46,609 nt of DNA from Clostridia bacterium (GTDB taxonomy: Bacteria > Bacillota > Clostridia > Oscillospirales > Acutalibacteraceae): contig JAFTCX010000024.1 in NCBI GenBank assembly GCA_017454485.1, positions 1 through 46,609 on the forward strand. The letters run 5' to 3'. Shown piece after piece: positions 1 to 46,609 of the stretch (positions are counted from its first letter, which is position 1; each line of letters starts with the position of its first letter). The notes under the pieces were generated by a model, which saw only the letters and a program-made list of their open reading frames with translations, had not been told where the DNA came from and made no database searches. The translations under genes and the position numbers were made by a program.

Positions 1-44
1 CCTTTGCTATTATATCGGGAGGTTTATCTTTTCGCAAGGTTCTT

Positions 45-116
45 GGGCTTGCTTTGAGCTCGCCCGTTCTGGCTTTGCTAAAGCCTTTTTCCTCCCCCGG
101 TTGAACCGGGGGTTTA
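45..116. repeat. Tandem hairpins at left edge (no gene in 1-466)
   Basis: Three consecutive foldable segments are visible. The arms 45-48/62-65 (GGGC/GCCC) enclose a smaller GCT/AGC stem. GGCTTT/AAAGCC at 71-76/80-85 has a 3-base loop and is followed by five T. CCCCCGG/CCGGGGG at 94-100/106-112 has a 5-base loop and is followed by TTTATTTC. No open reading frame with a ribosome binding site lies in 1-466. The last two hairpins could be terminators of a gene beyond the left edge, or the cluster could belong to a repeated palindromic or IS-end element. The hairpins are seen; their function is inferred. Confidence 0.45.
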
Positions 117-197
117 TTTCCACGTCTGAAGACACCAATCAGAAGAAGTTAATCAAACGGAAACCTAAGCGAAACTTTACGGAAACAAAAAAGCAAT

Positions 198-236
198 AGA
201 ATGCGGACATCACAAAAAAGTTCGCGTTCTTTTTTT
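198..236 (+). terminator. Rho-independent terminator of an off-window unit
   Basis: An 11-bp stem (198-208 with 220-230, two G:U pairs) with an A-rich loop is followed by a run of seven T. It would end transcription arriving from beyond the left edge and insulates the promoter at 332-360. Confidence 0.6.
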
Positions 237-331
237 ATACATAAACACAAGTTTTTGAGTGAAAGCTCACTCAAATGGCAATCTTAACAAAATCTTAAGG
301 AAATATTTAGATAATTTTGCACTTGAATGGC

Positions 332-360
332 TGGACAAAACAAGAAAATCGTGCTATTAT
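332..360 (+). promoter_or_regulatory. Sigma-A promoter of the acyltransferase gene
   Basis: TGGACA at 332-337 and TATTAT at 355-360 are separated by 17 bp. Transcription would begin near 367, giving a leader of about 100 nt. That leader contains two near-identical 16-bp repeats (382-397 and 437-452). Confidence 0.7.
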
Positions 361-466
361 AGGTGTAGAAATTAACAATCAGTTCACAAAGTTTAAGATT
401 CATTTAAACTTTCTTCCGTATACTTACGAACAGATCGTTCACAAAATTTAAAAAGGAGTGCGTATC

Positions 467-1438
467 ATGAAACTCATCAACACGGAATTCTTTGCGATTC
501 AAAGAAAAATCGTTGCAAATGTTACCACGGAATCGTGGCAGAACGTACCGCATGTATCCTATATGTATGAGCCGGATGTCACTGCCTTTTTCGCGGAATA
601 CAAACGACTGAACCGTAACCGCAGCGGTGACAATAAGATCACGCTGAACACGCTCATGCTCAAGGTGATCGCCGAAGGCGTCAAAGCGGCGCCGATCATG
701 AATTCGCACATTGAATTCAATCGCAAGCTTGTGCGCGGCCGTATCGATACTTTTGAGAATATCGACATTTCAATGCCGACGATTCTGCCTAACGGCGAAA
801 TGATGACGATCAACCTGCATGATTTCGGCGAGAAGGATCTTGACGAAATGACTGCGTATATCAACGACGTGCGCCGCCGCGCAGAAAAAACGAACCTTGC
901 CGAAGCAATGTATTCCGTATCGATCGATAACACGATGAAGAACCTGAGAAAGGGAAAGATCTTTCAGACGATCGGCCGCATCTACGGCGCGAATGTCGGT
1001 AACAGCAAGGCAAAGCACATGCACGGCAAACAGAAAAGGGAATATGAAGCCATTCCGGCAACGGAGCGTCTGACGCTGGACGACCTCAAGCAGGGGACGA
1101 TCACGGTTTCCAATATCGGTTCCACCTATCTCGGTCAAAAAGGCGCGATGGCGCTGCTGGAAATCGTTCCGCCGCAGGTCTGCGCCATTTCGGTCGGCGC
1201 TGTGCAGGATAAGCCGATGGTCGTGAAGGATTCCAAGGGCAACAAGGATATCGAAGCGAGAAGCGTGCTTCCACTGTGCATTGCGTTTGATCACAGAGCG
1301 CTCGACTTTGCGGACATCGTTCCGTTTATGAAGCGTCTGGACGAGATCTTTGAAGATCCGACTGTCATTCACTCCTGGATCAGCGAAGAGAGCAGAGAGG
1401 CCGACCGCCGCAAGGATTATCTGACGGTTGTAGCATAA
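467..1438 (+). CDS. Stand-alone E2-type acyltransferase (2-oxo acid dehydrogenase catalytic domain)
   Basis: 323-residue protein resembling the catalytic core of dihydrolipoamide acyltransferases (CAT-like fold). It has no lipoyl domain and no peripheral subunit-binding domain. The active-site HxxxD motif is present as DHRALD near the C-terminus, but the usual following Gly is Phe. The TVSNIGS-type strand and the ISVGAVQDKP segment of the core are also recognisable. The ATG at 467 is preferred over the GTG at 458 because AAGGAG sits 8 bases upstream of the ATG, and the GTG would overlap that site. The gene is monocistronic between its own promoter and terminator, with no E1, E3 or lipoylation gene nearby. 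Acyl transfer to or from CoA is a family inference; the substrate is unknown. Confidence 0.8.
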   Translation: MKLINTEFFAIQRKIVANVTTESWQNVPHVSYMYEPDVTAFFAEYKRLNRNRSGDNKITLNTLMLKVIAEGVKAAPIMNSHIEFNRKLVRGRIDTFENIDISMPTILPNGEMMTINLHDFGEKDLDEMTAYINDVRRRAEKTNLAEAMYSVSIDNTMKNLRKGKIFQTIGRIYGANVGNSKAKHMHGKQKREYEAIPATERLTLDDLKQGTITVSNIGSTYLGQKGAMALLEIVPPQVCAISVGAVQDKPMVVKDSKGNKDIEARSVLPLCIAFDHRALDFADIVPFMKRLDEIFEDPTVIHSWISEESREADRRKDYLTVVA

Positions 1439-1465
1439 CGAAAAACAGAAAAAAGACCATAAAAG

Positions 1466-1502
1466 ACCACTATGATGAGCATTTGCCGTCATAGTGGTTT
1501 TA
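1466..1502 (+). terminator. Terminator of the acyltransferase gene
   Basis: ACCACTATGA (1466-1475) pairs with TCATAGTGGT (1489-1498) and is followed by TTTT. It lies 28 bases after the stop codon. Confidence 0.8.
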
Positions 1503-1523
1503 ATATAATCGGTACTTTTTGAA

Positions 1524-1558
1524 AGAAATAACAAAGCAAGGGACATTGAAAATGTCCC
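1524..1558 (-). terminator. Terminator of the zinc-ribbon gene
   Basis: On the minus strand GGGACATT pairs with AATGTCCC (1540-1547/1551-1558), followed by the T-rich tract TTGCTTTGTTATTTC. It is placed just downstream of the minus-strand gene ending at 1588. Confidence 0.6.
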
Positions 1559-1587
1559 TCATCAATGGTGCAGATGTCTGCGCTTAC

Positions 1588-1875
1588 TTATGAATTTTCC
1601 TGCTCTTCCTTCATCTGCGCGAAGCAGTTGCTGCAATAGACGTCTCTGCCTTCGGTCGGACGGAAGGGCACTTTTGCTTCGCCGCCGCATTTTGCGCAGG
1701 TGGCAATAAAGAATTCGCGTTCCGGTTTTGCAGCGTTCTTGCGAGCAACGCGGCAGGCTTTGCAGCGCTGGGGTTCATTCTGGAAACCTTTTTCGGCATA
1801 GAATTCCTGCTCTCCGGCGGTAAACACAAATTCGTTTCCGCAATCCTTGCAAATGAGTGTTTTGTCTTCGTACAT
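1588..1875 (-). CDS. Double zinc-ribbon protein
   Basis: 95-residue protein with two four-cysteine zinc-binding units. The first is CKDC near residue 10, closed by CKAC about 27 residues later. The second is CAKC near residue 60, closed by CSNC near residue 83. The start at 1875 follows AGAGGT at normal spacing; an upstream in-frame ATG at 1968 has no comparable site. The middle (FTAGEQEFYAEKGF) matches the zinc-ribbon domain common in small Firmicute proteins of unknown role. It lies 95 bp downstream of the sigma factor on the same strand and may be cotranscribed with it. Zinc binding is inferred from the cysteine pattern; the function is unknown. Confidence 0.8.
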   Translation of the reverse strand: MYEDKTLICKDCGNEFVFTAGEQEFYAEKGFQNEPQRCKACRVARKNAAKPEREFFIATCAKCGGEAKVPFRPTEGRDVYCSNCFAQMKEEQENS

Positions 1876-1970
1876 GATCGGTACCTCTCTTGTTTTTGTC
1901 TTGTTCGCCCGTATCCGGAATTGCACCGTCCCTTTGTTTTCAACGCTCTTCTTTAAGCTATAGGGCATAT

Positions 1971-2540
1971 TTACGAAAGCTGCCCGCGCAGCTTTTTTCG
2001 TGCTCTTTGCAGCGTTCCGTCCACTGCTTTGACCGAAAGTCCGGTCTTACGGGATATTTCGCCATAGCTATCGCCGAGCGCAAACAGCATAAACACGGTG
2101 CGTTCATTTTCGGTGAGCATGGACGCGATCAGGTGCTCAAGCTTTGCCGCTTCGGTTTTCGCAATCATGCGTTCCTCCGGGGTGAGACGACTGTCTGCCA
2201 TCTGCGTTTGATCCTCCAGCGGAACACATTGAAAGAAGGGTATTTGCTTTTGGGAACCGGTGCTCCGCACGGCGTTGATCATCCGATTCTTCATACAGGT
2301 GTTCGCATAGGTGCGAAACGTAATCTTTCCGGATGCTGCAAACGTAAAAACAGCTGAGTAAAAACCGATCAATCCCTCCGATATGAGGTCTTCCGCCTCC
2401 ATCGGGGTATTTGTAAACTGTGAAGCAAGAAAGGTCGCGTCTGCAAAATAGCGACGCACCAGCGCGTCCCATGCGGCCTGCTCCTGTTTTTTGCACAAAA
2501 CAACGAGCTCTTCATCGCTGAGCGCACTGTAGTCGGTCAT
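1971..2540 (-). CDS. Sigma-70 family factor, SigH-like
   Basis: 189-residue sigma factor. Region 2 is represented by DLISEGLIGFYSAVFTF and TFRTYANTCMKNRMINAV. Region 4 has a helix-turn-helix in SYGEISRKTGLSVKAVDGTL, a pattern very like Bacillus SigH (SYQEI...VKSIDNALQR). The length is close to the roughly 210-220 residues of SigH. The start at 2540 follows GAAAGGAC; a start 18 bases further upstream is less well placed. The promoter at 2571-2599 is near consensus. The usual sigH neighbours (rpmG, secE, nusG) are absent, so it may be a paralogue rather than the master sporulation-entry factor. Confidence 0.75.
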   Translation of the reverse strand: MTDYSALSDEELVVLCKKQEQAAWDALVRRYFADATFLASQFTNTPMEAEDLISEGLIGFYSAVFTFAASGKITFRTYANTCMKNRMINAVRSTGSQKQIPFFQCVPLEDQTQMADSRLTPEERMIAKTEAAKLEHLIASMLTENERTVFMLFALGDSYGEISRKTGLSVKAVDGTLQRARKKLRGQLS

Positions 2541-2570
2541 GATTAGTCCTTTCTTCACCAGTTTTATACT

Positions 2571-2599
2571 ATTCTACGCGAAAAAGTGGTGTTTGTCAA
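2571..2599 (-). promoter_or_regulatory. Sigma-A promoter of the SigH-like gene
   Basis: Read on the minus strand: TTGACA (2594-2599), 17 bp, TAGAAT (2571-2576). The leader is about 25 nt. Confidence 0.75.
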
Positions 2600-2600
2600 T

Positions 2601-2633
2601 TTGGTTTTTCACCAAAAGCAATCGTTGCTTTTG
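2601..2633. other. Two short hairpins between mnmA and the SigH-like promoter
   Basis: TTGGT/ACCAA (about 2601-2615) and CAAAAGCAA/TTGCTTTTG (2613-2621/2625-2633). They lie downstream of mnmA. Neither is followed by a clear T-run on the minus strand, so they are at best a weak terminator region for mnmA. Confidence 0.35.
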
Positions 2634-2685
2634 TATATTATCCACAAAAAATGCACAATATTTTCGTGTATTTTCTCTTTTGCAA

Positions 2686-3759
2686 TTATCGAATCGTTCC
2701 TCCGCCAACCACAATATCGCCGTCATAAAGAACAACGGCCTGTCCTTTTGCAAAAGCACGCTGCGGCTCGTCAAAAACAATGTGCAGCAGATCGTCATCT
2801 TCCTGTGTCACGCTTGCCCATTGCTCCGGCTGCTTATAGCGTACTTTCGCTTTGACGCGCAGCGGAGAGGTGATGCGATCGAGCGCGATGAGATTGATAT
2901 CGTCGGCGTAAAGCTCCTTTTCATAAAGCTCGCTGTCCGGGCAAAGCACAACGCGGTTATTTTCCACATCCTTTTTGCAGACATACAACGGCGCCGGAAG
3001 CGCAAGACCGAGTCCGCGCCGTTGGCCGATTGTATAACGGATGATGCCCTTATGTTCACCGAGCACGGTACCGTCTTTTGCAACAAAGTCGCCGTGCGGG
3101 AACGTGCGAGCGCAGTGCTTTTCTATGAATGCGGCATAGTCGCCGTCCGGCACAAAGCAGATATCCTGGCTTTCGTGCTTTTTTGCGTTGCAAAAGCCAA
3201 GCTCCTGCGCAAGCGCACGCACTTCGCTTTTTCGCATATCGCCGAGCGGAAACAGCGTGTGTGAGAGCTGCTGCTGCGTCAGACAGTACAGCACATAGCT
3301 CTGATCTTTGGTTTCGTCAACGCCCTTGCGCAGCAGAAACCGCCGGCAGCCTTCATCATAGGTGATTCTGGCATAGTGACCGGTTGCAATGGCGTCTGCG
3401 CCGAGCTCAAATGCACGGCGAAGGAGCTTGTCGAATTTCAAATAGCGGTTGCAGTTGATACACGGATTCGGCGTGCCGCCGGCGATGTAGGTATCTACAA
3501 ATGCCTGTATGACCTGCTTTTGAAACGCTTCTTTAAAATTAAAAACATAAAAAGGAATGCCGAGCTGAAAAGCGACCTGACGCGCTTCGGCAACGTCATC
3601 CAGCGAGCAGCAGGCTTTTTCCTTGGAAAAAATATCATCATTGTCAAAAAAACGGCAGTTGACCCCGACGGGCGCATAGCCGTTTTCTTTTAATAAATAA
3701 GCGCTGACCGCGCTGTCCACGCCGCCGCTCATGCCGATCAGAACCTTTTTTTGCTCCAT
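2686..3759 (-). CDS. mnmA: tRNA-specific 2-thiouridylase MnmA
   Basis: 357-residue enzyme that thiolates U34 of Lys, Glu and Gln tRNAs using ATP and persulfide sulfur. The ATP PP-loop SGGVDS is at residues 11-16. The catalytic cysteine in NPCINCN is Cys100, and the second, persulfide-accepting cysteine lies in the ESQDICF motif. The C-terminal beta-barrel (GQRRGLGLA onward) is complete. The start at 3759 follows AGCAGGTG; a longer in-frame reading extends upstream through the divergent promoter region and is rejected. It has its own near-consensus promoter, back to back with that of rnpB. Monocistronic. Confidence 0.95.
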   Translation of the reverse strand: MEQKKVLIGMSGGVDSAVSAYLLKENGYAPVGVNCRFFDNDDIFSKEKACCSLDDVAEARQVAFQLGIPFYVFNFKEAFQKQVIQAFVDTYIAGGTPNPCINCNRYLKFDKLLRRAFELGADAIATGHYARITYDEGCRRFLLRKGVDETKDQSYVLYCLTQQQLSHTLFPLGDMRKSEVRALAQELGFCNAKKHESQDICFVPDGDYAAFIEKHCARTFPHGDFVAKDGTVLGEHKGIIRYTIGQRRGLGLALPAPLYVCKKDVENNRVVLCPDSELYEKELYADDINLIALDRITSPLRVKAKVRYKQPEQWASVTQEDDDLLHIVFDEPQRAFAKGQAVVLYDGDIVVGGGTIR

Positions 3760-3787
3760 AAACAACACCTGCTTTCTTGCTGCTTCT

Positions 3788-3816
3788 ATTTTATGTTCCT
3801 TTTTCTTATTTGTCAA
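3788..3816 (-). promoter_or_regulatory. Sigma-A promoter of mnmA
   Basis: Minus strand: TTGACA (3811-3816), 17 bp, TAAAAT (3788-3793). Its -35 box is only 10 bp from the -35 box of the divergent rnpB promoter. Confidence 0.85.
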
Positions 3817-3826
3817 GCCGCTGCGC

Positions 3827-3855
3827 TTGACAAAATGTGCGCTTTCATGTAAAAT
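3827..3855 (+). promoter_or_regulatory. Sigma-A promoter of rnpB
   Basis: TTGACA (3827-3832), 17 bp, TAAAAT (3850-3855). The predicted start at about 3862-3864 coincides with the first base pair of the RNase P RNA P1 helix. Confidence 0.9.
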
Positions 3856-3863
3856 GTTTTCAG

Positions 3864-4196
3864 AGTGCGTTGGGCAGTCGCGGGTCGAAAGACACGAGGA
3901 AAGTCCGAGCTTCACACAGCAGGGTAACGGTTAACGACCGCCGAGGGCGACCTTAGGGATAGTGCAACAGAAAGAAACCGCCGCATTTTGCGGTAAGGAT
4001 GGAACGGCGAGGTAAGAGCTCACCGGCACGCAGGAGACTGCGTGGCCATGTAAACCCTACCCGGAGCAACACCGACCGGAGGCATTTTTGCGCGTTCGCT
4101 GGACGTATCTCCAACGGGTGGCTTGAGCCTGCGGGCAACCGCCGGCCTAGACAGATGACTGCCTTCAATGACAGAACTCGGCTTACAGACGCACTC
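3864..4196 (+). ncRNA. rnpB: RNase P RNA (class A)
   Basis: Catalytic RNA that matures tRNA 5' ends. Conserved core elements are in order: GAGGAAAGTCCGAGCTTC near 3896, AGTGCAACAGA near 3960, GGTAAGAGCTCACCG near 4011, and the 3' core ACAGAACTCGGCTTAC near 4171. The ends pair as helix P1 (AGTGCGT 3864-3870 with ACGCACT 4189-4195), fixing the boundaries, and a T6 run follows at 4197-4202. The overall order matches class A RNase P RNA as in E. coli. Several reading frames cross this region but all are spurious. Confidence 0.96.
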
Positions 4197-4221
4197 TTTT
4201 TTGATGATTGGACGCGATGCC

Positions 4222-6468
4222 ATGCCACAGCTTGATTTTGAAGAACGACTTCCCGGTGATGAAACCATCACCGGTTTTGTTGATGGCGTGATTTATCGCA
4301 ATGAAGAAAACGGTTATTCCGTTTTGGATATGCGCTCTGAGGACGAGCTTTTCACTGCGGTCGGTTCGCTCGCTTATGTGGAGCCCGGCGAAGAGCTTTT
4401 GCTTTCCGGCTCCTGGGTGCAGCATCCGACCTTCGGGCGGCAGTTCAAGGTGCAGTCGTTCACGCGCAAACGGCCGAAGACGGCTGCGGATATGCTGCGT
4501 TATCTATCCGGCGGCACCGTGAAGGGCGTCGGTCCGGCAACGGCGCAAAAAATCGTGGAACGCTTCGGTGAAGAGACGTTTTCCGTGATTGAAAACGATC
4601 CGAAGCTGCTGTCCTCCATTCGCGGCATTTCCATGGAAAAGGCGCGCGCGATCAGTGAATCGTTCCGAAAGCAGGTCGCCGTGCGTGAGATCATGATTTA
4701 TCTCGAACGCTACGGTCTGACGCCGACGGAGTGTTTGAACATCTATAAAGCCTACGGATCCAACGCGGTTGAACGTGTGACGGAAAACCCATACGGCCTT
4801 TGTAATCTGAATATCGGCATCAGCTTTGCGCGCGCGGATGAGATCGCTTCCACTCTGGAAGAAACCGTGAATCCCGTGCACCGTTCGCGCGCCGGTGTGC
4901 TGCATGTTTTGTCATATAACCTTTCCAACGGGCATACCTGTTTGCCGCGCGACCGTGTGATCGGTCCTGCTTGCGAACTGCTCTCCATCGGCGAAGAGGA
5001 AGTACAGAGCGTGATCGACGATTTGATCGAGGACAAAGCGCTTGTGGAAAAAGATTTGTCCGGCCGCGCGTTTTTGTTTTTGCCGTCGATGTATCTTGCG
5101 GAGAAAAACATCGCCGAGCGTATGCGCGTGATGCTCAAGTTTCCGCCTGCGCAGGGCAGACCCGTGGACGCGGACATCGATCAGATCGAGCAGGAGAGCG
5201 GCATTCAATTTGAAGAAAAGCAGCGCCTTGCGATTTTGACCGCAGTCAAAAAAGGCGTGCTTGTGTTGACCGGTGGACCCGGTACCGGAAAAACGACAAC
5301 GCTCAACGGGATCCTCGCACTCTATGAAAAGCGCAAGCTCAATGTGCTGCTTGCCGCGCCGACGGGACGTGCGGCAAAACGCATGAGCGAAGTGACCGGG
5401 CGCGAAGCGAAAACGCTGCATCGGCTTTTGGAAGTCAATTTTTCTGAGGGCGGACGGCAGAAGTTTGCGCGTAATATGGAGCATCCGCTGGAGGCCGACG
5501 CTGTGATCGTGGATGAGCTTTCCATGGTGGACGTCCAGCTTTTCTGGGGGCTTCTCAATGCGCTGCCGCTCGGCTGCAGACTCATCATGGTCGGCGACAG
5601 CGATCAGCTTCCGCCGGTCGGCGCTGGCAATGTGCTGCACGACATCATTCAGTCTGAACTGTTTCCCGTTGTGGCGCTCACACAGGTGTTCCGTCAGGCG
5701 ATGGAAAGCCTGATCGTAACCAATGCGCACCGCATCGTGCGCGGAGAGCTGCCGATCCTTGACGAAAAAGCGAAGGATTTTTTCTTCCTGCCGCGCGATA
5801 ATGTAATCGCTGCGGCCTCTACTGTGGCCGATCTTTATTGCAAGCGGCTGCCGAAGGCGTACGGCTATGATCCGCTCAGCGACATTCAGATCATTTGTCC
5901 CTCGCGCAAAGGCGAGACCGGTACGGTGAATCTCAACCGTGCGCTGCAGCAGATCATGAATCCGCCGTCTGCGCAAAAAGAGGAGATCACCCAGGGCGGG
6001 CGCGTTTTCCGCGAGGGCGATAAGGTCATGCAGATCAAGAATAACTATGATATTTTATGGGTGCGCGGCAGAGAATCCGGCGAAGGCGTTTATAACGGCG
6101 ACATCGGCGTGATTCAAACGGTCAACGCCAACACGAAGCTGTTAAAAATACAATTCGACGACAAATCGGCGCTGTACCCGTTCGATAATCTCAATGAGCT
6201 GGAGCACGCCTATGCGATCACAGTGCATAAAAGTCAGGGCTGCGAATTTGATGCGGTCGTGATGCCGGTGAGCGCCGTTGTGCAGCAGCTTTGCTATCGC
6301 AACTTATTATATACTGCCGTCACGCGCGCAAAGCAGCGGATCATTCTGGTCGGCTCGCGTCAGACGGTGCAGATGATGACGGAAAATGACCGTCAAACAA
6401 AACGCTATTCCGCATTGCAATACTTTTTGAAGGAAGAGGAAGGCGAAAATACATCTGTTTTTCACTGA
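4222..6468 (+). CDS. recD2: ATP-dependent DNA helicase RecD2
   Basis: 748-residue superfamily 1B 5'-3' helicase of the RecBC-independent RecD2 type. The N-terminal third carries helix-hairpin-helix-like segments (GTVKGVGPATAQKIVERFGE near residue 100). Walker A GGPGTGKTTT is near residue 350, the DELSMVD Walker B is about 80 residues later, QVFRQ follows, and the C-terminal motif AYAITVHKSQG is near residue 680. The start is placed at 4222: frames extending upstream run into rnpB. Only a weak TTGGA lies before this ATG, and the end of rnpB is 26 bases away, so no separate promoter fits. It heads a run of close-packed genes through ispH-rpsA. Confidence 0.92.
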   Translation: MPQLDFEERLPGDETITGFVDGVIYRNEENGYSVLDMRSEDELFTAVGSLAYVEPGEELLLSGSWVQHPTFGRQFKVQSFTRKRPKTAADMLRYLSGGTVKGVGPATAQKIVERFGEETFSVIENDPKLLSSIRGISMEKARAISESFRKQVAVREIMIYLERYGLTPTECLNIYKAYGSNAVERVTENPYGLCNLNIGISFARADEIASTLEETVNPVHRSRAGVLHVLSYNLSNGHTCLPRDRVIGPACELLSIGEEEVQSVIDDLIEDKALVEKDLSGRAFLFLPSMYLAEKNIAERMRVMLKFPPAQGRPVDADIDQIEQESGIQFEEKQRLAILTAVKKGVLVLTGGPGTGKTTTLNGILALYEKRKLNVLLAAPTGRAAKRMSEVTGREAKTLHRLLEVNFSEGGRQKFARNMEHPLEADAVIVDELSMVDVQLFWGLLNALPLGCRLIMVGDSDQLPPVGAGNVLHDIIQSELFPVVALTQVFRQAMESLIVTNAHRIVRGELPILDEKAKDFFFLPRDNVIAAASTVADLYCKRLPKAYGYDPLSDIQIICPSRKGETGTVNLNRALQQIMNPPSAQKEEITQGGRVFREGDKVMQIKNNYDILWVRGRESGEGVYNGDIGVIQTVNANTKLLKIQFDDKSALYPFDNLNELEHAYAITVHKSQGCEFDAVVMPVSAVVQQLCYRNLLYTAVTRAKQRIILVGSRQTVQMMTENDRQTKRYSALQYFLKEEEGENTSVFH

Positions 6469-6481
6469 AGGAGGTGAAGAT

Positions 6482-7504
6482 ATGCCGGGCTATCATATCG
6501 GAATCGACCTTGGCACAAGTAAGGTCACTGCGTTTCAGCAAGGAAAAGGCATTGTTTATACGCAGGCGAACGCGATCTGCTATGATACGCGTACCGGCGC
6601 GGTTGCAGCAGTTGGCACAAAAGCGATGAAAATGGCGCAGCGCACACCGGCCGCTTTTCATGTGGAACGTCCGATGGCGGACGGCGTGATTTCCGATTTC
6701 ACGGTCATGCGGCATATTTTCACAGATCTGATCGAAGAGGTCTGTGCGCGGCAGATCTTTCGCCCGAACCTCATTATCACTGCACCCAGCGGGATCACGC
6801 AGTTGCAAAAGCGCACGATCATGGACGTTGCAGTGGCGTGCGGCGCTGGAAAAGTTTCATTGATTGATAACGCGATCGCCTCTGCGCTTGGCAGTGGCAT
6901 TCCCATAGATAAACCCCACGGTGTATTGATGCTTGACATCGGCGCCGGAACAGCGGATATTGCCGTGATCACAATGGGTACCGTCGCTTTTACAACCACC
7001 TGCCGGATCGGCGGGATGCTGGCAGATGAAATGCTCACGCGTTTTTTTATAAAAGAACGCTCGATGGAGCTCGGCATCTCCACGATTCAGCGCATCAAGC
7101 ATGTGATCGGCTGCGCTTTTCCGCGTGAGGAGGAGCTGGAACTCTCGGTCGGCGGCAAAGATCATGTTACACAGCTTCCCGTTACGGCAAGCGTTACGTC
7201 AAGCGAAGTGTGTGCTGCGCTGCAGCCGTGGACGCAGCAGCTTTGCGACGCGGTGCATTCCGTGCTGGAGCAGACGCCGGCGGAGCTTTACCGCGATATT
7301 TGTGAAGAGGGCATTCTGCTGACCGGCGGCATGGCTCAGCTTTACGGCCTTGATCGAGCAATCGAAGAACAACTGCATCTGGAAGTGCACGTTTGCGCGG
7401 ACGGCGCAAATGCGGCTGCAAAGGGCGCCGGGCTGTCTCTGCGGCATCTCAAGACGCTGGAGGATCACGGCTATTTGTTCCGCGCAAAGGAAAGAAGAGA
7501 CTGA
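6482..7504 (+). CDS. MreB/Mbl-family actin-like protein
   Basis: 340-residue bacterial actin homologue, the usual length for MreB paralogues. The three nucleotide-binding motifs are present: phosphate-1 (GIDLGTSKVT, residues 7-16), phosphate-2 (LDIGAGTADIAV, near 157) and adenosine (LLTGGMAQL, near 280). The family forms membrane-associated filaments that guide cell-wall synthesis. It starts 13 bases after recD2 behind AAGGAGGTG, and is followed by the flavoprotein gene after 13 bases. There are no mreC or mreD neighbours, so it is more likely an Mbl/MreBH-like paralogue than the main mreB. The paralogue identity is uncertain. Confidence 0.85.
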   Translation: MPGYHIGIDLGTSKVTAFQQGKGIVYTQANAICYDTRTGAVAAVGTKAMKMAQRTPAAFHVERPMADGVISDFTVMRHIFTDLIEEVCARQIFRPNLIITAPSGITQLQKRTIMDVAVACGAGKVSLIDNAIASALGSGIPIDKPHGVLMLDIGAGTADIAVITMGTVAFTTTCRIGGMLADEMLTRFFIKERSMELGISTIQRIKHVIGCAFPREEELELSVGGKDHVTQLPVTASVTSSEVCAALQPWTQQLCDAVHSVLEQTPAELYRDICEEGILLTGGMAQLYGLDRAIEEQLHLEVHVCADGANAAAKGAGLSLRHLKTLEDHGYLFRAKERRD

Positions 7505-7517
7505 TTCGGAGGAAATC

Positions 7518-8747
7518 ATGGCAAAAGTGATTGTAATCGGCGGCGGTGCGGCCGGACTGCTTGCCGCCGGAACTGCCGCAAGACGCGGCGAAGACGTGCT
7601 GGTGCTTGAACGCAACGACCGTCCTGCGCGCAAGGTGATGATCACCGGCAAGGGGCGCTGCAACGCAACGAATCATTGCACGTTGGTGTCTGACCTCGTT
7701 GCAAATGTGCCGACAAACGGCCGCTTTTTGTTCAGCGCGTTCATGCGCTTTATGCCGAACGATGTGATGGAATTTTTTGAAAACGAGGGCGTGCCGCTGA
7801 AAATTGAGCGCGGCAACCGTGTATTCCCGGTTTCCGATAAAGCGGTCGATGTTGTGGATGCGCTTGTGCATTGGTGTACGGGCGGCGGCGCAGCGATTGA
7901 AAAGGGTCGTGTGACTTCGCTGGTGATCAATGACGGTCATGTGACCGGTGTTCAAACCGAGGACGGCGCTGTGTATACCTGTGATCGGGTGATCGTCGCA
8001 ACGGGCGGCCTGAGCTATCCACTGACCGGCTCCACCGGCGACGGCTATGCTCTTGCAAAGCAGGCGGGACATACCATCATAGAGCAGCATCCGGCACTGG
8101 TGCCGCTGGTCTGCCATGAGGGGTTCTGTGCCGATTTGCAGGGTCTGACATTGAAAAACATTTCTATGACCGTGCTCGATAACGAGACGTATAAAGAAAT
8201 CTATAAGGATTTCGGCGAGCTTTTGTTTACACATTTCGGTGTTTCCGGGCCGACGGTGCTCAGCGCGAGCTGCCATATGAAGGATATGGAAAAGGGACGC
8301 TACAGTATCCACATCGACCTCAAACCCGCGTTGTCATATGAAAAGCTCGATGAGCGGGTGCTGCGCGATTTCACCGAAAACAGCAATAAGAATTTCATCA
8401 ATGCGCTCGACAGTCTCTTGCCGAAAAAGCTTGTTCCGGTGATGGTGCGTCTGGTCGGCGTCAAACCGCAGACCAAGGTCAATCAGATCACTCGCGAACA
8501 GCGTGCAAAGCTTGTGAATTTGCTGAAAGATCTGACTGTGACGGTCAACGCCTTTCGTCCGATTGAAGAGGCGGTCATCACATGCGGCGGCGTCAGCATA
8601 AAGGAGATTGACCCGAAAACCATGCAGTCAAAGCTTTGCGAAGGGCTGTTCTTTGCCGGAGAAGTGATCGATGTGGATGCTTACACCGGCGGCTTCAATT
8701 TACAAATTGCGTTCTCGACCGGCCATCTGGCAGGGGAGAGCGTTTGA
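7518..8747 (+). CDS. FAD-dependent oxidoreductase, BaiN/HI0933 family
   Basis: 409-residue flavoprotein. The N-terminal Rossmann motif VIGGGAAGLLAAG (residues 5-17) binds FAD, and GKGRCNATN (near residue 45) is the signature of this family. The C-terminal VIDVDAYTGGFNLQIAFSTG closes the FAD site. The start follows GGAGG (7508-7512) at 7518; an overlapping in-frame ATG at 7350 inside the preceding gene has no binding site. Family members include BaiN, proposed in bile-acid 7-dehydroxylation, but most have no known substrate. The conserved position before cmk in Clostridia suggests a housekeeping redox role. Confidence 0.88.
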   Translation: MAKVIVIGGGAAGLLAAGTAARRGEDVLVLERNDRPARKVMITGKGRCNATNHCTLVSDLVANVPTNGRFLFSAFMRFMPNDVMEFFENEGVPLKIERGNRVFPVSDKAVDVVDALVHWCTGGGAAIEKGRVTSLVINDGHVTGVQTEDGAVYTCDRVIVATGGLSYPLTGSTGDGYALAKQAGHTIIEQHPALVPLVCHEGFCADLQGLTLKNISMTVLDNETYKEIYKDFGELLFTHFGVSGPTVLSASCHMKDMEKGRYSIHIDLKPALSYEKLDERVLRDFTENSNKNFINALDSLLPKKLVPVMVRLVGVKPQTKVNQITREQRAKLVNLLKDLTVTVNAFRPIEEAVITCGGVSIKEIDPKTMQSKLCEGLFFAGEVIDVDAYTGGFNLQIAFSTGHLAGESV

Positions 8748-8759
8748 AGGAGAAAAGTT

Positions 8760-9425
8760 ATGATCAATATTGCCATTGACGGACCTGCAGGCGCAGGCAA
8801 AAGCACGATTTCACGCCGGGCAGCCGCAGCGCTCGGCTACATCTATATCGATACCGGCGCGCTTTACCGCACGATCGGCCTTGTGGCGCTGCGAGCAAAA
8901 ACCGAACTCACCGATGCGGACGCGATCGCCGCGCTTTTGACGGATGCGCTGACGGTGGAGCTTCGTTTTGTCGGCGGAGAGCAGCATATGTTTTTAAACG
9001 GCGAAGATGTTTCCGACGCCATCCGCACGCCCGAAGCATCGCTTGCGGCGTCCGCGGTTTCCGCGGTGCCTGCTGTGCGCGCTTATTTGTTCGATCTGCA
9101 AAAGAAAATGGCGCAGGAAAACAACTGCATCATGGACGGCCGTGATATCGGCACTGTGGTTTTGCCGGACGCACAGGTCAAAATCTTTCTGACCGCTTCG
9201 CCCGAAGCGCGCGCTAAGCGCCGCTATGATGAGCTTTGCGGCAAAGGAATGGATGTAAAATATGACGGTGTCCTTGCGGATATGATTCAGCGCGACTACA
9301 ATGACAGCCACCGTGCCATTGCGCCGCTCAAACCGGCGCAGGATGCTGTGTTGCTCGATACCAGCGATAACACGCTGGAAGAATCTGTTGCGCTCGTGAT
9401 CGAAACGATCAAATCGCATCTTTAA
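8760..9425 (+). CDS. cmk: Cytidylate kinase
   Basis: 221-residue (d)CMP kinase that makes CDP and dCDP from CMP and ATP. P-loop GPAGAGKST is at residues 8-16, the CMP-binding DTGALYR at 32-38, and the lid and base region GRDIGTVVLPDA at about 127-138. The length is typical. AAGGAG precedes the ATG, and the stop of the upstream gene is 12 bases away. The gene is followed after 15 bases by ispH-rpsA, the classic Firmicute arrangement. Confidence 0.96.
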   Translation: MINIAIDGPAGAGKSTISRRAAAALGYIYIDTGALYRTIGLVALRAKTELTDADAIAALLTDALTVELRFVGGEQHMFLNGEDVSDAIRTPEASLAASAVSAVPAVRAYLFDLQKKMAQENNCIMDGRDIGTVVLPDAQVKIFLTASPEARAKRRYDELCGKGMDVKYDGVLADMIQRDYNDSHRAIAPLKPAQDAVLLDTSDNTLEESVALVIETIKSHL

Positions 9426-9440
9426 GCGGCAGGTAAGTTT

Positions 9441-11561
9441 ATGGCTAAACCAACGGTAACGCTTGCAAAAACAGCAGGCTTCTGCTTCGGCGTGGATCGC
9501 GCCGTAAAAATGCTTTATGCGCTGATCGACCAACATGAAACAGTATGCACGCTCGGTCCCATCATCCACAATCCGCAGGTGATCGAAGATTTGGAAAAGC
9601 GCGGCGTGCATTCCTATGAAAGCGTAGCGGATGTGCCGCAGGGAACCACGGTCGTCATCCGTGCGCACGGCGTGACGCGGCAGGTGCTTTCCGAATTGGA
9701 AGAGGAAAAGCTCGCTTTTGTTGACGCGACCTGCCCTTATGTGATGAAAATTCACCGCATTGTGGAAGCGGAAACAACGCCTGAAACGATTCTGCTCATT
9801 GCCGGAGATGAGACGCACCCGGAGGTGCAGGGGTTTCGGTCCCGTTCGAAAGGAGCCTCTTATGTATTCCGTTCCGCCGACGAATTGATGATTCTTTTTG
9901 AGAATCATCCTGAATTTTCAGATAAAGAATTAATATTGGTGGAACAAACCACATTTTCTGTGAATGAACAGAAAAAAATTTTTGAAAATTTAAAAAAACT
10001 ATATACAAATGCAAAAATTTTTGATACAATATGCAAAGCGACGCAAAATCGGCAGCAGGAGGCTGAATCGTTAGCCAAGGCAAACGACTGCATGATTGTT
10101 GTCGGCGGAAGATTCAGTTCAAACACCGTGAAGCTGAAAACCGTCTGTGAGCGTCATACGCCGACCGTGCTGGTCGAGCGTGCGGAGGAACTGCATGATT
10201 ACAATTTCTCTGCGTATCATTCCATTGGGGTAACAGCGGGTGCTTCCACGCCCGCAGGTATAATAAAGGAGGTACTATCCACCATGTCCGAAATTTTAAA
10301 CGAACAAGAAACCAACGAAACCATCAACGAAGAACTGAATTGGGAGGCTGCCCTGGAGGAGAATCTCAAAGCGATGAGCTCCGATCAGGAAGTAACTGGC
10401 GTAGTCGTAGGTATTGCACCGAATGAAATACAGGTCGATATCGGCAGAAAATATGCTGGCTTTGTTCCGATTGAGGAGTACAGCAACGATCCCTCTGCCG
10501 ACCCGCAAGCTGAACTCAAGATCGGTGATGAGATCAAACTCATCATCATGAAGACGAATGATTCCGAAGGCACCATGATGCTCTCCAAGCGCCGCTATGA
10601 CGCAAAAGCTGCCTGGGATGATATCGTCGCATATAAAGAGAACGAAGATGTGCTGGAAGGCACAATCGCCGATGCCGTCAAGGGCGGCGTGCTCGTCTAT
10701 GTGAAGGGCGTTCGCGTGTTCATTCCCGGTTCCCTGACCGGTCTGCCGAGAGAGGCTGATCTTTCCGAGCTTGTGAAGCAAACCGTGAAGTTCCGCATCA
10801 TTGACGTTGACAAGCAGAAGAAGCGTGCTGTCGGCTCCATCCGCTCTGTTGCCCGCGAAGAAAGAAAAGCGCAGCTTGAAGCTTTTTGGGCGAACATCGA
10901 AGAAGGTCAGGAAATCACCGGCACTGTCAAGAGCCTGACTTCCTACGGCGCATTTGTTGACCTCGGCGGCGTGGACGGCATGATTCACATTTCCGAGCTT
11001 TCCTGGAAGCGCATCAAGCATCCGAGCGAGATCGTCAAGGAAGGCGACACCGTTCAGGTTTATGTCAAGGCTGTTGACAAAGAGAACAAGCGCATCTCCC
11101 TTGGCTATAAGCGCGCGGAAGACAATCCGTGGGAGATCCTCAAGAAGAGCTATCCTGTCGGCACAGTCTGCGAAGCGAAGGTTGTGGGTCTTACCACCTT
11201 TGGTGCGTTTGCGAATGTCATCGACGGCATTGACGGCCTCATCCATATCTCTCAGATCGCGGATCGCCGCATCGAGTCTCCGAAGGAAGTGCTTCACGTT
11301 GGCGACGTTGTGAACGTCAAGATCACCGATATCGACTTTGAAAAGAAGCGCGTCAGCCTTTCCATCCGTGCACTGCTTGAGCAGGAAAGCAGCATCGACG
11401 CTGAAGATCTGATCGAAGCGGAAGAAGCCGATGAAGCTGACGCCGAGTATATCGAAGCAGCTGAGGAAGCAGTTGCCGATGCAATTGTTGATGAAGCGCA
11501 AGCTGCTCCTGCAGAGCCTGCCGAAGAAGCTGCCGAAGTGTTTGAAGCTCCCGCTGAATAA
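9441..11561 (+). CDS. ispH-rpsA: IspH-ribosomal protein S1 fusion
   Basis: 706-residue bifunctional protein. Residues 1-275 are IspH, the [4Fe-4S] enzyme that reduces HMBPP to IPP and DMAPP at the end of the MEP pathway; cluster cysteines Cys15, Cys98 and Cys198 and substrate histidines His43, His76 and His126 are in place. Four S1 RNA-binding domains follow at about 318-384, 403-468, 489-556 and 573-643, then an acidic Glu/Ala-rich tail. Such fusions are known in Clostridia. Two oddities are visible: the stretch coding residues 149-198 is very AT-rich, and a strong ribosome binding site with an in-frame ATG (residue 282) lies exactly at the domain junction. Confidence 0.95.
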   Translation: MAKPTVTLAKTAGFCFGVDRAVKMLYALIDQHETVCTLGPIIHNPQVIEDLEKRGVHSYESVADVPQGTTVVIRAHGVTRQVLSELEEEKLAFVDATCPYVMKIHRIVEAETTPETILLIAGDETHPEVQGFRSRSKGASYVFRSADELMILFENHPEFSDKELILVEQTTFSVNEQKKIFENLKKLYTNAKIFDTICKATQNRQQEAESLAKANDCMIVVGGRFSSNTVKLKTVCERHTPTVLVERAEELHDYNFSAYHSIGVTAGASTPAGIIKEVLSTMSEILNEQETNETINEELNWEAALEENLKAMSSDQEVTGVVVGIAPNEIQVDIGRKYAGFVPIEEYSNDPSADPQAELKIGDEIKLIIMKTNDSEGTMMLSKRRYDAKAAWDDIVAYKENEDVLEGTIADAVKGGVLVYVKGVRVFIPGSLTGLPREADLSELVKQTVKFRIIDVDKQKKRAVGSIRSVAREERKAQLEAFWANIEEGQEITGTVKSLTSYGAFVDLGGVDGMIHISELSWKRIKHPSEIVKEGDTVQVYVKAVDKENKRISLGYKRAEDNPWEILKKSYPVGTVCEAKVVGLTTFGAFANVIDGIDGLIHISQIADRRIESPKEVLHVGDVVNVKITDIDFEKKRVSLSIRALLEQESSIDAEDLIEAEEADEADAEYIEAAEEAVADAIVDEAQAAPAEPAEEAAEVFEAPAE
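10267..10286 (+). promoter_or_regulatory. Internal ribosome binding site and start for free S1
   Basis: AGGAGG at 10267-10272 is followed after 11 bases by ATG at 10284, in frame with the fusion. Initiation here would give a 425-residue S1 protein with four S1 domains. The position at the IspH/S1 boundary suggests a retained ancestral rpsA start. Confidence 0.6.
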
Positions 11562-11574
11562 TTGATTGAAGCAG

Positions 11575-11611
11575 AAAAGCGTAGCGATCGAATGATCATT
11601 ACGCTTTTTTT
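11575..11611 (+). terminator. Terminator of the recD2 to ispH-rpsA run
   Basis: AAAAGCGTA (11575-11583) pairs with TACGCTTTT (11600-11608). A GATC/GATC inner stem and a T-run (to 11611) complete it. Confidence 0.85.
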
Positions 11612-11632
11612 GTCTTTTGATGGAGGTAGAGT

Positions 11633-12187
11633 ATGAGTATTTTTGATAACCTGTCTTTCGGCGCAAACAACACCGGTACCCCTGCCGCTCAGCCGACAGG
11701 TACGCAGACGTTTTCGTTTTCAGCATTGCCAGAAAGCCTTGCGCAAATGCAGGCGATGCCGGAAGCAGCGCTGACTTCGCCGTTTCAAACTGCCGCGTTG
11801 ACGGTCTGTGCGCTGTGCGCTTATGCCGCTGTTCCGCAGATCGGTTTGGAAATGCTGAATTTCTTGAAAGGGCCACAGCCGTTGTCGCCGATGCAGCAGC
11901 AGTTTTTACGTGACCGTTTCACAGACGGGAAGCATATTCCGTTCTCTTATTTTGAAGGCTCGATTTCGTCCAATAATTATACTCCGAACAGACCGTTTAA
12001 AGTAACGGTCAAAACCAACCCGTATTCCTATCAGAACGAAGGGTATGCAACGCTGTATCTCCATTCCGGGGGCGCGGATTCCGACAGAAGCGTGCAGCTT
12101 CGCCGCAAGGGAGAACAATGGTTCCTTTGGGAGCAGTTCCTTATGGTTGCTATCAGGACTCCTGCAGCTCAGGATCCATGGGCTTAA
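11633..12187 (+). CDS. Hypothetical protein, 184 residues
   Basis: I do not recognise this protein. Residues 1-45 are low complexity, rich in Ala, Thr, Pro, Gln and Phe. A short hydrophobic segment (TAALTVCALCAYAAV) follows near residues 53-67. From about residue 85 there is a compact soluble domain with several Tyr and Phe residues (HIPFSYFEGSISS, YATLYLHSGGADSDRSVQLRRKG), compatible with a beta-rich fold. The start is supported by GGAGGT 8 bases upstream. It sits alone between the S1 terminator and a shared convergent terminator. The clear binding site and flanking signals support a real gene; its function is unknown. Confidence 0.75.
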   Translation: MSIFDNLSFGANNTGTPAAQPTGTQTFSFSALPESLAQMQAMPEAALTSPFQTAALTVCALCAYAAVPQIGLEMLNFLKGPQPLSPMQQQFLRDRFTDGKHIPFSYFEGSISSNNYTPNRPFKVTVKTNPYSYQNEGYATLYLHSGGADSDRSVQLRRKGEQWFLWEQFLMVAIRTPAAQDPWA

Positions 12188-12202
12188 CCATTATAAAAGA
12201 AA

Positions 12203-12228
12203 CAGCCGCAAGCTTTTGCCTGCGGCTG
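12203..12228. terminator. Shared convergent terminator
   Basis: CAGCCGCA (12203-12210) pairs with TGCGGCTG (12221-12228), with T-rich sequence on both sides (TTTCATTT to the right, TTTCTTTT on the minus strand). It separates the 184-residue protein gene from the convergent pseudouridine synthase gene. Confidence 0.65.
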
Positions 12229-12232
12229 CGTT

Positions 12233-13201
12233 TCATTTGGCTGAGATCGTGTTAAATTCCGTGCGGAACCAGACATCCTTTATTTCAAAACTTTTGCCGT
12301 TGAGATATGAAAGTGCACCGGCTTCGGTGGTGAAATCAAATTGCAGGCGGTAGGAGCAAAGGCATTGCTTTTTCAGTCCGCTCTTTTTGTTTTGCTCGTT
12401 TTTTCCGTATTTTCCGTCACCGAGCAGGGGATGACCGATGGAGGCGAGATGTGCGCGAATCTGGTGTGTGCGGCCTGTGAGCAATTCTACCTCCAGCAAA
12501 GAATAGTGGTCGTTGCTTTTTAAAACGGTATATTTTGTGCGGATCTCCTTGGCGTTGGGGTCGTTTTTCTTCTTGGAGATAAAGACCTTGTTTTTCTGCT
12601 CGTCTTTGACAAGGTAGCCTTCCAGCAGTCCTTCGCGTTTAGCCGGTGTGCCGAGGACAACGCAGAGATAAAACTTGTGAATTTCGCGGTCTTTCATTTT
12701 TTGATTGAGCACGCGCAGCGCTTCGGCCGTTTTGGCAGCGATCACGATGCCGCTCGTATTGCGATCGATCCGGTTGACAAGTGCCGGCGTAAAGGATTGT
12801 GCGTCGTCGGGATGATACTCGCCCTTTTCATAAAGATAGCGTTTCACACGGGATATCAGCGTATCGGCATACTCCCGGTCGTCCGGATGACAGAGCAGCC
12901 CGACTTTTTTGTTGAGCAGCAGAATCTGATCGTCCTCATAAAGAATGTCCAGCCGTTTTGCCGCGCTCATAAAATCATAGCGCGTCTCTTTTTTTTCAAA
13001 GAACTCATCGTTGATATAAAGCTCCACCTGATCGCCGACTTCCAGCCGTGTGGAGATCTGTGCGCGTTTGCCGTTGACTTTGATGCGCTTGATGCGGATG
13101 TACTTATACATCAGCGTCTGCGGTAAATTCGGAAAGCTCTTTGTGAGGTATTTGTCTAGACGCTGATTCGCGTCGTTTTTTTCAATGATAAAGCTTTTCA
13201 T
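12233..13201 (-). CDS. RluA-family 23S rRNA pseudouridine synthase
   Basis: 322-residue RluC/RluD-type enzyme converting uridines in large-subunit rRNA to pseudouridine. An S4 RNA-binding domain occupies about residues 13-65. The catalytic motif RIDRNTSG is at 144-151 with Asp146 as nucleophile. GRTHQIRAHLASIGHPLLGD near residue 245 is the conserved C-terminal family signature. The exact target uridines cannot be told from sequence. It is the last gene of a three-gene minus-strand unit with two acetyltransferases; the gap to the previous gene is 6 bases. Confidence 0.92.
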   Translation of the reverse strand: MKSFIIEKNDANQRLDKYLTKSFPNLPQTLMYKYIRIKRIKVNGKRAQISTRLEVGDQVELYINDEFFEKKETRYDFMSAAKRLDILYEDDQILLLNKKVGLLCHPDDREYADTLISRVKRYLYEKGEYHPDDAQSFTPALVNRIDRNTSGIVIAAKTAEALRVLNQKMKDREIHKFYLCVVLGTPAKREGLLEGYLVKDEQKNKVFISKKKNDPNAKEIRTKYTVLKSNDHYSLLEVELLTGRTHQIRAHLASIGHPLLGDGKYGKNEQNKKSGLKKQCLCSYRLQFDFTTEAGALSYLNGKSFEIKDVWFRTEFNTISAK

Positions 13202-13207
13202 AGGTTC

Positions 13208-13693
13208 TCACTTCGATAGATCGATATAATACGGACATATGTTTTCATAGTGACCGTCTTTCATGCGAAAGCCGCCAGGGATGGTGCCGAGCTGCACAAA
13301 GCCGAGCCGCTCATACAGATGCCGTGCGTGGATATTGCTTTCCACAACGGCGTTGAACTGTAAAATCCGAAACGAGTGTGTGCGTGCCTGCTCCAAACAG
13401 TCCAGCACGAGCTTTTCACCAATGTGTTTGCCGCGGCTTTGTTTGCTGACAGCGTAGCTGGCGTTTGCAATGTGACCACAGCGTCCAACGTTGTTCGGGT
13501 GCAGAATATAAAGCCCATAGATAACGCCGTGCTCTTCCGCGACGCCCGTGTAGGTCTGTGACGAAAAAAATGCTGCGCCTGACGCTTCGTCCAGCGTTTC
13601 TTCCTGCGGAAAAGCAATGCCGTCAAGCACAACTTCATTCCATATTTCACACATTTGTTTCAGATCCTTCGATTGAAAAGCCCGGATAATCAT
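13208..13693 (-). CDS. GNAT N-acetyltransferase
   Basis: 161-residue acetyl-CoA-dependent acetyltransferase. Motif A with the pyrophosphate-binding loop is visible as QSRGKHIGEKLV near residues 85-96. Motif B-like N-A-V-V-E-S-N and YERLGF (the typical ArhLYeklGF segment) follow. The substrate is unknown; similarity to phosphinothricin or amino-acid acetyltransferases is possible. It lies between the second acetyltransferase (13-base gap) and the pseudouridine synthase (6-base gap) on the same transcript. Confidence 0.85.
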   Translation of the reverse strand: MIIRAFQSKDLKQMCEIWNEVVLDGIAFPQEETLDEASGAAFFSSQTYTGVAEEHGVIYGLYILHPNNVGRCGHIANASYAVSKQSRGKHIGEKLVLDCLEQARTHSFRILQFNAVVESNIHARHLYERLGFVQLGTIPGGFRMKDGHYENICPYYIDLSK

Positions 13694-13706
13694 AAAACTG
13701 TTCCTT

Positions 13707-14171
13707 TCAAAGTATCGTTTCCATGCCGTATTTTTGAATCTGCATCCCTGCCTTTTTATAAAAGCGGTAGGCTTTCTCGTTCAACGCCCAGACATTCAGC
13801 GTCACATTATAGCAGCCTTGCGATTTGGCAAACGCTTTTACATAGTCGAGCAATTCGCTGCCGATGTGCATGCCGCGTTTTGTTTCGTCAACGCAGAGAT
13901 CGTCAATGTAGAGCGTGCGGATATCGGTGAGCATGCGATCATCTTTGTTAGAGTGCAGTTGACAAAAGCAATATCCGCATGGCCTGTCTGCTTCGTCAGT
14001 CCAAACAAAGACCGGCATGGTTTCTTCCTGAAACAGTGCTTCAAGCTGTTCGGGTCCGTATTTTGTTTGAGCCTGAAACAAATCGGGCCGCCCGTTGTGG
14101 TGGATCAGATTAACCTGCCGCAGCAATTCCATGATAGACGGAATGTCTCTTTTTTCGGCTTTGCGAATCAT
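13707..14171 (-). CDS. GNAT N-acetyltransferase
   Basis: 154-residue acetyltransferase, first gene of the three-gene unit. The acetyl-CoA loop is represented by TKRGMHIGSELL near residue 103, and the C-terminal ALNEKAYRFYKKAGM is the usual motif B region. The start at 14171 follows GGGAGTG; a longer in-frame reading from 14231 would cross the promoter and is rejected. Its fold resembles the RimI-like GNAT proteins, but the substrate cannot be inferred. It is not closely similar to the neighbouring GNAT outside the acetyl-CoA motifs. Confidence 0.85.
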   Translation of the reverse strand: MIRKAEKRDIPSIMELLRQVNLIHHNGRPDLFQAQTKYGPEQLEALFQEETMPVFVWTDEADRPCGYCFCQLHSNKDDRMLTDIRTLYIDDLCVDETKRGMHIGSELLDYVKAFAKSQGCYNVTLNVWALNEKAYRFYKKAGMQIQKYGMETIL

Positions 14172-14202
14172 ACTTATCACTCCCGGCAAAAAAGATACTG
14201 TT

Positions 14203-14231
14203 ATTTTACACTTTCTTCTGCTGAAAAGCAA
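14203..14231 (-). promoter_or_regulatory. Sigma-A promoter of the GNAT-GNAT-rluA unit
   Basis: Minus strand: TTGCTT (14226-14231), 17 bp, TAAAAT (14203-14208). The leader is about 25 nt. Confidence 0.7.
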
Positions 14232-14257
14232 GATGCTTTTTTAAATTGATTCTTTTC

Positions 14258-14286
14258 TTGATTTTTCATGAAAAATATGATATGCT
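14258..14286 (+). promoter_or_regulatory. Sigma-A promoter of the CapA-like gene
   Basis: TTGATT (14258-14263), 17 bp, TATGCT (14281-14286). Divergent from the acetyltransferase promoter 27 bp away. Confidence 0.6.
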
Positions 14287-14320
14287 GATCTCGACAAATC
14301 TTGACATTTCGGAGGAAACT

Positions 14321-15589
14321 ATGAAAAGAAAAGTGATCTTTCTTCTTGCGCTGGTCATGCTGCTTTGTTCCTGTGGGGTGCAGCAATCGCCGCAGGAGGA
14401 AACGCATACGCTCATTGAAGACGGCAACACAATTTATTTTGAAGCAGAAACTACGACCACGGAGCCGACGACAGAGGCCGAAAAGCCGATCGTTTCGCAC
14501 CTGATGGTTGGCGGCGACATCATGAGCCACGTTCCGCAGATCAAGGATGCTTATGTTGCGTCCAGCGGTACCTATGATTATAATCATATGTTTGTTGATC
14601 CGGCAAAGCAGCTCAAAAAAGCGGATTATGCTGTGGCAAATCTCGAAACCGTTCTTGCCGGCGGACCGAATTATACGGGCTTTCCGAATTTCAATTCACC
14701 GGACGCACTGGCTTACGCGGTCAAAGACGCCGGGTTTGACCTTGTCGGCACAGCGAACAACCATACGCGCGATCAGGGGATCGACGGCATCAACCGTACC
14801 CTTGACGTTCTTGATGAAGTGACGCTTGCGCACGTCGGCACTTACCGTTCGCAGGAGGAGCGTGACAAAAACAACGGCATTGTGGTGGCCGATGTCGGCG
14901 GCATCTCCGTTGCGTTTTTGTGCTATACCTACGGTCTCAACGGTTACAGTTTGCCGCAGGACAAGCTGTATGCTGCGAATATTTTCAACATCGATTATAC
15001 CTCGACGCTCAGTCAGTTCAATTATGATCTTGTCGGGAAAGACCTCGCTGCTGCGCGTGCATTGAACACGGATATGACTGCGGTGCTCATTCACTGGGGT
15101 GTGGAATATCAAAACGCACCGAATGATTATCAAAAAAAGATTGCGAAATATCTGGTCAGTCAGGGCGTCGATCTGATCTTCGGTTCTCATCCGCACGTTC
15201 TTCAGCCGTATGAAGTGATCAAAACGGAAGACGACAGCGGCAAGCTGCGCGCAGGCTTCGTGATCTATTCCTTTGGCAATTTCATCTCCAACCAGATGAC
15301 AGAGCCCGCGACGAAAACGACCTGCATCCTTGACCTTGAGCTGACAAAGAACCCGGTTACCGGAAAAACAAAGCTGACCGATGTGCGCTATACGCCGTAT
15401 TATATGCTGCATCGTGACGATCTTCCGGCCGGTCAGCGCAGAATGCTTGTAAACATCCATGAAGCGATGGCGGAATATGAGGCGGGAAAGTCCAAGTATA
15501 TCGGCGCGAATTCCTATCAGCGTTTGAAAAACGCGCTTGCCCACGCACACAAAATTCTCGGCGAAAAGGGCGACAAAGCAAGCAAATAA
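14321..15589 (+). CDS. CapA-family (PGA_cap) lipoprotein
   Basis: 422-residue exported lipoprotein. The signal peptide ends in the lipobox LCSC with the lipidated cysteine at residue 18. A Thr/Glu-rich linker (about 40-60) leads to a metallophosphatase-like CapA domain: VGGDIMSH near residue 66, NLET, GTANNHTRDQG, IHWGVEYQ and FGSHPHVLQPYE are the family landmarks. The family includes the poly-gamma-glutamate capsule protein CapA/PgsA, but most members in gut Clostridia stand alone and have unknown substrates. No other capsule genes are present here. The start at 14321 follows GGAGG (14311-14315). Confidence 0.9.
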   Translation: MKRKVIFLLALVMLLCSCGVQQSPQEETHTLIEDGNTIYFEAETTTTEPTTEAEKPIVSHLMVGGDIMSHVPQIKDAYVASSGTYDYNHMFVDPAKQLKKADYAVANLETVLAGGPNYTGFPNFNSPDALAYAVKDAGFDLVGTANNHTRDQGIDGINRTLDVLDEVTLAHVGTYRSQEERDKNNGIVVADVGGISVAFLCYTYGLNGYSLPQDKLYAANIFNIDYTSTLSQFNYDLVGKDLAAARALNTDMTAVLIHWGVEYQNAPNDYQKKIAKYLVSQGVDLIFGSHPHVLQPYEVIKTEDDSGKLRAGFVIYSFGNFISNQMTEPATKTTCILDLELTKNPVTGKTKLTDVRYTPYYMLHRDDLPAGQRRMLVNIHEAMAEYEAGKSKYIGANSYQRLKNALAHAHKILGEKGDKASK

Positions 15590-15603
15590 TCAGTGTAAAA
15601 GAA

Positions 15604-15630
15604 AGCTCCGGGTGCCTGCCCGGAGTTTTT
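15604..15630. terminator. Convergent terminator
   Basis: CTCCGGG (15606-15612) pairs with CCCGGAG (15619-15625), with T5 on the plus side and TTTCTTTT on the minus side. It serves the CapA-like gene and probably the convergent transporter gene. Confidence 0.8.
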
Positions 15631-15634
15631 CAAT

Positions 15635-17188
15635 TTATTGCGCGGCGTCTGTTTCCATTTCGGCTTCGCTTTCCTCAAGCTCCTCAATGGCGGCCTTGCG
15701 GCGCTCTTCAAGGTCGGCGAGCATCTGCTCTTTGAATTTGCCGTGAATGTTGAAGAACATGAACGCAATGCCGGTCAGCAATCGCGCGGCGGCGGGTGCC
15801 AGCGCAAAGATGATCCAAAGACCGCGCTGCACGCCGGGGTCGGTGTTCGGAATTGCAATGCCTTCTGCGTCAGTGAGCGCCTGATAGCCGATCCAGGTCA
15901 GCACCATGGATGTCAGCCAGGCGTTGAAGCTGTTGCCGATCTTCATGAAGTAGTTCTGAATGGTCGTCACTATGGCTTCGTTGCGCATACCGGTCTTCCA
16001 TTCGGAATAATCGAACACATCACCGGATAGCACAGCGAGCGCAACGGAGATCACGCGGTTCGGAAGACCGCAGACGGTGAGGGAAAAAGCCATCCAGACC
16101 AGGTGCGCAATTACATTGTCCTGAAACGTGGCGCCAAAGGGATGGTAGCCGATCAGATACATCAGCGTATAGGCAATGCCGCCGAAAAGACCGGCGCCGA
16201 TCATCGTGTTGCGCGCACCGAATTTATGGATGATCTTTGACGAGAGCGGCGTCATGATGTAATTCGGCAGGCCCGTGAATAAGCTGACGATGGTCGCATA
16301 GGAGTATTTGCCGGTGCAGTTGAACCAAAAAAACTTTTCATTGCCCGCGCCGATGGATTTGAAGGAGTTGAAGAAGTTGCCGAGGATGAGGATGAACATC
16401 GGGCGGTTTTTTGCAAGGTGCTTGAACGATTCGAATACGCCGACTTCCTTCATCTCTTCGCGCGACTGCAGCGGGATGCGTTCGCGCATATGTCGGAAGC
16501 CGTAGATGCACGTTGCGGCGCAAAGCAGCACGATCACCCAGGAAAAACCGTTATAAACCGTGCTTTCCGCAACATTGTTGCTGCGTCCGATGTCCAGCAC
16601 GAACGGCAGCGCAGAAATGAGGAATGTGCCGAACAGCCTCGCGAATTCAACTGTTGCAATCGCGGATACGCGTTCATTATAGTTTGGCGTCACATTATAT
16701 TGCATCAGCGTCCACGCGCCGAAATAGCTCATGCCGAGACCTTTGAGAATCGTTGCAAACGTGACCCAGACGATCTTCATGGCAGGGGAGAGCGCCGGTG
16801 CGCTGAAGAGCATAACCGTGCCGATCAGCCACAGTGGAATCGGCAAGATCAGATAGGGCTTGATGCGTCCCCAACGGGTGCGGGTGCGGTCGATGATCAG
16901 ACCGGACAGTGTGTCGTCCAACGCATCATAGATGCTCGCGCCGAGGCTGATGTTGGCGTAGGCGTTCGGTGAAAGGCCGAAAAACTGAATGATGAAAAAC
17001 TGTAAGTTCGCGTTGCAGAATTCATCCAGGTTTTTTTGACCGAACGCGACGGCGCCCATGGCAAATATTTCTTTCGGCGATAAATAGCGATGCTTTCGGA
17101 CGGCGTCATTCTGTCCGGCGGAATCCTCGCTTTGCGCGGGCGGCGCTTGCGTTTTCTCAAGTGCGGCCGTGCCGGTTGTCTCGTCCAT
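15635..17188 (-). CDS. GPH-family sugar:cation symporter (MFS_2)
   Basis: 517-residue membrane transporter of the glycoside-pentoside-hexuronide family, related to MelB. The signature loop DRTRTRWGRIKPYL follows transmembrane helix 2 (residues 100-113), with the acidic DALDD just before it that binds the coupling cation in MelB-type carriers. About twelve hydrophobic segments are visible. The first 35 residues and the last 30 are polar; the C-terminus is Glu-rich and probably cytoplasmic. Start at 17188 behind AGGAGGG. No glycosidase or sugar-metabolism gene is adjacent, so the substrate is unknown. Confidence 0.88.
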   Translation of the reverse strand: MDETTGTAALEKTQAPPAQSEDSAGQNDAVRKHRYLSPKEIFAMGAVAFGQKNLDEFCNANLQFFIIQFFGLSPNAYANISLGASIYDALDDTLSGLIIDRTRTRWGRIKPYLILPIPLWLIGTVMLFSAPALSPAMKIVWVTFATILKGLGMSYFGAWTLMQYNVTPNYNERVSAIATVEFARLFGTFLISALPFVLDIGRSNNVAESTVYNGFSWVIVLLCAATCIYGFRHMRERIPLQSREEMKEVGVFESFKHLAKNRPMFILILGNFFNSFKSIGAGNEKFFWFNCTGKYSYATIVSLFTGLPNYIMTPLSSKIIHKFGARNTMIGAGLFGGIAYTLMYLIGYHPFGATFQDNVIAHLVWMAFSLTVCGLPNRVISVALAVLSGDVFDYSEWKTGMRNEAIVTTIQNYFMKIGNSFNAWLTSMVLTWIGYQALTDAEGIAIPNTDPGVQRGLWIIFALAPAAARLLTGIAFMFFNIHGKFKEQMLADLEERRKAAIEELEESEAEMETDAAQ

Positions 17189-17218
17189 ACGATCCCTCCT
17201 GTTTACATTTCTGCTTGT

Positions 17219-17247
17219 ATTCTATCATATTGCTTCGGCGAATGCAA
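17219..17247 (-). promoter_or_regulatory. Sigma-A promoter of the GPH transporter gene
   Basis: Minus strand: TTGCAT (17242-17247), 17 bp, TAGAAT (17219-17224), about 30 bases from the start codon. Confidence 0.65.
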
Positions 17248-17320
17248 GCGGCTATGCAAAAACTCAACAAAAAAATATTTTCATCAAGCAGGAAAATATA
17301 AAAAATATCCAAAGAAATGC

Positions 17321-17349
17321 TTGACAGATGAGAATAAAGCCATTAAAAT
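17321..17349 (+). promoter_or_regulatory. Sigma-A promoter of the zinc-ribbon membrane protein gene
   Basis: TTGACA (17321-17326), 17 bp, TAAAAT (17344-17349). Near-perfect consensus. Confidence 0.85.
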
Positions 17350-17383
17350 GAAGAAGTACCATTGTTCGAGAGGAGCGCTGTTT

Positions 17384-18172
17384 ATGGCAAAGTGTCCGAA
17401 CTGCAATGCAAAGCTGCATTTTTGGAACGTAAAAGCGGAATGCCCGCATTGCCACATCAATATTCCGAACCACAACTGGGAGCAGCGGCTGGAAGAGGAC
17501 GCGCAAAATCGAGAAGAATCGTTTTTTAAGCTCAATTCCAATCTGCAGATGCTGAAATACGCTGTCATCGGCACACCGTGGCGGCTGATTCGCCTGATCT
17601 GCAGCGTGCTGCCGCTGATCGGTTTCTTACTGCCGATGGTATTTGTGGTCGGAAAAAGCGGCGAGGGAGAATTCAGTCTGCTTTTGATGTTTACGGGAAA
17701 CAAAGATCTGTTTTCGCCGGAACATTTGACGGAGGCTTTTAAATGGGGTTCACCTGCAGAACAAGGTCTTTTGCGTGCGTTGATACCGGCTCTGTGCGCT
17801 CTGCTTCTTGCGGTGATCGCTTTCTTCCTTGTATTTCTCTTGTTCAAACATCCGAAGTCGATGGCAATCGTAATTTTACACGCGCTGTCGCTTGTCGCTT
17901 ACACCTGCGGCGTTTTGTTGGCGAATCAGACATTCCAAAGCAATCCAAATGGCAGCCTTCTGTTTGGCGTCTTTCTCGGCATAGCTGCGTTTGCACTTGT
18001 GTTTTTGCTGGATATTGTGCTTTTGATTTTGCCTGTGAAAAGCGAAGACTTGCGCTATATTCCGAAGGATGAGCTGCAATGGGATTACGCAATCTCGACC
18101 GGAAATTTCACAAACGAAGAGTTTTCCGCATGGCAGCAAAGGAAAGAAGAAGCAGCTAAAGCGAAGGGCTGA
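17384..18172 (+). CDS. Zinc-ribbon membrane protein, unknown function
   Basis: 262-residue protein. The N-terminus has a four-cysteine zinc ribbon (CPNC at residues 4-7, CPHC at 20-23). It is followed by four hydrophobic segments, near residues 65-88, 125-150, 160-180 and 190-218, and a polar Lys/Glu-rich C-terminus. The start at 17384 follows GAGAGGAG; a longer frame from 17090 would overlap the divergent transporter gene. The architecture resembles the many 'zinc-ribbon plus membrane' proteins of Firmicutes with no known role. It is driven by its own strong promoter and is not obviously cotranscribed with rplS, which has its own. Confidence 0.82.
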   Translation: MAKCPNCNAKLHFWNVKAECPHCHINIPNHNWEQRLEEDAQNREESFFKLNSNLQMLKYAVIGTPWRLIRLICSVLPLIGFLLPMVFVVGKSGEGEFSLLLMFTGNKDLFSPEHLTEAFKWGSPAEQGLLRALIPALCALLLAVIAFFLVFLLFKHPKSMAIVILHALSLVAYTCGVLLANQTFQSNPNGSLLFGVFLGIAAFALVFLLDIVLLILPVKSEDLRYIPKDELQWDYAISTGNFTNEEFSAWQQRKEEAAKAKG

Positions 18173-18203
18173 AAAAAATTTTAAAATAAATCACAAAAAA
18201 CAC

Positions 18204-18232
18204 TTGCTTTTTTTATCACTTTGTGCTAAACT
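18204..18232 (+). promoter_or_regulatory. Sigma-A promoter of rplS
   Basis: TTGCTT (18204-18209), 17 bp, TAAACT (18227-18232). Predicted transcription start about 18239. Confidence 0.65.
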
Positions 18233-18239
18233 ATTCGAG

Positions 18240-18362
18240 CATTTGTATCCGTCGCATTGCGGCAAGGGTTCAAAGCTGACGATTCCGTCAAATATCATAA
18301 AGCGGTCCTCTGTCTTATAGAGAAGGCATGAACGTGGCAGAATTTCAGGAGGAAAAACCCCA
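18240..18362 (+). promoter_or_regulatory. Long rplS leader, candidate ribosomal-protein leader RNA
   Basis: About 120 nt separates the promoter from the L19 start. It folds locally: TGACG/CGTCA with loop ATTC near 18278-18291, and CTCT/AGAG near 18309-18323. Autoregulatory L19 leaders are known upstream of rplS in Firmicutes. I cannot confirm a match to that family by eye. Confidence 0.35.
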
Positions 18363-18707
18363 ATGGACGCACTCAAACTCATCTCTGATTCCAGCCTCAA
18401 AGCTGAAATCCCCGTCATCGAAATCGGTTCCACCGTTCGTGTTCACGTGAAGATTCGTGAAGGCGAAAGAGAAAGAATCCAGATGTTCGAAGGCACTGTC
18501 ATTGCCAAAAAAGGCAGCGGCATCTCTTCTACCTTCACTGTCCGTCGTGTTTCCTACGGCGTCGGCGTGGAGCGCGTGTTCCCTGTGCATTCCCCGAACG
18601 TGGTTGCTGTGGACACCATCAGAAGAGGTAAGGTTCGCAGAAGCAAGCTGTATTACCTGCGCGACAGAGTCGGTAAAGCAGCAAAGGTTAAGGAAAAACT
18701 CGGCTGA
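18363..18707 (+). CDS. rplS: 50S ribosomal protein L19
   Basis: 114-residue ribosomal protein at the 30S-50S interface. The core ([21 protein letters not shown], residues 40-60), then [12 protein letters not shown] and the basic C-terminal segment [16 protein letters not shown], match L19 over its full length. The start is supported by CAGGAGG. It is followed by a strong terminator and then lepB and rbgA, a common Firmicute order. Confidence 0.97.
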
Positions 18708-18722
18708 TTTTGCGGCAAAACA

Positions 18723-18747
18723 GGGGAGCTGTCAGCTCCTCTTTTTT
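18723..18747 (+). terminator. Terminator after rplS
   Basis: An 8-bp stem (18723-18730 with 18734-18741, one G:U) with loop GTC is followed by T6. It lies only 17 bases before lepB, so it would lower lepB and rbgA expression relative to L19, unless readthrough occurs. Confidence 0.85.
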
Positions 18748-18763
18748 GATACTGGAGGTTTAT

Positions 18764-19393
18764 ATGAAAGATATTGCTTTGCTTGAAAAAAATGAGCGCA
18801 CGGCGTCTGACCGTGCTGTGCTCAATGTCTATGATTTTGTTTCCGTTCTGGTTTCCGCCGTTGTTGCCATCGCGATCATTTTCATGTTCGTGTTCCGCGT
18901 TGTAGGCGTTGTGGGAACCTCAATGGTTCCGACACTGCAGGACGGAGACTGGCTGTTCATCACTGCGGGCGACGCAAAGCCGCAATACGGACAGGTGATT
19001 ATCATCACGCAGCCGAACTGGTTTGACGAGCCGATCGTCAAGCGTATCATCGCCACAGAGAACCAAACGGTAGACATCAACTTTGAAAAGGGCGAAGTCT
19101 ATGTGGACGGCGTGATGCTCGACGAGCCGTATATCAATAATCTCACGCTCAATCAGGAGGATGGCGTCACTTTCCCGCTGACTGTGCCGGAAGGTCATGT
19201 GTTTGTTATGGGCGATAACCGTCAGGGCTCCACCGACAGCCGTTCGGAAAAGATCGGCTTCATCGATGAAAACTATATTCTCGGTGTTGTCAAGGTTCGG
19301 CCTTTTAATATCAGTGACAGTACAGGCAAGTTTTCCATGTATGCGCCCTCACAATGGAAGATCGCCAAAGCCGAGCTTCGGGCTGCGCAGTAA
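18764..19393 (+). CDS. lepB: Signal peptidase I
   Basis: 209-residue membrane serine protease that removes signal peptides from exported proteins. One N-terminal transmembrane helix (about 25-47) anchors it. Catalytic Ser53 lies in GTSMVPTL and the general base Lys93 in IVKRIIA, a Ser/Lys dyad. The box E region is represented by FVMGDNRQGSTDSR, where the usual D-N-R-x-x-S-x-D-S-R signature is complete. The start at 18764 follows GGAGG. RbgA starts 10 bases after its stop. Confidence 0.95.
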   Translation: MKDIALLEKNERTASDRAVLNVYDFVSVLVSAVVAIAIIFMFVFRVVGVVGTSMVPTLQDGDWLFITAGDAKPQYGQVIIITQPNWFDEPIVKRIIATENQTVDINFEKGEVYVDGVMLDEPYINNLTLNQEDGVTFPLTVPEGHVFVMGDNRQGSTDSRSEKIGFIDENYILGVVKVRPFNISDSTGKFSMYAPSQWKIAKAELRAAQ

Positions 19394-19403
19394 GAGGTGG
19401 ACT

Positions 19404-20279
19404 ATGCCCGATCAGCAAAAACAAATTGTCCAGTGGTTTCCCGGCCACATGGCAAAGACCCGGCGGCTCATCAAGGAGAGCTTGCCGCTTGTGGACTGTG
19501 TGACGGAGATGCTGGACGCGCGTGTGCCGTTTTCTTCCCGTAATCCCGAGCTTGATGAGCTGACGCAGCAAAAACCGCGCATTGTTCTGCTCAACAAATG
19601 CGATATGGCAGACGAAAAAACGACCGCGCTTTGGATCGAATGGTTCCGCAAGCAGGGGAAAACCGCGCTTGCAGTGGATTGCCGCAGCGGTAAAGGGCTG
19701 AATCGCTATCAGCCGACCGTACAAACGGTGCTGGCCGACAAAATTCGCGCAAACAAAGAACGCGGTATGCCGGGCAAAGCGCTTCGCGTGATGGTCGTCG
19801 GTATTCCAAACACCGGCAAATCCTCCTTTATCAACCGAATGGCCGGCAAAAGCCGCGCAAAGGTTGCAGATCGTCCGGGCGTGACACGCAGCAATCAATG
19901 GTTTGCCATCGGCGGCGGGATCGAACTGCTTGATACACCTGGTGTGCTTTGGCCGAAGTTTGACGACCCGGTAGTTGGTGACCGACTGGCATTCATCGGC
20001 TCGGTGAAAGACGAGGTGCTTGACGGCGAAACTATGGCGTGTCGGCTGCTCGATGTGCTGCGCGCGGATTATATGCCGCTTTTGTGTGAAAGATATAAGC
20101 TGACGCAAGATGAGGTTGTTCCTGCGTTTGACAGCTACGATGTGCTGACACTGATCGGCAAAAAACGCGGCATGCTCATGCGCGGCGGCGAGGTCAACAC
20201 CGAACGCGCGGCGGCGGCGCTGCTGGATGAATATCGCGGCGGAAAGCTCGGCAGAATCACTTTTGAAAAACCGGAATGA
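19404..20279 (+). CDS. rbgA: Ribosome biogenesis GTPase RbgA (YlqF)
   Basis: 291-residue circularly permuted GTPase needed for late assembly of the 50S subunit. G4 (NKCD, residues 64-67) precedes G1 (GIPNTGKSS, 133-141), and G3 (DTPG) follows, the permuted order typical of YlqF. The N-terminal WFPGHMAK is the family signature. The start at 19404 follows AGAGGTGG. Adjacent to lepB and rplS, as in many Firmicutes. Confidence 0.95.
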   Translation: MPDQQKQIVQWFPGHMAKTRRLIKESLPLVDCVTEMLDARVPFSSRNPELDELTQQKPRIVLLNKCDMADEKTTALWIEWFRKQGKTALAVDCRSGKGLNRYQPTVQTVLADKIRANKERGMPGKALRVMVVGIPNTGKSSFINRMAGKSRAKVADRPGVTRSNQWFAIGGGIELLDTPGVLWPKFDDPVVGDRLAFIGSVKDEVLDGETMACRLLDVLRADYMPLLCERYKLTQDEVVPAFDSYDVLTLIGKKRGMLMRGGEVNTERAAAALLDEYRGGKLGRITFEKPE

Positions 20280-20286
20280 CCCATAC

Positions 20287-20314
20287 ATAACAAAACCTTG
20301 TCCCGGCATACACT
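20287..20314 (+). promoter_or_regulatory. Candidate sigma-E promoter of sigK
   Basis: CATACACT at 20307-20314 matches the sigma-E -10 consensus CATACAnT. ATAAC at 20287-20291, 15 bp upstream, is one change from the ATAnT-type -35 core. In Bacillus sigK is transcribed by sigma-E with SpoIIID. The leader before the TTG start would be only about 12 nt. Confidence 0.5.
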
Positions 20315-20331
20315 GGGGCGAGGTGATTTTT

Positions 20332-21018
20332 TTGTTTTCTCTTTTGCAAAGCATTCTGTCAAACCTACTGTTTTATACACTGCATCTGAAAAGCAACAGT
20401 GTGTTTTTGAAACCGCTGACCGCCGCGCAGGAACGCGAATATTTGCGTCAATTCCATGAAGAGGGGAGTTCTTCCGCACGTTCGGCGCTGATTGAACACA
20501 ACCTGCGTCTTGTGGCGCATATCGTAAAAAAATACTACGCCGCCTGTGACGAGCAGGAGGATCTGATCTCTATCGGCACCATCGGGCTGATCAAGGGCGT
20601 CGATACGTTTCATCCCGAAAAAGGCACGCGCCTTGCAACCTATGCGGCGCGTTGCATTGAAAATGAGATCCTGATGTATTTTCGCGCGCAGAGAAAAAGC
20701 GCCGGAACAGTTTCGCTCAGTGAACCGATCGAAACCGACAGCGACGGCGATCCGCTCACGCTTATTGACCTGATTTTTGAAGAGGATACCGTTTCGGAGG
20801 AAATTGACCTGAAGAACAAAGTGCGCACGCTCTATGAGCTGCTCGACCGGATGCCGGAGGGGCGCGAAAAAGAGATTTTGATTCTTCGCTATGGGTTGTA
20901 TCATAAAGACGCGCTTACACAGCGGGAAATTTCCAAAAAGCTCGGCATTTCCCGTTCTTATGTCTCGCGGATTGAAAAGAAAGCGGTCGAATGGCTTTCA
21001 AAAGCATTTAATTCTTAA
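20332..21018 (+). CDS. sigK: Sporulation sigma factor SigK (with pro-sequence)
   Basis: 228-residue late mother-cell sigma factor. After a hydrophobic N-terminal pro-sequence (about residues 1-20) the conserved core begins: IEHNLRLVAHIVKKYY, EDLISIGTIGLIKG, LATYAARCIENEI and the region 4 helix-turn-helix TQREISKKLGISRSYVSRIEKK, all very close to Bacillus SigK. I prefer TTG at 20332 because GAGGTGAT lies just before it; a GTG at 20323 in the same frame is an alternative. The pro-sequence implies membrane-linked processing of the SpoIVFB type. The gene is continuous, without a skin-like insertion. The candidate sigma-E promoter upstream fits its expected regulation. Confidence 0.88.
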   Translation: MFSLLQSILSNLLFYTLHLKSNSVFLKPLTAAQEREYLRQFHEEGSSSARSALIEHNLRLVAHIVKKYYAACDEQEDLISIGTIGLIKGVDTFHPEKGTRLATYAARCIENEILMYFRAQRKSAGTVSLSEPIETDSDGDPLTLIDLIFEEDTVSEEIDLKNKVRTLYELLDRMPEGREKEILILRYGLYHKDALTQREISKKLGISRSYVSRIEKKAVEWLSKAFNS

Positions 21019-21045
21019 TATTTTGTGTTTTTTTTGCTGTAAATA

Positions 21046-21074
21046 TTGATTTCAAGCCGTGAATTGTTTATAAT
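21046..21074 (+). promoter_or_regulatory. Sigma-A promoter of the class A PBP gene
   Basis: TTGATT (21046-21051), 17 bp, TATAAT (21069-21074). Confidence 0.75.
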
Positions 21075-21123
21075 AACCATATCTGTATCATGGATTTATC
21101 CTGATTTTGGAGGTTCACGGTTT

Positions 21124-23436
21124 ATGGCCAACAGGCAACAAAATCCGGGCGCCGCGCCCGCTGCGAATACAAAACCGAAAAAGGCAAAGAAAAGAAAGCG
21201 TACACGCAGAAAGCATCCTGTGATTTTCACGATCTTTCTGATCCTGTTTTCGCTGTTTGTTTCTGCGCTTTTGACCGTTGTGATCGTCGGGTCCACAATG
21301 TTCTCTTACATGAACAGCTTTGTCAACGGCAAAAAAGTGATCGATCTTGATTTTTACAAAAGCTCACAGAGCCAGACGTCGATCATGTACGGTACAAAGG
21401 CCAACGGCAAAACGGTGGAGCTGACGCGCCTGCACGGGGAAGAAAACCGCATCTGGGTCGATTATGACGAGTTTCCGGACGATCTGATCTGGGCGTTCGT
21501 GTGCCTGGAGGATAAGCGCTTTTTCGAGCACGAGGGCGTGGACTGGATCCGTACACTTGCCGTTATGGTGAACCCGAATTATTCCGGTCAGGGCGCTTCC
21601 ACGATCACGCAGCAGCTCATCAAAAACCTCACAAAGCAAAATGAGGTCACGTATATCCGTAAATTCAACGAGATTCTGCGCGCGCTGAATCTTGAAAAGA
21701 ATTATTCCAAAAAGGATATCCTCGAAGCTTATCTGAACACGATTTACCTCGGTAACGGCTGTTACGGCGTTAAAACCGCAGCGGAAAAATACTTCGGCAA
21801 GGAAGTCAAGGATCTGCGCCTTGTGGAATGTGCGACCCTTGCGGCGATCGTGAAAGCGCCGTATACGCTCAATCCGATTTATGACTATGACCATTGCATG
21901 CAGCGCAAGGATCTTTGCCTGGATTATATGCATGAGTCAGAAAAACTGACGAACAGCCGTTGGAAAAAAGCTAAAAAGCAAAAGGTAACGATCGTCAACA
22001 AATCAACTTCGTCCGAAGACAACAATCAAAAAGCCGAGGTGCTTTCCTGGTATGAGGAATATGTCATCGATCAGGTGGTTTCCGATTTGATGGCGGAATA
22101 CGGCTATGAATACAACGAAGCGCTGCGCATGATCTATTACGGCGGACTGAAAATCTATGCTGCCGTTGATCTCGATCTGCAGGCGCAGCTTGAAAAAATT
22201 TATGTCAACCGCAGCGGATTCCCGTATTCGCGCACCGATAAAAACGGCAAGCTTCCGCAAAGCGCTATGACGATCATGGACTATCAGGGCCGCATCGTCG
22301 CGCTGGTCGGCGGCACCGGCGAAAAGACTGCCAACCGCGCCTACAACCGTGCGACCGACCGTCGCGCAAAACGTCAGCCCGGTTCGTCCATCAAGCCGCT
22401 CGCCGTGTACGCGCCCGCAGTGGATTTGGGTCTGATCACGCCGACGTCGCCGATCCTTGAAAAAGCGATCACGGTCGGCGGCAGAGCATGGCCGCGCAAC
22501 TTCAACGGCGACCACGGTTCCGGCAGCTATATCTCTGTACAGGAGGCGCTCGTGCGCTCGTTGAATACCGTTCCTGTGCGTATTCTCTCCGAAATGCTCG
22601 GTACGAATTCGTCGATGGAATATTGCAACGAACATTTCCATCTGAACCTCTCCTCCACAGATAAGGATCTCAGTCCGCTGGCGGTCGGCGGCACGAACAC
22701 CGGCGTGACCACGCTGGAAATGGCGGCTGCGTTTGCGTGTTTCGGCAACGGCGGCAAGTATTATAAGCCCTACAGCTATTACCGTGTTGTGGACCGTAAC
22801 GGTGAAACGCTGCTTGAAAACAAGGATAACGAGCCGGAACGCGCACTTAAGCTTGCCACGGCGAACACCATGCTCGGCATGCTGACCAAGGCGGTTACGC
22901 AGTCCAACGGTACCGGCTACGGGTCCAAGATCGGCTCGTTCCAGACATTTGCAAAAACCGGTACAACATCTGACAACTGCGACAAATGGTACTGCGGCGG
23001 CACACCGCATTATGTGACAGCAGTCTGGTACGGTTATGACTACCGCGCCGACCTGCATACAGGCTCCACCAACCCGGCAAAGACGATCTTCAAATATGTC
23101 TTTACGCAGCTTACCGGTTCCATGCCGTCCAAGACGTTTGCGGATGTGATCGTGGAATGCGGCGGCAGCAAGGAGGACGCGGATGAAGTCGTTTCTTCAA
23201 AAGCGTTCACAGCCGCTGCGACTACCGCTGCCACAACCCGGAGCAGCAGCGATGACGACGAGGATGACGACGACACCACACGGGCAACCACACGTTTGTC
23301 GACTACAACAGCAACAACATCATCATCTACCACCGCTGCAACCACGCAGTCCACAACAGCGGCAACAACCACAGCCGCTCCCACAACGGCAGCGCCGACA
23401 ACTGCGGCGTCTGCCGAAACGGACGAAGCGGCATAA
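21124..23436 (+). CDS. Class A penicillin-binding protein (PBP1A-like)
   Basis: 770-residue bifunctional peptidoglycan synthase. A basic cytoplasmic tail (residues 18-31) precedes one transmembrane helix (33-56). The GT51 glycosyltransferase domain has the catalytic EDKRFFEHEGVD (Glu129) and GASTITQQLIKN. The transpeptidase domain has SSIK (Ser421), SLN and KTGTT in order. The last 70 residues are a low-complexity Thr/Ala/Ser tail with a run of Asp/Glu near its start, probably a cell-wall-spanning linker. The start at 21124 follows GGAGG; a frame from 21046 overlaps the promoter. RuvX follows after 12 bases. Confidence 0.94.
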   Translation: MANRQQNPGAAPAANTKPKKAKKRKRTRRKHPVIFTIFLILFSLFVSALLTVVIVGSTMFSYMNSFVNGKKVIDLDFYKSSQSQTSIMYGTKANGKTVELTRLHGEENRIWVDYDEFPDDLIWAFVCLEDKRFFEHEGVDWIRTLAVMVNPNYSGQGASTITQQLIKNLTKQNEVTYIRKFNEILRALNLEKNYSKKDILEAYLNTIYLGNGCYGVKTAAEKYFGKEVKDLRLVECATLAAIVKAPYTLNPIYDYDHCMQRKDLCLDYMHESEKLTNSRWKKAKKQKVTIVNKSTSSEDNNQKAEVLSWYEEYVIDQVVSDLMAEYGYEYNEALRMIYYGGLKIYAAVDLDLQAQLEKIYVNRSGFPYSRTDKNGKLPQSAMTIMDYQGRIVALVGGTGEKTANRAYNRATDRRAKRQPGSSIKPLAVYAPAVDLGLITPTSPILEKAITVGGRAWPRNFNGDHGSGSYISVQEALVRSLNTVPVRILSEMLGTNSSMEYCNEHFHLNLSSTDKDLSPLAVGGTNTGVTTLEMAAAFACFGNGGKYYKPYSYYRVVDRNGETLLENKDNEPERALKLATANTMLGMLTKAVTQSNGTGYGSKIGSFQTFAKTGTTSDNCDKWYCGGTPHYVTAVWYGYDYRADLHTGSTNPAKTIFKYVFTQLTGSMPSKTFADVIVECGGSKEDADEVVSSKAFTAAATTAATTRSSSDDDEDDDDTTRATTRLSTTTATTSSSTTAATTQSTTAATTTAAPTTAAPTTAASAETDEAA

Positions 23437-23448
23437 GGAAGGCGCCCT

Positions 23449-23859
23449 ATGATCGTTTTAGCTGTGGATTACGGCGATATGCGCACCGGTCTTGCCGTCT
23501 GCGATAAAACCGAACTGCTCGCTTCGCCGGCAGGCATGATCACCGAAAACTATGCACCGAAGGTGGTTGCTGCTGTTGCGCAAAAAGCGAAAGAGCTGTG
23601 CGCGGAAAAGATCGTTGTCGGTTTGCCGCGCAATATGGACGGCACCTGCGGTGAGCGCGCCGAAAAGTGTGTTGCGTTTGCCGATTCTCTGGAAGAGGCA
23701 ACTGGGCTGCCGTGCGAAATGTTTGATGAACGGCTGACAACCGTTGCGGCGCATCGCGCGTTGAATGAAGTGAATGTTCGCGGAAAAAAACGCAAGCAGG
23801 TTGTGGATACTGTTGCGGCAGTGATGATTTTGGAAGACTATCTGCGGACAAAGAAATGA
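23449..23859 (+). CDS. ruvX: RuvX/YqgF Holliday-junction resolvase-like nuclease
   Basis: 136-residue RNase H-fold protein, proposed pre-16S rRNA nuclease or Holliday-junction resolvase. Conserved AVDYGDMRTGLAVCD (Asp7), VVGLPRNMDGT, FDERLTT and the C-terminal KQVVDTVAAVMIL (Asp) supply the acidic active site. The length is typical. It shares a transcript with the PBP gene, and the stop is 9 bases before the terminal repeat of the MITE-like element. Confidence 0.92.
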   Translation: MIVLAVDYGDMRTGLAVCDKTELLASPAGMITENYAPKVVAAVAQKAKELCAEKIVVGLPRNMDGTCGERAEKCVAFADSLEEATGLPCEMFDERLTTVAAHRALNEVNVRGKKRKQVVDTVAAVMILEDYLRTKK

Positions 23860-23868
23860 AGATGATCG

Positions 23869-24070
23869 GGGGCTGTTGCATTTAGATGAAAACGGCGTTT
23901 TCTTCGACCGAAGGCTGTACAAAAGTACGCCGAGGGAGAAAAAACGACGAGTCAAAGCTTATAAACTATTCTATTTTGTAAAAAAAAGCGTGCTTGTACC
24001 ACAAAACCGTTTGGGATACAAGCACTTTTTATTATTTGCTTTGACGCTTTTCGCTAAATGCGACAGCCCC
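23869..24070. mobile_element. MITE-like element with terminal inverted repeats
   Basis: The left end 23869-23892 reads GGGGCTGTTGCATTTAG then ATGAAAA. The right end 24048-24070, reverse-complemented, reads GGGGCTGTCGCATTTAG then CGAAAA. The arms differ by one substitution in the first 17 bases and one short indel-type difference beyond. The 202-bp interior has no coding capacity but contains a GGC-GTAC/GTAC-GCC hairpin (about 23913-23931) and the terminator at 23990-24030. This is the form of a non-autonomous transposable element. No target-site duplication is evident, suggesting an old insertion, and the source transposase is not in the window. Confidence 0.65.
23990..24030 (+). terminator. 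Terminator inside the MITE-like element
   Basis: GTGCTTGTA (23990-23998) pairs with TACAAGCAC (24017-24025), with a small CCA/TGG inner stem, followed by T5ATT. It terminates the PBP-ruvX transcript before spoIVA. Confidence 0.85.
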
Positions 24071-24079
24071 TTTGCTGTC

Positions 24080-24107
24080 ATAACAGCCTTCACTGTTGCA
24101 TACCCAT
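24080..24107 (+). promoter_or_regulatory. Candidate sigma-E promoter of spoIVA
   Basis: GTCATAAC (24077-24084) is close to the -35 GTCATATT, and CATACCCAT (24099-24107) is close to the -10 CATACAnT; the ATAAC to CATAC spacing is 14 bp. The leader is about 20 nt. In Bacillus spoIVA is sigma-E dependent. Confidence 0.5.
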
Positions 24108-24133
24108 ATAACAAAAACACTGGAGGATCGTTT

Positions 24134-25612
24134 ATGAGTGCAAAATCAATTTATGCTTCCATTGCGTCGCGCACACAGGGAGATGTTTACATCGGCGTGG
24201 TCGGACCCGTGCGCACAGGCAAATCTTCGTTTATCAAACGTTTTATGGATGTTCTTGTGCTGCCGCGTATGGAAGACGGCGCAAGAAAAGACCGCGCGGT
24301 GGATGAGCTGCCGCAGTCCGGCTCCGGGCGCAGTATCATGACAACGGAACCGAAATTCGTGCCGGAGCAGGCGGTGGAGCTTTCGTTTGACGAAAGCGCG
24401 CACTGCAATGTGCGCTTGATCGACTGCGTGGGATATATTGTGCCAAGCGCGGTCGGCTATATCGAAGAAGAGCAGCCGAGGATGGTGAAAACGCCGTGGT
24501 TCGAAGAAGAAGTGCCGTTTCATATGGCTGCTGAGGTCGGCACGCGCAAGGTGATCCGTGAGCATTCCACCATCGGACTGGTTGTTACAACGGATGGCAG
24601 CATCGGTGATCTGCCGCGTGAAGAATATGCAGAAGCGGAAGCGCAGGTAATCAGGGAATTGCAGGAGATCGAAAAGCCGTTTGTGGTTTTGCTCAACAGT
24701 GTACACCCGGAAAGCGAGGAAACGCGTGCGCTGGCGCAAACTCTCGGCGACACTTACGGCGTTTCTGTTTTACCTGTCAACTGTCAGACGATGGACGAGC
24801 AGACGCTCTCGGATGTGATGCGAAATCTGCTTTATGAATTCCCGCTGCGTGAGGTGAACATCGACCTTGCGCCCTGGCTTTCACGGCTCGATCCTTCGCA
24901 CCCCGTGCGTTCTTCCGTTTTTTCTTCGGTAACTTCTGCAGCGCGGTCATTGCGCCGTGTGCGGGATGCATCGCCGTTTTTAAACCAGGTGCTCTCCTGC
25001 GATTATTTGAACGGCGGAAAAATTGACGATGTGGACCTTTCGTCCGGCGCAGTGACGCTGTCCTTGCAGGCGGCGCCGGAGCTGTATTATCAGATTTTGA
25101 CCGAGCAGACGGGTATCGAGGTGCAGGATGAGGAATCTCTGCTTGAACAGATGCGCACGCTCTCGCAGACGGCGCGGGAATACGGGCGTTTTCGTGCGGC
25201 GCTCGATGAGGTGGAGCAAACCGGTTACGGCATTGTGATGCCGACGATGGAGGAGCTTTCACTGGAAGAGCCGGAGATCATGAAGCAGGGCGGCCGTTAC
25301 GGCGTGCGGCTGCAGGCGTCTGCACCGTCGATCCATATGATGAAGGCCAACATTACAACGACCGTTGCGCCGATCGTGGGCACGGAAAGCCAGTCGGAAG
25401 AGCTGATTCTGTATTTACTCAAGGAGTTCGAGGAGGATCCGTCGAAGATCTGGGACTCCGACATTTTCGGAAAATCTCTCAGCTCGCTTGTCAACGAGGG
25501 GCTGCACAACAAGCTTTATAAAATGCCGGCGGATGCACGGCGAAAGCTACAGGAAACATTGGAACGTGTAATCAACGAAGGCTGCAGCGGATTGATCTGC
25601 ATCATTTTGTGA
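24134..25612 (+). CDS. spoIVA: Stage IV sporulation protein A (spore coat ATPase)
   Basis: 492 residues, the same length as Bacillus SpoIVA. This mother-cell ATPase polymerises around the forespore as the basement layer of the coat. The N-terminus has Walker A GPVRTGKSSF near residue 24 and the sensor-like TTDGSIGDLPRE near 155. The middle domain follows, and the conserved C-terminal tail ends in GCSGLICIIL, which in Bacillus contacts SpoVM and the outer forespore membrane. The start at 24134 follows GGAGG. The upstream promoter looks sigma-E-like and abuts the MITE-like element. Confidence 0.97.
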   Translation: MSAKSIYASIASRTQGDVYIGVVGPVRTGKSSFIKRFMDVLVLPRMEDGARKDRAVDELPQSGSGRSIMTTEPKFVPEQAVELSFDESAHCNVRLIDCVGYIVPSAVGYIEEEQPRMVKTPWFEEEVPFHMAAEVGTRKVIREHSTIGLVVTTDGSIGDLPREEYAEAEAQVIRELQEIEKPFVVLLNSVHPESEETRALAQTLGDTYGVSVLPVNCQTMDEQTLSDVMRNLLYEFPLREVNIDLAPWLSRLDPSHPVRSSVFSSVTSAARSLRRVRDASPFLNQVLSCDYLNGGKIDDVDLSSGAVTLSLQAAPELYYQILTEQTGIEVQDEESLLEQMRTLSQTAREYGRFRAALDEVEQTGYGIVMPTMEELSLEEPEIMKQGGRYGVRLQASAPSIHMMKANITTTVAPIVGTESQSEELILYLLKEFEEDPSKIWDSDIFGKSLSSLVNEGLHNKLYKMPADARRKLQETLERVINEGCSGLICIIL

Positions 25613-25629
25613 AAATGTATTCGAAATCA

Positions 25630-25658
25630 TTGAAAATGAAAAACAAATGTGGTAAAAT
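25630..25658 (+). promoter_or_regulatory. Sigma-A promoter of the oxidoreductase-era unit
   Basis: TTGAAA (25630-25635), 17 bp, TAAAAT (25653-25658). It starts the unit oxidoreductase-era and possibly onward. Confidence 0.75.
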
Positions 25659-25694
25659 AAACCAAAAAGGATGTTTTGAAGAAGGAGCTTGAAT

Positions 25695-27020
25695 ATGGGA
25701 AAAAGAATTCTTGTGGCCGGCGGCGGCCACGGAGGCATCGGCGCCGCCTATATGCTTGCAAAAAACGGATATGACGTGACGGTTGTTGAAAAAAACAGCC
25801 GCGAAAACATGGGCTATGACTGGACAGACATTTTCGATAAAAAAGGCTTTACCGCCATCGGTATGGAGCTACCCCCAAAAGAAATGTACCGCCTGAAGCA
25901 GGACATGACCTTTATCGGTCCGGGAAAAACAACGCGTTTGCGCCAGAATACGGACCCGGAAAAGCTTGAGATCCAGATGGAGCGGCGCGATATATATAAC
26001 TATCTGATTGAAAATGCGATGAATGCCGGTGTGAAATTCATCTTTGATTGTGAAATCACCGCACCCGTACTGCTCGGTTCCCGCGTGGCCGGAATAGAGA
26101 CCGTGCAGGGGACGATGTGTGCCGATCTTGTAATCGACGCTTGCGGTATCCGTTCGCCATTGCGCACGAAGCTGCCGGAATACTTCGGTGTACAAAATGA
26201 AGTGCAGCCGTTTGAACAGTTCTTTGTTTATCGCGCATTCTATAATAAAGCTGCTGAAACAAAAGAAGACCGCTTTGCCGTTGAGCTTTTGCGCGGCGGA
26301 AAGCTCGGCATTTCCTGGGTCGCTGCGGAAGAGGAACACACCGATGTTCTGATCGGCCGGTTTGAAGATTTCGATATGGACGAAGTGCAGCGCACGCTTG
26401 ATGATCTGCGCGGCGATTATCCGTCCATTGGTTTGACAAAAGAGCGCGGCGGTCAATTTGTGCGCATCCCGGTGCGCCAACCGCTCGGTGTGCTTGTTGC
26501 GGACGGTTACGCCGCCATCGGTGACGCTGCATTTATGACGGTGCCGATCATCGGCTCCGGCATCGCCAACAGTTTGAAAGCCGCAAGGCTGCTCGCAGAC
26601 TGTGTGATGGCGGATGAAAACGGCGCATTTACGGCTGCAACGCTTTGGAAATATCAATGCGACTTTTATGCCGTCCTCGGCGCCAATCTTGCACCGCTTG
26701 CGTGCATCAAACTGTTGTTGACCCGTCTGGAGCCGTCTGATCTTGATTATATTTTTGAAACCGGCATTCTTAACGCACAGGATATGACGATTGATGCGGA
26801 TTCCACCTCTCTTGCCGCAATGTTCGCCGGTATCACATTGGACGATTTGAAGATCAAGGCCGGCGGACTGCTCAAAAACGCCGATGTACTGAAAAAGATC
26901 ATGCGCCTCGGTAAAGAGATCGCGGCGGTGGTCGCTGTTTGCGCCTCCATGCCGAAAACGTATGAGCAGGACAAGGTGCTGCGCTGGGTGAAAGCCTATA
27001 ACGCATGTTTCAAACGATAA
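25695..27020 (+). CDS. FAD-dependent oxidoreductase, geranylgeranyl reductase-like
   Basis: 441-residue flavoprotein. The N-terminal Rossmann motif VAGGGHGGIGAAYML (residues 7-21) and VVEKN bind FAD. A second FAD motif, YAAIGDAAFMTVPIIGSGI, lies near residues 273-291, as in p-hydroxybenzoate hydroxylase or geranylgeranyl reductase-type enzymes. The substrate is unknown. The start at 25695 follows AAGGAG (25682-25687); a TTG two codons upstream is less well spaced. Era begins 21 bases after its stop, so both are likely cotranscribed. Confidence 0.82.
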   Translation: MGKRILVAGGGHGGIGAAYMLAKNGYDVTVVEKNSRENMGYDWTDIFDKKGFTAIGMELPPKEMYRLKQDMTFIGPGKTTRLRQNTDPEKLEIQMERRDIYNYLIENAMNAGVKFIFDCEITAPVLLGSRVAGIETVQGTMCADLVIDACGIRSPLRTKLPEYFGVQNEVQPFEQFFVYRAFYNKAAETKEDRFAVELLRGGKLGISWVAAEEEHTDVLIGRFEDFDMDEVQRTLDDLRGDYPSIGLTKERGGQFVRIPVRQPLGVLVADGYAAIGDAAFMTVPIIGSGIANSLKAARLLADCVMADENGAFTAATLWKYQCDFYAVLGANLAPLACIKLLLTRLEPSDLDYIFETGILNAQDMTIDADSTSLAAMFAGITLDDLKIKAGGLLKNADVLKKIMRLGKEIAAVVAVCASMPKTYEQDKVLRWVKAYNACFKR

Positions 27021-27041
27021 GAAAAAGGAAAGGAAACCCGC

Positions 27042-27935
27042 ATGACTGAAACCAGAACCGCTTTTATTGCCATTGTCGGCTGCCCGAATGTCGGCAAATC
27101 CTCCATTTTGAACGCACTGCTCGGCCAGAAGGTCGCCATCGTCTCTGACAAACCGCAAACAACGCGCACACGCATCATGGGCGTGCTGACACAGGATGAG
27201 ACTCAGCTTGTATTCACCGATACCCCCGGTTTTCACCGTCCGCACAACAAGCTCGGTGAAAAGATGGTCAAAGCCGTTTCCGACGGCATTTCCGGCGTGG
27301 ATGCGTGTATGCTTGTTGTGGAACCGACGGGTGCGCTGCGTCCGGCGGAGCAGGAGCTGATTGAAAAATTTCGTGCGCAAAAGATGCCGGTGGTGCTGGT
27401 CATCAACAAGATCGACCAGATCGCGGTCAAAACCGATCTGATGGCGCGTATTCTTGAGCTTTCCAAGGTTTATGACTTTGAAGCAGTCGTTCCTGTTTCC
27501 GCAATAAAAAAAGACGGCCTTTCTGAGCTTGTGGACGAGCTGAAAAAGCTTTCGTTCCCTTCGGCGCACTTCTTCCCCGATGACACACTGACCGATCAGC
27601 CGGAACGTGTGATCGCCGGTGAGATCATCCGCGAAAAAATGCTGCGTTTGCTTTCCCACGAGATTCCGCACGGCGTTGCTGTTTCCGTTGAAAAGATGCG
27701 TGAACGTCCCGGACAGGACATGATCGACGTGGAAGCGACGATCTACTGTGAAAAGGACAGCCACAAGGGCATTATCATCGGCAAGGGCGGCGCGATGCTC
27801 AAAAAGATCTCAACTTACGCACGGCAGGATATGGAGCGCTTTTTCGATTGCAAGGTGAATCTGCAGTGCTGGGTGAAGGTCAAGGAAGGTTGGCGTAACC
27901 GCGAAGGTCTGATTCATAATTTCGGTTTGGATTGA
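27042..27935 (+). CDS. era: GTPase Era
   Basis: 297-residue essential GTPase that binds the 3' end of 16S rRNA in 30S assembly. G1 GCPNVGKSS (residues 13-21), G2 TTRTR, G3 DTPGF and G4 NKID are intact. The C-terminal KH domain carries GIIIGKGGAMLKKI near 243-256. The length is typical. It is followed by a YqzL-like gene and recO, the conserved Firmicute order. Confidence 0.96.
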   Translation: MTETRTAFIAIVGCPNVGKSSILNALLGQKVAIVSDKPQTTRTRIMGVLTQDETQLVFTDTPGFHRPHNKLGEKMVKAVSDGISGVDACMLVVEPTGALRPAEQELIEKFRAQKMPVVLVINKIDQIAVKTDLMARILELSKVYDFEAVVPVSAIKKDGLSELVDELKKLSFPSAHFFPDDTLTDQPERVIAGEIIREKMLRLLSHEIPHGVAVSVEKMRERPGQDMIDVEATIYCEKDSHKGIIIGKGGAMLKKISTYARQDMERFFDCKVNLQCWVKVKEGWRNREGLIHNFGLD

Positions 27936-27992
27936 GTAAACCGATGCATTTCCGGCCATAGTAATCATATCTTATGGTTGGGAGATGTTCTT

Positions 27993-28220
27993 ATGACGAA
28001 GAAAGAGCTTTGGAGAAAATTCATGAAAACGGGGCGGATAGCGGATTATCTCGCTTATCAGCGCGCAAAAGAGCTGCCTGAAACGCCGTTGGAATCTGTG
28101 TTTTCCGAAGAGCTTGCCGACGAGTTCATTCAAAATTTTGATGTGGATTTTCCGAATGTACAGGGACTTCGCACATCTGTGGACGCCGAGGAGTATTTTG
28201 ATGAAGATGATCCGGGTTGA
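27993..28220 (+). CDS. YqzL-like small protein, extended
   Basis: 75-residue protein between era and recO, the place of yqzL in Bacillus. The N-terminal ELWRKFMKTGRIADYLAYQR matches the short YqzL pattern (WxxFxxTGxIxxYLxY). Bacillus YqzL is only about 47 residues; here an acidic C-terminal extension of about 45 residues follows. The start at 27993 follows GGGAG; a TTG at 27978 would overlap that site. It overlaps the recO start by 20 bases, indicating translational coupling. The function is unknown. Confidence 0.75.
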   Translation: MTKKELWRKFMKTGRIADYLAYQRAKELPETPLESVFSEELADEFIQNFDVDFPNVQGLRTSVDAEEYFDEDDPG

Positions 28221-28947
28221 GGGTGTTGTGCTGCGTGAGCAGCCCATCAAAGAGCAGGACAGGCTCGTGACAATCCTCACAAAAGAGCAGGGGTTGCTGC
28301 GCGCGTTTGCAAACGGCGCAAGGAACCCGAAAAGCCGCAACCTAGCGGCGACGAGTCTGCTGACCTACGGCAGCTTTTCCGTTGCGGAAAGCAGCAGCGG
28401 AACGCTGGCGATCCGTGAAAGCGAAGTGAAGGAAAGCTTTTTTTCACTGCGCGAGAATCTTGTTGCGCTCTCACTCGCACAATATTTTGCGGAGGTTGCC
28501 GCAGAGTTGGCGCCTGCAGGCGATCCTGCCGGTGAAATGCTGCCGCTGCTGCTCAACGCGATCCATCTGCTTTCGCTCGGCAAAAAAGATCCCGTTATCA
28601 TCAAAGCCGGCTTTGAACTGCGCTTTTGCGCCCTGGCCGGCTTTATGCCTTCTCTGGTGGCCTGTGCCTCCTGCGGTACTTATGAAAGTGAAACGATGAA
28701 GTTTTGCCCCGTGAGCGGTCGGCTGTTTTGCGAAAACTGCACGCCGCCCGAAACCTTTGTGCCTGTGTCGCTCAGTGTGGTCTATGCCATGCGGCACATC
28801 TGCTTTTCCGAACCGAACCGCGTGTTCAGCTTTAAGATCGCCGGGGAAGCGAAAGAGCAGTTGGAAGAACTCAGCGAGCGCTATTTGCGTGTTGTCAGCA
28901 ACCATAACTATAAAACACTGAATTTTTATAAAACGATGAAAAGATAG
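28201..28947 (+). CDS. recO: DNA repair protein RecO
   Basis: 248-residue recombination mediator that loads RecA with RecR and anneals single strands. The N-terminal OB-fold begins VEGVVLREQPIKEQDRLVTIL, and the C-terminal zinc finger has CASC and CENC pairs near residues 155 and 179. The start at 28201 is chosen because GAGGAG lies 8 bases upstream; the next in-frame ATG at 28207 is an alternative. It overlaps the YqzL-like gene. Confidence 0.92.
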   Translation: MKMIRVEGVVLREQPIKEQDRLVTILTKEQGLLRAFANGARNPKSRNLAATSLLTYGSFSVAESSSGTLAIRESEVKESFFSLRENLVALSLAQYFAEVAAELAPAGDPAGEMLPLLLNAIHLLSLGKKDPVIIKAGFELRFCALAGFMPSLVACASCGTYESETMKFCPVSGRLFCENCTPPETFVPVSLSVVYAMRHICFSEPNRVFSFKIAGEAKEQLEELSERYLRVVSNHNYKTLNFYKTMKR

Positions 28948-28957
28948 GATGTTTCAT

Positions 28958-31342
28958 ATGAATAAACATGAACGCTCCCTTGAACTTGATAAGGTGCTGC
29001 AGCGCCTTGCGACTTTTGCCGGTTCCGCCGACGCGAAGGAGGATCTTTGCGCGTTGGAACCGGTGCATGACTTTGATGATGTACAGCGATTGCAGCAGCA
29101 GACGCTCGACGCCCACACGCTCATGGCCCGTTTCGGCGCTCCCGGGTTTTCCGGGCTGCGCAATGTGAACAACGCGCTTTCCCGCGCCGCAGCCGGCAGT
29201 GTGCTGACCATGCGCGAGCTGCTGGACATCGGCGGTGTGCTGCGTGCGATTCGTGCGATTTCACAATGGCGCGATTCCAACAGCGGTGTGAAAAGTGTGC
29301 TGGACGTTTGGTTCGACGGTATCACGCCCAATAAGTTTTTGGAGGATCAGATCTTTCAGGCCATCGTCAGTGAGGATGAGATGAGTGACAATGCCTCTCC
29401 TGCGCTGCACGATATTCGCCGCAAATTACGCAGTGCAGCCTCAAGAGTGCGCGAGCAGTTGGAAAAGCTGATCCGTTCGCCTTATTATCAAAAAATGCTG
29501 CGCGAAAACATCATCACACAGCGCAACGGGCGCTATGTTGTGCCGGTCAAGATCGAGCATCGCGGCGAAGTGAAAGGTTTGGTGCACGACACTTCCTCCA
29601 GCGGCGCGACCGTGTTTGTGGAGCCGGCCGCCGTGGTCGAAGCAAACAATGATATCAAGGTGCTGCAAAGCAAGGAACGTGACGAGATCGATCGCATCCT
29701 TGCCGAGCTTTCCTCACAGGCGGGTTCGTTTTATGAATCCATCAAAGCGAGCTACGAATGTGCCGTTGAGCTGGACAAGATCTTTGCAAAAGCCAAACTC
29801 GGCTATGAGATGCGCGCGGCTGCACCGAAGCTGAACGATTACGGTAAAATCAATCTGCGTCACGCGCGGCATCCGCTCATTGATCCGAAAACGGTTGTGG
29901 CAACGGATATCCGGCTTGGCGAGGAGTTTGATACGCTCATCATCACCGGTCCGAACACCGGCGGTAAGACGGTGGCGATCAAAACGCTGGGTCTTCTGAC
30001 GTTGATGGCAATGTGCGGGCTTCTGCTGCCGGTCGGTGATCGCAGCGAGGTTTCGGTTTTTGAAAACGTGCTTGCGGATATCGGCGATGAGCAAAGCATT
30101 GAGCAGTCGCTCTCCACTTTTTCTTCTCACATGACAAATATTGTGGACATCATGCGCGTTGCGGATTCGCGTTCGCTTGTGCTGATCGATGAACTCGGCG
30201 CCGGCACCGATCCCGTGGAGGGTGCAGCGCTGGCGATGGCGATTCTTGAGCAGCTGCACGCGCAGGGTGCAAAGATTGCCGCTACAACGCATTATGCTGA
30301 ACTGAAAATGTATGCGCTGAATACCGACGGCATTGAAAACGCGAGCTGTGAATTCGATGTGGCTTCCCTTCGTCCGACCTATCGACTGCTGATCGGTGTA
30401 CCCGGACGCTCAAACGCGTTTGCCATTTCGCAGCGCCTCGGTCTTTCACAAAATGTGATTGACCGCGCAGAGCAGTTGATCTCTTCGGATGATCGCACGT
30501 TTGAAAACGTCATCGAATCACTTGAGGAAAGCCGTCTTTCTTATGAGACGAAGGAACGTGAAGCGCAGGCGCTCAAGGCAGACGCGGAACGTGAAAAGCA
30601 GGAGGCGCAAAAGGTGCGCGACAGCGTGGAAGCGCTGCGGCAGGAAGAGCTTGAAAAGGCGCAGACGCAGGCTGCACGGATCATTGAAAGCGCAAAACGA
30701 TCGGCTTATGCGCTGATGAACGAGCTGGAGGAGCTGAAAAAGCAGGGCTCCAAAGCTGCGGATAAGGCGGAGCTTGTGCGTCGCGCAAAACAGTCCATGC
30801 GCCGTGCAATGGGCGATTTTGATGAGATCACTAACCCGGTCACGGCACAGGTCGATCCTGACGAGGCTTATGTGCTGCCGCGTGCGCTGAAAATCGGCGA
30901 TACTGTGCTGCTTGTGGATATGGGAAAAACCGCAGAGGTGACGGCACTTGCTGACCGAAAAGGCGAAATTGAAGTGACTGCCGGTATTTTGAAAATGCGC
31001 ACGCCGCTGAGCAATCTCCGCTTACAGGAAAATGCTGCGTCTTCCTCTAAACCGCGCGTGACGCCGAAGCAGGGCGGTGATTTTTCTGCCGGGGCAGGTG
31101 AAAAAGGCTCGTGCGATCTGCGCGGCATGAACGTTGAAGAGGGAATCCTTGAGCTCGAGCGTTATCTTGACCGTGCAATGCGCGTCGGCCTGCATGAGGT
31201 GACGATCATTCACGGAAAGGGCACCGGTGTGCTGCGCAAGGGAATTCAGGATTATTTACGCAGAAATAAACTCATCAAATCGTTCCGTCTCGGCTCTTTC
31301 GGAGAAGGGGAAAGCGGCGTGACGATTGTGGAGCTGAAATAA
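28958..31342 (+). CDS. mutS2: MutS2 (endonuclease/ribosome-rescue ATPase)
   Basis: 794-residue MutS-family ATPase without the mismatch-binding domain. Walker A is TGPNTGGKT near residue 330 and Walker B IDELGAGTDP near 410. A long coiled coil spans about 510-620, and a C-terminal Smr domain (residues about 715-794) contains DLRGMN and HGKGTGVLRKGI. Reported roles are anti-recombination nuclease activity and, in Bacillus, splitting of collided ribosomes. The start at 28958 follows AGGAT; the ATG at 28949 is an alternative three codons longer. Confidence 0.95.
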   Translation: MNKHERSLELDKVLQRLATFAGSADAKEDLCALEPVHDFDDVQRLQQQTLDAHTLMARFGAPGFSGLRNVNNALSRAAAGSVLTMRELLDIGGVLRAIRAISQWRDSNSGVKSVLDVWFDGITPNKFLEDQIFQAIVSEDEMSDNASPALHDIRRKLRSAASRVREQLEKLIRSPYYQKMLRENIITQRNGRYVVPVKIEHRGEVKGLVHDTSSSGATVFVEPAAVVEANNDIKVLQSKERDEIDRILAELSSQAGSFYESIKASYECAVELDKIFAKAKLGYEMRAAAPKLNDYGKINLRHARHPLIDPKTVVATDIRLGEEFDTLIITGPNTGGKTVAIKTLGLLTLMAMCGLLLPVGDRSEVSVFENVLADIGDEQSIEQSLSTFSSHMTNIVDIMRVADSRSLVLIDELGAGTDPVEGAALAMAILEQLHAQGAKIAATTHYAELKMYALNTDGIENASCEFDVASLRPTYRLLIGVPGRSNAFAISQRLGLSQNVIDRAEQLISSDDRTFENVIESLEESRLSYETKEREAQALKADAEREKQEAQKVRDSVEALRQEELEKAQTQAARIIESAKRSAYALMNELEELKKQGSKAADKAELVRRAKQSMRRAMGDFDEITNPVTAQVDPDEAYVLPRALKIGDTVLLVDMGKTAEVTALADRKGEIEVTAGILKMRTPLSNLRLQENAASSSKPRVTPKQGGDFSAGAGEKGSCDLRGMNVEEGILELERYLDRAMRVGLHEVTIIHGKGTGVLRKGIQDYLRRNKLIKSFRLGSFGEGESGVTIVELK

Positions 31343-31361
31343 AATAACAGGGGATGCAGCT

Positions 31362-32078
31362 ATGCTGAAAAAGATCGTTAGTGTTTGTCTTGTATTGATC
31401 CTTTGCGCCGGTGTGATCGCAGCCGCCGTATTGAATTATAACGGCCTGCTGTCCTTTATGCACCCGCTGAAAACCGCCGCTCCGATGCAAATCAAGGTCG
31501 CTTGTGTCGGTGACAGCGTGACCTATGGCTTCGGTATTCAAAACCGTGCAAAGAACTGTTATCCGGCGGTGCTGCAAACCTTACTCGGCGACGGATATTG
31601 CGTGAATAATTACGGCTATTCCGGCCGCACGGTTTCAACAAAAGCAGACCGCCCTTATGTTGCGGAAAAGCTTTATCGCCAAAGCCTTGATTTTCAGCCG
31701 GACATCGTCGTTTTTATGCTCGGCTCCAACGATTCAAAACCCTTTAACTGGAACAAGGCGCAGTTTGCTTCTGATTATCGAGCGATTGTGGAAAGCTTTC
31801 GTGCACTCGACAGCCAGCCGCAAATTTACATTGTGATTCCGACGCCGGTGTATCCGGTGAACGGTGAAGTGAACTATCATATTGACGGCGACATCCTTCA
31901 AAACGAGATTGTGCCGCTCACACGGCAGCTTGCAAACGAACTGGAACTGCCGGTCATCGACGTAAATACACCGTTTTTGGATCATCCGGAGCTGTTTTCC
32001 GACGGCTGCCATCCGAATCAAGACGGAGCGATGCTGTATGCACAACTTGTACAGCAGGCGATCGAAACAAATCAGTAG
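31362..32078 (+). CDS. Membrane-anchored SGNH/GDSL hydrolase
   Basis: 238-residue secreted or membrane-anchored esterase. An N-terminal hydrophobic segment (residues 5-25) is followed by block I GDSVTYGFG near residue 51, block III GSND near 121, and block V DGCHPNQDG near 215, giving the Ser-Asp-His catalytic set. The Gly of block II (YGYSGRT) is also present. Small extracellular deacylases of this fold act on polysaccharide acetyl groups or lipids; the substrate is unknown. It follows mutS2 by 19 bases and ends in a strong terminator. Confidence 0.88.
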   Translation: MLKKIVSVCLVLILCAGVIAAAVLNYNGLLSFMHPLKTAAPMQIKVACVGDSVTYGFGIQNRAKNCYPAVLQTLLGDGYCVNNYGYSGRTVSTKADRPYVAEKLYRQSLDFQPDIVVFMLGSNDSKPFNWNKAQFASDYRAIVESFRALDSQPQIYIVIPTPVYPVNGEVNYHIDGDILQNEIVPLTRQLANELELPVIDVNTPFLDHPELFSDGCHPNQDGAMLYAQLVQQAIETNQ

Positions 32079-32091
32079 GTACCTATCTTTC

Positions 32092-32119
32092 AGGGCGACC
32101 GAAAGGTTGCCTTTTTCCT
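32092..32119 (+). terminator. Terminator after the SGNH hydrolase gene
   Basis: A 9-bp stem (32092-32100 with 32105-32113, two G:U pairs) with a GAAA tetraloop is followed by TTTCCTT. Confidence 0.75.
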
Positions 32120-32178
32120 TTGCTTTGCAGTTTAAGATCACTGAATAATAACAGGATGTAAAACATAGCTCGCTGTTC

Positions 32179-32207
32179 TTGCATCGGGCGGCTAAACATG
32201 CTATAAT
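32179..32207 (+). promoter_or_regulatory. Sigma-A promoter of the glycosidase-like gene
   Basis: TTGCAT (32179-32184), 17 bp, TATAAT (32202-32207). No other promoter is visible before the downstream metallo-operon, so it may also drive that operon. Confidence 0.75.
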
Positions 32208-32238
32208 GAACAAAAAAATGAGAGGATGATATCTTCTG

Positions 32239-34050
32239 ATGAGCAACTACTTACCCACTGCAAACGAATATGTCACTTTGTCGACGCTTCGTGAAGAAGA
32301 CGGCGCGATTGAAGCGGTCGGCTTTTTGAATATGGCGCAGCGCGGCATGATTGAGATTCGCGGTGATGGGCAAACACCGTTTTTCCGCCCGTTTCTTTCT
32401 TTGAAAAACGCCGATGGCGCATATGACTGCAATGTTCTTTGCGATGTTTCCTGGGAGCGTGAGCATTATTGGATCCCAAAAATGACGGCAAGAGCCGGAA
32501 ACGTATCTGTTCAGACGACCTATCTGACCCCGGTCGGCGAGCGCGGATTCTGCGTTCGTATGACGCTTTGCAGCGACGCGGATGTGTCTTTGCGTTTCGG
32601 CGGCTGCGGCCGTTGGGCACATTCGCTGCATATCGTCAATGAGGAAAAGGAGATCGAAGGGACGAAGTATTGCTACAACAGCCACTGGAACCGTTTGTTT
32701 CTTTTTGAAATGCGCGCCGGATATCCGCTGTTCTCCTTTGCGCCGATGGCGGATACACCGCTGCAGTATACATTCAAAAATGAAAACGGTGCGGTCGATT
32801 ATTCCATGTATCTTGACTGCGACCTGAAGCGCGGCGAAGAAAAGACACTGACCTTTTTCTGGGGCTTCGGCTTTGAAGAGGTCGCCAGTGCGACGAGTGC
32901 GCAGGAGATGCTGCGTCGCACCTATGAATGGGAATACGATAAGACCGCGCAATGGCTGGAAAAACGCATTTATCAGATGCCGACAGAAAAGCTTTCGCAG
33001 ATCTATAACACAAACCTGTTTTTCTGCATCTTTTTTTCCACCGGCAGAACAATTGACAGTGAAGAGCTTGTCTGCGTCACATCGCGTTCTCCGCGCTATT
33101 ATGTCAGCGCCGCATACTGGGACAGAGATACGCTGCTGTGGTCCTTCCCGGCAATTCTTGACGCGGACGCAAAAACCGCAAAAGAAGCGCTGTTCTATAT
33201 CTTCGGCAGGCAGGGACGCAACTTCGGCGTACATTCGCGCTATATCGACGGCACAGTGCTTGAGCCGGGCTTCGAACTGGACGAACTGATGGCGCCGATC
33301 ATCGCGCTTTCCAATTACGTAAGAGTAACGGACGACCGGGAAGTGCTCGGTGAAGCTGTCATTCGCAAGGGGATCGAAAGCATTTTGGAAAAGCTCGCTG
33401 CTGTGCGGCATGAATCGATCCATCTTTATGAATCCTTCCTGCAGCCCTCGGACGATATGCAGGTCTATCCGTATCTCACTTATGATAATATGCTTGTCTG
33501 GCTGGCGCTGAACCGTTTGTCGAAGCTCTATCCTGATCAGTACGGCGCTTTGGCACAGGAGGCCGCGCTTGTGAAACAGGCCGTTTATGTGCATTGTGTA
33601 GCCGAAAAAGAGGATGGCAAGCGCTATTTTGCCTGGTCTTCCGACCTGAAGGGCAACCATGAAATTTATGATGAGCCGCCGGGAAGCTTGCAGCTTTTGC
33701 CGTATTACGGCTTTTGTGATTCGTCGGATGAAATCTGGCGCAACACGGTCAAGATCATCCGTTCGAGCGATTACAAATTCAGTTTTTCCGATCAGCCCAT
33801 TGCAGAGATCGGCTGTGCGCACGCGCCTTATCCCTGGCTGTTGAGCCTTTGCAACAGCTTGCTGAGCGGACACGAAGCGCAGGCATGGCGTGAACTTGAA
33901 ATCGTAAAGCTCGACAACGGCATCGCCTGTGAGGGCATGGATCCGATTGACGGCAGCAGCAGAACAGGCGAAGCATTTGCCACCTGTGCTGGCTTTTTGT
34001 GCCACAGTATGCGTGTGACGGATCAGATCTGCCCCGCAAAGGCGAAATAA
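32239..34050 (+). CDS. Probable (alpha/alpha)6-barrel glycoside hydrolase
   Basis: 603-residue cytoplasmic protein without a signal peptide. The first 220 residues look beta-rich, typical of the N-terminal supersandwich of inverting glycosidases. From about residue 250 a helical barrel begins. SAAYWDRDTLLWSFPAI near 300 resembles the W-x-R-D substrate loop of GH15/GH63/trehalase-like enzymes, and acidic pairs LEPGFELDELM and QPSDDMQVYPY could hold the catalytic acids. I cannot assign a CAZy family; an MGH1-like domain is possible. ATG at 32239 lies 18 bases after GAGAGGATG, so the spacing is long and the start somewhat uncertain. Confidence 0.65.
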   Translation: MSNYLPTANEYVTLSTLREEDGAIEAVGFLNMAQRGMIEIRGDGQTPFFRPFLSLKNADGAYDCNVLCDVSWEREHYWIPKMTARAGNVSVQTTYLTPVGERGFCVRMTLCSDADVSLRFGGCGRWAHSLHIVNEEKEIEGTKYCYNSHWNRLFLFEMRAGYPLFSFAPMADTPLQYTFKNENGAVDYSMYLDCDLKRGEEKTLTFFWGFGFEEVASATSAQEMLRRTYEWEYDKTAQWLEKRIYQMPTEKLSQIYNTNLFFCIFFSTGRTIDSEELVCVTSRSPRYYVSAAYWDRDTLLWSFPAILDADAKTAKEALFYIFGRQGRNFGVHSRYIDGTVLEPGFELDELMAPIIALSNYVRVTDDREVLGEAVIRKGIESILEKLAAVRHESIHLYESFLQPSDDMQVYPYLTYDNMLVWLALNRLSKLYPDQYGALAQEAALVKQAVYVHCVAEKEDGKRYFAWSSDLKGNHEIYDEPPGSLQLLPYYGFCDSSDEIWRNTVKIIRSSDYKFSFSDQPIAEIGCAHAPYPWLLSLCNSLLSGHEAQAWRELEIVKLDNGIACEGMDPIDGSSRTGEAFATCAGFLCHSMRVTDQICPAKAK

Positions 34051-34058
34051 AGGCTATA

Positions 34059-34080
34059 CAGCCGTTTTTTGAAACGGCTG
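34059..34080. other. Strong hairpin before the metallo-operon
   Basis: CAGCCGTTT (34059-34067) pairs with AAACGGCTG (34072-34080) around a TTTG loop. It ends just before the ribosome binding site GGAGG (34083-34087) of the CooC-like gene, and no T-run follows. It may stabilise or separate the downstream message, or modulate the first start. Confidence 0.5.
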
Positions 34081-34092
34081 AACGGAGGATAT

Positions 34093-34866
34093 ATGAACAC
34101 TGTTACCTTTGCGTTTTCAGGAAAAGGCGGCGTGGGAAAAACATCGCTTTCTGCCGCGTTTATCCGCCTTCTTTGTGAAAGGTTCCCAAACAAGCGGATT
34201 CTTGCCGTCGATGCCGACCCGGCTGTCGGTCTTTCAACCGCGCTTTCCATGGAGCCGCCGATGACGCTGGATGATGTACGGCTGCAAATTGCGCAAAGCA
34301 TTGAAAAAGGGGAGACTGCGGATGCGGTGGCGCTCTTGGGGGAAGCGAAGTTTCATTTGCTCGACTGCGTGCTCGAACGCGGCAACCTTTCCTTCCTTGC
34401 CATCGGACGACCTGAGGCCGCCGGCTGCTATTGCAAGGTCAATGCCTATCTCAAACAGGTGCTCGAGATGATCTCCGGCAACTTTGATTTTGTCGTGATC
34501 GACGGCGAGGCGGGCATTGAGCAGATCAACCGCCGCGTGATGGAACAGGTGGATTGTCTCGTATTGGTCAGTGACTCCAGCAAAAAGGGGATTCAGGTGA
34601 TCCGAACGATCGAACAGGTCGCTTCGCGTCTGGTTGCGTGCCGCACTGCGGGTGTGATCTTCAACCGTACACGACCCGGATTTGACGCGGATGCACTCCA
34701 TGATATCCCGCCGGTGCTTTCAGTCATCGGAGATGACGCTTTGCAGGCACAGTGCGATATGGACGGAGACAGCGTATTCTGTCTGCCTGAAGATTCCGCG
34801 CTTTTAAAAGGCGCAAGCAGGGCACTGGAAACGCTGCTTCAGAGGGTGCACAATGAAACTGTTTGA
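34093..34866 (+). CDS. CooC-like nickel-insertion ATPase
   Basis: 257-residue MinD/CooC-type P-loop ATPase. The deviant Walker A GKGGVGKTS is at residues 10-18 and the Walker B region is VIDGEAGIEQINRR near 142. A C-Y-C metal motif lies at residues 112-114, matching the CxC site at which CooC proteins bind Ni or Zn at the dimer interface. Known CooC proteins insert nickel into carbon monoxide dehydrogenase or acetyl-CoA synthase. No CODH catalytic subunit is nearby, so the client is probably encoded in this operon. The start at 34093 follows GGAGG; the gene overlaps the next by 14 bases. Confidence 0.8.
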   Translation: MNTVTFAFSGKGGVGKTSLSAAFIRLLCERFPNKRILAVDADPAVGLSTALSMEPPMTLDDVRLQIAQSIEKGETADAVALLGEAKFHLLDCVLERGNLSFLAIGRPEAAGCYCKVNAYLKQVLEMISGNFDFVVIDGEAGIEQINRRVMEQVDCLVLVSDSSKKGIQVIRTIEQVASRLVACRTAGVIFNRTRPGFDADALHDIPPVLSVIGDDALQAQCDMDGDSVFCLPEDSALLKGASRALETLLQRVHNETV

Positions 34867-35584
34867 CGATGTGATCGCGCAGATGTTTGCGCTTTTGCCG
34901 AAAACGCCGGATCTTTTCAGTGAATATAAAGAATCGCTTTGTGCGCCGGAGGGTGACAAAAACGCCATTTTGTTTCGCAGCGATATGGCGTTTGAACTCG
35001 GCGGCAGCGGAAAAACGAGTGTAAGCAGCGTTTTGTTCGGCGATTTTCCGGACGGAAAAGATGCGGTTTCGGTCTACGGTAAAGACCTCTGTGAACTTTC
35101 AGCAGACACACCGTTTGCCCATCTGACTTTTGTGCAGCTTAAAGACAGCAGGGAAGAAAATCTGCGATATGAGCAACTGAAAAACATCGGCTTTTGTTTA
35201 TTTCAGCTTTATCCGCAAGGGTATCATATTCGCATTTCACCGTCCGCAGGCAAAGAGCAGGTGCGTGTTGCGAAAACTGCGCTGGCCGCAGATGCGCCGC
35301 TTTCCTTTCTCAACATCGGCTGCAGTCTGATTCACCTGCTGAAAACACAGCCGGAGGTCGCGGCTGTTCAAACGGTATATGTCACAGCAAACGATGTGGA
35401 TTATGCCGCGCTTTCTGCGCTCGCGCGAAGGGCAAAGCAGATCACAGAAGCTGTGAAGCATACGTTGGAAGTCAATTCACTGGATTGCGCGTCCTGTAAA
35501 ATGAAGCCGATCTGCGATGAGGTGGAAGGCTTGCGGGAACTGCATTTCAAAATGGAAAAGGAGAGAAAGCCTTATGAATCATGA
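34853..35584 (+). CDS. Protein resembling the middle domain of acetyl-CoA synthase (CdhC/AcsB)
   Basis: 243-residue soluble protein. MAFELGGSGKTS (residues 45-56) resembles the VEMGGNRTPAFEL segment of acetyl-CoA synthase. The run GYHIRISPSAGKEQVRVAKT, then alternating hydrophobics to VQTVYVTA, resembles the RNINWLRVSKDA to VQVTIFTD part of the same domain. It ends with C-x2-C-x5-C at residues 212, 215 and 221. The N-terminal domain and the A-cluster C-terminal domain of the synthase are absent, so it is not a complete enzyme. The resemblance is judged by eye and is not certain. It starts within the CooC-like gene and its end overlaps the next gene by 11 bases. Confidence 0.55.
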   Translation: MKLFDDVIAQMFALLPKTPDLFSEYKESLCAPEGDKNAILFRSDMAFELGGSGKTSVSSVLFGDFPDGKDAVSVYGKDLCELSADTPFAHLTFVQLKDSREENLRYEQLKNIGFCLFQLYPQGYHIRISPSAGKEQVRVAKTALAADAPLSFLNIGCSLIHLLKTQPEVAAVQTVYVTANDVDYAALSALARRAKQITEAVKHTLEVNSLDCASCKMKPICDEVEGLRELHFKMEKERKPYES

Positions 35585-35789
35585 TGCTTTGCATGAAGAG
35601 ATGACACTTGAGCAGGCGCTTGCGCTGCTGGGCTATATGGCGCATCACAGCGAGCATCACGCGCAGGAGCTGCTTGAAGCATCCCGCGCGCTGCCGGAAA
35701 AGGCGGTTGTATACATCACGGAAGCTGTTGCTTTGCTGACGCAATCGAACGAAAAAATACGCGCGGCGATCAAGGAGGCGGAAGGGTAA
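35574..35789 (+). CDS. Small His-rich helical protein, unknown
   Basis: 71-residue protein that I cannot assign. It appears fully helical and includes a histidine cluster, MAHHSEHHAQE (about residues 21-31), five His within nine residues, which could bind a metal. The ATG at 35574 lies inside the end of the previous gene and follows AAGGAGAG. Its stop codon overlaps the start of cooT (TAATG), so it is tightly coupled in the operon. The position between nickel-related proteins makes a metal-handling role plausible, but this is inference. Confidence 0.7.
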   Translation: MNHDALHEEMTLEQALALLGYMAHHSEHHAQELLEASRALPEKAVVYITEAVALLTQSNEKIRAAIKEAEG

Positions 35790-35977
35790 TGTGTCTTTCA
35801 ACGGTTTATCAAAAAGGGGAAGATGAAAACGTCTTTTTGTGTAAAAATATTGCACGTGTGATTCCGAAGGACGGCGAAGTGGTCTGTTATGATCTGCTCG
35901 GAAACCGAACTGTCGTTCCCGGGAGGATCATGGACATTGATCTGATCGAAAACATCATTCTGATAAGGGGAAACTGA
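35789..35977 (+). CDS. cooT: CooT-family nickel-binding protein
   Basis: 62-residue protein starting MCLSTVY, the hallmark N-terminus (MCLxTVY) of CooT. In Rhodospirillum CooT binds Ni(II) as a small dimer through its Cys2 and supports CODH maturation. The Lon-substrate-like small beta barrel is suggested by alternating strands through to DIDLIENIILIRG. Start and upstream stop overlap as TAATG, so translation is coupled. The activase gene follows after 3 bases. Confidence 0.85.
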   Translation: MCLSTVYQKGEDENVFLCKNIARVIPKDGEVVCYDLLGNRTVVPGRIMDIDLIENIILIRGN

Positions 35978-35980
35978 AAT

Positions 35981-36778
35981 ATGAAATATTTTGGCGGCTG
36001 CGATGTGGGCTCGACCTACACGAAGGCAGTCATTTTGGATGAAAACGGCGGGATCGTCGCTTCCACGATCATGCGCAGCAAGATCAACGCCGAGCAGTCC
36101 TCGCGCCTTGCAATGTCGGACTGCATTTCTCAGGTGGAAGCTTTGTCTTCGCCGGATGATCTTGCATACATCGTCGGCACGGGTTACGGACGAAACCGTG
36201 TGCCGTTTGCGCAGGAAAACGTCTCTGAAATTTCCTGCCATGCAATGGGTGTTCATGTGACCGACCCGACCGTGCAGGCGATCATCGACATCGGCGGGCA
36301 GGACATCAAGGGTATTGCCGTTGCGCCCGACGGCACGGTCAAAAATTTTGCAATGAATGATAAATGCGCCGCCGGAACAGGCCGTTTCTATGAGGCGATG
36401 GCGCGCTCGTTTGAAATGAGTCTGGAAGAATTCTCTTCCCTCTCATTGAAAGCGAAAAATGTCATTCCCATCACAGCACAGTGCACCGTTTTTGCGGAAT
36501 CCGAAGTGATTGCGCTTGTCGGCGAAGGAAAAGCGCCCGAAGAGATTGCTGCAGGCATTCAAATGGCGGTTGCAAAGCGTTGCTTTGTGATGGCAAAAAA
36601 AGCCGGAGCGATCAACCATATCACCCTGTCCGGTGGCTGTGCCAAAAACGAGGGACTGAAAAAAGCGATCGAGAAGGTGCTCAAGATCAAGGTTGTGGAG
36701 CTGAAAACCGATCCGCAGCTCATGGGCGCGCTCGGCGCCGCTGCGTTTGCGCGAAGGAAAGGTGGGGCAGCTTTATGA
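35981..36778 (+). CDS. ASKHA [4Fe-4S] activase, BadF/HgdC family
   Basis: 265-residue ATP-dependent reductase/activator of 2-hydroxyacyl-CoA dehydratase-type enzymes. Phosphate-1 loop DVGSTYTKAVILD (residues 8-20), IDIGGQDIKG near 102-111 and LSGGCAKN near 216 form the ASKHA nucleotide site. Cys129 (DKCAAGTGRF) and Cys168 (AQCTVFAESE) are the cluster ligands of a homodimer-bridging [4Fe-4S] centre, matching HgdC. Such proteins inject one electron at very low potential into their partner using ATP. It lies directly before the two dehydratase-family genes; the stop overlaps the next start (ATGA). Confidence 0.92.
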   Translation: MKYFGGCDVGSTYTKAVILDENGGIVASTIMRSKINAEQSSRLAMSDCISQVEALSSPDDLAYIVGTGYGRNRVPFAQENVSEISCHAMGVHVTDPTVQAIIDIGGQDIKGIAVAPDGTVKNFAMNDKCAAGTGRFYEAMARSFEMSLEEFSSLSLKAKNVIPITAQCTVFAESEVIALVGEGKAPEEIAAGIQMAVAKRCFVMAKKAGAINHITLSGGCAKNEGLKKAIEKVLKIKVVELKTDPQLMGALGAAAFARRKGGAAL

Positions 36779-37968
36779 AGGATTTAAAACACCGTGTATT
36801 GTTTGAGCATTTGCTCAGTGATGTAAAAAACGAACTTGTGACGCAAGCGCTTGACGAAGGTAAAAAAGCACTCGGCTATTCCTGCTATTTTGTGCCGGAA
36901 GTGCTGATGAATCTTGACGGCTGCTTTTCAGTGCGCCTGCGCGCGCCCGGCATCGCCGACACTTCGATTGCGACCTATTATATGTCCGAAAAAACCTGCA
37001 TGTATTCGCGCAGCATCCTTGAACGCGCCATTGAAGGCGGTTATAATTTTTGTTCTGCTCTGCTGAGTACGGAGACGTGCGGCATGATGCATCGCGCCCA
37101 CGAGCACTTTGAAATGCTGGGGCTTGTGAAAGATGAAAACGAACGCTTTTTCGTGTCACACATAGATGCGCCGTTTGTGACGAAAGATTATGCCGTTCAG
37201 CATTACGAGCGGCAGCTCAAAAAGCATATGCTCGACCGGCTGCACGATGTTTACGGTGTGGATGTGTCCGAAGAAGCATTGCGCAGGGCGATCGAAAAAC
37301 ATAACGAGCTTTGCCGCGTTGTGACCGAGATCGGTGCGTTCCGCAAACAGCAGAATCCGCCTTTGACGGGCTATGAGTTCCATCTCATCGAGCTTGTGAG
37401 CGAATGCTGTCCGCACGAGCTGATTCTGCCATATTTGAAAGAGACGCTGGAAGAGCTGAAAACACGCAAGGCGGATGCGTCGCCATGGTACCGTGTGCGC
37501 GTGGTACTGGCCGGCGGTGAAAACGACGACCCCGATTTCACAAAGCTGATCGAGGATTGCGGCGCGTTTGTTGTGGCAGACCGCTATTGCTTCGGCTCGC
37601 TGCCCGGCAGAGAAGAAATCAAGATTCGCGACGGTGAAACGGCGCTTTCCGCCATCGCACGCCACTACATCGAAACGAACGAGTGCCCGCGTTTTATGAA
37701 CCCGGAAAAGGTGCACGGAAGAAAGCAATATCTCAAGCAGCTTGCAAAAGATTATCACGCCGACGGACTGATCGTTCAGCAAATGAAGTTCTGCGAATAC
37801 TGGGAATATGAGCGTATGTACTGCCAGCATGTCATGGAGAGTGAATACGGATTGCCGTGCATGGGGATCGAAAAGGAATATATCAACACCTCCACCGGGC
37901 AGTTGCGCACGCGTTTTCAGGCGTTTGTGGAGGCACTTGAGATGAAAAAGCTGCAGCAGGGGGTGTGA
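36775..37968 (+). CDS. 2-hydroxyacyl-CoA dehydratase-family subunit (HgdB-like, first)
   Basis: 397-residue member of the HgdA/HgdB/BadDE/FldBC superfamily, whose members carry an iron-sulfur cluster between three-cysteine domains. It has several candidate ligand cysteines: SEKTCMYSRS and STETCGMMHR near 85-105, ADRYCFGSLPG near 280, and MKFCEYWEYER near 340. The domain order matches the family. The start overlaps the activase stop, and the next gene starts 2 bases after its own stop. Whether it binds a CoA substrate or is a double-cubane-type reductase cannot be told. Confidence 0.85.
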   Translation: MKDLKHRVLFEHLLSDVKNELVTQALDEGKKALGYSCYFVPEVLMNLDGCFSVRLRAPGIADTSIATYYMSEKTCMYSRSILERAIEGGYNFCSALLSTETCGMMHRAHEHFEMLGLVKDENERFFVSHIDAPFVTKDYAVQHYERQLKKHMLDRLHDVYGVDVSEEALRRAIEKHNELCRVVTEIGAFRKQQNPPLTGYEFHLIELVSECCPHELILPYLKETLEELKTRKADASPWYRVRVVLAGGENDDPDFTKLIEDCGAFVVADRYCFGSLPGREEIKIRDGETALSAIARHYIETNECPRFMNPEKVHGRKQYLKQLAKDYHADGLIVQQMKFCEYWEYERMYCQHVMESEYGLPCMGIEKEYINTSTGQLRTRFQAFVEALEMKKLQQGV

Positions 37969-37970
37969 GC

Positions 37971-39509
37971 ATGGCAAAGAAACAAGATCGCGGAACGAGA
38001 AATCGGTTTTATGACGGCTATGAATTGGCGCGCTGGCGCAAGTGGAAGGGCTTTAAGGATTCCTGGGTGGATTTCCGCGAATGGCTGACCGAAAAAAAGA
38101 TCAGCGGCGAACTGCTGAAAGCGGACCCGGTGCGCGCATTCAAGGCGCTGACCTATTATCACTGGATGGCGCCGTATCTCGGCAGCGGCAGCATGGTGGA
38201 TCGCACGATCGATGACGCGCACGGTGAGGCGCTTTTGATTGCGCACAAGTATATGCAGTTTTTGCTCAAGAGCAATGTGGACGCGCTTGTAAAAATCCTC
38301 AAAGCGGATGAACGCTTCGGCAAAAACGAGAACGCGAAGAAAATGGTCATCTTTGAGCAGGACGCGTCACCCATTCTCATCGGCGGTTTTCCGAATCTGA
38401 CAAACGCGGTGGAAGAGCCTTATTTCGGCATTCTTGCCACAGCGAACGATCAGCACGCCGGTCATTATTTTACCGATATCATTGATTCCTACGGTCTTCC
38501 GTCCGATTCCTGCCGGAATTCTTCTGTCGTTTGCGGCGTGGCGATCGACGACCAACTGCCGTATTACGGCGCTTGCCTGATCACGAGCAACGCACCGTGT
38601 GATTCGTCTGTGATGAATTCCTCCGTGGTGGAGCGCAGGCTGAAGGTGCCGTCCATTCAGGGCTGCACCCCGATGCGCTGGAAAGATGAGGACACGCGTG
38701 AATACGCGATTGCCCACGTCAAAGAGGTCATAAAATTCATTGAGGACTGTACAGGCGAGACCTTTGACTGGGATGCTTTTATGAAGACAGTGCGCCAATA
38801 TAATGAAGAGACGCGGATTCAGCATGAGCTCTGGGAGCTTGCAAAATCGCCCTATTATCCTGTGCCGAGCGTTCCGAATCTGCTGTATCGCTCCTTCCAG
38901 CTATCATTTTCCAGCGGCTTGAACGAAAACTGTGCGAAAATCGGACGCGAGATGCTGAAAATCTGCGAGAAGTGTGTGAAGGAAAAGATCAACGTGCGAC
39001 CGAAGACCCGCCACCGTACCCTCGTCTGCGGTGCGCCATCGTCGTATTATATGCACTTTTCCACCTGGATGTATGAATGCTGGGGCGTCAATACCGTGGC
39101 GGTGCTCAATAATATGTCGCACCATGAGTTTATCTGTGAAGACGACCGCGAAGAAGCGCTTTGGGGTGTTGCGCAGCTTTGGGAGCAAGCGATCATGCGC
39201 CGGCATCTTGTGGGCGGCTATGAAAACATGCTTGAGCTGTTTGAAGAATACGAGCGTTTCAACTGCGATATGATCGTTTATTACGACGATATCACCTGCA
39301 AAGGCAGCAAGTCAATGACCGGTATGATCCAGGATATCGCCAACGAACGCGGCATACCGCTGGTTTGGATCGCACACGATCTGATCGACCCGCGCGCCAT
39401 TTCACGCAACGAGATGCGCAAACAGTTCAACGATTTCATGTTCACCGTCATGGGCGAAGAACCGCTGGATGCGTCGCTGCTCGACTTTGACGATTCCAAG
39501 GGCTGGTAA
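37971..39509 (+). CDS. 2-hydroxyacyl-CoA dehydratase-family subunit (second, larger)
   Basis: 512-residue member of the same superfamily, longer than the usual 380-480. The N-terminal 130 residues are a helical extension rich in Lys, Arg and Trp. The core includes SCRNSSVVCGVAIDD, LITSNAPCDSS and IQGCTPMRW with possible cluster cysteines, and later LVCGAPSSYY and IVYYDDITCKGSKS. Together with the preceding gene it would form a heterodimer activated by the ASKHA protein. ATG at 37971 is chosen over GTG at 37965 because AGGGGG lies 8 bases before it. Confidence 0.82.
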   Translation: MAKKQDRGTRNRFYDGYELARWRKWKGFKDSWVDFREWLTEKKISGELLKADPVRAFKALTYYHWMAPYLGSGSMVDRTIDDAHGEALLIAHKYMQFLLKSNVDALVKILKADERFGKNENAKKMVIFEQDASPILIGGFPNLTNAVEEPYFGILATANDQHAGHYFTDIIDSYGLPSDSCRNSSVVCGVAIDDQLPYYGACLITSNAPCDSSVMNSSVVERRLKVPSIQGCTPMRWKDEDTREYAIAHVKEVIKFIEDCTGETFDWDAFMKTVRQYNEETRIQHELWELAKSPYYPVPSVPNLLYRSFQLSFSSGLNENCAKIGREMLKICEKCVKEKINVRPKTRHRTLVCGAPSSYYMHFSTWMYECWGVNTVAVLNNMSHHEFICEDDREEALWGVAQLWEQAIMRRHLVGGYENMLELFEEYERFNCDMIVYYDDITCKGSKSMTGMIQDIANERGIPLVWIAHDLIDPRAISRNEMRKQFNDFMFTVMGEEPLDASLLDFDDSKGW

Positions 39510-39520
39510 GGAGAGAGATA

Positions 39521-39700
39521 ATGAAAAAGATTTGTCATTTGCTTTTGATCGCCATCGGCGTTGCGATTGGTGCTGCCGCTGTGGTTTTCGCAGCATTGCA
39601 GGCCGTTTACTGGCTGAATCTCGATAACAAGCTCATGTTTGTGCTGCATCGTATCTTTAACAAGATCACCGACCGTGTGCCGAGAGATCGCAGATTCTGA
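39521..39700 (+). CDS. Small membrane protein ending the metallo-operon
   Basis: 59-residue protein beginning MKKICHLLLIAIGVAIGAAA. It has one transmembrane helix (about residues 6-30) and a short basic C-terminal tail ending RDRRF. GGAGAG lies 6 bases before the ATG. It starts 11 bases after the second dehydratase-family gene and is followed by a strong terminator, so it belongs to the operon. No homologue is recognised. It might anchor a partner at the membrane. Confidence 0.65.
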   Translation: MKKICHLLLIAIGVAIGAAAVVFAALQAVYWLNLDNKLMFVLHRIFNKITDRVPRDRRF

Positions 39701-39710
39701 AAAATCAAAG

Positions 39711-39757
39711 AAAGCTGACAGAGGAACGCTTTTTCGCGGTTCTCTGTCAGCTCTTTT
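39711..39757. terminator. Convergent terminator of the metallo-operon and the HMA gene
   Basis: A 14-bp stem with one bulge (AGCTGACAGAG...GAAC with GTTC...TCTGTCAGCT, about 39713-39727/39739-39752), followed by CTTTT on the plus strand and TTTCTTTG on the minus strand. Confidence 0.85.
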
Positions 39758-40010
39758 ACTTTCTGTGAAACAGTGATTTCTTTTCGTATGGTTCGCATTG
39801 CATGGATAAAAATGTATATCCCGTTGCGTTGATCGCGTTTTTCAGCATCTCCTCTGACGGCGTTTCCTCACTCAAAAAAGATGCGTTGCCTTTGCTGTGG
39901 GATGCTGAAACTTTTTTTGCGTTCGGAAAAAGGTTTCGAATCGTGTCGCAGATATGTGCTTCACACATTCCGCACATCATGCCTTCAATTTGAACTGTTG
40001 TTTTTGTCAT
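39756..40010 (-). CDS. Heavy-metal-associated (HMA) domain protein
   Basis: 84-residue ferredoxin-like metal-binding protein. The motif GMMCGMCEAHI (residues 10-20) carries the CxxC metal site of copper/zinc chaperones and P-type ATPase N-domains. It reads as a free HMA domain with a slightly extended C-terminus; no copper ATPase lies nearby. The start at 40010 follows AGGAGGG. The convergent nickel-type operon on the other side may be coincidental. Confidence 0.82.
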   Translation of the reverse strand: MTKTTVQIEGMMCGMCEAHICDTIRNLFPNAKKVSASHSKGNASFLSEETPSEEMLKNAINATGYTFLSMQCEPYEKKSLFHRK

Positions 40011-40058
40011 AATAACCCTCCTGAAATTTAAGGTGGATATAAATTTAGCCGTGTAGAA

Positions 40059-40511
40059 TCAAAGAGACAAATCCTCCTTGAGCTTTGTCCATGCGCCGAC
40101 GGCAAGCTGATCACAGCGTTCGTTTTGCGGATGACCGTCATGGCCCTTGACCCAGATGAATTGGACCTCATGCGTCTCCAAAAGGTCAAGCAGCACTTCC
40201 CATAAATCCACGTTCAGCGCAGGCTTTTTGTCTGCTTTTCGCCAACCGTTGCATTTCCAGCCGTAGACCCAGCCGAGATTGATTGCATTGACAACATACT
40301 GTGAATCCGTATACAGCTTCACCTTACAAGGCTCTTTGAGCGCTTTCAGCCCTTCGATGACTGCGGTCAATTCCATGCGGTTGTTCGTGGTCTCTTTTTC
40401 TGCGCCGGAAAGCTCTTTTTCTTTGCCGCGATATTCCAAAATAGTTCCCCAGCCGCCGACGCCGGGATTGCCCGAACAGGCGCCGTCAGTATAGATGTTG
40501 ACGTTTCTCAT
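40059..40511 (-). CDS. rnhA: Ribonuclease HI
   Basis: 150-residue RNase H1 that degrades the RNA strand of RNA:DNA hybrids. The acidic metal-binding residues are present in [30 protein letters not shown] and NERCDQLA, in the family order. The start at 40511 follows GGAG; an upstream in-frame start at 40553 would enter the tRNA terminator and is rejected. It lies just downstream of tRNA-Val, with the tRNA terminator in between and no separate promoter visible. Confidence 0.95.
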
Positions 40512-40527
40512 ATGCTGCTCCGATCGA

Positions 40528-40565
40528 TTAAAATAAGAAAACCGGCAGACCAAAGCGATCTGCCG
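40528..40565 (-). terminator. Terminator of tRNA-Val
   Basis: Minus strand: CGGCAGA (40559-40565) pairs with TCTGCCG (40543-40549), followed by GTTTTCTTATTTT. It ends 17 bases before rnhA. Confidence 0.75.
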
Positions 40566-40570
40566 ATGTG

Positions 40571-40647
40571 TGGTAGAGGCAGGGGGACTCGAACCCTCGA
40601 CCTCTGCGATGTGAACGCAGCGCTCTAACCAACTGGGCTATACCTCC
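40571..40647 (-). tRNA. tRNA-Val (anticodon CAC)
   Basis: Cloverleaf readable on the minus strand: acceptor GGAGGTA with TGCCTCT, anticodon stem CTGCG/CGCAG enclosing the loop TTCACAT (anticodon CAC), and GGTTCGAGTCC in the T arm. The CCA end is genome-encoded (40571-40573). Decodes GUG. Confidence 0.95.
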
Positions 40648-40662
40648 GTACCAACGAATGGT

Positions 40663-40668
40663 ATTATA
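40663..40668 (-). promoter_or_regulatory. -10 box of tRNA-Val
   Basis: TATAAT on the minus strand, 15 bases upstream of the mature tRNA 5' end. The -35 box is not clear. Confidence 0.55.
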
Positions 40669-40739
40669 ACACACCTTTCCAAAAAAATCCATAGTTTTTT
40701 GAAAAAAATTCAAATATTTTTTTCGGAAAGAAAAACGAC

Positions 40740-41432
40740 TTATTTGATCGGTTTTCCGGTCTTTGCATCAAGGATGTTTTGGAATACGCAGATATGCGTA
40801 GCGGAGATGAACTTGTCCATGTGAAGCGAACCGAAATACCAGTGCTTGAATTCACAAGTTTTGCCGACATCTTCAAGATAAGTGTTGATCGCCGTGATAG
40901 AAGCGTCGTCATGCGTTTTGAACAGCAAAAAGTCCTTTACTTTTGCCGGCGGCTCATGAGAGAGGATGATATCCACTTTTCCGCCGTGCTGCTGAAGGTT
41001 TTCCACACCCTCCATCAATTCTTCCCGCGTCGGGAATTCCAGATCGGACCAGGTGTTCATCTCAAAGCGAATCTCAATGTCGGGGCTTTCGCCGCCCCCC
41101 ATGGTAAAGATGGTCTGATCTTCAATGGTATAGACCTGTCCGCGCATGAGATGAAAAATGTTCGGCGCAATCTGGTGCACTTTTCCGCCGTTCCAGCGTT
41201 TGACTTTGAGTTTTGCAAGCATTTCAAAGTTTTCGTGCGTGCCGTCAACAAAACAGATGTTATACCGTGCTTTGGAAAGCTTGCGCAGCGTGTTCAGCTC
41301 TTCCTTGGAGCCGTTCCATAAAAAGCCGAAATCGCCGCAGATGAGCAATGTGTCGTTTTCTTTGAGCTTGCGCAGCGCCGGGGCATCAAAGCGGTCAAGC
41401 TGTCCGTGCGTGTCGCCTGTAACGTAGATCAT
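40740..41432 (-). CDS. Calcineurin-like metallophosphoesterase
   Basis: 230-residue metallophosphatase. Conserved ligands: GDTHGQ (residues 6-11), GDFGFLW (near 33), GTHEN (near 65) and SHEPP (near 158), ending in a degenerate GSLH where GHTH is usual. This resembles small phosphoesterases of gut Firmicutes with no known substrate. It has its own promoter whose -35 overlaps the AT-rich palindrome at 41460-41483. No partner gene is obvious. Confidence 0.85.
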   Translation of the reverse strand: MIYVTGDTHGQLDRFDAPALRKLKENDTLLICGDFGFLWNGSKEELNTLRKLSKARYNICFVDGTHENFEMLAKLKVKRWNGGKVHQIAPNIFHLMRGQVYTIEDQTIFTMGGGESPDIEIRFEMNTWSDLEFPTREELMEGVENLQQHGGKVDIILSHEPPAKVKDFLLFKTHDDASITAINTYLEDVGKTCEFKHWYFGSLHMDKFISATHICVFQNILDAKTGKPIK

Positions 41433-41445
41433 GATGTCACCTCAA

Positions 41446-41474
41446 AATATGGTATGGTAAAAATTAAATTTCAA
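41446..41474 (-). promoter_or_regulatory. Candidate promoter of the metallophosphoesterase gene
   Basis: Minus strand: TTGAAA (41469-41474), 17 bp, CATATT (41446-41451). The -35 box sits in the centre of the palindrome at 41460-41483. Confidence 0.45.
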
Positions 41475-41483
41475 TTTAATTTT
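41460..41483. repeat. AT-rich palindrome in the divergent intergenic region
   Basis: An 11-bp inverted repeat with a 2-base centre (41460-41470 and 41473-41483). It overlaps the -35 box of the metallophosphoesterase promoter. Possibly an operator or a DNA-bending site. Confidence 0.5.
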
Positions 41484-41502
41484 AAAATTTTTCATAAAAC
41501 AG

Positions 41503-41531
41503 TTTATTTTTTCTGCAAAAATTGATATAAT
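41503..41531 (+). promoter_or_regulatory. Candidate promoter of the DacA-like gene
   Basis: TATAAT (41526-41531) with a poor -35 TTTATT (41503-41508), spacer 17 bp, in a very AT-rich context that could act as an UP element. Confidence 0.4.
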
Positions 41532-41621
41532 CAAATGTAAAATGCAGAAATGGACTTTGCATTCGCTATTGTAACACATTTTTATGCAGATTGCAAATAA
41601 AAAAAGGATGGATGAATCAGA

Positions 41622-42995
41622 ATGAAAAAAGTTTTTGCTGCTTTTCTTGCCGTGGTGCTCTGCTTCGGGTGTTTTGCACTGACTGCCGGCGCAGATTTCA
41701 ATGCGCAGACCGAGGTCACCGAAAAGTTGGTTTCGGATATTTACTATATGATCAGCCTTGACGACGGAACGGTTTTGTTCAGCAAGAACGAAACAAAAAA
41801 GACTGCGCCCGCCGCATTCGTCAAGCTTCTTGCGGCAATCACAGCGATCGAGAACTGGGGGAACCTCGACAAGGAGGTTGAAATTACGGAAGAATCGCTT
41901 TCGCTTGTGACCTATGATTACGGTGTGCGGACGGTCAATTTGCAGGTCGGCGAAACGTATACCAAACGCCAACTGATCGAAGCGCTGATGGTTTACGGCG
42001 CCAACGACTGCGCATCCGTGATTGCGCACAACATTTCCGGCAGTGTGGAAGGCTTTGCAAAGGCAATGAATGAGCTTGCAAAAAAGATCGGCTGCAATCG
42101 CACAAAGATCGTCAATATCACCGGCTTTGACGACGACGGCCAGTGCACCTCGGCGCAGGACATAGCTACCATTTTGAAGTATGCGCTGAATTCGCCTGTG
42201 TTTTCCGAAGCGTTCTCCGCTTCTTCGATCACGCTGCCGGCAACGCAAAAAAACGGCGAGCGTACCTATAACAGTGAAAACCGTATGACGTCTGCTGCCA
42301 CGCAGGATTATTACCACAGCGCCGTGAACGGCGGAAAGTATACTTCCACAACAAAAGCAGGCGAGTGTATTGCGGTGTCGTCTTCGCAGGACGGCTACTC
42401 TTATCTGACGGTCGTCATGCGCGGCAGCATGAAGGATGTTGACAGCGACGGCGTGAATGAAAACACCTGTATGACAGATGCAAAGCAACTGCTTTCCTGG
42501 GTCTACAGCAATATCCGTTTTCGTGTGATTGCAACAGCGAACCAGATCGTTGCGGTTGTCAATGTTGTCGCCGGCAAAGATGCTGACTCCTTGCGACTTG
42601 TGCCCGAAAAGGAAACGAGTGCGCTTGTGCCCGCAAAAGCGACCAATAACTCTATGTTGATCAAGATCGATGAAAGCACATTACCCAAGGAGATCAAGGC
42701 GCCGGTCAGCGCCGGACAGGTGATCTGTCAAGGAACCGTTTATTTTGCGGATCAGCCCATTACGACGATCAATCTTGTTGCTGCAAACGATGTGGGACTG
42801 AGCCTTGTGCGCCTGTTTATGACAAAGCTTTCCAATCTGCTTTCCTCCACAGCCTTTATCATTCTTGAAGTGATCGCGCTGCTCGCTGTTTGCGCGTATC
42901 TCGGTCTGATGCTTTTTCGGAATGTACAGCGCAACAAAGCAAGAGCCCGTCGCAGAGCTGCCGCAGCCGGCAAGCGGCCGCCGGTCAAAAAGTAA
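41622..42995 (+). CDS. D,D-carboxypeptidase (S11/DacA) homologue with altered active site
   Basis: 457-residue exported protein with an N-terminal signal peptide (to about residue 24), an S11 serine-peptidase-like domain, a C-terminal transmembrane helix (about 405-428) and a basic tail. Active D,D-carboxypeptidases have SxxK, SxN and KTG. Here the first reads AAFVK with Ala65 where the nucleophilic Ser stands, the second reads GAN (126-128), and the third reads KYT (239-241). All three motifs are therefore changed while the surrounding fold is recognisable, so it is probably not a working carboxypeptidase and may be a regulatory or binding homologue. GGATGG precedes the ATG. Cotranscription with the next gene (48-base gap) is likely. 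Confidence 0.82.
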   Translation: MKKVFAAFLAVVLCFGCFALTAGADFNAQTEVTEKLVSDIYYMISLDDGTVLFSKNETKKTAPAAFVKLLAAITAIENWGNLDKEVEITEESLSLVTYDYGVRTVNLQVGETYTKRQLIEALMVYGANDCASVIAHNISGSVEGFAKAMNELAKKIGCNRTKIVNITGFDDDGQCTSAQDIATILKYALNSPVFSEAFSASSITLPATQKNGERTYNSENRMTSAATQDYYHSAVNGGKYTSTTKAGECIAVSSSQDGYSYLTVVMRGSMKDVDSDGVNENTCMTDAKQLLSWVYSNIRFRVIATANQIVAVVNVVAGKDADSLRLVPEKETSALVPAKATNNSMLIKIDESTLPKEIKAPVSAGQVICQGTVYFADQPITTINLVAANDVGLSLVRLFMTKLSNLLSSTAFIILEVIALLAVCAYLGLMLFRNVQRNKARARRRAAAAGKRPPVKK

Positions 42996-43042
42996 GTTCA
43001 ACAATCCATCGGGTTAAATTTTAAACGAAGGGATGTCTTTCA

Positions 43043-46000
43043 ATGAAAAAAAACATTCGCTATTTTCTGCAGATCGCAGCAGTGCTTGTTTTACTTGTCA
43101 CGCTTGCTGCATTTTCCGCCTCTGCCGCAGATGACACCGGAAAATGGATCACGGCCTGGGGAACAGGCTCTACGAACATTTCCCTGAACGGTTATGAAAA
43201 CATCACCGCTTACATCGGAAATATCACCGCACGCACGGTGATCACGCCGACAGCAAGCGGCAACAAGATCCGCGTTCGGTTGTCCAACCATTTCGGTGAA
43301 AGCAATCTGACGATTGAATCCTGCACGGTCGCAAAGAGCGTTTCCGGTTCCCGTATTGATACGGATTCCGTGCGTATCATTACGTTTGACAGCTCTCCCA
43401 AAGTGACGATCGGCCCTGGACAGGAAGTCCTTTCAGATCCCGTGGCGTTCAATGTTGTTGCCCAGCAAGACATTGCGATCAGCGTGTTCCTGAAGGATTT
43501 TTCCGAAGTGAAAACCATGGGCCTTTCCGGCGGCGAAACGTATTTGAAATTGGGCGAAGAGGATAATACCCGCACAGACACTTTCGGCTTGTTGGAAGCA
43601 AATCTGGATGAGGAAATCTATAAGGTCTTTCAGGATGCCGGATTAGGGATGGATATGCCGCTGTCATACAGCATCATTCATGTTGTTCCGATTTTTTCAA
43701 GTGTCGATGTTTTTTCCACAAACCCGGACGCCTATTCGGTTGTTGTTGTCGGCGATTCCACAGTTTCCAATGATTTTCCGCAGTATTTGAGCGAGATGAT
43801 CACGAACGACAACATCACCGACGTCGGTGTGGTCGGCAAAGGCATCATCGGAAATCAGCTCGGCAGCGACGGCCTCGGCTTTGCTTCGTTTATCAAAGGC
43901 GAATCTATGCTCAAGCGTTTTCAGCGTGACGTGCTCAGCCAGTCCGGCGTGAAATATGTCATCATCAAAATCGGCACCAACGATATTGTGCACCCGGTCT
44001 GTAAGGACATTCAGGAGGAATATCCCGGCATCAAGCAGCCGACTGCAGAGGAGATCATTGAGAATTTCCGAACGGCGTTTCGCTTGTGTCACGATAATAA
44101 TTTGCGAGTGATCGCCATCGGAATCACGCAATGGAAGGGTTACACCAGAAACTTTTTGAATACCGGCGCGCGCTATGTGCGCACGGAAGAAGAGCGCCAT
44201 GCCGACTGGGAGATCGCGCTCAAAGTCAACGACTGGCTTGCAACGACCACAGAGCACGACGGCTATGTGGATTTCAACGAGCTGACGAAGAATCCCGACG
44301 ATCCCGAAGCCATGCGTCCCGAATATACGCTTGACGGTGCGCATCCGACAGATCTGATGCAGAAGGTCTGGGCGCAGAATTTCCCGCTGAGCCTTATCGG
44401 GATCGGCTCTAATGTCGGCTTTGTACGGTTGAACAAAGTCGAGCTCAATATGAAGCTGAATCAATCGGCTGCACTGAATGCAACGATTTTCCCGACAACG
44501 GCGCTCAACAAGACTGTAACATGGTCCACCTCCAACGCGACAGTCGCTTCCGTTGATTCCAACGGCGTTGTACGTGCCGTCGGCCCCGGCAGCTGCACCG
44601 TCACCTGCACGACGCAGGATGGCAACAAATCGGCTTCCTGCCGCATCAACGTCAGCATCCCTGTCGTTGGCGTTTCGCTTGAAAAGAGCGAGCTTCACCT
44701 TTATGCTACCAAAAAAGAACAGCTTGTGGCGCATGTCCAGCCGGAAAACGCAACCGACCAATCTTTGACATGGCGCAGCTCCGACACAAGAAAGGTCGTT
44801 GTGGATGAAAAAACCGGCGTTGTGACTGCGGTCGGCTCCGGCAGAGCAACGGTGACTTGCAGTACAAACGACGGCGGATACAAAGCATCCTGCGTTGTGG
44901 AAGTGTTCAAAAAAGTTGAGGTTGAATCGCTGACATTGAGCGTGACAAGCAAAAACATCTATGTTGATAAATCTTTCAAGCTCGGTTATACCATCGCACC
45001 GACAACGGCGACGTTCAAGGAAGTGACATGTAAATCAAGCAACACAAAGGTTGCGACGGTGGACAGCAGCGGTGTTGTGACCGGCGTCGGCGTAGGCACG
45101 GCATATATCACCTGCACGTCTGATGATAATCCGTTTGCAGCGCAGCGCTGCAAGGTGGGCGTCTCTGTGCCGGTCGGCGGAGTATCTCTCGATAAAAATG
45201 AACTTTCGCTTTATGAAACGGCAACGGCGCTTCTGACAGCGGTTGTTTTGCCAAACAACGCTACAAATAAAAAAGTGATCTGGTCGTCCAGCGACACCTC
45301 GGTCGCAACGGTCAATTCAAAAGGCCTTGTTCGCGCTGTAAAGGCCGGCAACTGCGTGATTACCTGCACAACGAAGAACCGAAATAAAACGGCAATGTGC
45401 AAGGTGCACGTGGAAAAAACAATTCTTTCCACTTCTGTCCGGCTCGATCAGCGGACGCTGACGCTGCGCGACGGCAAGAGCGCAACCCTGGCTGCCACGA
45501 TCAAGCCGAACAATGTGTCGATCAATTCCGTTTCGTGGACGTCGGATAACCCGAAGGTTGCAACTGTCAACAGTGTCGGCAAGGTGACGGCGAAGGGCCC
45601 CGGCACCTGCACGATCACCTGTGCAACCAAGGATACCGGTAAAACAGCAACTTGCAAAGTGACTGTCAAGGCAACACGCGTGCAGAGCGTTGTGCTCAAT
45701 AAGAGAAGCATGACCGTGACGGCCGGAGATGTTGTGAAGCTGAAAGCAACGATCACGCCGAGCAACGCAACCAATAAAAAGGTGACTTGGGCGTCCAGCA
45801 ATCCGAAGATCGTTAAAGTCAGCCAGAAGGGGAATATCAAGGGTCTGCGTGCAGGCAAAGCGACAATAACCGCGACAACCGCTGACGGCAGGAAGGTTGC
45901 CACCTGTGCCGTTACGGTGAAAGCTTCGAAGATCCGTGCGGTCACAGTTGAGGAATATGACATCACGATCGGTTTGAATGCGAAGTACAAGCTGAAACCG

Positions 46001-46465
46001 ACGGTTCAGCCGTCAACCGCAAACAGCTCTAAGCTGAAGTACTCTTCGAGTGATACACGCATCGCCAAGGTGAATTCCAAAGGCGTGATCACGGGTATTT
46101 CGGAAGGCTCCTGCATCATCACCATTTCTCCGACAGACGGTGGCGGCGGAAAAGCCGCGATGATCGCCGTGAAGGTGGAAAACATTCGCGTGGTTGCAAT
46201 CAAGCTCACTGCGAGCTCGAATGTCTCGATGCTGTTGAACACCGTGACCGCTGCCAAGGGTACAAAGTTCAAACTCACCGCTTCGGTACTTCCTGCCAAT
46301 GCAACCAACAAGAACGTCACATGGAAGACCAGCGACCCCAACGTTGCAAAGGTCGATTCCAAAGGCAACGTGACCTGCGTCGGCACCGGCACCTGCCACA
46401 TCACCTGTGTGAGCACAGAACAAAAGAGTCCGGCCACGGAAATCTGCCGTGTGTTTGTACGGTAA
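43043..46465 (+). CDS. Secreted SGNH hydrolase with eight BIG2 repeats
   Basis: 1140-residue exported protein. A signal peptide (residues 1-29, ending ASA) leads to a beta-sandwich typical of GDSL esterases (RVRLSNHFGE near 78-87). An SGNH domain follows with VVVVGDST (Ser239), KIGTNDIVHP near 308 and DGAHPTD near 429. From about residue 458 to the end there are eight tandem bacterial Ig-like (BIG2) repeats of about 85 residues, recognisable by the recurring V-x-W-x-S-S/T-x-x-x-V-A and G-x-G-x-C-x-I-T-C patterns. There is no LPxTG, SLH or CWBD motif at the end. Probably a surface-exposed carbohydrate or lipid esterase whose repeats extend it from the cell. The substrate is unknown. Confidence 0.88.
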   Translation: MKKNIRYFLQIAAVLVLLVTLAAFSASAADDTGKWITAWGTGSTNISLNGYENITAYIGNITARTVITPTASGNKIRVRLSNHFGESNLTIESCTVAKSVSGSRIDTDSVRIITFDSSPKVTIGPGQEVLSDPVAFNVVAQQDIAISVFLKDFSEVKTMGLSGGETYLKLGEEDNTRTDTFGLLEANLDEEIYKVFQDAGLGMDMPLSYSIIHVVPIFSSVDVFSTNPDAYSVVVVGDSTVSNDFPQYLSEMITNDNITDVGVVGKGIIGNQLGSDGLGFASFIKGESMLKRFQRDVLSQSGVKYVIIKIGTNDIVHPVCKDIQEEYPGIKQPTAEEIIENFRTAFRLCHDNNLRVIAIGITQWKGYTRNFLNTGARYVRTEEERHADWEIALKVNDWLATTTEHDGYVDFNELTKNPDDPEAMRPEYTLDGAHPTDLMQKVWAQNFPLSLIGIGSNVGFVRLNKVELNMKLNQSAALNATIFPTTALNKTVTWSTSNATVASVDSNGVVRAVGPGSCTVTCTTQDGNKSASCRINVSIPVVGVSLEKSELHLYATKKEQLVAHVQPENATDQSLTWRSSDTRKVVVDEKTGVVTAVGSGRATVTCSTNDGGYKASCVVEVFKKVEVESLTLSVTSKNIYVDKSFKLGYTIAPTTATFKEVTCKSSNTKVATVDSSGVVTGVGVGTAYITCTSDDNPFAAQRCKVGVSVPVGGVSLDKNELSLYETATALLTAVVLPNNATNKKVIWSSSDTSVATVNSKGLVRAVKAGNCVITCTTKNRNKTAMCKVHVEKTILSTSVRLDQRTLTLRDGKSATLAATIKPNNVSINSVSWTSDNPKVATVNSVGKVTAKGPGTCTITCATKDTGKTATCKVTVKATRVQSVVLNKRSMTVTAGDVVKLKATITPSNATNKKVTWASSNPKIVKVSQKGNIKGLRAGKATITATTADGRKVATCAVTVKASKIRAVTVEEYDITIGLNAKYKLKPTVQPSTANSSKLKYSSSDTRIAKVNSKGVITGISEGSCIITISPTDGGGGKAAMIAVKVENIRVVAIKLTASSNVSMLLNTVTAAKGTKFKLTASVLPANATNKNVTWKTSDPNVAKVDSKGNVTCVGTGTCHITCVSTEQKSPATEICRVFVR

Positions 46466-46474
46466 AGTGAATCA

Positions 46475-46502
46475 AAACCACCGGTGAAACCGGTGGTTTG
46501 TT
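46475..46502 (+). terminator. Terminator after the SGNH-BIG2 gene
   Basis: AAACCACCGGT (46475-46485) pairs with ACCGGTGGTTT (46489-46499) around a GAA loop. The T-rich tail is short (TTTGTT). Confidence 0.6.
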
Positions 46503-46504
46503 CT

Positions 46505-46547
46505 GCCCCTATAAGGGGCTATTGCTGGCTTGGCCCCTGGAAGGGGC
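46505..46547. repeat. Pair of near-identical GCCCCT/AGGGGC hairpins
   Basis: GCCCCT (46505-46510) pairs with AGGGGC (46514-46519), and GCCCCT (46533-46538) pairs with AGGGGC (46542-46547). The two hairpins are 28 bp apart and differ only in their 3-base loops (ATA, GGA). No gene is present. Confidence 0.55.
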
Positions 46548-46579
46548 TTTGAAGGTTTAGCATCGCATTACATTTCCAG

Positions 46580-46607
46580 CAGCCGCTCACGAGCGGCTGT
46601 TATTTTT
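46580..46607 (+). terminator. Terminator-like hairpin at right edge
   Basis: CAGCCGCT (46580-46587) pairs with AGCGGCTG (46592-46599), loop CACG, followed by TTATTTTT. It is the fourth hairpin in 135 bp. Confidence 0.5.
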
Positions 46608-46609
46608 GC

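Follow-up and report, generated by a model that had tools for sequence, protein, structure and literature searches.

To our knowledge, only iron-sulfur clusters have been described in the ATP-driven low-potential enzymes of the benzoyl-CoA reductase/2-hydroxyacyl-CoA dehydratase/double-cubane superfamily, and few nickel enzymes are known. In the class I benzoyl-CoA reductase BzdNO the cluster ligands are described as C36, C73, C100, C263, C293 and C327 of BzdN and C95, C128 and C380 of BzdO (PMC11971306). The nickel-binding protein CooT was present in proteomes without CODH in 26 of 111 cases (survey quoted in PMC6006190). The operon analysed here joins a nickel kit to a putative ATP-driven reductase. 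Its conservation points to unassigned low-potential chemistry in gut and other anaerobes, and it offers a possible reason for the occurrence of CooT in proteomes without CODH. No description of this gene combination was found in a literature search covering mostly titles and the starts of abstracts.

The operon occupies positions 34093 to 39700 of the window, i.e. of the whole stretch of 46,609 nucleotides that was analysed. From the ORF list and the sequence, eight genes were found on one strand (+), neighbouring genes overlapping or almost touching with a maximum gap of 11 bases. An earlier note on this DNA had described eight tightly packed genes of one direction, encoding a CooC-like ATPase with a CxC motif, an acetyl-CoA synthase (ACS)-like fragment, a His-rich peptide, CooT, an HgdC-type activase with both cluster cysteines, two dehydratase-family subunits and a small membrane protein, ended by a strong terminator. 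This description was confirmed, with refinements for the ACS-like fragment, the peptide and the terminator, as set out below. The last gene (39521..39700, +) encodes a 59-aa peptide with, by hydropathy, a single hydrophobic stretch, a one-helix membrane peptide that recurs in relatives with arrangement types A and some B (neighbour clusters c4, c11 and c17). It is followed by a hairpin and CTTTT (39713..39752, +). The 81-base hairpin region folds at -30.2 kcal/mol (z -4.5) and none of 200 shuffles equalled it, although a simple terminator scan did not list the hairpin; it is a probable terminator separating the operon from the convergent gene. The GH125 and SGNH genes that lie upstream were rejected as linked to the operon, since neither has a match in 20 stretches from relatives, some of them short.

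The three genes for the reductase machinery follow each other directly. HgdC (35981..36778, +; 265 aa) scores 215.8 bits against TIGR00241 (cut-off 125.4), its closest solved activase is MbdQ (E 1.9e-63), and the cluster cysteines C129 and C168 are present in 96 of 96 rows of the family alignment. HgdB (36775..37968, +; 397 aa) and HgdA (37971..39509, +; 512 aa) both match PF06050 (E 8.4e-91 and 7.2e-37, respectively). Six cysteines of HgdB (C37, C75, C102, C272, C304 and C340) align to the ligands of BzdN and of the double-cubane cluster protein DCCP and are found in all 114 aligned rows bar one gap. In HgdA, aligned to MbdO and HadB, C181, C210 and C443 fall on the ligand positions of the open-site [4Fe-4S] cluster; C181 and C210 are conserved in 121 of 121 rows and C443 in 119, with two gaps. 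These positions predict a double-cubane cluster for HgdB and, for HgdA, a [4Fe-4S] cluster of the open-site kind. C370 (119/121 rows) and C202 of HgdA may lie away from the cluster, judging by their places in the alignment; the predicted structure of HgdA is poor (pLDDT 62). The match of HgdA to solved relatives begins only around residue 157-175, so the protein has a long N-terminal extension. Where the catalytic His131 of BzdO would fall, three residues after the second cysteine and judged by this offset, HgdA has S213, a serine in at least 97% of rows.

The locus thus shares with the class I benzoyl-CoA reductases BzdNO and MbdNO the six [8Fe-9S] ligand positions of BzdN, the three open-site positions and the nearest activase, but differs from them in the serine at the place of His131, the N-terminal extension, a single activase gene and the added CooC, g2 (the ACS-like fragment) and CooT. 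With DCCP and its ATPase it has in common the six-cysteine pattern and an ATP-driven activase, while it encodes two different subunits instead of one, together with a nickel kit. Like the 2-hydroxyacyl-CoA dehydratases HadBC and HgdAB, it combines two PF06050 subunits with an HgdC-type activase; unlike them, it has the six cluster cysteines in HgdB and no CoA-transferase gene in the operon. Scores against the curated families that matched were far below the cut-offs: 88.5 bits for BzdN (cut-off 453.8), 32.4 for BzdO (448.6), 52.4 for BcrC (421.15), 84.4 for HadC (700), 30.9 for HadB (750) and, for the double-cubane family NF040772 (350), 143.3 with HgdB and 43 with HgdA. Clean grouping of the large subunits with a known dehydratase, which the earlier note had named as a refuting outcome, thus did not occur.

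Genes related to CODH/ACS maturation (CooC, CooT, CooJ) form the other part of the operon. The first gene (34093..34866, +; 257 aa) encodes a protein with both features expected of CooC, a P-loop (GKGGVGKT) and a metal-binding C-x-C (C112-Y-C114). Its best solved relative is the CooC structure 3kje (E 1.4e-12), CYC aligning to CYC, and C112 and C114 are kept in 97 of 97 family members. CooC-like ATPases could, however, insert a different metal or remodel an apo-protein. In a tree of four CODH-cluster CooC proteins and 25 from operons (the window copy and every fourth member of the set), the operon proteins group apart, a weak result given the long branches. CooT (35789..35977, +; 62 aa) matches PF10133 with 60.1 bits (cut-off 27; E 2.6e-16), and its nickel-binding Cys2 is conserved in 29 of 29 aligned rows that have a residue at this position, a further row having a gap. 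Between g2 and CooT lies g3 (35574..35789, +; 71 aa, no Pfam or NCBIfam match), a small His-containing protein comparable to CooJ and a possible nickel carrier. Its 18 homologues have 3-13 His each, frequently as an N-terminal run, whereas the window copy has only 6, so that 'His-rich' fits the family better than this copy. HypA lies 3' of the gene set in 6 of 40 loci of the second survey (6/6 confirmed by Pfam), preceded by a large NAD(P)H/iron-sulfur flavoprotein. This flavoprotein (759-972 aa, one frame cut) adjoins the gene set or a lone hgdB-hgdA pair in 9 loci of that survey, HypA standing behind it in 6. Judged by description, it is similar in size and domain make-up to the oxidoreductase (901 aa) of isr, the putative isoprene reductase operon of Acetobacterium, which further encodes two HypA, HypB and a ferredoxin; as described, isr does not include HgdABC, CooC or an ACS domain (PMC10134865). 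The window operon has neither such a flavoprotein nor HypA.

The second gene, g2 (34853..35584, +; 243 aa), is a stand-alone ACS/CdhC central-domain protein. A profile of 17 homologues matched residues 335-487 of the solved Moorella ACS (E 1.1e-6), a truncated ACS (E 4.7e-7) and another ACS (E 3.5e-4), and each of the 21 fold matches with E<=0.001 was an ACS or CODH/ACS chain. The match stops before the A-cluster cysteines (C-G-C motif), so that the A-cluster domain is absent. No match to PF19436 was found in g2, while the true ACS of two other loci (L209 and L210) do match it. Against PF03598 (cut-off 24), eight homologues from the genus reached 24.8-39.5 bits and the window copy was unmatched; no CdhC match longer than g2 was found in the genus. 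The ACS resemblance proposed earlier was thus confirmed for the central domain only, to which a C-x2-C-x5-C tail is added (C212, C215 and C221, in 91 of 91 aligned members), and g2 was rejected as a full acetyl-CoA synthase.

Conservation of the gene set was analyzed in two locus surveys. The core consists of five genes, CooC, g2, HgdC, HgdB and HgdA, with CooT and g3 as extras. Among interior loci, i.e. those whose HgdA lies over 5.5 kb away from both locus ends, the first survey has all five in 36 of 39 and the second in 22 of 28. Three loci of the first survey deviate: L110 has g2 in place, and the genomes of L109 and L122 carry it elsewhere. Six deviate in the second survey, four of which consist of a lone hgdB-hgdA pair; the genomes of all six have g2 elsewhere. 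The earlier note had proposed checking this conservation in other Clostridia: the set is kept and the gene order varies, with about 15 arrangements, of which the window order is one and CooC-HgdB-HgdA-HgdC-g2 the most common (57 of 85 loci with all five genes). Furthermore, across the 391 genomes searched in the class, g2 scores above 140 bits in exactly 7, the same seven that hold HgdA (Fisher p 4e-15, kinship ignored), and was found in 33 of 34 HgdA-positive genomes, G478 being the miss, and in none of 20 HgdA-negative ones. Chance neighbours are thereby rejected, and the scattered homologues that the note had named as a refuting outcome did not appear. The set was found in dozens of species from the gut and other anaerobic settings, including 31 of 397 genomes from the family to which L114, labelled as a Lachnospiraceae locus, belongs. 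A SAM methyltransferase (11 loci), an HTH regulator and a sugar transporter were rejected as core members, their presence being patchy. CooT, with its Cys2, and g3 recur jointly in several separate arrangements. The commonest arrangement has neither, so the case for nickel there is CooC and g2 alone.

The best explanation, to which we assign a probability of roughly 55%, is that the two large subunits form a reductase, or a reductively activated enzyme, of this superfamily, encoded together with its own nickel-loading kit. The earlier proposal of a low-potential system, based on nickel and/or iron-sulfur and not described before, is thus supported. Judged by homology, HgdC would use ATP hydrolysis to drive single electrons of very low potential into the [8Fe-9S] double cubane of HgdB, which would hold them and hand them to the open-site [4Fe-4S] cluster of HgdA, the presumed place of substrate reduction. 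The company of the genes suggests that CooC delivers nickel, assisted by CooT and g3 in the loci that have them and by a neighbouring HypA in some relatives; the metal would most likely end at or beside the HgdA cluster. The cut-down acetyl-CoA synthase g2 might act as a scaffold or docking partner presenting nickel or a CoA moiety to HgdA. Either a CoA thioester or a small molecule may be the substrate. Among the recurrent neighbours examined, a minority of them searched against Pfam, neither a CoA-transferase nor an acyl-CoA gene was prominent, which would be odd for an enzyme of CoA esters. A more specific proposal, which we hold tentatively and at slightly less than even odds, is that HgdAB would be the first member of the superfamily to contain nickel, an ATP-driven enzyme that is assembled on a chaperone carved from acetyl-CoA synthase and whose double cubane feeds, at ultra-low potential, a nickel-iron-sulfur site in HgdA. 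If true, it would be a nitrogenase-like machine with a CODH-like metal, with paralogous enzymes for different substrates.

It is also conceivable, though we consider it unlikely, that HgdAB is an ordinary but divergent acyl-CoA dehydratase or reductase of the nickel-free radical type, served by CooC and g2 as repurposed iron-sulfur assembly chaperones, with CooT and g3 as occasional metal buffers. The retained cluster ligand positions are those of nickel-free relatives, and most loci have no CooT and g3. However, the metal-binding CxC of CooC is invariant (97/97), CooT with Cys2 and g3 recur together, HypA accompanies six loci, and three ordinary HgdA relatives (L018-L020, on 4-kb loci) have no CooC or g2 match. 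We know of no ordinary dehydratase or benzoyl-CoA reductase operon with CooC. The MinD family to which CooC belongs does include NifH, which serves nitrogenase (PMC6006190), in line with an iron-sulfur role.

Less probable still is that the set stands in for CODH/ACS as an alternative CO2-to-CO/acetyl-CoA synthase, with g2 as an acetyl-CoA synthase remnant. Such a system would account for organisms like 'Ca. Galacturonibacter soehngenii', enrichments of which are reported to show CO dehydrogenase activity and CO2 incorporation into the acetate carboxyl group with no CODH/ACS genes found; the family given for it is Lachnospiraceae, that of L114 (PMC7000372). The nickel kit and the ACS domain occur together, and, as claimed earlier, no CODH catalytic subunit is encoded in the window operon (Pfam search). 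CODH did not exceed the cut-off in any of 34 genomes of the window's genus, its own genome (87% complete) included, nor in 30 carriers, one with a weak match (five genomes are common to both searches). However, few genomes of these lineages have CODH at all (over the cut-off in 1 of 59), so its absence says little. Moreover, one carrier (G153) has elsewhere in its genome a complete CODH/ACS cluster with two CooC genes of its own, CODH at 602 bits (cut-off 478), two full ACS and genes of the corrinoid-protein and pterin-methyltransferase types; the operon is therefore not simply a CODH/ACS replacement. Among 29 carriers tested, only G153 gave a strong match for the corrinoid iron-sulfur protein (256.9 bits). 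Partial matches in G189, G280, G001 and G434, at most 2.4 bits above the cut-off of 24.8 and in frames of about 800 residues, were taken for other pterin-binding proteins. The missing A-cluster domain of g2 likewise weakens this idea. Formyl-THF synthetase is uninformative on acetogenesis, as 39 of the 40 genomes have it whether or not they carry the set.

Least probable, and very unlikely, is that HgdABC serves as an ATP-driven electron donor that keeps another cofactor (a corrinoid or nickel centre) reduced and is not itself catabolic. A related kind of chemistry, the ATP-dependent activation of corrinoids, is known (PMC6739815), and a corrinoid-binding protein adjoins one locus (L119). However, no corrinoid protein is prominent among the recurrent neighbours examined, and the recurring methyltransferase belongs to the SAM type. 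In addition, the ligand positions retained in HgdA are those of a substrate-type open-site cluster, and the presence of up to three HgdA copies per genome fits enzymes for different substrates better than a single reactivator.

Where a genome carries several HgdBA pairs, these point to a family of reactions yet to be assigned. A testable question raised by the proposed nickel-loaded reductase is whether a site-differentiated [4Fe-4S] cluster in this fold takes up nickel and, if so, what is then reduced. NiFe hydrogenase was found in none of 23 genomes of the window's genus; urease and lactate racemase are other nickel users. In two other genomes, genes for ferredoxin and aldehyde ferredoxin oxidoreductase are located close to the set.

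The operon at 34093-39700 most likely encodes an ATP-driven reductase of very low potential that is predicted to be matured with nickel. It comprises eight genes in a single direction (+ strand), neighbours overlapping or nearly touching, in the order CooC, g2 (a stand-alone protein resembling the central domain of acetyl-CoA synthase, ACS/CdhC), g3 (a small His-containing protein), CooT, HgdC (the activase), HgdB and HgdA (the two large subunits) and a one-helix peptide. A hairpin (39713-39752) lies between the gene of this peptide and a convergent gene for a small heavy-metal-associated (CopZ-like) protein (39756-40010, - strand). For the 81 bases that include it the folding energy is -30.2 kcal/mol (z -4.5), and the hairpin was absent from the output of a simple terminator scan. 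Further downstream are a tRNA gene found by Rfam (40574-40647, - strand) and a gene for a 1140-residue protein in which a GDSL lipase domain is combined with eight stretches of bacterial Ig-like type (43043-46465, + strand). The window is one whole contig of a genome of 2.4 Mb that is 87 % complete.

The nearest solved protein to CooC is CooC itself (3kje), with the Cys-Tyr-Cys motif in register, and CooT matches PF10133. HgdC exceeds the curated activase cut-off and is closest to MbdQ. Both HgdB and HgdA match PF06050, with scores that come nowhere near the cut-offs curated for HadBC, the benzoyl-CoA reductases and the double-cubane reductase; in its predicted mode of action the system resembles these enzymes, yet it is classed with none of them. 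Cysteines 37, 75, 102, 272, 304 and 340 of HgdB are invariant across 114 sequences (one gap) and align with C36, C73, C100, C263, C293 and C327 of BzdN, which hold an [8Fe-9S] double cubane (PMC11971306). In HgdA (121 sequences) C181 and C210 are invariant, C443 is found wherever the residue is present (two gaps), C370 is conserved in 119 and C202 in 112. Cysteines of MbdO and HadB, taken here as their cluster ligands, line up with HgdA C181, C210 and C443. Because the cysteines of both subunits are conserved and aligned in this way, the predicted electron path from the activase via the double cubane to an open-site [4Fe-4S] cluster is well supported by homology.

The window copy of g2 gave no useful Pfam match; eight of its relatives within the genus passed the CdhC cut-off. 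A profile of 17 g2 relatives matched residues 335-487 of the Moorella acetyl-CoA synthase (E 1.1e-6), and all 21 significant fold matches of the g2 model (pLDDT 83) were ACS or CODH/ACS chains. The match stops before the A-cluster cysteines. At its C-terminal end g2 carries a C-x2-C-x5-C motif, invariant in 91 of 91 sequences. In the alignment of the 17-relative profile, the invariant R138 of g2 falls opposite ACS residue 429, in a region that may be the CoA-binding part of ACS.

The set is a real, widespread system. HgdA was matched in 20 of 98 relative genomes. The window's genus accounts for 16 of these (out of 34 genomes) and its family for one more; in the other three the matches are weak and lead only to ordinary relatives (18-21 % identity). 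The genus has two types of HgdA, which share 77-96 % (type A) and about 37 % (type B) identity with that of the window; both come with the same five core genes (CooC, g2, HgdC, HgdB and HgdA), in different orders. A GTDB contig scan, of which the best 80 of 171 relatives were kept, yielded 79 loci, mostly from Clostridia MAGs with a few other labels (Vallitalea, Spirochaetaceae); many of the titles point to gut sites of ruminants or other animals. Among these best relatives the five-gene core was complete in 61 of 79 loci; where more than 5.5 kb separates HgdA from either end of the locus, it was complete in 36 of 39. In the family of locus L114 (labelled Lachnospiraceae) HgdA was matched in 31 of 397 genomes. 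A second survey of 40 loci from this family, several being from one genome and two overlapping, gave the five core genes in 24 loci (22 of 28 interior ones). Both surveys combined showed about 15 arrangements; since the genes are retained while their order is rearranged, this is the mark of a functional unit. Furthermore, among the 391 genomes of the window's class HgdA was found in seven, and g2 above 140 bits in the same seven; two further weak g2 matches sit in frames of 537 and 716 residues and are probably true ACS. In a second co-occurrence test g2 was present in 33 of 34 HgdA-positive versus 0 of 20 HgdA-negative genomes. A literature search, with most subscription papers outside its reach, found no paper describing this gene combination, and the system has apparently not been described before.

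The CxC of CooC is kept in 97 of 97 sequences and Cys2 of CooT in 29 of 29; a review (PMC6006190) links CooT Cys2, and the second of the two CooC cysteines (114), with metal binding. CooT and g3 recur together, g3 being like CooJ small and His-containing. Searches of the window's genus for other enzymes that these chaperones would be expected to serve came up empty: CODH was found in none of 34 genomes, no CdhC match longer than g2 was found, and NiFe hydrogenase was found in none of 23 genomes; 17 carriers of the set outside the genus gave one clear and four short partial NiFe hydrogenase matches. In 6 of the 40 second-survey loci (L162, L167, L171, L181, L182, L185) the set is followed by a large NAD(P)H/iron-sulfur flavoprotein gene and, behind it, a HypA gene, confirmed by Pfam in all six. 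In size and domains this flavoprotein recalls the putative isoprene reductase described in PMC10134865, and in these loci two reductases, both putatively linked to nickel, would be neighbours. Against nickel stands the commonest arrangement, which has neither CooT nor g3.

It could be argued that the set is a stand-in for CODH/ACS. Indeed, no CODH over the cut-off turned up in 30 carriers, all taken from the 79 loci (one weak match; five of the 30 are also among the 34 genus genomes), and PMC7000372 reports an acetogenic enrichment in which CO dehydrogenase activity was present and the dominant genome had no CODH/ACS genes. However, the CODH/ACS cluster is complete in one carrier (G153), the only one among 29 to match the corrinoid iron-sulfur protein strongly; CODH is in any case uncommon in these lineages (1 of 59), and g2 misses the A-cluster domain, which together make a stand-in improbable. 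Four other carriers exceeded the corrinoid protein cut-off by at most 2.4 bits, partially and in frames of about 800 residues, and these were taken for other pterin-binding proteins. Separately, genome G064 (locus L210, 8295-11834) has a single frame of 1179 residues in which ACS is fused to a domain of CdhD, the delta subunit of the corrinoid protein.

The predicted low-potential reductase may come in several versions that share one module for maturation and activation. HgdA is present in two or three copies in several genomes, and isolated HgdBA pairs also occur. Three cases allowed a comparison of A and B clusters (genomes G002 and G015, locus L053): the A-type hgdC is missing in G002 (L030) and L053 and split between frames in G015 (L029), and the B-type hgdC is kept in all three. 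In a further genome (G022) both types are present and the A contig stops short of hgdC. The loss or splitting of the A-type gene, and an identity between types of 75-79 % for the activases versus about 37 % for HgdA, suggest that the two enzymes can share a single activase. Five loci (L161, L165, L166, L183, L190) hold hgdB-hgdA pairs with neither an activase nor a CooC gene in the sequence retrieved around them, and g2 is present elsewhere in their genomes; such pairs are possibly paralogous enzymes with other substrates.

Large NAD(P)H/iron-sulfur flavoproteins and old-yellow-enzyme-type flavoproteins were each found near the set in nine loci, as grouped by similarity, with between one and five members per group checked by a Pfam or NCBIfam search. 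In another family of the class, two genomes (L204, 536-6582; L205, 1-5774) have a sigma-54 activator upstream of the set; in L205 the activator reads in two frames. Between activator and set L204 has genes for ferredoxin, aldehyde ferredoxin oxidoreductase, ThiS and an iron-alcohol dehydrogenase; in L205 an aldehyde ferredoxin oxidoreductase lies farther upstream. An inducible pathway supplied with low-potential electrons would agree with this setting. The window also has an MFS_2 sugar transporter gene (15635-17188, - strand), and similar transporters, one of them checked by Pfam, occur near the set in 10 survey loci; with such transporters nearby a polysaccharide-degrading setting is possible. 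In locus L154 (181-3345) a lactate racemase gene (LarA, nickel-pincer family) and two genes resembling, by eye, electron-transfer flavoprotein subunits are found within a few genes of the set.
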